Source: Synergistetes bacterium ADurb.Bin155 (GTDB taxonomy: Bacteria > Synergistota > Synergistia > Synergistales > Thermovirgaceae). Taken from it: DNA of 37,633 nucleotides. Under the pieces are notes generated by a model. That model searched no databases. It saw only the letters and a list, made by a program, of their open reading frames with translations, and had not been told where the DNA came from. This document shows, piece by piece, positions 1 through 37,633 of the stretch. The position numbers were made by a program, and so were the translations under genes. The stretch's first letter is position 1. The number at the start of each line of letters is the position of its first letter. The stretch is taken from positions 1 to 37,633 of the forward strand of contig MWDE01000019.1 in assembly GCA_002070395.1 (NCBI GenBank). The letters are read 5' to 3'.

Positions 1-170
1 CCTTTCGACGGGTTGTCCCCCTCCAATGGGTAGATGTTCACGCGTTACTCACCCGTCCGCCACTATCCTTGCACCAACAAGCAAGCTTGAAGGTACAAGA
101 ACCGTCCGACTTGCATGTGTCAGGCACGCCGCCAGCGTTCGTCCTGAGCCAGGATCAAACTCTCAAAAAA
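1..170 (-). rRNA. 16S ribosomal RNA, 5' end (partial)
   Basis: Read on the minus strand, this begins with the near-universal 16S 5' segment GAGAGTTTGATCCTGGCTCAG-like (27F primer site, about 145-166). It continues with the conserved GACGAACGCTGGCGG and the helix 6 region, up to GGCGGACGGGTGAGTAACGCG. Only about the first 165 bases are present; the rest lies beyond the left edge. The mature 5' end is placed at about 170 by analogy with other bacteria. The gene is transcribed away from recA, from the promoter at 259-287. The sequence fits Synergistota, but the fragment is too short for me to place it by eye with confidence. Confidence 0.97.
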
Positions 171-232
171 ATACTACCAAGATCCCGCACGCTTCCTGTC
201 CTGCCTATATACCCTTGTCAAGGTGCATGAAA

Positions 233-254
233 CTTGCCCGTTTTTAGGGGCAAG
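233..254 (-). other. Stem-loop in the 16S leader
   Basis: A perfect 7-bp inverted repeat (CTTGCCC/GGGCAAG) with an 8-base A-rich loop lies between the promoter and the 16S 5' end, within the transcribed leader on the minus strand. Leaders of rRNA operons commonly carry antitermination or RNase III processing structures, so that is the likely class of function. No U-run follows it, so it is not an intrinsic terminator. Confidence 0.45.
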
Positions 255-258
255 GGTT

Positions 259-287
259 ATTGTACAATGGCCTGGAGAAACTGTCAA
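259..287 (-). promoter_or_regulatory. rrn promoter (sigma70-type)
   Basis: On the minus strand there is a perfect -35 TTGACA (287-282), a 17-base spacer and a -10 TACAAT (264-259), five of six to consensus. It sits about 90 bases upstream of the 16S 5' end and just after the recA stop, so it is the likely rRNA promoter. I see no UP element beyond moderate AT richness at 288-345. Confidence 0.8.
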
Positions 288-352
288 TGATTAACCTACT
301 GTTATAACACTCGGCCGTTACGTGGTAATTTAGCTGAATTTCCGATGTTGAG

Positions 353-1474
353 CTACTTTTCTTCTTCTTCCAAGGTGAGGTTGAGGACGCCCTCTTCTAT
401 TTCCAGTTCGGCCTTTTCGAGCAGGTCCGTTTCCTCGGGCTCCTCTTCCGCGATGGGGAAAGCCATCCCCTCCGTGGCCTTGGCCTTGACAGCGGCTATG
501 ATCTCTTCCATCAGGTCCTGGTGTTCCATGAGATAGTTCCCCACGCTCTCCTTGCCTTGGCCGAGGCTTTCCCCCTTGTAGGCTATCCAGGAGCCTTTTC
601 TCTTGAGAATATCGTAATCGAGAGCCATGTCCAGGACCGATATCTCGGCGGGGATCCCCTTGCCATAGATCAAGGAAGCGTGAGCGGTCCTGAAGGGCGG
701 GGCCTGCTTGTTCTTGACGACCTTGATCCAGAGTTCATGACCCAGGTTTTCATCGCCCCTGGAGATGGACTTGCCCCTCTTGACTTCGATCCTTACGGAA
801 CTGTAGAACTTTAGGGCCCGCCCGCCGGTGGTTGTTTCCTGCGGTCCACCATAACCCATGGTGGAGATCTTGGCCCTGAGCTGGTTGATGAATATGACCA
901 CGCAGTTGCTCCTGGAGATGGCCGAAGTGAGCCTCCTCAGTGCGTAGGACATGAGCCTTGCCTGGAGGCCGACCTGGCTGTCGCCGATCTTGCCGTCGAT
1001 CTCTGCCTGGGGCGTCAGGGCGGCGACGGAATCGACTACGATCACATCGACGGCCCCGCTCCTGACCAGGGTTTCCAGTATATAGAGGGCCTGCTCGCCG
1101 CTGTCGGGCTGGGCCACGTAAAGATCCTCGATCCTGACTCCGAGGGAAAAGGCCAAACGGGGGTCCAGGGCATGCTCAGCATCGATGAAAGCGGCTATAC
1201 CCCCAGCTTTCTGGGCCTCCGCGAGGGCATGAAGCGCCAGTGTCGTTTTGCCTCCACCTTCAGGTCCGAAGATCTCCACTATCCTTCCCCTGGGGTATCC
1301 TCCTATGCCAAGGGCGATGTCTAGGGGGAGCACTCCCGTGGAGATCACTTCTGCAGGTGCCCCGGAGCTTTCCCCCAGGCACATGATCGCCCCTTCCCCG
1401 AATTTACTCCGTATTTCGCTCAATGCCTGATCAAGCACGTCTTCTCTGGTCATGGAGCTCTTCCGTTTCCCCAT
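353..1474 (-). CDS. recA: RecA recombinase
   Basis: RecA forms ATP-dependent filaments on single-stranded DNA, catalyses strand exchange and stimulates LexA cleavage. About 373 residues, normal for the family. Visible motifs: P-loop GPEGGGKTT (about residues 70-78), Walker [11 protein letters not shown], the DNA-binding L2 loop region ending in [15 protein letters not shown], and an acidic C-terminal tail rich in Glu. The P-loop is unusual: RecA normally has GPESSGKTT or GPESGGKTT. The ATG at 1474 is chosen; a GTG at 1480 that overlaps the thpR stop is the alternative, since the GGAGG at about 1485-1489 could serve either. It is the last gene of the long minus-strand cluster and follows thpR directly. 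I see no LexA box. Confidence 0.97.
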
Positions 1475-1476
1475 GG

Positions 1477-2073
1477 TCACTGCACCTCCAGGTCATTTGA
1501 GAATTCAAAAACCGCAATGGGAGAGTACCTGGGTCCTTCCGGCAAAAGATCGCTCCTCATCAGGGTCAGGGAAGACACAGTCCATTCACCCCAGGACTCG
1601 CTGCTGCTATTCATCTCTCTCAAGGCCCCCACGGGAAGATCCGCTCCCGGGGGTATCCTGGCCAAGGTGACATGAGGGTGAAAGGGCCTCTTTTCTCTTT
1701 CGATACCAGCGGCGACGGCAGCCCTTTCGGCGACGGCTGCCAACCTCTGCACCAGGTAGTCCTCGCCCCCGATCCCGGCCCAAAGGACCCTGGGTTGACG
1801 AAAACCGGGGAAGGCGCCGACTCCTGCCAGTTCCAGGGGGAAGGGCCTTGTCTTTTTAAGCGACAAGCCGTGTTCCAGGGCATTTTCAAGCTTGTAAAGA
1901 AGAGTATAAGGTATCTCCCCGCAGAATTTGAGCGTTATATGGTAGGCATCTTCTTTGACCCACCGCAGTTCCGGCATCATTTTCCTGAAGGGGGAAACCC
2001 ACCTGGACAGCTTTTCCTTGACCGCACCGCCTAGTTGGACGCAGACGAAACACCTAACAAGGTCACCCGGCAT
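1477..2073 (-). CDS. thpR: RNA 2',3'-cyclic phosphodiesterase (2H family, LigT/ThpR)
   Basis: 2H phosphoesterases of this branch open 2',3'-cyclic phosphates on RNA ends to 2'-phosphates and were first known as 2'-5' RNA ligases. About 198 residues, typical length. The two signature HxTx motifs are present: HITL near residue 45 and HVTL near residue 134. The start is set at the ATG at 2073, which has GAGGTG six bases upstream; an earlier in-frame start at 2091 has no good ribosome site. The gene overlaps the end of the pncC gene by 11 bases and ends at the recA start, so it is translationally linked on both sides. Confidence 0.9.
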
Positions 2074-2590
2074 GACCGACACCTCTCGCACGCTTCAATG
2101 CCGCGACCATTTCTGTGAGAGCAAAGACGACGGCCATTTCACGGATCGCTCTCCTGTTTCCCTTGAAGAATTCAGCGAAGGTCTTTCCACCTGAGCGCGA
2201 AACCAGGGCGAACCAGACCAGCCCGACGGGTTTCCCCGGTGTCGCCCCTCCCGGACCCGCGATCCCCGTAACCGAACAGGCGACGTCGGATTCGAAAAGA
2301 TCCATAGCCCCGCGGGCCATCGCCAGGGCGCACTCTTCGCTGACGGCCCCGTGTTCTCGGATCAACTCCTTCGGGACCTTCAGGACCATGGACTTGGAAC
2401 GGTTCGAATAGCTGATGACCCCTCCAGCGAAGACGTCAGAGGAACCTGCGATATCGGTGATGGCCCCCGCCAGGAGACCACCGGTGCATGATTCGGCGCA
2501 GGAGATGGTCAACCCGCCGGCTCTCGCTTCAGCGAGCACCTTGCGTGAAAGGTCATCAACGAGGTTGGCCTTTTCTTTTTTTTCTTTCAT
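2063..2590 (-). CDS. pncC: Nicotinamide-nucleotide amidohydrolase (CinA C-terminal domain, PncC)
   Basis: PncC deamidates nicotinamide mononucleotide to nicotinic acid mononucleotide in pyridine-nucleotide salvage. This 175-residue protein is the stand-alone CinA C-terminal domain, without the N-terminal MoCF/COG1058 domain that full CinA carries. Visible signatures: AESCTGG with the nucleophilic Ser near residue 33, GGVISYSN, and SVTGIAGPGGATPGKPVG. The ATG at 2590 overlaps the pgpA stop as ATGA, which fixes the start; an in-frame upstream start at 2632 would lie inside pgpA. A cinA gene next to recA is a widespread arrangement in bacteria. Confidence 0.93.
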   Translation of the reverse strand: MKEKKEKANLVDDLSRKVLAEARAGGLTISCAESCTGGLLAGAITDIAGSSDVFAGGVISYSNRSKSMVLKVPKELIREHGAVSEECALAMARGAMDLFESDVACSVTGIAGPGGATPGKPVGLVWFALVSRSGGKTFAEFFKGNRRAIREMAVVFALTEMVAALKRARGVGHAG

Positions 2591-3051
2591 GATCGGGTCA
2601 GCACCCGCAAACCCCCGCCCAGGAAAAGCCATGATATCCCCCTGAGGATGAGGTTGGCCATGAGGCCGGCAAGGACGTCATCGGCCATTATGCCGAATCC
2701 CGCGGGCAGTTTTTCTACGTTCCTGACCGGAAAGGGTTTGATGATATCTAGGATCCTGAAAAGCCCCAGGGCTGGCAGGAAAAACCGGGGACCAAACCCG
2801 TACAGGGATACCCACATCCCCACTACTTCGTCGATCACGACTTCCGATGGGTCCTTCACGCCTATCCGCTTCGAGTAGGCCCAGGATGAGACCCCCCCAA
2901 GGACTGAAAACAGGATTATCAAAGCCGCGTTGATGGGGAAGAGCATTGCCGCCGCCACGGCGGCAAAGGACGCCACCGTCCCAGGCATCCCGGTGAGGAA
3001 CCCCAGTCCAAGGCACGTGCTCACCAGTCCGTCCAGGCGCCATTGTCTCAC
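2587..3051 (-). CDS. pgpA: Phosphatidylglycerophosphatase A
   Basis: PgpA removes the phosphate from phosphatidylglycerophosphate to give phosphatidylglycerol in the inner membrane. 154 residues, within the family range. Features seen: an N-terminal hydrophobic segment with GTVASF-like GxxGxxASF, the metal-binding VIDEVVGMW, the FRILDIIKPFPV motif (family FRxFDixKPwP) and GIMADDVLAG near the C-terminus. It starts with GTG that overlaps the rimO stop as GTGA, so it is translationally coupled to rimO and to the following pncC. In many relatives pgsA occupies this place between rimO/rodZ and cinA. Confidence 0.93.
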   Translation of the reverse strand: MRQWRLDGLVSTCLGLGFLTGMPGTVASFAAVAAAMLFPINAALIILFSVLGGVSSWAYSKRIGVKDPSEVVIDEVVGMWVSLYGFGPRFFLPALGLFRILDIIKPFPVRNVEKLPAGFGIMADDVLAGLMANLILRGISWLFLGGGLRVLTRS

Positions 3052-4343
3052 GGTGCCACAACCTCCCCGACCAGGTCGTGCTCCAGGGCTTCAAGGACTT
3101 TGACCTTCACGAACTCGCCGGGCCTGACCGCCGTCTTCAGGCTCGCCTCGACCACCCCGTCGACCTCCGGGGCTTCCCGGAAGGAACGACCCTCGAGGTA
3201 CCCCTCCCCCGGATGGCATTCATCGACCAGGACCTTGAGAACTTCGCCCTCGAAGGTCCTCTGCCTCTCGTAGGAAATCCTCTCCTGGAGTGAGAAAAGC
3301 CGTTCCATGCGTTCCATCTTTACTTCCTCAACGACCTGGCCTTCCATTTCCGCGGCCGGCGTCCCTTCTTCCGGGTAAAAGGGGAAGACGCCGACCCTGT
3401 CAATGAGCGCCGTCTGGAGGAACTCCAGTAGTATTTCAAAGTCTTCATCGGTCTCACCAGGGAAACCCACCATCAGGGTGGTCCTCAGGGCGAACCGCGG
3501 GTCCAGCGAACGGGCGAAGGAAAAAAGCCCGAGGGCCCTGTCACCCTCGCTCCCCCCTCGGTTCATGGCCTCCAGGACCCGGTTTGAGGCGTGTTGAACG
3601 GGCAGGTCCATATAATTCAGGAAAAGGTCGCTCGAAGCCACTCTTTCGATGAGACCCCTGCCTACTCTACCCGGGTGAAGGTAAAGGAGCCTGAACCATA
3701 GGTCCTCCCCCCGGAATCGGTCCTCGAACCCGTCGATAAGTACGCCGAGGTCGACCCTGTCCCCCAGGTCCCGCCCGTAGGCTGAGAGGTCCTGGGCAAC
3801 AAGGCAGATCTCCTTGGCACCTTCCGAGACCAGCCTTGCCGCCTCCCGGTATACTTCCTCCGGCGGGACACTGGCGAGGCGACCCCTGATGCCCGGAATG
3901 GTACAGTAACTGCAACGGTTGTCGCATCCCTCGCTGATCTTAAGGTACCTGGTCCAGGCGGGTGAGCCAGGGAGCAGAACCCGGTCCTGGCACAGGCTCC
4001 CGCCGTTCATCGCTTTAGCTATCGTCTCGAGGTCCCCCACCCTTGCGAAAAGGTCAGCCGAAGGGATTTCCGACCTGAGATCCTTCTCGTACCTGTTGAC
4101 GAGGCACCCAACGATCCCCAGAAACTTCAGCTTCCCCGATCGACGGAGGATCTCGAGGTCCAGGATGGCATCGATGCTTTCCTCCACCGCTGGGGCGATG
4201 AAGCCGCAGGTATTCACGATCGCCCCATCGGCTTCATCGGTGGAGGACACCATCCGATGACCTCCCCTTTCAAGGATCCCCGCAATAACCTCGCTGTCAA
4301 CCTGGTTTTTTGAACAGCCTAGGCTGAGAAGGAATAGTTTCAT
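3048..4343 (-). CDS. rimO: Ribosomal protein uS12 methylthiotransferase RimO
   Basis: RimO is a radical-SAM enzyme that adds a methylthio group to the conserved aspartate of ribosomal protein S12. 431 residues. Domains in order: UPF0004 domain with three Cys (SLGCSKNQVDSE near residue 9, NTCGF, VGCL), the radical-SAM domain with CDNRCSYCTIP carrying the CxxxCxxC cluster, and a C-terminal TRAM domain (from about residue 365). SKNQVDSE distinguishes RimO from MiaB. The start at 4343 has only a weak ribosome site, so translation is probably coupled to the rodZ-like gene that ends nine bases upstream. Confidence 0.96.
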   Translation of the reverse strand: MKLFLLSLGCSKNQVDSEVIAGILERGGHRMVSSTDEADGAIVNTCGFIAPAVEESIDAILDLEILRRSGKLKFLGIVGCLVNRYEKDLRSEIPSADLFARVGDLETIAKAMNGGSLCQDRVLLPGSPAWTRYLKISEGCDNRCSYCTIPGIRGRLASVPPEEVYREAARLVSEGAKEICLVAQDLSAYGRDLGDRVDLGVLIDGFEDRFRGEDLWFRLLYLHPGRVGRGLIERVASSDLFLNYMDLPVQHASNRVLEAMNRGGSEGDRALGLFSFARSLDPRFALRTTLMVGFPGETDEDFEILLEFLQTALIDRVGVFPFYPEEGTPAAEMEGQVVEEVKMERMERLFSLQERISYERQRTFEGEVLKVLVDECHPGEGYLEGRSFREAPEVDGVVEASLKTAVRPGEFVKVKVLEALEHDLVGEVVAP

Positions 4344-4351
4344 CGGTGGGG

Positions 4352-5233
4352 TTAGAGCCTTTTCATGGACCCGTCGGGGAGTAATTCGATCGTGACGACC
4401 TCGCCCATCCTGCCGATGGGTTCGACTTCCCGACCGCCCCAGGTCAACGACACCGCCCCGGCGCTCCCAAACCTAATGGTCGTCCGGGAATCGATGCTGG
4501 TCTCGTAGGAATCACCGGCGTAAAGGGTCTTCTGGACCTTTCCCCCATCCCCTCGGTTAACCCCGATCCAGCAGGGCCCCTTGGCCCTGATCGTCAGCAT
4601 GCCAACGGTCGCGGGCTTCTCCGCCGGTGTTTCATTCTCGTGCCCGGGGAGCCAGGACGTGTCTTCCCGCCCCAGCTCCTGCGTGTCCTCCCGAAGAGCG
4701 CCGGCGTCTGGCGCGGGGTGGTTTTCAACGGCGATATCAGTAGCAATATCGGGCAAGACCTCACCCGACGAAACCGCCACGTCGCCCGGGATGACCTCTT
4801 CCGCAGGAAGAGTGGGGGGCTTTACGCTCATGAGGTCCTTTTGCTGCCATATCAAGTAAAGGGAGATGCCGATCGCCAAAAAGAGAAAAAGGAACATCCA
4901 CGCTTTTGAAACCTTCTGAAAACCCTTTTGGGGCGGCATGTACTGTACCAGCGACTCGGTGAGACCCTCCTTCTTCGGGAGGGATCGGAAAACCTGTTCG
5001 TACTCGGACCAGAGGTCCAGGGAGTCGATCGCCTCAAGGTAGGCTTTGACGAATCCCCTGGCATAGATACTCTGGGGCAGCTCCTGGAGAGAGCCTTCCT
5101 CAATGGCCTCCAGGAAGGGCAAGCGAATCTTTGTCCTTTCGGATATTTCCGAAAGCTTCAGGCCCTTTTTCCGGCGGCGCCCGCCGGCTTCCTCACCCAG
5201 CTGTACGGCGTTCCTTGTCTCTTCTTCAGTCAC
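4352..5233 (-). CDS. RodZ-like helix-turn-helix membrane protein (DUF4115)
   Basis: 293 residues with RodZ architecture: a cytoplasmic HTH_25 domain (about residues 17-85, with LKLSEISERTKI and IYARGFVKAYLEAI), one transmembrane helix (about 110-130), a Pro/Glu/Asp-rich linker, and a C-terminal beta-rich DUF4115 domain (about 205-290). RodZ links MreB filaments to the elongasome and sets rod shape; that role is inferred from architecture. The GTG at 5233 has AAGGAG six bases upstream and overlaps the end of rpe. Its place ahead of rimO-pgpA-cinA-recA matches the rodZ-pgsA-cinA-recA order of other bacteria. Confidence 0.85.
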   Translation of the reverse strand: MTEEETRNAVQLGEEAGGRRRKKGLKLSEISERTKIRLPFLEAIEEGSLQELPQSIYARGFVKAYLEAIDSLDLWSEYEQVFRSLPKKEGLTESLVQYMPPQKGFQKVSKAWMFLFLFLAIGISLYLIWQQKDLMSVKPPTLPAEEVIPGDVAVSSGEVLPDIATDIAVENHPAPDAGALREDTQELGREDTSWLPGHENETPAEKPATVGMLTIRAKGPCWIGVNRGDGGKVQKTLYAGDSYETSIDSRTTIRFGSAGAVSLTWGGREVEPIGRMGEVVTIELLPDGSMKRL

Positions 5234-5930
5234 GGAGCACTCCTTCCAGGGCCCTTGCCCTGATCTTCCTCACGGCTTCATGTGGCTCGGGAGTGTTGAA
5301 GATGGCACTGCCAGCTACGAGCACATCGCACCCCCCCGCGACGACCCGGGCCGCGTTATCGGGCCCTATACCCCCGTCGATCTCAACGAGGTAATCGCAG
5401 CCGAGGGCTTCCCTCCAGCAACACAATAGCCTTGCCTTTTCCAGCGACCCGGGTATGAAGGCCTGCCCCCCAAAACCAGGGTTGACCGACATCACCAGGA
5501 CAAGATCGACGAGCCCCAGGACAGCCCTCAGGGTCTCAACCGGGGTCCCTGGATTCAAAGTAACACCGGGAGAGCAACCCAGGTCCCTGATCTCCTGAAG
5601 CACGCGATGAAGGTGAGGGGTCGTTTCCTGATGGACCGTCAGGACCGTCGACCCAGCCTTGGCGAAGGCCTCCAGAAAGTACCCGGGCTTTTCTACCATG
5701 AGGTGGACATCGATAACCGTATCGGGCCAGCGCCTACGGCAGGCCTCGACCAACGCCGGGCCGTAGGATAGGTTGGGGACGAAATGCCCGTCCATGACGT
5801 CGAGGTGCAACCAGTCAAATCCTTCTCGAAGAGAGTCAACAGAACCCCCAATGTCCAGGGGGTCCGCCGAGAGCAGAGAGGGGGCTATGATCGGCCTCTC
5901 CTTCCCCCTTACTGATAGCGGTCCTGCCAC
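5226..5930 (-). CDS. rpe: Ribulose-phosphate 3-epimerase
   Basis: Rpe interconverts ribulose 5-phosphate and xylulose 5-phosphate in the pentose phosphate pathway. 234 residues, a TIM barrel. Motifs: IAPSLLSAD near the N-terminus, HLDVMDGHFVPN, VHLMVEKP, MSVNPGFGGQ and EIDGGI, which carry the metal-binding His/Asp residues. The only canonical in-frame start is the GTG at 5930, which lies inside the end of the PASTA gene, with a G-run five bases upstream. This adds about 14 residues before the barrel. The 3' end overlaps the rodZ-like gene by eight bases. Confidence 0.95.
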   Translation of the reverse strand: MAGPLSVRGKERPIIAPSLLSADPLDIGGSVDSLREGFDWLHLDVMDGHFVPNLSYGPALVEACRRRWPDTVIDVHLMVEKPGYFLEAFAKAGSTVLTVHQETTPHLHRVLQEIRDLGCSPGVTLNPGTPVETLRAVLGLVDLVLVMSVNPGFGGQAFIPGSLEKARLLCCWREALGCDYLVEIDGGIGPDNAARVVAGGCDVLVAGSAIFNTPEPHEAVRKIRARALEGVLRD

Positions 5931-6994
5931 ACGAATTCCCCCCCAAGGTAAATGGTCACCGACGATTGCCCTACGTAGGGGGCGTCCAGGGATATATACT
6001 CTCCTGCCGAGGCCTGCCGGTCGAGAAGGACCCTGGTTCCGTTCCCATCCACGATCTCGATCCTCACCGGCATGGACCGGGCGAGGGGTGGGACCTGGTA
6101 CCGGATCCTCGCGATCTTGTCACCCGGGGAAGGCGCCGGAGCTGGAGGAGCTGTCGGCTTCTCCTGGCTCACGGCCGGCCCTGGGACCGGTGGAGAGGCA
6201 GGAGCGACCTCCGTGGGGAAGGTGACCGTCTCTCGCTCCTCTTCCGCAGGAGATGAAGCTTGCGGGGCAGGCTCCTCAGGCTTCTTTCCCGTGGCCACCA
6301 CAAGGTTGACCACCCCGTCGGGAGCAAGGGTCTTTCCGGGCTTGGGATCCATATTCATGACCATCCCCGCCGGCGTCATGTAGGTGTACTCGTACTTGAC
6401 GGACCCGACTTTCAGCCCGCTCTGGACGATGATCTGCCTGGCGATCTTCTCGCTCCTCTCGAGGACATCAGGCACGACGACCTTCCCCCCAGTCCTGGGG
6501 GGGCCAAGGCTGACCAGGAGGTCGATCCTCCTGCCGGGCGGTACCATCACCGGCGACGCCGGGCTCTGCGCGACGATAACACCCGCCGGTCTGCTGTCGC
6601 TGTGGACCTTGACCACGTCACCTACGTCGAATCCCGATTCCTGGAGCCTGGTGACGGCCTGACCGTACTCCATTCCCCTCACATCGGGTAGAGGCTGCCG
6701 GTCGCCCCCTTTGCTCACTTTAAGGATCACGATCTTGCCTTTATGGATCCTCGAGCCGGGTTCAGGCCACTGGGAAACCACCTCTCCGGCGGGCTGAACG
6801 GAATCAACCTTGTCTATCCTGACCAGCAAACCCATCTTCTCCGTCAAGCTGACGGCATCGACGACGGGGGAACCCGTGAGGCCGGGAACGGCTACATCTC
6901 TCCCGCCGAAAAAGATGGTGTAAAAGGCGAAAACCCCGGAGCCAGCAATTACGAGGATCAGTACCAGGAGGGTGATCTTGAACAGTCTTCGCAT
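5909..6994 (-). CDS. PASTA-domain membrane protein without a kinase domain
   Basis: 361 residues: a short cytoplasmic start, one membrane helix (about residues 7-28), then three PASTA repeats (about 33-95, 100-165 and 172-238, each with a VPDV/VPGL-type start), a Pro/Glu-rich linker and a C-terminal domain of unknown type (about 290-361). PASTA repeats bind muropeptides or beta-lactam-like ligands and are usually the extracellular part of Ser/Thr kinases (PrkC/PknB) or class B PBPs. No kinase or transpeptidase domain is encoded here. In many genomes prkC lies near rsmB and rpe, so this may be a kinase-less derivative at the same locus. Start: ATG with GGAGG eight bases upstream. Confidence 0.88.
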   Translation of the reverse strand: MRRLFKITLLVLILVIAGSGVFAFYTIFFGGRDVAVPGLTGSPVVDAVSLTEKMGLLVRIDKVDSVQPAGEVVSQWPEPGSRIHKGKIVILKVSKGGDRQPLPDVRGMEYGQAVTRLQESGFDVGDVVKVHSDSRPAGVIVAQSPASPVMVPPGRRIDLLVSLGPPRTGGKVVVPDVLERSEKIARQIIVQSGLKVGSVKYEYTYMTPAGMVMNMDPKPGKTLAPDGVVNLVVATGKKPEEPAPQASSPAEEERETVTFPTEVAPASPPVPGPAVSQEKPTAPPAPAPSPGDKIARIRYQVPPLARSMPVRIEIVDGNGTRVLLDRQASAGEYISLDAPYVGQSSVTIYLGGEFVWQDRYQ

Positions 6995-7006
6995 CTTGCG
7001 ATCCTC

Positions 7007-8335
7007 CTATGCCCTTTTGGTCAGTACCGCGATGAAGAAACCGTCCAACCACGGCAGTAGCGGAAGGATGTAATTTCCCCACGGTCTTCCCCGGATGAGA
7101 CAATGATAGGTGTTGTGGGGCGGCATTTCAACAATCCCGGGCCTATCTTCCATTGTTTTCGCCACCACCTGCTCATTCTCCTCCCTGAACAGGCTGCATG
7201 TTGAGTACAGGACGGCGCCGCCAGGGGGAGATAGGTCAATCGCTCTGGTCAGCAGTTTTGACTGGAGGGAGGCCAGTTCCTTCAACTTATCGGGGGAGAA
7301 CCTCAACTTTCCGTCGGGATGCCTGGCCCAGGTCCCGCTCCCTGAACAGGGTGCATCCAGGATCACCAGTCGCGGCGGAGTAAGGGGCTCCATTTCCAGC
7401 GCATCCCCCGAGCGAAGGATGAAACGGTCACGGGATATGCCGAGCCTGGCCGCCTCCTTTTGGGCGGCGCCTATCCTAGAGGCGGACAGGTCCCACCCTT
7501 CCAGGTGACCCCCAGGTCCTTTCTCGAGGAACTGGAAGGCTTTGACACCCCTCCCCGTGCACATATCGAGGACGGGACCACCCGAATAGACCGAGGAAGC
7601 CACAAGCCCGACGATCATCGAGGATTCCGTCTGGGGTGTGATGCATCCCTCCTGGTAGCCCGGGATCGAAGGCGGGTGTCCGCTGGAGGCCATCCTCAAG
7701 CTTCCTTCGATAAGGGGCGACGCCCAAGCAGGCTGGCCGGCTTTTTCCAGGGAGGCTATTACCGACGGTGGGTCGCACCGGGGGGATACCCTCAGAGAAA
7801 GGTAGGCCTTCATTGACGCGAGCCTCACGATCTCCTTCGCCAATTCCCGCCCCCACGATGCCGCCCAGAGAGCGCCAACCCTACCCGGTATCCCGGAATA
7901 GAGGCAGGCATCCCTGAAAAGCCGGCTTGATCTCAGCCTGGCCACATGATCGGGGCTCTCCCTGGCCGCCCTGCGAAGGACGGCATTCACCATCCCCGGC
8001 TCCCGGCCTTCCCCCTTTTCCTTGACCCATTCCACCAGGGCATTGACCAGGACCCTGGGCGAGAAATGCTTCAGCTCGCAGACGCCGGCTATACCTAGAA
8101 CAAGAGCATCCCCGGCCGCCCGGCTCATCGCTCCAAGGGGTCTTCCGGTCAGTTCCCGAGCCATGAGCTTCCAGAGAGCGGCCCTCCTGAGGGCCGCGAA
8201 AACCAGCGACGCCGCGAGGGTTCTTTCCGTTTCGGGAAGGGTTTCCGTCCTCTTCCTGAGAGCTTCGCTGGCGAAGTCTCCCGCGGCGACATCTCTCCAG
8301 GCCAGGAGCGAAGCTTCTATGCCCCTGCCTTTCAA
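7007..8335 (-). CDS. rsmB: 16S rRNA (cytosine-967-C5)-methyltransferase RsmB
   Basis: 442 residues: an N-terminal NusB-like RNA-binding domain (about 1-140) followed by a Rossmann methyltransferase domain. Motifs seen: VLDMCTGRGVKAFQ (SAM site), DAPCSGSGTWARHPD with one catalytic Cys, and YSTCSLFREENE with the other. It starts with TTG (8335), which overlaps the stop of the DUF6391-type gene as TTGA. GAGGTGG lies about seven bases upstream, so the upstream reading frame is expected to feed ribosomes into it. The C-terminal part is somewhat diverged but complete. Confidence 0.93.
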   Translation of the reverse strand: MKGRGIEASLLAWRDVAAGDFASEALRKRTETLPETERTLAASLVFAALRRAALWKLMARELTGRPLGAMSRAAGDALVLGIAGVCELKHFSPRVLVNALVEWVKEKGEGREPGMVNAVLRRAARESPDHVARLRSSRLFRDACLYSGIPGRVGALWAASWGRELAKEIVRLASMKAYLSLRVSPRCDPPSVIASLEKAGQPAWASPLIEGSLRMASSGHPPSIPGYQEGCITPQTESSMIVGLVASSVYSGGPVLDMCTGRGVKAFQFLEKGPGGHLEGWDLSASRIGAAQKEAARLGISRDRFILRSGDALEMEPLTPPRLVILDAPCSGSGTWARHPDGKLRFSPDKLKELASLQSKLLTRAIDLSPPGGAVLYSTCSLFREENEQVVAKTMEDRPGIVEMPPHNTYHCLIRGRPWGNYILPLLPWLDGFFIAVLTKRA

Positions 8336-9054
8336 GGCCTGACCACCTCAGCCAGGATGGGCCCAGTGGCGGACCTGGTGCTGACGAAGACTTCGGCGGG
8401 CAGCATCGCGGTACCTCCGAAAAAGCGGACCGGCCGGAGCCTCGCTTCGGCCCCGGTAATAACGAGGTCCCCCACGTCGCTGTCGGTAGTCAAGTGACGC
8501 TGGACCAAGGGGCTGGCCCAGTTGCCGATGACCCAGGCTGCCGCCAGGGAGAGCAGGACCGTCCCAAAGGAAAACCGCCCGGCGACCACCAGCAGGAGGA
8601 TGAATATCACCGAGGAGGAGAGGTTCACCAGCACCATTGTCGTGCCGCACCTGCGGTGTATGGCCAGTCAGGTTTCACCGGCTGCGAGCCTTTCCCTGGC
8701 CAGTTCCGCCGTTTCCAGTATCAACTGGGGGTTCGGCAAACCGCTCAGCCCGAAGCCATCCTCCCGGGCCCTGCCGGTCAGGCCTGGAAGCCCGTACTGC
8801 TGTTCAAGAATATTGATCGTTCCATGCTCCAGGGCATGGTTTTTCCTCACTCTCCTGTCCGAAAGGACCTTGTAAAGCTCCCTGGGGCCGATCACGAGCC
8901 AGGCGAGGGACCTCGCCGCGAACCCCAGGGGAACCAGCAGGAAGAGGAACAGGGTAATAGCGAGGATGAGGAATCCCAGCCAAGGTACGAAAAACAGGAA
9001 GAAAAGCAACAGAAGAACCAGGGGCATGGGGCAGATCGATCTCCTCTCAGCCAT
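8332..9054 (-). pseudogene. DUF6391-type membrane protein, interrupted by an in-frame TGA
   Basis: Reading the minus strand from the ATG at 9054 gives 128 codons, then TGA at 8670-8668, then 111 more open codons in the same frame to a stop at 8334-8332 that overlaps rsmB. The two halves together look like one DUF6391 protein of about 240 residues: a hydrophobic hairpin (about 10-48), the family motif NHALEHGTI (about 72-80), then after the TGA the motif LAIHRRCGT, and a second hydrophobic region. In the family, the position of the TGA is not a conserved Cys; a Trp codon (TGG) changed to TGA is the simplest explanation. It could be a true nonsense mutation, a sequence error or rarely read-through. 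Function of the family is unknown; the His and Cys motifs suggest metal binding. Confidence 0.75.
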
Positions 9055-9084
9055 CCTAGGCCCTGACCGGGAGCGTCAAAGCGA

Positions 9085-9110
9085 ATAGGGGGGGCCTCAG
9101 CCCCCCCTAT
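9085..9110 (-). other. GC-rich stem-loop between the yugP-like and DUF6391-type genes
   Basis: A perfect 10-bp inverted repeat with seven G-C pairs and a 6-base loop lies in the 95-base gap after the peptidase gene. Only a short CGCTTTG follows it on the minus strand, not a proper U-run. It may act as a weak terminator or as an mRNA 3' stabiliser. Confidence 0.4.
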
Positions 9111-9149
9111 GATACCTCAAACCGCAAAAGCCAAAGATCGGGGCGATGC

Positions 9150-9839
9150 CTAGCGGTTCCTCATCCCCCTTAGAAGGAAAAGCCTCACCAGTTGGAGGGC
9201 GGACATTAGGGTGGCAGCCACGTAAGTAAGGGCGGCAGCGTTCAGGACGGCTTTCGCACCGCCGATCTCGTCCGTGGCGAGGAGCCCGGAACTGGAGAGT
9301 ATGGAAAGAGCCCTCCTGCTCGCGTCGATCTCCACCGGGAGGGTAACAAGGTGGAAAAGGAGGACCGCCACGAAGAAGAGTATCCCCACGTTCATCATCG
9401 TAGGGTTGGAAAAGAGAAACCCGATGAAGAAGAGGGGAAGGGCTAAGGATGAACCCAGACCCGCGACCGCGACAAAGGAGTTCCTCAGCCTCAAGGGGGC
9501 ATACCCTCGGGCATCCTGGATGGCGTGTCCGGCCTCATGGGCGGCAACGCCTATGGCGGCTATGCTCGGGCTTCCGTAAACGTTGTCGGAAAGCCGGAGT
9601 ACTTTTTTCCTCGGGTCGTAATGATCGGTCAGTGCCCCCTGCACCCTTTCGACGGGCACATCCGAAAGCCCGTTGGAATCCAGTATGGCCCTTGCAGCGT
9701 CCCGGGCGGTAACGCCCCGCCGGGCACGGACTTCACTGTACCTTCCGAAGGCGCTCCTTATGCGGGCCTGTGCCCAGATGGAGAGCACCAGGGCCGGAAT
9801 AAGCACCATGAAGGTCGGGTCAAAGATAAAAGGGAACAT
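9150..9839 (-). CDS. Zinc metallopeptidase, YugP family (membrane)
   Basis: 229 residues with an N-terminal membrane segment, the zinc site AAHEAGHAIQ (HExxH, about residues 100-109) and two or three further hydrophobic segments, the arrangement of Peptidase_M membrane neutral proteases of the YugP family. Substrate unknown in general. The start at 9839 has a near-perfect ribosome site (GGAGGTGATG). It is the first gene of the minus-strand run that leads to recA. The gap to the DegT-type gene upstream is 87 bases. Confidence 0.9.
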   Translation of the reverse strand: MFPFIFDPTFMVLIPALVLSIWAQARIRSAFGRYSEVRARRGVTARDAARAILDSNGLSDVPVERVQGALTDHYDPRKKVLRLSDNVYGSPSIAAIGVAAHEAGHAIQDARGYAPLRLRNSFVAVAGLGSSLALPLFFIGFLFSNPTMMNVGILFFVAVLLFHLVTLPVEIDASRRALSILSSSGLLATDEIGGAKAVLNAAALTYVAATLMSALQLVRLFLLRGMRNR

Positions 9840-9853
9840 CCATCATCACCTCC

Positions 9854-9876
9854 GTCTTCCCTCAAGGCGGGAAGAC
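9854..9876 (-). other. Stem-loop just upstream of the yugP-like ribosome site
   Basis: An 8-bp perfect inverted repeat GTCTTCCC/GGGAAGAC with a 7-base loop ends only a few bases before the GGAGGTG ribosome site of the peptidase gene on the minus strand. No U-run follows. It could affect translation or mRNA stability; no known regulator motif is recognised. Confidence 0.35.
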
Positions 9877-9926
9877 TTCTTCGATATGTCTTCGGCCTCA
9901 ATTTTACCCCATCAGCGGCGGTAAAA

Positions 9927-11081
9927 TCAAGAATGGTCAGACTTCTGTCGGCGGTAAAAATCCGAGATGGCCTGGACTACCCGTTCCTGTTCCCCGGGCT
10001 CGAGTTCGGGAAAGATCGGCAGCGCGAGGACTTCTTCTGTGAGGTTTTCAGAAACGGGCATATCGCCCCTGCCGTAGCCAAGATAAGAAAAGCAGGGTTG
10101 GAGGTGGAGCGATAAGGGGTAGTAGACGCGGGTAGTGATCCCCCTCCTGGCGAGGTCTTCCTTCAAAAGATCCCTGGAGCGGCATCTTATGACGTACTGG
10201 TGGTAAATATGCCGATTGCCCTTTTCTTCAAGGGGGGGGGTCACCCATTCGCCAAGGTCTTGCTCGGCGAAGAGTATCCTGTATCTTTCCGCCACAAGCC
10301 TCCGTTCCTCATTCCAGGTCTCGAGGTGACGGAGCCTCACCCGGAGAATGGCGGCCTGCAGTTCATCGAGCCTGCTGTTGAGCCCGACCTCGTCATGGAA
10401 GTACTGTTCGCCCGAACCGTGGGCCCTCAGGCTTCTAAGCCGCCTGTCCAGCCTTTCCGACGATACTGAGATCAGGCCGCCGTCGCCGAAGCACCCCAGG
10501 TTCTTCGTCGGGAAGAAGGAGAAGCAGCCGAGTTCGCCCACTGCCCCGGCCCTTAGGGTCTTCCCATCCACGGACCTGGTAGACCCAATGGCCTGGGCGC
10601 AGTCCTCGACGATGCTGATCCCCTTCTCCGCGAGCCGAGGGGCGAATTCCTCCACCCTGGACATCTGGCCGAAAAGGTGAACGGGGATCACGGCCTTCGT
10701 CCTCGGCGAGATCTTCCGTAGCACTTCTTTTGGGTCGATATTGTAGGAATCGGGCATGACATCGGCAAAAATGGGGGTGGCTCCCAACCTGGTGACACAG
10801 CTAGCGGTGGCGAAGAAGCTGAAAGGCGTCGTAATGACCTCGTCACCGGGGCCCAGGTCGAGGGCCATGAGGGCGAGAAGGAGCGCGTCGGTCCCCGAGG
10901 CGCATCCTACCGTATGGGCCGTTCCCAGGTAGGCCGCGAGGTCCTTCTCCAGGGCTTCCACCTCGGGGCCCAGTATAAAATGCTGGCTATCGAGTACGAC
11001 GTTGATGGCGGCCAGGGTTTCATCCCTGACGCGCTCCCAGTTCCTGGTGAGATCGAAGGACGGCAGCGGCGTCTCCCTCAT
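9927..11081 (-). CDS. DegT/DnrJ/EryC1/StrS-family PLP aminotransferase
   Basis: 384 residues, the usual length. These enzymes transaminate keto-sugars for surface polysaccharide or secondary-metabolite sugars. Features: VGCASGTDALLLAL (PLP phosphate site), VEDCAQAIGS with the ring-contacting Asp, and FSFFPTKNLGCFGDGG with the Schiff-base Lys (about residue 190). The C-terminal HIYHQYVIR and TRVYYPLSLHLQPCF are typical of the sugar aminotransferase branch. No other sugar-pathway gene is adjacent, so the substrate cannot be told. AAAGGGGAG precedes the ATG at 11081. It lies 111 bases after the GntR gene and may be co-transcribed with it. Confidence 0.93.
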   Translation of the reverse strand: MRETPLPSFDLTRNWERVRDETLAAINVVLDSQHFILGPEVEALEKDLAAYLGTAHTVGCASGTDALLLALMALDLGPGDEVITTPFSFFATASCVTRLGATPIFADVMPDSYNIDPKEVLRKISPRTKAVIPVHLFGQMSRVEEFAPRLAEKGISIVEDCAQAIGSTRSVDGKTLRAGAVGELGCFSFFPTKNLGCFGDGGLISVSSERLDRRLRSLRAHGSGEQYFHDEVGLNSRLDELQAAILRVRLRHLETWNEERRLVAERYRILFAEQDLGEWVTPPLEEKGNRHIYHQYVIRCRSRDLLKEDLARRGITTRVYYPLSLHLQPCFSYLGYGRGDMPVSENLTEEVLALPIFPELEPGEQERVVQAISDFYRRQKSDHS

Positions 11082-11192
11082 CTAACGCTCCCCTTTCAAG
11101 ATCCTTTTCTTCTCCAAGTACCCGGTGGCACTTTTCACACTTACTATTTTCACGTTGTCGGGGGAGCGAGTGGCAGCTTGCCCGGGTGCGCC

Positions 11193-11852
11193 CTATTGGC
11201 GGGAAGGCCTGTTCAGACCGCAAAGAGAGAACTCCAGGTGTTCCCTCATGAGCTCCACGGCCTTTTCCCGGTCCTTTTCCCTGAGGGCCTTGGCTATATC
11301 CCTGTGTTGGGCGATACCCGGGTTCTCCTCCATGTCATAAAAGGGTTCGTAGAAGACCACGTAGGCGTTGGTCCTCGCCAGAATGTTCTCGACGAACTCG
11401 GCCAACACCCTGTTACCGCTCGATTCGGCGATTATGCGGTGGAAATTTTCGTTTATCTCGAGGAAAAGTTCAAGGTTCTTCTCCTGGAAGGCCTTCTCTT
11501 CCTCGAGGATCGCGTCCTCGAGTCGCCTGAGGTTCCTTTCGCTGATCCGTGTCGCCGCTATCGCCACGGAGATGCTCTCAAGCTGCTCCCGTACGGCAAA
11601 GGTGTCCTCCATCTCCCTTTGCGTGGGTGACGCGAGCCTGGCGCCGCTATTAGGGATTATGAGAACAAGACCCTCAGATGCCAGCCTGCGAAGGGCCTCT
11701 CTCACCGGGGTGCGGCTCACCGCCAGCTGTACGGCGATGTTGACCTCCGGAAGCCTTTGTCCGGGCTTGAGCTGCTTCGTGATGATCCTGTGTCTGAGCT
11801 CCTGGTATACATAATCGGCTGAAGTTGTATATAGCCTGGGCTCCATGATCAT
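11193..11852 (-). CDS. GntR-family transcriptional regulator, FadR/FCD type
   Basis: 219 residues: an N-terminal winged helix (about 12-78, with KPGQRLPEVNIAVQLAVSRTPVREALRRLASEGLV) followed by an all-helical FCD ligand domain (about 90-215) that carries the expected NFHRIIAE, QHRDIAKAL and REHLEF histidines used to hold a metal and a carboxylate ligand. FCD regulators usually control organic-acid or sugar-acid use; the ligand here is unknown. The ATG at 11852 has AGGAG six bases upstream; a second ATG at 11846 is possible. The divergent 11853-11976 region probably holds its operator. Confidence 0.92.
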   Translation of the reverse strand: MIMEPRLYTTSADYVYQELRHRIITKQLKPGQRLPEVNIAVQLAVSRTPVREALRRLASEGLVLIIPNSGARLASPTQREMEDTFAVREQLESISVAIAATRISERNLRRLEDAILEEEKAFQEKNLELFLEINENFHRIIAESSGNRVLAEFVENILARTNAYVVFYEPFYDMEENPGIAQHRDIAKALREKDREKAVELMREHLEFSLCGLNRPSRQ

Positions 11853-11881
11853 GCGGATCTCCTCCCTCGAAGGCGTAAAAA

Positions 11882-11945
11882 GTATTACATGAATACATGC
11901 ATACTATCACAATTTTTACGGACCGACAATTTTTCAGGTTATAAT
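11882..11945. promoter_or_regulatory. Divergent promoter region with TACATG repeats
   Basis: The intergenic region between the GntR regulator (minus) and the small membrane protein (plus) is AT-rich. A perfect -10 TATAAT for the plus strand lies at 11940-11945, about 30 bases before the small gene. For the minus strand TTGTCG-17-TAGTAT is a weak candidate. Two direct copies of TACATG (11886-11891 and 11895-11900) sit in a segment flanked by GTAT/ATAC (11882-11904), a plausible GntR operator region. The -35 elements are poor, so the exact promoters are unsure. Confidence 0.4.
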
Positions 11946-11976
11946 CAGCTTCGACCCGGCGATAGGAGTGTTGCCC

Positions 11977-12198
11977 ATGCGGCTGGTCGTCCTCTTGCTG
12001 TCCCTTGGAACGTTGGTCCTTTATGGGAGGGCTATCGCGGCCCTTTGGAGTTTCATGGTCGGCCACCCCAGGCCGGGCATGTTATTCCTCGGGCTCTTCG
12101 GGGGGACTATCACCGCAGTCTCGGCGGTGCTTCTGTGGAAAAAAAGGTTAAGGGAACTGGACTGGGTAAAAGAAGACGAAGAGGGTCAACAACGTTAA
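11977..12198 (+). CDS. Small two-helix membrane protein, unknown function
   Basis: 73 residues from the ATG at 11977, which has AGGAG eight bases upstream; an in-frame GTG at 11968 lies too close to that site. Two hydrophobic segments (about residues 2-22 and 31-56) are joined by a short loop with HPRPG, and the C-terminus is a charged, Lys/Glu-rich tail, so both ends are probably cytoplasmic. I do not recognise the family. It is divergent from the GntR regulator and convergent with citX, with only ten bases between the two stop codons. Confidence 0.65.
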   Translation: MRLVVLLLSLGTLVLYGRAIAALWSFMVGHPRPGMLFLGLFGGTITAVSAVLLWKKRLRELDWVKEDEEGQQR

Positions 12199-12208
12199 AG
12201 GTCGCCAT

Positions 12209-12721
12209 CTATTCCCGGAGCGCCTCCAGGGCCACGGCCAGCATTCGCCGACAAGCTTCCCGAAGCTGGGGATATTCATGACGATGGGACCTGGCGCAAT
12301 CCTTGGCCGGTCGCCCGCAGAGGAAACACTTTCTCTCGCCCCCGGTCAGGCCGACCCGGTGGAGAGCCCCCGTTGGGGTAAGGACATCCACGTCGACTAT
12401 GGGGCCCCAGGGCAGGTCCTCGATCTCCATGGCGAGTTTTTTCACCGCCACCGGGTCGACCCCCTTCGCGCCCAGGATCCCGGCATAACCGGCCCCGTTA
12501 TCGAGGGAAAAAAGGAGTACAGGCCCGCCGCCCAGGGCTTGTATTTCCCGCCGTATCAACCCAATGACGCGGGAGATCACTTCCCGGTCGCCTGCCATCC
12601 TTTTGGGGAGCCCCGGTATATTCAGGGAGACCTGGGTGATCACTTCCGACCTCAGGAGGACATGGGCCTGGAGGGAGGCCCTTTCCTCCCTCCCGGCGAG
12701 AAGCCGCTCCAGGTCCGTCAT
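12209..12721 (-). CDS. citX: Apo-citrate lyase phosphoribosyl-dephospho-CoA transferase (CitX)
   Basis: CitX attaches the prosthetic group 2'-(5''-phosphoribosyl)-3'-dephospho-CoA to the acyl-carrier subunit of citrate lyase. 170 residues, normal length. Signature features: LLFSLDNGAGYAGILGAKG-like central part, PWGPIVDVDVL, and the Cys-rich C-terminal stretch RKCFLCGRPAKDCARSHRH. Its ATG overlaps the stop of the MocR-type gene as ATGA, so the two are translationally coupled. Neither the lyase subunits citD/E/F nor citG is in the window; CitG activity must come from elsewhere. Confidence 0.9.
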   Translation of the reverse strand: MTDLERLLAGREERASLQAHVLLRSEVITQVSLNIPGLPKRMAGDREVISRVIGLIRREIQALGGGPVLLFSLDNGAGYAGILGAKGVDPVAVKKLAMEIEDLPWGPIVDVDVLTPTGALHRVGLTGGERKCFLCGRPAKDCARSHRHEYPQLREACRRMLAVALEALRE

Positions 12722-14076
12722 GACTGCTTTTCCCAGGCTGAGACGAATCGATCGACCGCTTCCTGGATCATCACCGTCGACAACCGGCTGACCGACAGCC
12801 TGACGGCCTCGATGTCCTCACCCGCGTAACTGAACAAACGGCCCGGTACTACCCCAACACCCACTTTTTTCGCCGTCCCGGCGGCAAGGGTCCCCGACCT
12901 TCCCGGCGTTCTCAGCCAGAGGTAGATCCCTCCCTGGGGTGTCTCGAAGGGTAGCCCTGGCAACGAAGCTCCGAGGCAGTTGCAAAGGGTCCTCATCCTT
13001 GAAGCCATGCTATTCCTGGCCAGATCCAGGGAAACCTCAAGGCTGCGGTCTTCAATGAAGGCGTTCACCAGGTGCTGCACCAGCGAGGATGTCGAACCGG
13101 AGGTCCTCTCCAGGACCGACAGGAACTCCTTCCTGGTCTCCTCGGGCATAAGGACATATCCGATGCGCATGCCGGGGAAAAGGAGCTGACTGAAGGAACC
13201 CAGGTACAGCACCCGGCTCTCCTGGTCGATGGACTTGAGAGCCGGCACGCTGGATTCACCGAACCGGAGTTCCCCGTAAGCGTCGTCTTCGATCACCCAG
13301 AAACCTATCCTTGAAGCCGCCTCCAGGACATTCTTTCTCTGCTCGTGCGAAAGGGTTCTGCCCGTGGGATTATGGAAACTGGGGATCAGGTAGAGCAATT
13401 CCCCGGGGCCTATCTTTGCAAGGGACGCCTGGAACGCTTCGGGTTCAACAGGGACGGTCGCGATCTCCAGGCCAGCTCCCTGGGCCATGAGCCTGACCTC
13501 GGGATAGGTCAACTCCTCGATCCAGAGCCTCCTCACCCCCTTCAAAGCCATGGCGTGGATATAGACAGAGAGGGCATGGCGAGCCCCACTGGTGACGACA
13601 GCCTCGTCCCTTTTCGCCGGGATCCCTCTCGTGGCCGCGTGCTTGACCAAGGTGTTTCGCAATGTCATGAGACCTTCGGGCGGGGTGTCGTAGAGAGCTC
13701 CGGGCCCGCTGGACAGGAGGGCGTCCCTGGCCAGAGCGGCCAGGCGCCCCGAGGGGACCAGGTCGAAGGAAGGCAGGCCCGAAGCCATGTCCCATCTCGG
13801 GCCGTCTTCTTCAATATCACCGCTATCGTGAAGCCCTTTCCAAGAGATGAAGGCCCCCCGGCGCCCTCTCTGTTCGATAAAACCTTCGTCCTCGAGAAGG
13901 TCGTAGGCGAGTACCACAGTGTTCCTGCTCAAACCGAGGCTTGACGACAGGTCGCGGCTGCCGGGCAAGCGGTCCCCGGGGGCGAGGGTGCCGTTCTGGA
14001 CCATCTTCATGAGATGCGTGGCGATCTGGCGGTAGAGCGGGGCCCGCCCAGCCGGGTCAAGGGGGATCTCTATCAA
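12718..14076 (-). CDS. MocR-type regulator (GntR helix-turn-helix fused to aminotransferase fold) lacking the PLP lysine
   Basis: 452 residues: a winged-helix GntR domain (about 1-75, with GTLAPGDRLPGSRDLSSSLGL), a linker, and a class I aminotransferase-fold domain (about 95-450). MocR/PdxR proteins use this fold as a sensor for PLP-linked amino compounds. The ring Asp (VIEDDAYGE, about residue 265) and the SFHNPTGR motif are kept. At the Schiff-base position the sequence is GSFSQLLFPGMRIGY: Gln297 (codon CAG at 13188-13186) replaces the Lys normally found in this motif. The start is TTG at 14076 with GGGGA nine bases upstream; no ATG or GTG is available in frame. It lies between citC and citX. 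Confidence 0.92.
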   Translation of the reverse strand: MIEIPLDPAGRAPLYRQIATHLMKMVQNGTLAPGDRLPGSRDLSSSLGLSRNTVVLAYDLLEDEGFIEQRGRRGAFISWKGLHDSGDIEEDGPRWDMASGLPSFDLVPSGRLAALARDALLSSGPGALYDTPPEGLMTLRNTLVKHAATRGIPAKRDEAVVTSGARHALSVYIHAMALKGVRRLWIEELTYPEVRLMAQGAGLEIATVPVEPEAFQASLAKIGPGELLYLIPSFHNPTGRTLSHEQRKNVLEAASRIGFWVIEDDAYGELRFGESSVPALKSIDQESRVLYLGSFSQLLFPGMRIGYVLMPEETRKEFLSVLERTSGSTSSLVQHLVNAFIEDRSLEVSLDLARNSMASRMRTLCNCLGASLPGLPFETPQGGIYLWLRTPGRSGTLAAGTAKKVGVGVVPGRLFSYAGEDIEAVRLSVSRLSTVMIQEAVDRFVSAWEKQS

Positions 14077-14096
14077 GGGCTCATCCCCTTTCTCCC

Positions 14097-14115
14097 TATC
14101 ACTGGGTCAATGATA
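14097..14115. promoter_or_regulatory. Imperfect palindrome upstream of the MocR-type gene (candidate operator)
   Basis: TATCACTG-GGT-CAATGATA is a 19-base inverted repeat with seven of eight arm positions matching. It lies 21 bases upstream of the TTG start of the MocR-type gene, in the 115-base gap after citC. Regulators of this family often bind next to their own gene, so it is a candidate autoregulatory site. The rest of the gap holds no clear promoter. Confidence 0.4.
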
Positions 14116-14191
14116 CACCAGCGGCTCAACGCTTACGGGGGCTAGGCGGCTGCTGTCCCTCTCCTGCGCGGGGCCGGGGCGATAGACAGCG

Positions 14192-15253
14192 TCAGTGCCT
14201 CCCTCGGGACCCGCGGAGATGCTCGATGACCTTTTTGCCCTTTTCAGAATGGAGGTAATCCCAGGTGCAGTCCGGGACCATTTTCCTGAGGGCCTCCCAG
14301 TCTTCACTTTTCAGCAAGGACCGAACCGTTGAGGCCGACACCACCAGCCCCTCGTCGGTCTCCAACCGGCGGATCTCCCGGAGCTCGATCCCCCGAGGTG
14401 GAAGGATCTCCTTCATGGCCTCATTGTAGGCGTTTGTAACAGGGCAGTAGGGTTCGGTCCCGACGAACCGTACGTTGATCCCCAGCCCCGGGGCGAAAAG
14501 GTTCGCGAAAAGGGTTACGTCCAGTCGGGCCTGGATCGAAGCGATGTCCATCATCGAGGCGTCCTTGAGGAAATAGGAGGGGAAGGTGGCCGGGGAGACG
14601 GCGTATTCTCCGCTTTTAACGACGGTGACGTTTCCAAGGTGGGACGTCCCGCACCGGACGAGTTCAAACCGGTCCCTGAAGGGGAAGGATGAGAGGTCAG
14701 CCTCGACGACGATGACATAGAGGTGGTCCGAAAGGGATGCAGCCTTCTCGATCAGGAACTGGTGCCCCAGGGTAAAGGGGTTGCAGTTGACCACGATCCC
14801 GCCGGTCCTCCCGGCGGTCCCGACCTCTCGACGGCATGAAGAAAGGTAAGCCTTGAACTGGTCAATTCCAGGGCTGCCCATTTCGAGCAGCGCCGCGTGG
14901 GGTTCGTACCTGGCTATTTCTCTGAAGCCGAAGCGAGCGAAGGTATCGGCGGTATCGGGTTTGGTGAAGACAAAAAAGTGGGTCATGCCGCGGGCACGCC
15001 CCCACTCCACCAGCCTGGACACTATGGTCCCGGAAAGGCCGTATTCCTGCCATCCGGGATCGACGGCCATCATCTTGATCACGTTCCCTCTCAGGCTGCC
15101 CGTTCCGACGAGCCTGCCGCCCTCATCCTCGAGGAAGACAGCGACATCGGGGCACCCCTCGAAGGCCAGCCCGAACCGTTCGAGAAAACCTTCCAGCAGT
15201 TTTTTTTCTTCTTGGGAGGGCCTTTCAACGACCCTTATCGAAACATCGAACAA
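14192..15253 (-). CDS. citC: [Citrate (pro-3S)-lyase] ligase
   Basis: CitC acetylates the prosthetic group of citrate lyase with acetate and ATP, which switches the lyase on. 353 residues with the two known parts: an N-terminal GNAT-like domain (about 1-130) and a nucleotidylyltransferase domain (about 145-345) with VVNCNPFTLGHQFLIEKA, which holds the HxGH-like site, and SASTVRSLL near the C-terminus. The start is TTG at 15253, with GGGGGAG about seven bases upstream. It follows the acyl-CoA synthetase by 42 bases and precedes the MocR-type regulator and citX, so the four genes are a likely operon. Confidence 0.93.
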   Translation of the reverse strand: MFDVSIRVVERPSQEEKKLLEGFLERFGLAFEGCPDVAVFLEDEGGRLVGTGSLRGNVIKMMAVDPGWQEYGLSGTIVSRLVEWGRARGMTHFFVFTKPDTADTFARFGFREIARYEPHAALLEMGSPGIDQFKAYLSSCRREVGTAGRTGGIVVNCNPFTLGHQFLIEKAASLSDHLYVIVVEADLSSFPFRDRFELVRCGTSHLGNVTVVKSGEYAVSPATFPSYFLKDASMMDIASIQARLDVTLFANLFAPGLGINVRFVGTEPYCPVTNAYNEAMKEILPPRGIELREIRRLETDEGLVVSASTVRSLLKSEDWEALRKMVPDCTWDYLHSEKGKKVIEHLRGSRGRH

Positions 15254-15295
15254 TACCGATCTCCCCCGAAGGCGCGAAAACCCAGGGCTTCAGTA

Positions 15296-16771
15296 TCAGT
15301 TTTTGCGGAGTTCCCTTTTGAGAATCTTGCCTATGCTGGACCTCGGCATCTCGTCGATGAACTCCACGATCCTCGGGATCTTGTAATGGGCCAGGTGCTC
15401 CTTCGAGAAGGAGATAACATCCCGAGCTGTTACCTTAGGTTCTCCGGAGGGCGTGATGTAAGCCTTCACTATCTCGCCGCTGACAGGGTGTTCCACCCCC
15501 ACAACGGCGCATTCCCTGACACCCGGCATCTGCTGCAGGACGCCCTCGATCTCGGTGGGGTATACGTTGAAACCACCCACTATAATTATATCGGTCACCC
15601 TGTCCAGGATGGTCAGGTACCCCTCCTCATCTATCTTGACCACATCCCCGGTGTTGAACCAGTCGCCTTTGATCTTTTCCCTGGTCAACTCCGGCGCTTT
15701 GAAATAGCCTTTGAAAACGGAGGGGCCCTTCACCCAGAGGGTGCCTTCCGCGCCAAGGGGGAGCAACTCGCCCTCGGTGTCCCTTACCTCGACATCGTAA
15801 CCCTCCAGGACGGTCCCTACGGTGCCCAGTTTCCTCCTGGCCACGCTCTCGTTGATGGAGACCACCGGCGATGTCTCGGTAAGGCCATAACCTTCAAGAA
15901 CTGAAACCCCAAGCAGCTGCTTCGTCCTCGCGTCCAGCCTCGCGGGGAACCGGTCGCCGCCGGTCACCAGGAGTCTCAGCGAGGAGGGTGGCATCACACC
16001 CCTGGCGATGGCGCCGAGCATGAGGGCGACCATGGTCGGTACGGCGATCATCACCGTGACCTCAGCCGCCTTGATGCACTCGATGGCACTCTCGGGAGGC
16101 ATGAAGGTGGGCATGATGGCCTGGGGGTACCCCCCGAGCAGAGGCAGGAGCCCGCTGGTGGTGAAACCCAGGGTGTGGAAGTTGGGAAGTACGTTGATGA
16201 AAATATCGTCGCTTTCCAGGTCCTTAAAATGGAAGATTGACTTTGTCACGTTGTCGTATAGGTTGGAATGGGTTATGGGCACTCCCTTGGGTGACCCCGT
16301 TGTGCCGGAGGTATAGAAGAGAACGGCTATCTCGGGGTCCGATCGTTCGCAGGTCCGGGACTGGAAGGAAGGCAGGGGGCCGTCCAAGACCACCGCAACG
16401 GCCGGGAGGCCGGAAGCGGCAAGTCCCTGGGTGATCTGGTCCATACCCTGGGGGACGAAAACGGCAGATACATCGGAGTGAACGAGGGTCTCCATCGTCG
16501 GCGCCAACCCGGCCTGCAGGTTCAGCGGGGTCATGGTCCCCCCGGCTTTCCAGACGGCGATCATCAAGGCAAGAAAAGCCGGGCAGTTCGGCATCAGCAC
16601 CGCTACCCTGTTGCCCTCCTTAAACCCGCTCTCCCTCAACCTCGTCTCGTACTGGGCGGCGAGATCGGCCAGGACTTTACGGGACCACCAAGCTCCCCGC
16701 CACCAGACGGCGCGCTCGCCGTTGGACCTGTTGCACTGGGAAAGGATCTTTTCCTCGAGCCTCACGTTCAC
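15296..16771 (-). CDS. AMP-forming acyl-CoA synthetase / ligase
   Basis: 491 residues of the ANL superfamily, which activates a carboxylic acid to acyl-AMP and passes it to CoA. Motifs: phosphate loop YTSGTTGSPKG (about residue 150), GYGLTETSP, the GDWFNTGDV motif, DIIIVGGFNVYPTEIE hinge and the C-terminal catalytic Lys in SSIGKILKREL. It resembles long- or medium-chain fatty acid:CoA ligases, but the substrate cannot be read from the sequence. It starts with GTG at 16771, with GGAGGG eight bases upstream. It is the first gene of the run to citX and is divergent from asnS. Confidence 0.9.
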   Translation of the reverse strand: MNVRLEEKILSQCNRSNGERAVWWRGAWWSRKVLADLAAQYETRLRESGFKEGNRVAVLMPNCPAFLALMIAVWKAGGTMTPLNLQAGLAPTMETLVHSDVSAVFVPQGMDQITQGLAASGLPAVAVVLDGPLPSFQSRTCERSDPEIAVLFYTSGTTGSPKGVPITHSNLYDNVTKSIFHFKDLESDDIFINVLPNFHTLGFTTSGLLPLLGGYPQAIMPTFMPPESAIECIKAAEVTVMIAVPTMVALMLGAIARGVMPPSSLRLLVTGGDRFPARLDARTKQLLGVSVLEGYGLTETSPVVSINESVARRKLGTVGTVLEGYDVEVRDTEGELLPLGAEGTLWVKGPSVFKGYFKAPELTREKIKGDWFNTGDVVKIDEEGYLTILDRVTDIIIVGGFNVYPTEIEGVLQQMPGVRECAVVGVEHPVSGEIVKAYITPSGEPKVTARDVISFSKEHLAHYKIPRIVEFIDEMPRSSIGKILKRELRKN

Positions 16772-16935
16772 GCCATTGTCCCTCCGAGAAAAGAAATGTA
16801 TGGGACCTCACCGGCACCATCCCGTTGCGCAAGACCATCGTCTTCCCGCCGCAGGTCCCCCAAAAACGGAATATATGCTAGTGTATCATACTGTCATCTA
16901 TTCCGAACACGCGAGGAAATGGAGGAGGTCTTCCC

Positions 16936-18240
16936 ATGGCAGTTCCCTGGGTCTACATCGGCGATCTTCCCGCTCACGAGGGCGAGGAGGTACAGCTCAA
17001 ATGCTGGATGTACAACAAGCGGAGTTCCGGCAAGATCCACTTCCTGCAGCTTCGCGACGGCACGGGATTCATCCAGGGGGTGGTTGTCAAGGGCGAGGTA
17101 CCGGAGGAACAGTTCCTTTCGACCCGCAACCTGTGGCTCGAGGCTTCCCTCGAGGTGACGGGCAGGGTGCGAAGGGATGAAAGAGCCCCCTCCGGCTTCG
17201 AGCTTAATGTCACCGGGGTGAAGATCCTGCAAAACCCCACCGATGAATACCCCATCGGAAAGAAGGATCACGGGATAGACTTCCTCCTGGACAACCGTCA
17301 CCTGTGGCTGCGGAGCGCCAGTCAACGAGCGGTGATGAGGATCCGGGAAAGGGTGATCTGGTCGGCGAGGGAGTACCTCCATGACAACGGCTTCCTTCTC
17401 ATCGACAGCCCTATCCTGACCGGGGCCATCGGCGAGGGCGCATCGAGCCTTTTCGAAGTGCCCTACTTCGACCTGGGGAAAGCCTACCTGGCCCAGACGG
17501 GTCAACTTTACGCCGAGGCGGCGGCGGCGGCCTTCGGCAAGGTTTATACCTTCGGCCCCACCTTCCGTGCCGAGAAATCCAAGACCAGGAGGCATCTCAC
17601 CGAGTTCTGGATGATAGAGCCCGAGGTGGCCTTTTACGATCACGTCGACAACATGACCCTCCAGGAGAACCTCGTCTCTTATATCGTGGAAAAGGTCCTG
17701 GAACATTGCCGGGCGGAGCTGACCCTGATAGGGAGGGACACGGCCCCTCTCGAGCTGGTGAAGCCGCCCTTTCACCACATCAGCTACGACGACGCCGTCA
17801 TTATGCTCCAAAAGCTCGGTTGCCCGATGCAGTACGGTGCTGACTTCGGAGGCGAGGATGAAACCATTCTCACCCGGCAGTTCGACAGACCCCTCTTCGT
17901 GGAGTGCTACCCAAAAAAGGTCAAAGCTTTCTACATGAAACAGCACCCCGAAAGGGAGGACCTGGTCCTCTGCGACGACCTCCTAGCACCGGAGGGCTAC
18001 GGTGAGATCATAGGCGGCTCCCAGAGGGAGGATTCCCTGGACTTTCTGCTCGCACGCATAAGGGAAGAGAAGCTCCCCGAGGATTCCTACGACTGGTACC
18101 TGGACCTGAGGAAGTACGGCACCTTCGTCCACAGCGGTTTTGGCATGGGTATCGAAAGGGTAGTGGCATGGGTATGCGGCCTTCCCCACATAAGGGAGAC
18201 CATACCATTCCCGAGGACCATATATCGTTTGAACCCGTGA
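16936..18240 (+). CDS. asnS: Asparaginyl-tRNA synthetase
   Basis: 434 residues. AsnRS charges tRNA-Asn. Domains: an N-terminal OB-fold anticodon-binding domain (about 10-110, with LQLRDGTGFIQGVV) and the class II catalytic core (about 125-434). Motifs: GEGASSLFEV, LAQTGQLYAEAAAAAF, motif 2 FRAEKSKTRRHLTEFWMIEPE-like (FRAEKSK..RHLTEFWMIEPE), and motif 3 GFGMGIERVVAW. The Lys in FRAEKSK differs from the Asn common in FRAENS. GGAGGAGG lies seven bases before the ATG. It is a single gene, convergent with gdhA across a shared 76-base gap and divergent from the acyl-CoA synthetase gene. Confidence 0.96.
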   Translation: MAVPWVYIGDLPAHEGEEVQLKCWMYNKRSSGKIHFLQLRDGTGFIQGVVVKGEVPEEQFLSTRNLWLEASLEVTGRVRRDERAPSGFELNVTGVKILQNPTDEYPIGKKDHGIDFLLDNRHLWLRSASQRAVMRIRERVIWSAREYLHDNGFLLIDSPILTGAIGEGASSLFEVPYFDLGKAYLAQTGQLYAEAAAAAFGKVYTFGPTFRAEKSKTRRHLTEFWMIEPEVAFYDHVDNMTLQENLVSYIVEKVLEHCRAELTLIGRDTAPLELVKPPFHHISYDDAVIMLQKLGCPMQYGADFGGEDETILTRQFDRPLFVECYPKKVKAFYMKQHPEREDLVLCDDLLAPEGYGEIIGGSQREDSLDFLLARIREEKLPEDSYDWYLDLRKYGTFVHSGFGMGIERVVAWVCGLPHIRETIPFPRTIYRLNP

Positions 18241-18245
18241 AGGTG

Positions 18246-18279
18246 AAAAAACCGGGGCCGCCTTAAAAGGCGGCCCCGG
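18246..18279 (-). terminator. Intrinsic terminator of gdhA
   Basis: A very stable GC hairpin (18252-18279, CCGGGGCCGCC arms extended by two A-T pairs, tiny loop) is followed on the minus strand by six U (18251-18246). It lies directly after the gdhA stop. On the plus strand there is no U-run, so its effect on asnS transcripts would be weaker. Confidence 0.9.
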
Positions 18280-18316
18280 CCGGTCATTGACGATTCGGCG
18301 GCTAAAAAGACGTCGA

Positions 18317-19588
18317 CTAGAGGAATATCCCGCGGAGCCTTGCCGCTTCGGCTACCCGTGCGATGGCGGCCATGAAGGCGGCACGGCGCATCTTCACGTG
18401 GCGTTCCTGGCTGAAGTCCCATACCCGCTTGAAGTTACCCTTCATGATATGGAGAAGCCTCGAGTTGTACTCCTCCCGGGTCCAGAAAAATCCGCCGAGG
18501 TTCTGCGCCCACTCGAAGTAGGACCCTATGACCCCGCCGGAATTAGCCAGGAAATCGGGAACGATCAGTACTCCCTTGGCATCGAGGATCGCGTCGGCAT
18601 CAGGGGTGATGGGGCCGTTGGCGGCTTCGACGATGTACTTGACCTTGACCTTGTCGGCGTTGTCCTTGTTGACCACGCCCTCGAGGGCCGCGGGGATGAG
18701 GATGTCGGCTTCGAGCAAGAGGAGTTCTTCAGCGGGGATCTTTTCGAGTCCGGGCTGCTCGAAACCCTCGAGAAGCTTTTTGGGGTGGGCGGAGGCATGC
18801 TGCTGGGCTTTCTTGATGTCAATGCCCTTGGGGCAATAGTAAGCTCCGGTGATATCGCTGATGCCGACCACCGTCGCGCCGGCGTTGACAAGCGTCAGGG
18901 CGGCGTGGGTTCCGACGTTGCCAAACCCCTGGATGACGAAGGTCGTACCCTTGGGGTCCTTTTTGATGGCCTTGAGGAACTCAAGAGCGCAGGTGGCAAC
19001 ACCCAGGCCGGTCGCCTCGACGCGGCCCTCGGAACCCCACAGTCCCACCGGTTTCCCGGTGAAGAGGGCGGGTTCGACCTTGCCCCTTATCTTGCTGATC
19101 GTGTCCATGAACCATATCATCTCCTGGCCGCCGGTGTTCACATCCGGGCCGGGAGCGTCGATCCAAGTTCCGATCAGCGGCTCTATCCTGGCGGCGTAGG
19201 TCCTCGAGAGACGTTCCTTTTCACCCTTTGACATCTGGAGCGGGTCGCACTCTACCCCACCCTTACCTCCCCCATAGGGTATGCCGGCGAGGGAACACTT
19301 CCAGGTCATGAGCATGCCCAGGGCTTCGCATTCATCAAGGTTCACATCGGGGTGGAATCTGGTGCCGCCCTTGGCCGGCCCGATAGCCGTGGAATGCTGG
19401 ATACGGTAGCCGTTAAAGACCTTGGTGGTTCCGTCGTCCATCACGACGGGGACCGAAACGGACAATTTCCGCTCGGAGTTGCCGAGTATCTCGACCAGGC
19501 TGTCTTCGAGACCCAGTTCCTCTGCCGCGCCATAGAAGTTTTTCAAAGCGATATTAAGGAGCACGTTCTCTGAAGTCCTCTTACCCAT
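18317..19588 (-). CDS. gdhA: Glu/Leu/Phe/Val dehydrogenase family glutamate dehydrogenase
   Basis: 423 residues, the size of the small hexameric GDH family. The enzyme interconverts glutamate with 2-oxoglutarate plus ammonium, a central step in amino-acid fermentation. Motifs: GPAKGGTRFHP, the catalytic Lys in GIPYGGGKGGV, DAPGPDVNT, and the Rossmann motif VIQGFGNVGTHAA (about residue 220). The cofactor cannot be fixed with certainty by eye. It has its own strong promoter (19707-19734), a leader of about 110 bases and an intrinsic terminator, so it is a monocistronic unit. Ribosome site GGAGGTGC lies 7-8 bases before the ATG. Confidence 0.95.
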   Translation of the reverse strand: MGKRTSENVLLNIALKNFYGAAEELGLEDSLVEILGNSERKLSVSVPVVMDDGTTKVFNGYRIQHSTAIGPAKGGTRFHPDVNLDECEALGMLMTWKCSLAGIPYGGGKGGVECDPLQMSKGEKERLSRTYAARIEPLIGTWIDAPGPDVNTGGQEMIWFMDTISKIRGKVEPALFTGKPVGLWGSEGRVEATGLGVATCALEFLKAIKKDPKGTTFVIQGFGNVGTHAALTLVNAGATVVGISDITGAYYCPKGIDIKKAQQHASAHPKKLLEGFEQPGLEKIPAEELLLLEADILIPAALEGVVNKDNADKVKVKYIVEAANGPITPDADAILDAKGVLIVPDFLANSGGVIGSYFEWAQNLGGFFWTREEYNSRLLHIMKGNFKRVWDFSQERHVKMRRAAFMAAIARVAEAARLRGIFL

Positions 19589-19706
19589 TCAAACAGCACC
19601 TCCGCATTCATCTGATGACCCGGGCACCCCAGGCCTTCAAAACCGGGAACTGCATACATGCCGTGAAGCTGTGTCGGCCCTTTCTGGAGCCGCTTTCCAA
19701 TAATCT

Positions 19707-19734
19707 AATATATGTGAAAGAAATCCCTTGTCAA
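19707..19734 (-). promoter_or_regulatory. gdhA promoter (sigma70-type)
   Basis: Minus strand: perfect -35 TTGACA (19734-19729), 16-base spacer, -10 TATATT (19712-19707, five of six). The -35 is centred in a 13-base palindrome, CCCTTGWCAAGGG (19725-19737). The predicted start is near 19700, leaving a leader of about 110 bases with a possible GC stem (CCCGG/CCGGG, about 19620-19645) but no riboswitch that I recognise. Confidence 0.75.
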
Positions 19735-19791
19735 GGGGCCGGTATTATGTATACTCCATAATATTCCATCCACTTCACTCCTTCGCTGGAT

Positions 19792-19825
19792 AAAAAAACA
19801 GGGCTTGGGGAAACCCCTTGCCCTG
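19792..19825 (-). terminator. Intrinsic terminator downstream of the candidate selenoprotein gene
   Basis: On the minus strand CAGGGC-AA-GGGG pairs with CCCC-AA-GCCCTG around a TTT loop (19825-19799), with two A-A mismatches, followed by seven U (19798-19792). It closes the transcript that includes the small gene at 19899-20213 and separates it from the gdhA promoter. A genuine terminator here argues that the stretch between rluC-like and gdhA is a transcribed gene, not filler. Confidence 0.88.
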
Positions 19826-19898
19826 TGACACGGAACTAAATTTCATGGATGGCCGTCCTAAAATACGGGGGCTTCGGCCGGGAGTTCACCTTTGGTCT

Positions 19899-20213
19899 TC
19901 AGCAGGATCCCCTTTGAATGCCAAGGACGGTCATCACTTCGATATTCGTGGACCATAGGAACCCGGTCTGCTCGACCCTGACCAGGTCATCGGCAAATCT
20001 CATCTCTTCCGGGACCCATAGAGTGATACCATCCCCGGAAAGCATGGTGTAGCCGTTATCCACGGAGGGTTTTCCGCTCTCGACGAGAGCCGCGTAACGC
20101 GCCGATCACCCTCCACCGAGGCGTCTTACGATGACGTAACCCTCGTTGCCCATCGATCCCAGTTTAGCCTTGGCCTTGTCGCTGATCTCTAGTTTCAGCT
20201 TCCCCTCAGTCAT
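19899..20213 (-). CDS. Candidate HesB/IscA-like selenoprotein with in-frame UGA (Sec36)
   Basis: From the ATG at 20213 the frame has 35 codons, TGA (20108-20106), then 68 more codons to a TGA stop at 19901-19899; 104 residues if the first TGA is selenocysteine. The N-terminus (KLKLEISDKAKAKL, then GYVIVRRLGGG-U) resembles HesB/IscA-type proteins, in which a Cys follows Gly-Gly, and what I recall as the CC/Se motif (seleno)protein family. The part after the UGA (ARYAALVESGKPSV, ITLWVPEEM, TGFLWS) continues as a beta-rich domain without a break. Ribosome site GGGGGG lies seven bases upstream; an in-frame ATG at 20228 with AGGAG is an alternative. It is last in the operon after the pseudouridine synthase gene. 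A -1 frame tail to 19858 is open. Decay into a pseudogene is the main alternative. Confidence 0.65.
20064..20114 (-). promoter_or_regulatory. SECIS-like nested hairpin spanning the in-frame UGA
   Basis: In the minus-strand mRNA, GGAGGG just before the UGA (20114-20109) can pair perfectly with CCCUCC (20069-20064). Inside it, a perfect 6-bp stem GCUCUC/GAGAGC (20090-20076) is capped by the loop GUC, and a small CGCG/CGCG pair lies between. The loop G is about 22 bases past the UGA. Bacterial SECIS elements have the UGA near the stem base and a G at the start of a small apical loop roughly 16-37 bases downstream, which this matches. Confidence 0.6.
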
Positions 20214-20257
20214 ACCCATTCCCCCCATAGAGGTTTTTCTCCTGAACAACGTGGTCA

Positions 20258-21217
20258 TTATACCCCACGGTTGTATAAACGCCAACCCCTACTAGAAAGG
20301 ATCCCCATAAAGTCGGGAGGGGGAAGGGCTAAAAACTTTTTCCCAGAAAGGTGACCAAGGGGGGCGGACAGGTCCCTGAACTCCAGGCTCCTGGAGTGGA
20401 GCATCGGCCTATGAACGCCTAGGAGACGCCATTCGGCGTTCACCTTACGGTCACCGTACTTGATGTCGCCTACCAGGGGGTGCCCTATGGAGGCGAGGTG
20501 GACCCTCGCCTGGTGAGGCCGCCCGGTAAGAAGCTCCACCTGCAGCAGGGAAACCACCGAGTCCCCCGTTACCTTCCTGAACCTTGTAAGGGCCGTCCTT
20601 CCCCTGGCGGCGTCAATGCCCACAATGTTGTCTTCTCCGGTCTTCAATAGGGGCGAATCGATCTCAAGCTCATTTGGGGCTTCACCGACAACCAGGGCGA
20701 GGTAGGTCTTCAGGACGTTTCCCTTCCGCCAAGCCTCATGAAGCACTCTGAGAGCCACGCCGTTAAGGGCAAGAGCCATAGCCCCCGAGGTATTCCTGTC
20801 GAGCCTGTGCACCGGTGTGGGAAAGAAGGAGGGGTCCTTCCAGCCTAGGGTCGCCGTTGTCCTGGAGATGACACTCTCGCCGCCGTCACGATCGGGTTGT
20901 GAAAGCAGGTTCCAAGGTTTATTGATCAGACAGACATCGTTGTCAGCATAAATGATCTCTATTGAAGGGCTGGGTGCTCCAGGGCCCGAAAAGGAGGGCT
21001 TCCTGGCCTCAGCTTCGGCATCATCCCAGGGGACAGCCACCGCGCTTCCAGCGGCGACCCTGGAGGAACATTCGACCCGGCGGCCGTCCACCTTGACCAA
21101 ACCTTTCCTGAAGGCTCGCATAACTGCCGCCAGGGGAAGATCGGGCCACTTCTTCCGTATTACCTTGTCCACCCTTCTCCCATCGTCATGGGCTGAAACC
21201 TTGAAAACCTGTCCCAT
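20258..21217 (-). CDS. RluA-family 23S rRNA pseudouridine synthase (RluC/RluD-like)
   Basis: 319 residues: an N-terminal S4-like domain (about 10-75, DGRRVDKVIRKKWPDL) and a catalytic RluA domain with the signature HRLDRNTSG that carries the catalytic Asp (about residue 145), followed by GRPHQARVHLASIGHPLVGD. These enzymes isomerise specific uridines in 23S rRNA; the exact target cannot be told. It starts five bases after the HD-domain gene and is followed after 44 bases by the candidate selenoprotein gene, so the three probably share a transcript. Confidence 0.93.
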   Translation of the reverse strand: MGQVFKVSAHDDGRRVDKVIRKKWPDLPLAAVMRAFRKGLVKVDGRRVECSSRVAAGSAVAVPWDDAEAEARKPSFSGPGAPSPSIEIIYADNDVCLINKPWNLLSQPDRDGGESVISRTTATLGWKDPSFFPTPVHRLDRNTSGAMALALNGVALRVLHEAWRKGNVLKTYLALVVGEAPNELEIDSPLLKTGEDNIVGIDAARGRTALTRFRKVTGDSVVSLLQVELLTGRPHQARVHLASIGHPLVGDIKYGDRKVNAEWRLLGVHRPMLHSRSLEFRDLSAPLGHLSGKKFLALPPPDFMGILSSRGWRLYNRGV

Positions 21218-21222
21218 CCCGT

Positions 21223-22254
21223 TCAGTCCTCCACCTTTCGTGTGTCCGGCCTCCAGAACCTCCTGCCGGCGGAGGGGAGGAAGTCCGAGATGGAGACCTC
21301 CCCGTTGCCGCTTTCGGGAAAGGATCCCCAGCAGTACATGAGGAAGTCCAGTTCGTCGGCCGATGAAACTACCATGGCCTCGGGGGTCGCCGGAAGCACA
21401 GGCGAACCATACTCCTTGCGCCCATGGTGGCTCACCAGGATATGCCCCAGGGCGGTCTCTAGAGCCTCATCGAGGCTGTGTTCACCGGCCAGGAGGGAGA
21501 AGCGGCTGAAACCCAGCGCGATATGGTCGATGACCGTCCCCGGTAGGGTCATCGAAGGAAAGGGGTCAAGCCTGTAGGAATCGATCTTGCCGATGTCGTG
21601 CAAAAGCCCCCCTGCGGTCACGACATCCAGGTCCATGTCGATGCCCGAATCGATATAGGTTTGGGCAAGGGCGCGGGCGCCCTTCGTCACTGACAGGGTA
21701 TGCTCGATCAGCCCATGGACGTAGGCGTGATGCATGGTCACGGCCGCCGGAGCCTCCCGGAACTTCCTCCATGTATCACCCCTGAAGACCTTTTCTAGAA
21801 AATCCCTGACCGCGGGGCGGCAACCGGCGACCAGGGCCCTGAACTCCTCCTCCATTTGCTCGATGGGGATCGGTGAGGACTGGATGAAACCACTTATGGG
21901 GTATTTCTCGGGGTCCAGGAGGAACAGTTCCGAAAACTGGTACTGCTGCTTCCCCTTGAATTCCGACACGGTGCCGATGGCCCCGATGGGCGCGTTGAGG
22001 AAAACGCCGGGCATCTCCGGTGAACCGGGTTCAACGGGCGATCTTTCACCCGACCGGGCGTCCCACCATTTTCCATCGGACCAGACTTTCGCCTCGATGG
22101 TCCCCTCGGAATCCACCAGGGCGACTTCCCAGAAGGGCCTTTTATTCCTGTCAAACCTCTGCTTGACCTGTTGGAGCACGCCGAGGATCTTGAATCGATC
22201 GCCGGAAGCCAGGCCCCTCAGCTGGGATGTAGTTGAGTTCATCATGTCGGACAA
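21223..22254 (-). CDS. HD-domain 3'-5' exoribonuclease, YhaM-like
   Basis: 343 residues: an N-terminal OB-fold (about 10-125, FKILGVLQQVKQRF and ALVDSEGTIEAKVW) followed by an HD phosphohydrolase domain (about 165-305) with HAYVHGLIEHTLSV and GLLHDIGKIDSY. This is the layout of YhaM/CBF1, a 3'-5' exoribonuclease in RNA turnover. The length is slightly above that of YhaM. Start: TTG at 22254 with GGAGG seven bases upstream; the later ATG pair lacks a good site. A 95-base gap separates it from apgM and contains a 6-bp GGAGCG hairpin (22295-22310) with no U-run. Confidence 0.88.
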   Translation of the reverse strand: MSDMMNSTTSQLRGLASGDRFKILGVLQQVKQRFDRNKRPFWEVALVDSEGTIEAKVWSDGKWWDARSGERSPVEPGSPEMPGVFLNAPIGAIGTVSEFKGKQQYQFSELFLLDPEKYPISGFIQSSPIPIEQMEEEFRALVAGCRPAVRDFLEKVFRGDTWRKFREAPAAVTMHHAYVHGLIEHTLSVTKGARALAQTYIDSGIDMDLDVVTAGGLLHDIGKIDSYRLDPFPSMTLPGTVIDHIALGFSRFSLLAGEHSLDEALETALGHILVSHHGRKEYGSPVLPATPEAMVVSSADELDFLMYCWGSFPESGNGEVSISDFLPSAGRRFWRPDTRKVED

Positions 22255-22349
22255 GGAGATCCCTCCGTTTCAAATCTTCACTTATGCCACCGCTGGAGCG
22301 ACGACGCTCCTTTCGGCCCACCTTCGTGACCGGAAGTACCTGGAAGGGG

Positions 22350-23561
22350 TCAAGCCCCGTATTTGGAAAGCCTTCGGGCATGGGCCAGCATCAACCCCAT
22401 GAGCTTATAGGCCGGCATGATCCCAAGGCTTCCTCTGGCGCAACTTCTCTCGCCGAAGGAGGGCGACCCGTCGGACCTCACAAAGGGGCTCGCCAGGAGA
22501 AAGGGCGAGGGGTGCCATGAGTGGGAAGCCATGACGCTCGGGGTGCTGTGGTCGCCGGTCACGACGAGGACATCGGGTTCCAGCTCAAGCACCTCCGGCA
22601 CGAGGCTGTCGACTTTTTCGATGACCTCACGTTTCGCGTCGAAGTCACCGTCCTCGCCGCGGCTGTCGGCGTATTTTACATGAACGTAAAAGAAATCGAA
22701 AGCCGCCCAGTTCGTCCCTAAGGCCTGGAAGAGGCCTTCCACCGTCTTGCCCACCGGCAAGACCTCCATCCCCACTATCCTGGCCAGGCCTTTGTACATG
22801 GGGTAGGTGGCTATCGCTGCGGGGCGGAACCGGTAGAGGTCAGGCATGAGGGGGATGTCCGGCGCTCCGGATATGCCCCTTAGAAGGCAGCCGTTGGCTT
22901 TCGGCTCATCGGAAAGGACCTCCCGGACCTTTCGGATGAGATCGTTGACCAGGCGGGACGTCCTTTCGGCGGAAGGGTCCAGGGGTTCGCTCCAGATCAT
23001 GGGCCGGCCTTCGACCTGGGGATCCGCGTCGGTCACCTTGTCGCTCAACCCCTCCCCCGAGAAGACCACGGCGAAACGGTGCTCGACACCGGGGTAGAAT
23101 CTAACACCGAATCCATCGATCGCTTTTATCCTTTCGGCCAGTTTCCCGATGATCCCGGCGCTCGAACCGGTGTTGATCCGACCGGCCCTCCGATCGAGGA
23201 CCAGGTCCTTCTCACCCCAGGTGCAAAGGTTCCCCCTGGCACAGAGCTCCCCGGCCTGGACATGGGCCCCCGTGCCCAGGGCCTCCAGTATCCCCCTGCC
23301 GATCTGGAACCTCAGAGGATCGTAGCCGAAAAGGCCGAGGTGCCCTGGCCCGCTTCCCGGGGTGACGCCCGTATCGACCATTTCGAGAAGTCCCAACTCC
23401 GAACGGGAAGCCAGGGCATCGAGGTTGGGCGTGAAGGCAGCCTCCAGTTCCGTTTGACCCCCGGTCCCCGGCAACCCCCCCAGGCCATCCATCACGAGAA
23501 GTACTATTTTTGTTCTGTTTTCGACCGACAGTTCCTTGAGGATCTCCAGCCTGTCGAGCAA
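22350..23561 (-). CDS. apgM: 2,3-bisphosphoglycerate-independent phosphoglycerate mutase, archaeal type
   Basis: 403 residues. ApgM interconverts 3- and 2-phosphoglycerate and belongs to the alkaline-phosphatase superfamily. Motifs: VLLVMDGLGGLPG (metal-binding Asp), AAFTPNLDALA, the catalytic Ser in TPGSGPGHLGLFGYDP, and VVTGDHSTPSVMASHSWHPSP near the C-terminus. It begins with TTG at 23561, with GGAGG eight bases upstream; the nearer ATG is out of frame. Archaeal-type PGAM is common in Synergistota and some Clostridia. It is divergent from the M48 peptidase gene and leads the run to the YhaM-like gene. Confidence 0.94.
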   Translation of the reverse strand: MLDRLEILKELSVENRTKIVLLVMDGLGGLPGTGGQTELEAAFTPNLDALASRSELGLLEMVDTGVTPGSGPGHLGLFGYDPLRFQIGRGILEALGTGAHVQAGELCARGNLCTWGEKDLVLDRRAGRINTGSSAGIIGKLAERIKAIDGFGVRFYPGVEHRFAVVFSGEGLSDKVTDADPQVEGRPMIWSEPLDPSAERTSRLVNDLIRKVREVLSDEPKANGCLLRGISGAPDIPLMPDLYRFRPAAIATYPMYKGLARIVGMEVLPVGKTVEGLFQALGTNWAAFDFFYVHVKYADSRGEDGDFDAKREVIEKVDSLVPEVLELEPDVLVVTGDHSTPSVMASHSWHPSPFLLASPFVRSDGSPSFGERSCARGSLGIMPAYKLMGLMLAHARRLSKYGA

Positions 23562-23582
23562 AAGGCATTCCTCCTCCCCTAT

Positions 23583-23609
23583 AGAAGCGCCGCCCTGCGC
23601 GGAGCTTCT
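23583..23609 (-). other. Leader stem-loop of apgM
   Basis: AGAAGC-g-CCGC pairs with GCGG-a-GCTTCT around a 5-base loop, with one G-A mismatch, immediately before the GGGGAGGAGG ribosome site of apgM on the minus strand. The divergent gap (23562-23721) also contains TATAAT (23640-23645, plus) and the overlapping TATTAT (minus), which are possible -10 elements, but no convincing -35. Confidence 0.35.
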
Positions 23610-23721
23610 CTTGCCTTTTTTCCCGCCTTGCCCGGATAATATAATAAGCCATTTGACCCTTTATTTTCTCCGCCCTCATGTCCCATAATGCCGCCAGGCA
23701 AATCGAAGGGAGGCGGGCTCC

Positions 23722-24357
23722 TTGATCAGGAAGATCACAGGTTCCATCCTGGTCCTCTTTTTATTGGCGACGTACCCAATGACGGGTGGGGCTGCGATCG
23801 ACCCCGGCTCCGTCGACAGGGTCTGGCGCGACCTGACCTCCGCGGCGTCCCTCGCGGAGGCGGGCCCCGTGAGCATCGAGGGCAAGGATGAACCCAACGC
23901 GTGGGTTTCCTTCACGATGAGCAAATATTCGGTTCACGCCACGACGGGGCTCCTGGCTACGCTCCGTTCCACGGACGAACTGGCCGGGGTACTGGCCCAC
24001 GAGATAAGTCACATCAAACTGGGCCACTACAATGAAACCGTAAAAAGGAATCTCCTTTGGGGCCTGCTCTACATGGCCTTGGGGGAAAGGAAGATCGGCG
24101 GCTTCGATGTGGTCGGAACCGGGGTCGTCCTCGCCGAAGCGGGTTTCAGCAGGGAACAGGAGATCGCCGCCGACGACTACGGGGTGGCACTGGCTGCGAA
24201 GGCCGGTTACGACCCCTGGGGCCTTTACAACGCCCTCCAAGGCATGGCTAAGTCAGGATTCAAAACGACCCCGAGCGGTTTCAATTCACACCCCCCTACC
24301 GAGCGGCGTCTGGCCCACATCAGGGAGACCACGGAAAGGATAAGCAAGGGAAACTGA
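23722..24357 (+). CDS. M48-family zinc metalloprotease (secreted or periplasmic)
   Basis: 211 residues. An N-terminal hydrophobic segment (about 5-25) with AxA-like GAA looks like a signal peptide and has no lipobox. The zinc site is LAHEISHIKLGH (HExxH, about residue 93), with the third ligand in REQEIAADDYG (about 147-157) and the late SHPPTERRLAHI motif common to M48 enzymes. It resembles BepA/YcaL-type periplasmic proteases linked to outer-membrane quality control, but the protein is short and has no TPR domain. Start: TTG at 23722 with GGGAGG eight bases upstream. Confidence 0.9.
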   Translation: MIRKITGSILVLFLLATYPMTGGAAIDPGSVDRVWRDLTSAASLAEAGPVSIEGKDEPNAWVSFTMSKYSVHATTGLLATLRSTDELAGVLAHEISHIKLGHYNETVKRNLLWGLLYMALGERKIGGFDVVGTGVVLAEAGFSREQEIAADDYGVALAAKAGYDPWGLYNALQGMAKSGFKTTPSGFNSHPPTERRLAHIRETTERISKGN

Positions 24358-24453
24358 TGATCCTAGGATAATGATATAGAATAAAGACGGACTCCCCATG
24401 CTGGGGGTCGTCACCCTCGCCTGGACGGAGGTGCGAATAAAACGGAGGTTTTT

Positions 24454-25673
24454 CTCGACGGCCTTTTCAGCACAGCGGCAAAGAAAATCAAACCCTCCCC
24501 TCTCCTGGAGCTGCTGGACCTCGGCAAAAAACCGGGGGTGATCTCCTTCGCGGTGGGTATGCCCGACCCCGACATCTTCCCCATTGAGCAGTTGCAAAAA
24601 GCCGCTTCCGTCATCTCAAGAGAGGGCAAGGATATTCTGCAGTACGGCGCGGCGGGGGGTACCCGCCGCTCAAGGGTTTCCTGGCCGAATGGACCGCCCC
24701 GAGGATGGGACGGAAACTGTCAACCAGCGAACTGCTGATCACCGCCGGCTCCGCCCAGGTGATTGACCTGCTTTGCTGGGCCCTGCTGGACAGGGGCGAC
24801 TGGGTGATCTGCGAGGAACCCACCTTCCAGGGTGCGACGGGCACCATGTTCAACCACGGCGCCAGGTTCCTGACTGTCCCTTGCGACGGTGAGGGGATGA
24901 AGGTGGAACTGCTCCCGGAGCGGATCGAAAGAATCCGGGCCGCCGGTGAACCCATCAAGTTCATCTATACCATCGTCAACTTCCACAACCCGCTGGGCTG
25001 TGACCTCTCACTCCAGAGAAGGGCAAGGTTGCTGGAGATCGCCAGGACCTACGGGATCCTGATCCTTGAGGATGACCCCTACGGCTGGGTCCGCTTCGAG
25101 GGTGAGGATATCCCCTCGCTGTTCTCCATGGACGACAGCGGCCTGGTGGTATTCTCATCGACCTTCTCCAAGATCCTGGCCCCCGGCACCCGCGTCGCAT
25201 GGTGCGCGGGGAGGGACGAGATCATCAGGAAAATGACGGTGCTTAAGGAAAATGTCGATACCTGCACCAGTGTCCTGGCCCAGGCCATAGTATGGGAGTA
25301 CTGCCGGTTGGGCTACCTCGACGCCTTTCTCCCCCGCATAATCGATCACTACAGGAAAAAGAGGGACGGCATGGAAACCGCCCTGAAAAAGCACCTGTCC
25401 CCGGACAGGGTGTCCTGGCAAAAACCCGGAGGCGGCTTCTTTTACTGGTTGACGGTCCCGGAGATACCGGCCGTGCAACTCCTGGAAAAAGCCCTGGAGA
25501 AAAAGGTCGCCTTCGTCCCGGGGAACGCCTTTTACCCCACCGGGTCGGGGGGACTCAACAATTTCAGGATGTGCTTTACCTTCGCCTCCACCGAAATGAC
25601 GGACCTCGGTGTCCGATACATCGGTGAAGCCATCCGCGAGTTCGAGCAAGAGCCTGGCCATAAGAAGAGCTGA
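24454..25673 (+). pseudogene. PLP-dependent class I aminotransferase, start codon lost and frameshifted
   Basis: Close paralogue of the intact gene just downstream. Homology begins near 24454 (LDGLFSTAAKKIKPSPLLEL), after a good GGAGG (24444-24448), but there is no ATG, GTG or TTG in frame between an upstream TAA at 24382 and the GTG at 24538. The frame runs to QYGAAGG and then shifts by one base in a run of six G (24654-24659); from there the second frame (PPLKGFLAEWTAPRMG) continues to the stop at 25673. The PLP Lys is kept in TFSKILAPGTR. One more G would restore the frame, so a sequencing indel is possible, but the missing start speaks for real decay. Confidence 0.8.
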
Positions 25674-25703
25674 GACATCTGATCCATATTGGAGGAGATC
25701 GAA

Positions 25704-26918
25704 TTGGACAAGTTCTGGGGATCGAATTTCAGCAACAAGGCGCTTAAGGTTCGTCCCTCGCCGATACGGGAGATGTTGAGCGTAGTGAACCAACCGGGAA
25801 TGATATCCTTCGCGGGCGGGATGCCTGCACCCGATGTCTTCCCGGTGAAGGAGTTTCACGAGGGGACCGAGGTCTTCCTGCGGGACGGTCCGAGTCTCCT
25901 CCAGTACGGCACCACCGAGGGTTTCACTCCCTTGAAAGAGTACCTCTCGGAGTGGACGGCGCCCAGGATGGGCAGAAAGGCCGCCCTGGACGAAATGCTC
26001 CTCACCTCGGGTTCGCAGCAGGTGCTCGACCTGATGGGTTGGGCCATGATCGACCCCGGTGACTACGTCATCACCGAGGATCCTTCCTACCTGGCGGCCC
26101 TCACGGCTTTCCACAACCACGGCTCCCGTTTCATCGGCATCCCCACCGACGCCGAGGGGATGGTCGTGGATATGCTCCCGGAGAAAATCGAGAAGGCCCG
26201 CTCCGAGGGCAAGAAGGTCAAGTTCATTTATACGATCGTCAACTTCCAGAACCCCGCGGGATGCACCCTGTCCCTTGAGAGAAGAAAAAAACTGGTGGAG
26301 ATCTCCAACAAGTACGGGGTCCCCATCTTTGAGGATGACCCTTACGGTTACGTCCGTTTTGACGGTGACCACCTTCCTTCCATTTTCTCCCTTGACCAGG
26401 AGGGGGGCGTCATCTACGCCGGCTCCTTCTCGAAGATCCTTGCCCCGGGGACCAGGATCGGGTGGTGCACCGGCAGCCGTGACATAATAAGGAAACTGAC
26501 CGTCTTCAAGCAGTCCACGGACCTCTGCTCGAGCCCCATCTCCCAGGCGCTGATCTACGAGTACTGCAAGAAAGGCTACCTGGACGCTCACCTTCCGAAG
26601 ATCGTCGCCGATTACAGGGCCAAAAGAGACGCCATGGAGGACAGTTTCAAGAAGTACCTGCCCCTCGATGAGGTCTCCTGGGTCAAACCGGAAGGTGGTT
26701 TCTTCTACTGGATCCACATGCCCCACATCGATGCCGAGGACCTTTTCAAGAAGGCCATCGAGAAGAAGGTCGCCTTCGTCATCGGCGCCCCCTTCTTCGC
26801 CAACGGCGGCGGGGAGCACAACGCGAGGATCAACTACACCTACTCCACGCCAGATACCATTGAAGAGGGGGTCAAACGCCTCGGGGAAGCCATGAGGGAA
26901 ATGCTCGGGAAAGCCTGA
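25704..26918 (+). CDS. PLP-dependent class I aminotransferase (2-aminoadipate/multi-substrate type)
   Basis: 404 residues from the TTG at 25704, which has GGAGGAG about six bases upstream; the TTG at 25689 overlaps that ribosome site. It belongs to the fold-type I family that includes LysN-like 2-aminoadipate and aromatic aminotransferases. Motifs: PSLLQYGTTEGFTPLKEYL, TSGSQQVLDL, NFQNPAGCTLS, EDDPYGYVRF with the ring Asp, and the Schiff-base Lys in SFSKILAPGTRIGW. It probably transaminates amino acids for fermentation, a role suited to an amino-acid user. It follows its damaged paralogue and runs into mnmE with two bases between. Confidence 0.92.
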   Translation: MDKFWGSNFSNKALKVRPSPIREMLSVVNQPGMISFAGGMPAPDVFPVKEFHEGTEVFLRDGPSLLQYGTTEGFTPLKEYLSEWTAPRMGRKAALDEMLLTSGSQQVLDLMGWAMIDPGDYVITEDPSYLAALTAFHNHGSRFIGIPTDAEGMVVDMLPEKIEKARSEGKKVKFIYTIVNFQNPAGCTLSLERRKKLVEISNKYGVPIFEDDPYGYVRFDGDHLPSIFSLDQEGGVIYAGSFSKILAPGTRIGWCTGSRDIIRKLTVFKQSTDLCSSPISQALIYEYCKKGYLDAHLPKIVADYRAKRDAMEDSFKKYLPLDEVSWVKPEGGFFYWIHMPHIDAEDLFKKAIEKKVAFVIGAPFFANGGGEHNARINYTYSTPDTIEEGVKRLGEAMREMLGKA

Positions 26919-26920
26919 CC

Positions 26921-28309
26921 ATGGGCGAGGGGTCCTGTTCCTTGCGGAAGGATATCATCGCCGCTATTTCCACCGCCTGGGGCGAGTCCGGCATAGCCAT
27001 CGTGCGCCTTTCAGGCAGTGGCTCCAGGGACCTCGTAGATCCGATCTTCAGGGGCGGGGAGGGGCTGGGTCCCTCCCCGCCCCGCTTAATGAAGCATGGC
27101 TTCATTCTCGACGCCGACGGCGAGCCCGTCGACGAAGTGTTGGCGGTCTGGTTCAAGGGACCCTACAGCTACACCGGTGAGGAAGCGGCCGAAATACACT
27201 GCCACGGAGGGACGGTGGCAGCGAGGAAATGTCTTGAACTCTGCCTTCGCGGGGGCGCCAGGATGGCCCGCCCGGGGGAGTTCACCAGGAGAGCCTTCCT
27301 GAACGGCAGGATCGACCTGGCCGAGGCCGAATCAGTGCTAGGTGTGATAAGAGCCCGCTCCGACGGGGCCCTGAAAGCCGCGGCCAAGTGCCTCCAGGGT
27401 CGGCTTTCCGACCGGCTCAGGAGCATCCTCGAAGAACTGACCGACCTCTCCGCGGCGGCCGAGGCCTCCATGGACCATCCTGATGAGAACATACCCGAGG
27501 TAAGCACCCAGATCTATCTTCAGAGACTCTCAGAGGTGGCTCGGAGGATGAGGGATTTACTCTCGGCGGCACGGTCCGGCCGTTTCTTGAGGGAGGGGAT
27601 CGGGGTCGCGATCTCCGGCCGCCCCAACGTGGGGAAATCCTCCCTCATGAACGCCTTCCTCGAGGAGTCCCGTTCTATCGTCACCTCCATGCCCGGGACG
27701 ACCAGGGATGTGATTGAAGAGGTGATCTCCCATAAGGGGGTGCCCCTCAGGCTGACGGACACGGCCGGGATAAGGGACCCCAGGGACCTGGCCGAGGAGG
27801 AGGGGGTAAGACGTTCCCTGGAAGCCATGAAGGAAGCCGACATCAGGATCTGGGTGATCGACGGCAGCGAACCCATCACCGCCGACGACAGGAGGATAGC
27901 AGCTTCACTCCAGGATAGTTGCTGTGTCATCGCCGTCAACAAGTCGGACCTGCCCCTGTCGGTCGACCCGGGGGAGGCCAAGGAGCTCCTTCCGGGCCGC
28001 GAGGTCAGGGTCGTCTCGGCCGTCACCGGCCAGGGGCTGGATGAGCTCAAGGACCTGATCGTCCTTTCCGTCTCCGGGAGCACCACCGTCGATGAGGACG
28101 TCAACTCCACCGAACGGCAGCTGGAGGAAATAAGGGAAGCCCTGGCCCTGCTGGAAGAAGCCGAAGGAGCGTTCGCCTCCGGCGTCGGCCTTGACGCGGC
28201 CCTGGACTTGCTGGCCGGTTCCCGGGGATGCCTCTCCAGGATACTGGGCCTATCGGCTGATGAAGACCTCCTGGACAGAATATTCTCAAATTTCTGCATA
28301 GGAAAGTAA
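26921..28309 (+). CDS. mnmE: tRNA modification GTPase MnmE
   Basis: 462 residues. MnmE works with MnmG to build the 5-carboxymethylaminomethyl group on U34 of some tRNAs. Domains: N-terminal tetrahydrofolate-binding domain (about 8-125), helical domain split around the G domain (about 220-385) with GRPNVGKSSLMNAF, MPGTTRD, DTAGIRD and NKSD, and the C-terminal CIGK with the catalytic Cys. The ATG at 26921 has a weak ribosome site; a TTG at 26942 is an alternative that trims seven residues. MnmG is not in the window. Confidence 0.96.
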   Translation: MGEGSCSLRKDIIAAISTAWGESGIAIVRLSGSGSRDLVDPIFRGGEGLGPSPPRLMKHGFILDADGEPVDEVLAVWFKGPYSYTGEEAAEIHCHGGTVAARKCLELCLRGGARMARPGEFTRRAFLNGRIDLAEAESVLGVIRARSDGALKAAAKCLQGRLSDRLRSILEELTDLSAAAEASMDHPDENIPEVSTQIYLQRLSEVARRMRDLLSAARSGRFLREGIGVAISGRPNVGKSSLMNAFLEESRSIVTSMPGTTRDVIEEVISHKGVPLRLTDTAGIRDPRDLAEEEGVRRSLEAMKEADIRIWVIDGSEPITADDRRIAASLQDSCCVIAVNKSDLPLSVDPGEAKELLPGREVRVVSAVTGQGLDELKDLIVLSVSGSTTVDEDVNSTERQLEEIREALALLEEAEGAFASGVGLDAALDLLAGSRGCLSRILGLSADEDLLDRIFSNFCIGK

Positions 28310-28342
28310 AATGGGGGACAAACCGTAAAAGGGGGTGAAACC

Positions 28343-28534
28343 ATGCCGATAGTCCAGGTACACCTGCTCGAGGGCCGGTCAAGCGAACAGAAAAAGAAGC
28401 TGGTCGCCGAGATGACGGCGTCGATCTGCTCGGCCCTCGGGGTCAAGCCCGAACAGGTCAGGATAATCCTCTCGGAGATGGCCCGGGGCGACTTCGCCGT
28501 CGGGGGGGTACTCTCTTCCGAAAAGAACCATTAA
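28343..28534 (+). CDS. 4-oxalocrotonate tautomerase-family protein
   Basis: 63 residues starting MPIVQVHLLEGR: after removal of Met the catalytic Pro1 is at the N-terminus, as in 4-OT enzymes. The middle part KKKLVAEMTASIC and VRIILSEMARGDFAVGG match the family (Arg39-like VRIIL). The family catalyses keto-enol tautomerisations; the substrate is unknown. GGGGGTG lies five bases before the ATG. It follows mnmE by 33 bases and is convergent with the acyltransferase gene; the 24-base gap holds two direct copies of CAGCTCGAT (28542-28559) and no terminator. Confidence 0.9.
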   Translation: MPIVQVHLLEGRSSEQKKKLVAEMTASICSALGVKPEQVRIILSEMARGDFAVGGVLSSEKNH

Positions 28535-28558
28535 GCCCCGACAGCTCGATCAGCTCGA

Positions 28559-29413
28559 TCAGTCGCGCCAGCGCCGGTGCATCCATAGCCATTGCTCCGG
28601 CGCTTTCCTTATCAACCCTTCGATCCACCGGTTCGCCTCCCTTGTCATGGCCACTACCCTGGTCTCCCTGCTCCCCTCCGGCGGTTGCTCGATGGGGGGG
28701 CCGATGTCGATCCTGTATTTGAAGGGGCCAAGCCTGGTGGCCGCCACGGGCACCAGGGGCACTCCGGCCATGATGGCGAAAGACGCCGGCCCGCCGGCGG
28801 TGCCGCACTCCTTGCCGAAAAAGGGGAGGCGCAAAGCCCCCTTCCCCCCCCAGTTCTGGTCACCGGCGAGAACCACCATCGCCCCCTCGCGGAGGCGCCT
28901 GACGGGTTCCGTCAGCATGGACCGTTTGGGGATGGGTTTCCCACCGATGTTCCTGCGGTACTTTTCTATAAGTTCGGCGAGGTCAATATCTTCCGGCTCC
29001 TGTATGACCCCGTAAAGATCGAACCCCCGCCTGCCCAACCAGGCGGCCATGAGCTCCCAGCTACCGAAGTGGGCCATGAGCAGGACGGCGCCTTTCCCCA
29101 CGGAGGCCTGCCCCGATAACCATTCGAGACCGCTCGAAGCGACGAACCAGCCATCGACCAGGGCCGGGTCGTTCTGGACGACCAGGTATTCCGTCAGGGA
29201 AGCGGCGAAATGGCGGTAAACCCTTGAAAGGTTTTTCTTCCTCCAGGCGGGGGTGGACCCGGGGAAAGCGATCGCCATGTTCGAGAGAGCCATCCGCCTT
29301 CGTGGCGCCAGGAGTCGGAGAGCCCCGTAAAGCACACCGGTGAGCAGGCCGGCTCTCCAGCCGGGGCGAACCCATTTCCTTGCAGCCTCGAGGAGCCCGG
29401 ACTGTAGCGACAT
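28559..29413 (-). CDS. Lysophospholipid/lipid A acyltransferase family protein (LpxL/HtrB-like)
   Basis: 284 residues. The LpxL family adds secondary acyl chains to Kdo-lipid A at the inner membrane. Features: an N-terminal hydrophobic segment, the catalytic HX4E motif in MAHFGSWELMAAW (about residue 117), LAGDQNWGGKGALRLPFFG and GGPASFAIMAGVPLVP. It suggests an outer membrane with lipid A, although some members act on other lipids. It follows tyrS with a nine-base gap and is the last gene of the minus-strand run from tolC. Confidence 0.88.
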   Translation of the reverse strand: MSLQSGLLEAARKWVRPGWRAGLLTGVLYGALRLLAPRRRMALSNMAIAFPGSTPAWRKKNLSRVYRHFAASLTEYLVVQNDPALVDGWFVASSGLEWLSGQASVGKGAVLLMAHFGSWELMAAWLGRRGFDLYGVIQEPEDIDLAELIEKYRRNIGGKPIPKRSMLTEPVRRLREGAMVVLAGDQNWGGKGALRLPFFGKECGTAGGPASFAIMAGVPLVPVAATRLGPFKYRIDIGPPIEQPPEGSRETRVVAMTREANRWIEGLIRKAPEQWLWMHRRWRD

Positions 29414-29422
29414 CCTTCCGGC

Positions 29423-30700
29423 TTATCCCTTGCTGGCGACGAAAAAGCGTTTCTTGCCCAACCGGAAAAAAAGGTGCTTCCCCTCTATCAGGTCTTGCCG
29501 ATCTACCTCGTCGGCGGGGTTCAGCCGCCTTCCATTGAGGTAGACCCCTCCTCCCTGGATGAGCCTCCTGGCTTCGCTCTTGCTCGCGCAGGCCCCGGAC
29601 GCCGCGAGTACGTCCACCGGCGATGGGGCGGCATCACCGGGGAATACGCCCCCCGGCACCTCCGACATGAGTATCTTGATCATCCCCGGTGTGAGTTCCG
29701 ACGGTTCAAAGCTGTCCCCGAAAAGGATGGTGCTGGCCCGCTCGGCCATCTTGAAAGGCTCCTCGCCGTGGAGCCGTGCGGTCACCTCCCTGGCCAGCCT
29801 TTTCTGGGCATCCCTTCGTTCGGGCCTCGCCCTATGGGAATCCATTATGTCTTCGATCTCTTCGAGGGGCAGGAAGGTGAAAAGTTTGAGCAGCTTCTCC
29901 ACGTCCCTGTCATCGGAGTTGATCCAGAACTGGTAGAACCGATAGGGCGATGTCCTTTCGGCGGAAAGCCAAACGGTCCCGCCCTCGGTCTTCCCGAACT
30001 TGCCACCGGAGGCATTCAAGAGGAGCGGGTAGGTGATGCCGTAAGCCTGACCGCCTACCTTTTTCCTGATCAGGTCTATCCCGGCGATGATGTTCCCCTG
30101 CTGGTCGTTACCGCCCATCTGGAGTTTGCAGCTGAAGTTCTCGAAGAGGTGGCAGAAATCGAAGGCCTGGAGCAACATATAGGAGAACTCGGTGTAGGAG
30201 ATGGACTTTTCAGGGTCATCGAGGCGGCTTTTCACATATTCCCGCCCTATCATGTAGTTCACGGTGAAGTATTTCCCGGTATCCCTCAAAAACCCGAGCA
30301 GGGTTTGCTTCCCGAGCCAGTCATGGTTGTTCACGATGAGAGCGGAGTTGGGTCCGCAATCGAAGTCCAGAAACTGGCCCAGTTGTTCCTTGACGGTCAC
30401 CAGGTTTTTCTCGACCTGTTCCAGGGTGAGGAGGTTCCTCTCCTTGCTCTTGCCCGACGGATCCCCGATAAGGCCCGTCCCCATTCCGGCGATAGCGATG
30501 GGCCTGTGACCACACCGCTGCATCCAGGCCAGCCCCATCATCGGGATCAAGTGACCCACATGAAGACTGTCCGCCGTCGGGTCAAACCCGATATAGCCGG
30601 TGACCATCTCGCTGTCGAAAAGGGAGGACAGTTCCTCCGGGTGGCTGCACCACTCGACGCAACCCCGCTCCAACATTATGGCCATGGGATTCCCCTGCAT
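29423..30700 (-). CDS. tyrS: Tyrosyl-tRNA synthetase
   Basis: 425 residues from the ATG at 30700, which has AGGAGGGG five bases upstream; an earlier in-frame GTG at 30751 overlaps the preceding gene. Class I TyrRS: HIGH-like HVGHLIP (about residue 50), the tyrosine-binding region YMLLQAFDF and QMGGNDQQGN, the KMSKS-like KFGKTEGG, and a C-terminal S4 domain (about 360-425, with SKSEARRLIQGGGVYLNG). Housekeeping gene placed in the same run as the RND system. Confidence 0.96.
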   Translation of the reverse strand: MQGNPMAIMLERGCVEWCSHPEELSSLFDSEMVTGYIGFDPTADSLHVGHLIPMMGLAWMQRCGHRPIAIAGMGTGLIGDPSGKSKERNLLTLEQVEKNLVTVKEQLGQFLDFDCGPNSALIVNNHDWLGKQTLLGFLRDTGKYFTVNYMIGREYVKSRLDDPEKSISYTEFSYMLLQAFDFCHLFENFSCKLQMGGNDQQGNIIAGIDLIRKKVGGQAYGITYPLLLNASGGKFGKTEGGTVWLSAERTSPYRFYQFWINSDDRDVEKLLKLFTFLPLEEIEDIMDSHRARPERRDAQKRLAREVTARLHGEEPFKMAERASTILFGDSFEPSELTPGMIKILMSEVPGGVFPGDAAPSPVDVLAASGACASKSEARRLIQGGGVYLNGRRLNPADEVDRQDLIEGKHLFFRLGKKRFFVASKG

Positions 30701-30747
30701 GGCTACCCCTCCTTGATCTGTTCCCTCCGCTTTTCCCTTCGTCACCC

Positions 30748-32256
30748 TCACTCCGCTGCAGGGGCTGTCGCCTTCCAGCCGCCCCTCCCGGAACCCAGGT
30801 CATGGATCACCAGGGTCACCTGCCCAAGGGACCGAAGTTGACCGACCAGCCTGGCCAGCTCCTGCGCGTCAGGCGCTTCATCTACACCGAAATGCTCCAC
30901 CAGGCCTGCCATACGGGAAAGGTTCTCCAAGGCGTCGGCGGCCTTCGGCAAGTCGGCGTAAAACCAGAGGATGGATCTCTCCCCACCCATGGGGATGATC
31001 TTGTTGACAGGGGTCATACTACCCAGTGAAGGTTCGTTGATCAGGCCCGCGAAGGCCATCTCCTCATTGGCGGCCGCCATGATAGTAAAGGGCAACGTGA
31101 GCTTGCCTCCCGCCGGGAAGCCTGGGAGAGGCTGGGGAGAGAAGGCGAACCGGGCCCACTTGTTACCCCACAATCCCCGGATCCAACGGACCCCTTCGGC
31201 GCCCCTCGAAGGGAGCTGGAGGATGACCCCGGGGAGGTTGAAAAGGAGCAGCCTGCTCTGTCCTCCGATGACGCCGACCAGGGGCCCTTCGATCAGGCCG
31301 GCCAGGGAGGCCCGATCAAAACCGGCTTCCTCCATCCATTCAGGGATCGACAACTCATTTTCTAACAGGCTTCCGAATCCTTCGGGCACCGAAACGCCAA
31401 AGGCGGAGATAAGGGGTTCCGGTAAAAAGGCCGGGCCGTCCCAGGTCATGGGGGTTATTTTCTCGCGCGTCTCCGTTGGAAACCATTCTTCGAGCCCTTC
31501 GATCTTCCAAGCCGCTTCACCGCTTCCCGGCCGGCTGTTCCAGGCCAGTTCAAGCGTGATGGCCTTGTCCGGGGCGGTAAACCCTCTCAATGAGGCCGCC
31601 TGGGCGATCAACTTACCGTCAAAGACTTCAATATGGGCGGGCCAGGTCGGTTCCACGTTGAAGAGGGGCCGGAACCTCTCGATCGAACCATCGAGGGCTT
31701 TCCTCATTTTTCCCAGCCCTTCCAGGGAATGGGAGACCAGGAGGAACTCCCCGTCGGCACGCAGGAAGAGGGTTACCTCGCCCTTGGCCAAGGTAAGGCG
31801 AAGTATGCCTTCACTTTCGGAGGGACCCAAGGCCAGGCCGGAAGCTCGCTCAAGCCAGAGAGCGGGCAATTTCCCCTCCTGCAGTTCCTTCATTTGCGAG
31901 GGTTCCAAGAGGAAAGCCCCATAGAGAGCGGGTTCGTTGGCATCCCATGCCCCGAGGACCGACGACCTCTCCGCCATGTCGACCAGGGGCGACAGGTCCG
32001 ACAAGGCCAGGATCACGGAACGGACATGGTCATCAACCTTTTCCGGCGTTTCATAAGGGTAACCCGGCCCCAACTGCCCCGACAGGGTTTCGAGGTAAAA
32101 CCGTGGGGAATCCGGGTCCACCGATGGAATGGCTTCTGCCGGAACGGGGACTCTTTCCGGCACGGGGACCCTCCCGAAGAAATAGACCGCCCCGGCGATG
32201 ACGCCAACAGCGACGAATATGGAGAACCAGAAGGATAAAACCCTACGCATTTTCAT
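30748..32256 (-). CDS. Membrane-anchored protein of unknown function (possibly DUF3352-like)
   Basis: 502 residues. A single N-terminal hydrophobic segment (about 7-28) is followed by a Pro/Val-rich stretch and a large exported domain with alternating beta and helix patterns and no Cys. I do not recognise catalytic motifs. The general layout, with LYGAFLLEPSQ-like and FADL-like strands, recalls DUF3352 proteins, but this is a weak impression. It overlaps the end of the RND pump gene by 14 bases, so it is translated from the same message and may assist the pump or sit in the periplasm beside it. The link could also be only positional. Confidence 0.6.
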   Translation of the reverse strand: MKMRRVLSFWFSIFVAVGVIAGAVYFFGRVPVPERVPVPAEAIPSVDPDSPRFYLETLSGQLGPGYPYETPEKVDDHVRSVILALSDLSPLVDMAERSSVLGAWDANEPALYGAFLLEPSQMKELQEGKLPALWLERASGLALGPSESEGILRLTLAKGEVTLFLRADGEFLLVSHSLEGLGKMRKALDGSIERFRPLFNVEPTWPAHIEVFDGKLIAQAASLRGFTAPDKAITLELAWNSRPGSGEAAWKIEGLEEWFPTETREKITPMTWDGPAFLPEPLISAFGVSVPEGFGSLLENELSIPEWMEEAGFDRASLAGLIEGPLVGVIGGQSRLLLFNLPGVILQLPSRGAEGVRWIRGLWGNKWARFAFSPQPLPGFPAGGKLTLPFTIMAAANEEMAFAGLINEPSLGSMTPVNKIIPMGGERSILWFYADLPKAADALENLSRMAGLVEHFGVDEAPDAQELARLVGQLRSLGQVTLVIHDLGSGRGGWKATAPAAE

Positions 32257-35200
32257 CCCTCCCCTGGAATCGGTTCTTGATGTCCCAAATGACCTTGTAG
32301 ACGGGAGGTATGAGGAACAGGGCCATGGTACCTCCCGCCAGCAGGCCCCCTATCAGCACGATGGCCAGGGGGGCCCTGTACTGCCCACCCTCACCGAGGC
32401 CCAGGGCGAGGGGGATCATGGCGATCAGGGTAGTGACGTCGGCCATGATGATGGGCCGGAAGCGCACCCTGCAGGCTTCTATCATAGCGCCGGCCGCTTC
32501 ATGCCCCTTCTTACGGACCACCTCGGCATAGTCCACGATCACTATGGCGTTGTTGACCACTAGACCCACGATCATCACCAGGCCGAGGAGACCGTACATC
32601 GAAAGGGACGTTCCCGTCAAAAGAAGCGTCGGGATGACACCGATCACCGACAGGGGGATCGTAAGCATGATCGCCAGGGAGAACAGGTATGACTCCAGTA
32701 TGCCGGCGATCATGAGGAATGTCAGCACGACGGCCATCGCGAAGGCGATGACCATCCTTCGGAAGTTTTCCTGGATGTTCTGGATCTCCCCCCCGATAAT
32801 GAATCTGTACCCTGTCGGCAGTTGGATCTCGTCCATTCGCGGCGTGATGTCCCTGAAGACCTCCCCGACGGTGCGACCTGCTACATCGGCCTGGACGCTT
32901 ATTTTGCGCTGCCGGTCCAGCCGGTAGATGGCCGTGGGGGAAGGCTCGTAGACGACGGCGGCCAACTCGTTGACCGGGACGAACCCATGGGGTGTCCACA
33001 TGGGAAGCAGGGGAACCGCCTCGGGGGAGTCGACCCACCGTGACGCCAGTTTGACCAGGATGTCGTATTCATAGCCCTGTTCCCGGTAGACCCCGGCTTT
33101 AATACCGCTCAGGTAACCCCTGAGTTCATCGGAAACATCGGAAAGGGTCACCCCCATGGAGGTGAGTTTGAGGTCTTCAGGAATAAGGTTAAGGTCGAAC
33201 CTCCCCACCTTCCAGTCCGTATCCAGGTCGGCCAGCCCCGGGATGTCCCGGATCTTCTCCATGAGTTCCACCGCTATGCCGTTGAGTACATCGAGGTCGG
33301 GCCCGCTTATGGTTATCTGTACGGGTTTTCTGCTTCCGCCGCCTTGACCGGAAGCGACATTGATCGTCACGTTCGTGTCGGGAAGACCGGCAAATTTTTT
33401 CCTCAGGTCCGAGGCGATGGCGAAGGCGCTCTTCCTTTCATCGGCATCGACCAGGTAGACCCTTAGGACCCCGCTGTTGACGCTGGAAAGCCTCCTGCCT
33501 CCCACGGTGGAGCTCATGGACTTCACATAGGGTTGCTCACGTAAAAAGGCCTCCACTTTCCTTACCTGCTCATCGGTAGCCTCCAGCGATGCCGTGCTCG
33601 ATAGTTCCAGGTTGATCCTGATGACCCCTTCATCGACCCTGGGGAAGAGTTCAAACCCCACCCTGGGTATCAAGAGGAGCGATCCGGCGAAGAGCAGGCC
33701 GAAGAAACCGATGGTCACCCAGGGATGCCTCATGGCTTTACCGACGTACACCTCCTGGAAAACCTCGAGTTCACGGTAGATCCAATACCACCAGGCGGTG
33801 ACCTTTTTGGCGAAGGGAGAAACGTGTACCGAGCCGCCCAGCCTGGCGGCGGCCATCGGGGTGACCGTGAAGGCCCCCCAGAGAGAGAAGAGTGTCGAGA
33901 AGACCACCGTCAGGGCAAATTGGTTGAAGAACTGGCCCACGATCCCGCCCATAAAGGCTATGGGTATGAAAACGCCCAGGTTGGTGGCCGTGGTCGAGAG
34001 AACCGCCAGGGATATCTCCCTGGTCCCCTCCTCCGCCGCGGTGAGAGGGTCCATGCCCAGCTCACGGTACCGGTAGATGTTCTCCAGGACGAGGATGGCG
34101 TTGTTGACCAGGACCCCTACCGAGATGGCCAACCCCATGGTACTCATGACATTCAGGGTGTACTTGTAGAAGTACATGGGGATGAAGGTGGCGATTATTG
34201 AGGTGGGCATGGCGATCGCCACGGCAAGGGTCGATCCGAACTGCCTCAGGAAGAGGTACAGGAAGAGGGCCGTCAGGAGAGTCCCTATTATCATGTCCCT
34301 GATGACGTTCCTGACCGACTTCTCCACGAATTCGCTGGAATCGTAGACGACTTCCAGTTCCAGGCTTTTGCCCAGGGTAGGTGCGATCTTATCAAGCTCC
34401 GCCCTGACTTCGCCGGAGACCTTGACGATATTGGCGTTGGGCCTGGCGATCAGTTCCAGCAGTATGGAATCCCTGCCGTCAAACCTGGCGCGGTTCCTCT
34501 CATCGGCGAGGGCATCGACGACGGTCACAACGTTCCCCAGCTTTATGACCCTGCCGTCGCCCACGGGGATGCCCAGGTCCTCGAACTTGCTCGACTGGTC
34601 CGGCTCACCGACGATGCGGACCGAGGTCTCCTTCCCCCCAAGGGTGATGTTCCCTGAGGGAGAGTTGAAGTTCGAAGCCTTGACCAGCGATGCCAGTCTC
34701 CTGAGACTCAGGTTGTGCGCGATAAGGCTGGAGGGGTCGGCGTCGAGGTGGATCTCCCTCACCCTCCCGCCGCTGATGTCTACGCTTGCCATACCGATGA
34801 TCTGGGTCAGCCTCTTGGCGACCTGGTCCTCCACGATATCCCTGGCCTGGTATGAAGGGAGGGCTGTTTTGGCGACCACCATCATGAAGGGCTGGGCATT
34901 GATGTCCATCTTGTCCACCACGGGTTCGTCGGCCTCATCAGGCAGGTCGGAGGTGATGGCCTTCACCCTGGTCGAGATGTCGAGAGTTGCCTGGGTGACG
35001 TCGACTTCGTACTCCAGGATGGCCACCACGAAGCCCATGCCCTCGAGGGCGTAACCGTTTATCTCCTTGACTCCCTCGACTGAGGCTATGGCGTCTTCCA
35101 CGGGCTGAACGATAAGCCTCTCTATCTCCATTGGCCCCGCGCCCTTGTAGGGCACCCTCACAAGTACGACGGGGATGTCCATCTTGGGCAGGAGAGCCAT

Positions 35201-35299
35201 ACCGAGCTGGTGAAAGGAGTAAAAACCCAGAAGGACCAGTATCGTCATGATGACCGTCGTCAGGACCGGTCTTCTGACGGAGTTGCCGATAAGGTTCAT
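32243..35299 (-). CDS. RND efflux transporter, inner-membrane permease (HAE1-like)
   Basis: 1018 residues with the RND layout: TM1 at the N-terminus, a large periplasmic loop (about 35-325), TM2-6 (about 335-485), TM7 (about 525-545), a second periplasmic loop (about 550-845) and TM8-12. It pumps small molecules across the envelope with the adaptor and TolC partners encoded just upstream. The TM4 motif is GVLVNNAILVLENI (NN at residues 399-400) where AcrB has Asp407-Asp408, and TM10 has GLVVNNAIVIVDYA (Asn916) where AcrB has Lys940, so the known proton-relay residues are missing. The ATG shares one base with the stop of the adaptor gene. Confidence 0.93.
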   Translation of the reverse strand: MNLIGNSVRRPVLTTVIMTILVLLGFYSFHQLGMALLPKMDIPVVLVRVPYKGAGPMEIERLIVQPVEDAIASVEGVKEINGYALEGMGFVVAILEYEVDVTQATLDISTRVKAITSDLPDEADEPVVDKMDINAQPFMMVVAKTALPSYQARDIVEDQVAKRLTQIIGMASVDISGGRVREIHLDADPSSLIAHNLSLRRLASLVKASNFNSPSGNITLGGKETSVRIVGEPDQSSKFEDLGIPVGDGRVIKLGNVVTVVDALADERNRARFDGRDSILLELIARPNANIVKVSGEVRAELDKIAPTLGKSLELEVVYDSSEFVEKSVRNVIRDMIIGTLLTALFLYLFLRQFGSTLAVAIAMPTSIIATFIPMYFYKYTLNVMSTMGLAISVGVLVNNAILVLENIYRYRELGMDPLTAAEEGTREISLAVLSTTATNLGVFIPIAFMGGIVGQFFNQFALTVVFSTLFSLWGAFTVTPMAAARLGGSVHVSPFAKKVTAWWYWIYRELEVFQEVYVGKAMRHPWVTIGFFGLLFAGSLLLIPRVGFELFPRVDEGVIRINLELSSTASLEATDEQVRKVEAFLREQPYVKSMSSTVGGRRLSSVNSGVLRVYLVDADERKSAFAIASDLRKKFAGLPDTNVTINVASGQGGGSRKPVQITISGPDLDVLNGIAVELMEKIRDIPGLADLDTDWKVGRFDLNLIPEDLKLTSMGVTLSDVSDELRGYLSGIKAGVYREQGYEYDILVKLASRWVDSPEAVPLLPMWTPHGFVPVNELAAVVYEPSPTAIYRLDRQRKISVQADVAGRTVGEVFRDITPRMDEIQLPTGYRFIIGGEIQNIQENFRRMVIAFAMAVVLTFLMIAGILESYLFSLAIMLTIPLSVIGVIPTLLLTGTSLSMYGLLGLVMIVGLVVNNAIVIVDYAEVVRKKGHEAAGAMIEACRVRFRPIIMADVTTLIAMIPLALGLGEGGQYRAPLAIVLIGGLLAGGTMALFLIPPVYKVIWDIKNRFQGRDENA

Positions 35300-36369
35300 T
35301 ACTTATCCTCCTGCACCCAGACCCTGGCGTTGGGGAACATCCTGTCGGAGCCCTTGACAACGACCCTTTCGCCCGGCTCAACCCCCGAGAGGACCCGGAC
35401 CGCTCCACCGTAGGAACCGCCGGTGATCACATCCCTCTCCTCAGCGACTCCCTCCGCCACGACGTAGACTACGGTCCTTTCTCCCCCGATCTGCTTGAGT
35501 GCTTCATAGGGGATCACGATGGCGTCGGCAATGTCCTCATCCTGGACCTGGGCTTCCAGTGCCTGCCCCGGGCTCAGTCCGGAACCGGCAGGTACGGAAA
35601 GCACCACGGAAAAAAGCCCTGTCAACGGGTCCGCCGTGGGCTCAATCCTCTTGATCGCTGCCTTGACCCAGCCGTTCGGGGTCTGGACCCTGGCCGGCAT
35701 ACCCTTGACCATCTTGAAGATATCCTTGGGGGAGACATCGAGGACGGCTTCGATCGCGTCCAGGTCCGAGACGGTGAAAAGGATCCGCCCCGGCGAAACC
35801 AAGTCGCCCGTCTCGACGAAACGTCCCGTGACCACTCCGCCGAGCGGGGCTGTGATGGTCATTCGCGACAGGGACATCTGGGCGTCCGTCAGGGCCGCCA
35901 GGGCGGATTCCGCGTCGGAGAGGGCCGCTTCCACCTCCTGCGCGCTGGCTCCCCCGGCCGCTTGCAGTGCCAGGAGCCGCCTGTACCTGCCCTGTTTTTC
36001 GGTGACCGAGGCCTTCTGCGCCGCCAGTCTCTGTCTGGCGACGCGCGTGTCCAGCGTCGCTAGGGCCTGCCCCGTTTTCACGGAGTCACCCACGTCGACA
36101 GCAACGGAAGAGACATATTCCTGGCGCTCGGCAGCTACCTGGGCCTCGGAGACCGCCTTGGTCTTGCCGAAGAAGGTGATCCAGTGCTCCCATCGGGAGG
36201 GGGCGACGTCATGCACCGTAACCGGGACGCCCTCCCGGGAACGGATCTCCGCAACGCTCACCGGCGGCTGGGAGGCGGGTCTGAAGAAGATCCTCCAGGT
36301 ACCGAGAGCGACGAGCAATATGAGGAGCAGCCACCAGATCCACCGATAAGAACGTTTTTCCCTGTCCAC
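35299..36369 (-). CDS. RND periplasmic adaptor (HlyD/MFP family)
   Basis: 356 residues: one N-terminal membrane helix (about 10-30), a lipoyl/barrel-sandwich part (AAERQEYVSSVAVDVGDSV and MTITAPLGGVVTGRFVETGD), an alpha-hairpin between them (about 110-170), a beta-barrel domain, and a membrane-proximal domain ending in GVEPGERVVVKG. It bridges the pump to the outer-membrane channel. The start is GTG at 36369, next to the TolC-type stop at 36372; TGGAGG lies in the end of that gene. It is anchored by the helix and has no lipobox. Confidence 0.93.
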   Translation of the reverse strand: MDREKRSYRWIWWLLLILLVALGTWRIFFRPASQPPVSVAEIRSREGVPVTVHDVAPSRWEHWITFFGKTKAVSEAQVAAERQEYVSSVAVDVGDSVKTGQALATLDTRVARQRLAAQKASVTEKQGRYRRLLALQAAGGASAQEVEAALSDAESALAALTDAQMSLSRMTITAPLGGVVTGRFVETGDLVSPGRILFTVSDLDAIEAVLDVSPKDIFKMVKGMPARVQTPNGWVKAAIKRIEPTADPLTGLFSVVLSVPAGSGLSPGQALEAQVQDEDIADAIVIPYEALKQIGGERTVVYVVAEGVAEERDVITGGSYGGAVRVLSGVEPGERVVVKGSDRMFPNARVWVQEDK

Positions 36370-36371
36370 TT

Positions 36372-37633
36372 CTATTCCTCCATTGGCAGCTTCCCCTCGG
36401 CGGAAGCAAGGGCCGCTTCCGCGACGAGGAGTCCCCGCCTTGCGTCGATGAGTGTCGCCTGGGAGCCAGCGAAACGGGTCTGCGCGTCAAGGACCTCGAT
36501 CTGGTTCGCCAGTCCCTCTCTGTAACGGAGGAGGACGATCTCCCTTTCCCTTGACACCGTATCGAACCTGGCCCTCTCGGCTTCGTATCCCTCCATGGCG
36601 GCGCTGTAATCCTCCCAGGCCGACATGAGGTCCATCATTACTTCGGCGGTGGCGGATCCAACAGCCGCCTCGGTCGAGGCGAGGGCGGCCCTTGCCCTCT
36701 CCGCGGACCAACGGGCGTACCCGCCGTCCACCACGGGTATCGTCAGGGTGGCCCTCCACCACCATTCATCCTCGTTATACTGGAGTGACGCCGCACCGTC
36801 GGTGACGAGGGTCATCGTCGCTGACAACCCCAGGGTTGGTTGGGATGCCATACCGGCCACCTTGAGGAGGTGTTCGGCCCTCCGGACGGCCCACTTTGCC
36901 TTGAGGACCGAGGGGTGATCGCGTGCGACGGACTCGAAGTCCGGCCGCTCACGCCCCGCCCCAACGGAGGAACCCGTGTCGAAAAGGCCCTCGACGGGTT
37001 GAATATCCATCCAGCCCGCCAGGCCTTTCAGCATAGCTTCGTACCCCGACCTGGAGGCCTGCCGCAAGGCCAGAGAATGGCGGGATTCCGCCAGGGCGCT
37101 CTCGGCCCTCATTACATCCAGCTCCGGGACCATGCCCTGGTCGTATCGGAGCCGGGCATCTCTTAGGAAGGCTTCCCTCTTGAGGATCTCCTCCTCGGCC
37201 GCCTTGACCGAAGCCTCACCCGCGGCGGCGCCCCAAAAGGCCAGGGCGGAATTCCTGTACAACTTCAGGACAGCGGCCCTGTAGGCGATCTCGGCCTCTC
37301 TGAGCCCCGCCGTTTCAGCCTCAATGGTTTCCTTCTCCCTGCCCTGGAGTCCGGTGTTGAAGGAGAGGGTGAGACCTGCGCTTGAAGACGATTCCACCCC
37401 TTCATACTTCGTAGTCGTCCCTGAAAGGCCCGCGGTGACCTTCGTCGGGACAGCCGCCAGCTTCAATGCGGCATGGGCCGCGGATATGCTCTGTCTGGCC
37501 GCCTTCAGCCCGGGGTTGTTCTCCAGTATGAGTCCCCAGGCCTGTTCCCAGGTCACCGGCCCCGCCAGGGCCTTGCCGGGGGATGAAAATAAAAGAAAGG
37601 CAATGCCCGCCGCGAAAAGGATCGAGGCGGGGG
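36372..37633 (-). CDS. TolC-like outer-membrane efflux protein (5' end beyond the window)
   Basis: At least 420 residues; the frame is open to the right edge, so the start is missing. The visible N-terminus is hydrophobic (ILFAAGIAFLLFSSP) followed by GKALAG, a signal peptide with a likely cleavage after ALA, then TWEQAWGLILENNPGLKAA, the typical start of mature TolC-family repeats. Two structural repeats of long helices follow (about residues 30-210 and 235-415 of the visible part), with RYDQGMVPELDVMRAESAL and RYREGLANQIEVLDAQTRF at the matching places. It forms the outer-membrane duct for the RND pump. It is the first gene of the operon in the window. Confidence 0.92.
   Translation of the reverse strand, partial: PASILFAAGIAFLLFSSPGKALAGPVTWEQAWGLILENNPGLKAARQSISAAHAALKLAAVPTKVTAGLSGTTTKYEGVESSSSAGLTLSFNTGLQGREKETIEAETAGLREAEIAYRAAVLKLYRNSALAFWGAAAGEASVKAAEEEILKREAFLRDARLRYDQGMVPELDVMRAESALAESRHSLALRQASRSGYEAMLKGLAGWMDIQPVEGLFDTGSSVGAGRERPDFESVARDHPSVLKAKWAVRRAEHLLKVAGMASQPTLGLSATMTLVTDGAASLQYNEDEWWWRATLTIPVVDGGYARWSAERARAALASTEAAVGSATAEVMMDLMSAWEDYSAAMEGYEAERARFDTVSREREIVLLRYREGLANQIEVLDAQTRFAGSQATLIDARRGLLVAEAALASAEGKLPMEE

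Follow-up and report, generated by a model that had tools for sequence, protein, structure and literature searches.

A likely selenoprotein of Synergistota with a predicted A-type fold and a possible role in selenolate-based iron-sulfur carriage

A small gene of Synergistetes bacterium ADurb.Bin155 very likely encodes a genuine selenoprotein. Its 104-residue product, in which an in-frame UGA is likely read as selenocysteine (Sec), is predicted to adopt the fold of A-type iron-sulfur carriers. Because of this predicted fold, we tentatively propose that the protein would carry iron or an iron-sulfur cluster through a selenolate replacing the first cysteine, a function that we favor without yet calling it probable. 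The gene lies in the window analyzed here, a stretch of 37,633 nucleotides that forms contig 19 (MWDE01000019.1) of a genome of 80 contigs and 87.9% completeness (Table 1). Elsewhere in this window, a 16S rRNA fragment at the contig end (1-170, minus strand) was the sole Rfam match over the whole length, and two adjacent plus-strand ORFs (24705-25673 and 25689-26918) appear by eye to be paralogous and PLP aminotransferase-like.

An initial annotation of the window had described one minus-strand frame with a single TGA at codon 36, and its coordinates and frame were exact. Translation runs from ATG at 20213 to the TGA stop at 19901-19899, and the sole TGA within the frame directly follows Leu-Gly-Gly-Gly. 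The protein reads MTEGKLKLEISDKAKAKLGSMGNEGYVIVRRLGGGU-SARYAALVESG...IQRGSC. Without read-through, only ORFs of 59 and 54 residues are left in this frame, in agreement with the claim that no ordinary long ORF is found here. An alternative start with AGGAG in front is possible. The clean terminator described earlier was also borne out, as none of 200 shuffles gave a hairpin as stable. The observation itself was thus confirmed, while its overall interpretation was supported in part, as detailed below.

Table 1. Features at and around the selenoprotein gene (positions within the window)
Feature	Position	Strand	Remarks
gdhA-like gene	18317..19588	-	downstream of terminator; neighbor in many, not all, relatives
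Intrinsic terminator	19791..19826	-	hairpin (-19.8 kcal/mol) with T run, some 70 nt past the stop codon
Selenoprotein gene (very likely)	19899..20213	-	104 residues, Sec at codon 36, A-type (IscA/SufA) fold predicted
Codon of C-terminal Cys104	19902..19904	-	in alignment column of IscA Cys101
SECIS-like hairpin GCTCTC-GTC-GAGAGC	20076..20090	-	loop G 21 nt after TGA; -7.0 kcal/mol alone
In-frame TGA, codon 36	20106..20108	-	likely decoded as Sec; aligns with Cys35 of E. coli IscA
AGGAG ribosome-site-like stretch	20229..20244	-	ahead of possible alternative ATG at 20228; from sequence
Promoter-like site TTGGCG-17-TATAAT	20257..20285	-	at end of upstream gene, overlapping its stop codon
Pseudouridine synthase gene	20258..21217	-	upstream, conserved neighbor of the family; name from initial annotation
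HD-domain, YhaM-like gene	21223..22254	-	frequent second neighbor; named by eye from translation
Phosphoglycerate mutase-like gene	22350..23561	-	also upstream in some relatives whose flanks reach that far; named by eye

The TGA is conserved across much of the phylum. A six-frame search of 61 genomes gave a match in 43, and the best place per genome held one TGA in 38 of these, two in one, and none in four. All three same-genus genomes examined carried the TGA, at 77-86% identity. A profile search found the family in 73 of 185 genomes of the phylum (108 places), from which 106 copies in 72 Synergistota genomes were read, leaving out two in genome G073. The Sec column of these copies was occupied by TGA (88), Cys (10), Ser (4), Arg (2), Trp (1), or Gly (1), and 58 of the 72 genomes had at least one TGA copy. 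A divergent, secreted-looking branch accounted for 8 of the 10 Cys copies. Homologues with neither Cys nor Sec at position 36, which the initial annotation had counted as evidence against a selenoprotein, do exist, and make up 8 of the 106 copies, from two genera (g20, 6 copies; g3, 2 copies).

Two cases illustrate departures from this pattern. The orthologues of genus g20 (L063, L066, L067, L129, L130, and L142) occupy the same locus with Ser, Arg, or Gly in place of Sec, despite the presence of tRNA-Sec in that genus. The four of these that were read to their end have Cys-rich tails. In genome G138, a Sec copy and a Cys copy stand in tandem (L120; G138:C1:2136704-2137454). This genome is a single contig, 96% complete, with no tRNA-Sec match at E <= 1e-9. 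The TGA copy here may be falling into decay next to the Cys copy that replaces it, possibly a Sec-to-Cys exchange caught midway.

Selection on the sequence continues past the TGA. Between this genome (G000) and genome G002, differences at codon positions 1, 2, and 3 numbered 6, 2, and 30 after the TGA (third positions, 30 of 38) and 3, 2, and 12 before it. The corresponding dN/dS values were 0.066/1.63 after and 0.059/1.16 before. Nine pairs were compared, two of which had saturated dS, and dN was lower than dS after the TGA in all seven computable pairs. These data agree with the earlier statement that coding character persists beyond the TGA.

A plain protein search recovered just two partial relatives, an alignment search 18, and a scan of genome contigs led to one locus. 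The nearest named relatives are from Synergistota, including L039 from a Synergistales MAG (77% identity). Standard callers had been expected to drop both halves of the gene, which does not hold everywhere. Public data contain P0003 (59 aa), which is the N-terminal half of one close relative, and P0018 (54 aa, 87% identity, annotated "hypothetical protein"), the C-terminal half of another, from a Thermovirgaceae MAG. Four of the 18 matches (P0004-P0007) show Trp where Sec would stand, evidently because the TGA was translated as Trp.

The genome encodes the machinery for Sec insertion that the initial annotation had suggested looking for. We found tRNA-Sec (77.5 bits; ARAGORN anticodon tca), selA, selB next to it, and selD. 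The selD gene (L087; G000:C7:63140-64069) has one in-frame TGA itself; SelD proteins containing Sec exist. Across the phylum, tRNA-Sec was detected in 122 of 185 genomes. It was present in 52 of 59 genomes with a Sec copy (a count that includes G073 from the profile search) versus 70 of 126 others. The seven Sec-copy genomes lacking it, G138 among them, still gave no match at E <= 1e-9.

A SECIS-like hairpin follows the TGA. Published bacterial SECIS elements have a loop of 3-9 nt with G in the first two positions, a stem of 4-16 bp, a distance of 16-37 nt from the UGA, and a minimum free energy of at most -7.5 kcal/mol, as given in a 2026 review (PMC13188914). The window hairpin fits this geometry (loop GUC, 6 bp, 21 nt), while its bare energy falls slightly short of the published value. 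The geometry was found in 88 of 88 Sec copies and the bare energy threshold was reached by 50. The surrounding 47-nt stretch (-17.7, z -0.97) was not more stable than its shuffles, and an Rfam search at this place returned no SECIS or other credible RNA, only three chance-level matches. When set against random synonymous recodings of its own peptide, the hairpin in the window was more stable at p = 0.04, and 35 of 86 distinct Sec copies reached p < 0.05.

We repeated this comparison on copies thinned to less than 85% identity, comprising 70 with Sec and 15 without. Hairpins were more stable than the recoded mean in 68 of the 70 Sec copies (29 at p < 0.05; Wilcoxon p = 3.7e-13), a p-value which, like the others from these sets, overstates the case because kinship remains after thinning. 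The loop begins at 20 or 21 nt in 56 of the 70. Of the 15 copies without Sec, 10 had hairpins that exceeded their recoded mean in stability and 2 reached p < 0.05 (Wilcoxon p = 0.076; combined p = 0.033), an excess which may represent remnants.

Could the TGA be an ordinary stop, separating two short genes or marking a decaying one? The marginal energy of the bare hairpin and the 7 of 59 TGA-bearing genomes without a tRNA-Sec match would fit such an explanation. We nonetheless regard it as very improbable, given the recurrence of TGA copies, purifying selection after the TGA, the Sec machinery, the hairpin excess, and Cys in homologues. Taken together, TGA conservation, constraint after the TGA, the sel genes, and the hairpin excess make it very likely that the window gene is a real selenoprotein gene. 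The earlier designation as a probable selenoprotein is therefore upheld, with Cys at the equivalent position in E. coli IscA, SufA, and ErpA as well as in the 10 Cys copies.

To which family does the protein belong? The best and only clear family match was to the CC/Se motif family NF041239 (Moor_selen_rel; E = 1.8e-8, residues 7-93). The proposed kinship with this family stands as a near relation, but the window protein scores 34.3 bits, below the curated cut-off of 40. In alignment A1, 41 of 44 members matched this model at E <= 0.01, and of ten relatives scanned singly, L037 (45.7 bits) and L016 (44.9 bits) passed the cut-off. The family name implies a Cys adjacent to Sec or Cys, whereas the window protein has Ser37, and its C-terminal Cys tail lies outside the matched stretch. 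The 2026 review lists the CC/Se motif as CxxU, in contrast to GGGUS here, and the family itself as a hypothetical selenoprotein predicted in Moorella (PMC13188914).

The relation to HesB/IscA-like proteins, also proposed initially, is supported by the predicted fold and by profile comparison but not by direct family models. HesB-type models in the NCBIfam version searched gave no match to the window protein up to E = 1, and the best of ten relatives reached 14.5 bits against the cut-off of 85 for NF038090 (IscA_HesB_Se). Nor did the window protein match PF01521, for which the best of 44 relatives scored 25.1 bits against a cut-off of 26.3. Sec in HesB-like selenoproteins has a location comparable to that in the window protein. 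Those proteins (TIGR01911; NF038090) are likewise small selenoproteins of A-type fold by name and listing, with a listed motif of UxGP that differs from USAR in the window protein (PMC13188914).

Profile comparison with A-type carriers (PF01521) gave a match at E = 1.5e-5, with 16-22% identity to E. coli IscA, SufA, and ErpA. Sec36 occupies the column of IscA Cys35, at which all three E. coli proteins have Cys, and Cys104 occupies that of Cys101. The TGA thus stands where it had been said that HesB/IscA-type proteins place their Cys. With respect to the A-type ligands Cys35 and C99-G-C101, the window protein lacks the middle one, the first being Sec36 and the last Cys104; the copy in genome G006 (L016) has C-G-C. 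The best Foldseek and VIA matches of the predicted structure were IscA, SufA, and relatives, scoring well above unrelated proteins, and from rank 11 on the Foldseek matches were no better than chance. We take the other top-ranking structures beside IscA and SufA to be A-type relatives as well. These models predict an A-type fold for the window protein. A sequence-profile search of solved structures was uninformative, its best match being a mitochondrial complex I subunit at E = 0.057.

The gene occupies a recurrent locus. In 52 of the 106 copies, a pseudouridine synthase gene precedes the family gene on the same strand at a distance of no more than 400 nt, which substantiates the operon position noted earlier. 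This figure is conservative, since short flanks miss some. These 52 copies carry Sec (45), Ser (3), Arg (2), Cys (1), or Gly (1) at the Sec position. Therefore one orthologous gene spans several of the order's families, and a few lineages have lost Sec. Promoter-like sites similar to that in the window precede the gene in 34 of 51 distinct upstream regions at this locus, versus 3.9 expected from mononucleotide shuffles. As judged from its own promoter-like site, the gene may also be transcribable alone.

These neighbors raise the question of a role in RNA metabolism or translation, in which an A-type-fold protein would act with the pseudouridine synthase and HD-domain proteins and Sec would be accessory. 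The model for such a role is DsrR (PDB 2k4z), which we take to be a cluster-free IscA relative that lacks the cluster cysteines and acts in RNA or translation. The window protein shares 5% identity with DsrR and, unlike it, keeps Sec and Cys. Retention of Sec in 45 of 52 copies would be costly for an accessory residue, and the gene seems to have its own promoter. We consider this role decidedly improbable.

The most economical reading, as we propose from the predicted fold, is that the selenoprotein does, or did, the work of an A-type carrier with a selenolate ligand. In this model, SelB with Sec-tRNA would bind the hairpin whose loop starts 21 nt past the UGA, and the UGA would be translated as Sec. 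Two copies would then pair in the manner of A-type proteins, so that Sec36 and the C-terminal Cys of the partners could hold Fe or a [2Fe-2S] or [4Fe-4S] cluster. The cluster would be taken from IscU and passed to client enzymes. A-type carriers are described as receiving clusters from IscU or SufBCD and passing them on (PMC2682760). The genome encodes an IscU-type scaffold (L159, 170.6 bits), and SufB/D gave no match in this 88% complete assembly. At E <= 0.001, PF01521 was detected in 0 of 185 genomes of the phylum and in 9 of 14 control genomes, with the reservation that this search would miss a very divergent A-type gene, as it does the window family itself. Several observations count against a carrier. 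The family is present in only 73 of 185 genomes and 59 genomes with tRNA-Sec have no family match; some forms lack the tail, some paralogues look secreted, and some orthologues have lost Sec.

The arrangement of thiols brings in an alternative close behind. Among 44 complete Sec copies at the pseudouridine synthase locus, 36 have a C-terminal Cys without an adjacent Cys, 7 have Sec-Cys without a C-terminal Cys, 1 (L023) has neither, and none has both; L012, cut by a contig end, was left out. In the 36, the residue after Sec is Ser, Ala, Gly, or Asn, and the Cys lies at least 64 residues after Sec. Ser beside Sec, which the initial annotation had presented along with the locus itself as the novelty, is thus one form of a common pattern. 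The exclusion of the two arrangements gave Fisher p = 2e-7 at the locus and 1.4e-6 when all 87 complete Sec copies were included; 26 of the 87 have neither Cys.

Such a second thiol, found at either of two places but never at both, would suit a thiol/selenol redox protein of A-type fold in which Sec36 forms a selenenylsulfide with the adjacent or C-terminal Cys and no metal is bound. Secreted-looking paralogues with Sec also fit, and, in the review's assessment, most uncharacterized prokaryotic selenoproteins probably have redox roles (PMC13188914). On the tree, the split follows few branches: the adjacent Cys changed 5 times, no more than 5 pairs are independent, and the mutual exclusion is not significant. 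Because the tree needs only these 5 changes, the pattern is a hint in favor of redox chemistry, not proof. Two or three Cys occur in many of the tails (for example as CxxC or CxxCxxC), which also suits metal binding, and the A-type fold is known for binding Fe and Fe-S clusters rather than for dithiol chemistry. Overall, we see a redox function as possible, with perhaps a third of our belief behind it.

Many copies away from the locus are paralogues with signal-peptide-like N-termini, as judged by eye. One is a second, secreted-looking Sec copy in the same genome (L040, G000:C10:14000-22500; match G000:C10:18206-18475, minus strand), which reads MKKGYLVMAAFLAVAAFAAGHAAAA and then the domain, with LSSGUARV. 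It has a strong SECIS-like hairpin (-18.0 kcal/mol), and its neighbors gave no usable functional clue.

Secreted-looking paralogues and Cys-rich tails would also be in keeping with a protein whose Sec and Cys bind heavy metals or metalloids (Hg, As, or even selenium) in order to store them, deliver them, or defend against them. According to the same review, a number of recent selenoprotein families have links to the handling of mercury and arsenic, in which Sec may serve as a metal ligand (PMC13188914). The steady neighbors of the gene are instead the pseudouridine synthase, HD-domain, and phosphoglycerate mutase-like genes, and no resistance or transport gene was recognized by eye beside it. 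We therefore consider such a function improbable, and return to the selenolate carrier as the preferred reading.

Selenoproteins are known to be abundant in Synergistetes (PMC5029168). In two Synergistota, the deep-Sep study counted 13 and 18 known selenoprotein genes and none that were new (PMC12013277), and family members there may therefore have been counted among the known ones already. At the level of titles and abstracts, our literature search found neither a Sec-containing A-type carrier nor an absence of A-type genes in Synergistota; Haft 2023 and Haft 2025 may describe related families. Within that search, the layout of Sec with a C-terminal Cys and its shared locus are new.

More broadly, Synergistota may have swapped the ordinary A-type carrier for a widespread selenium one, in which an encoded selenolate paired with a C-terminal thiolate holds the cluster between IscU and clients while secreted sisters spread selenolate metal chemistry to the cell envelope. 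We consider this full scenario speculative and, taken whole, unlikely. The narrower finding bears on a general question. Vinella and colleagues left open how lineages without A-type carriers but with IscU or SufB/D deliver their clusters, and suggested other proteins as possible deliverers (PMC2682760). This recurrent selenoprotein family, whose relatives in public protein sets are split into halves or have Trp in place of Sec, supplies a concrete selenocysteine-containing candidate in a phylum where the usual A-type gene was not found. With such a candidate in hand, the question of cluster delivery can be tested with a single small protein.
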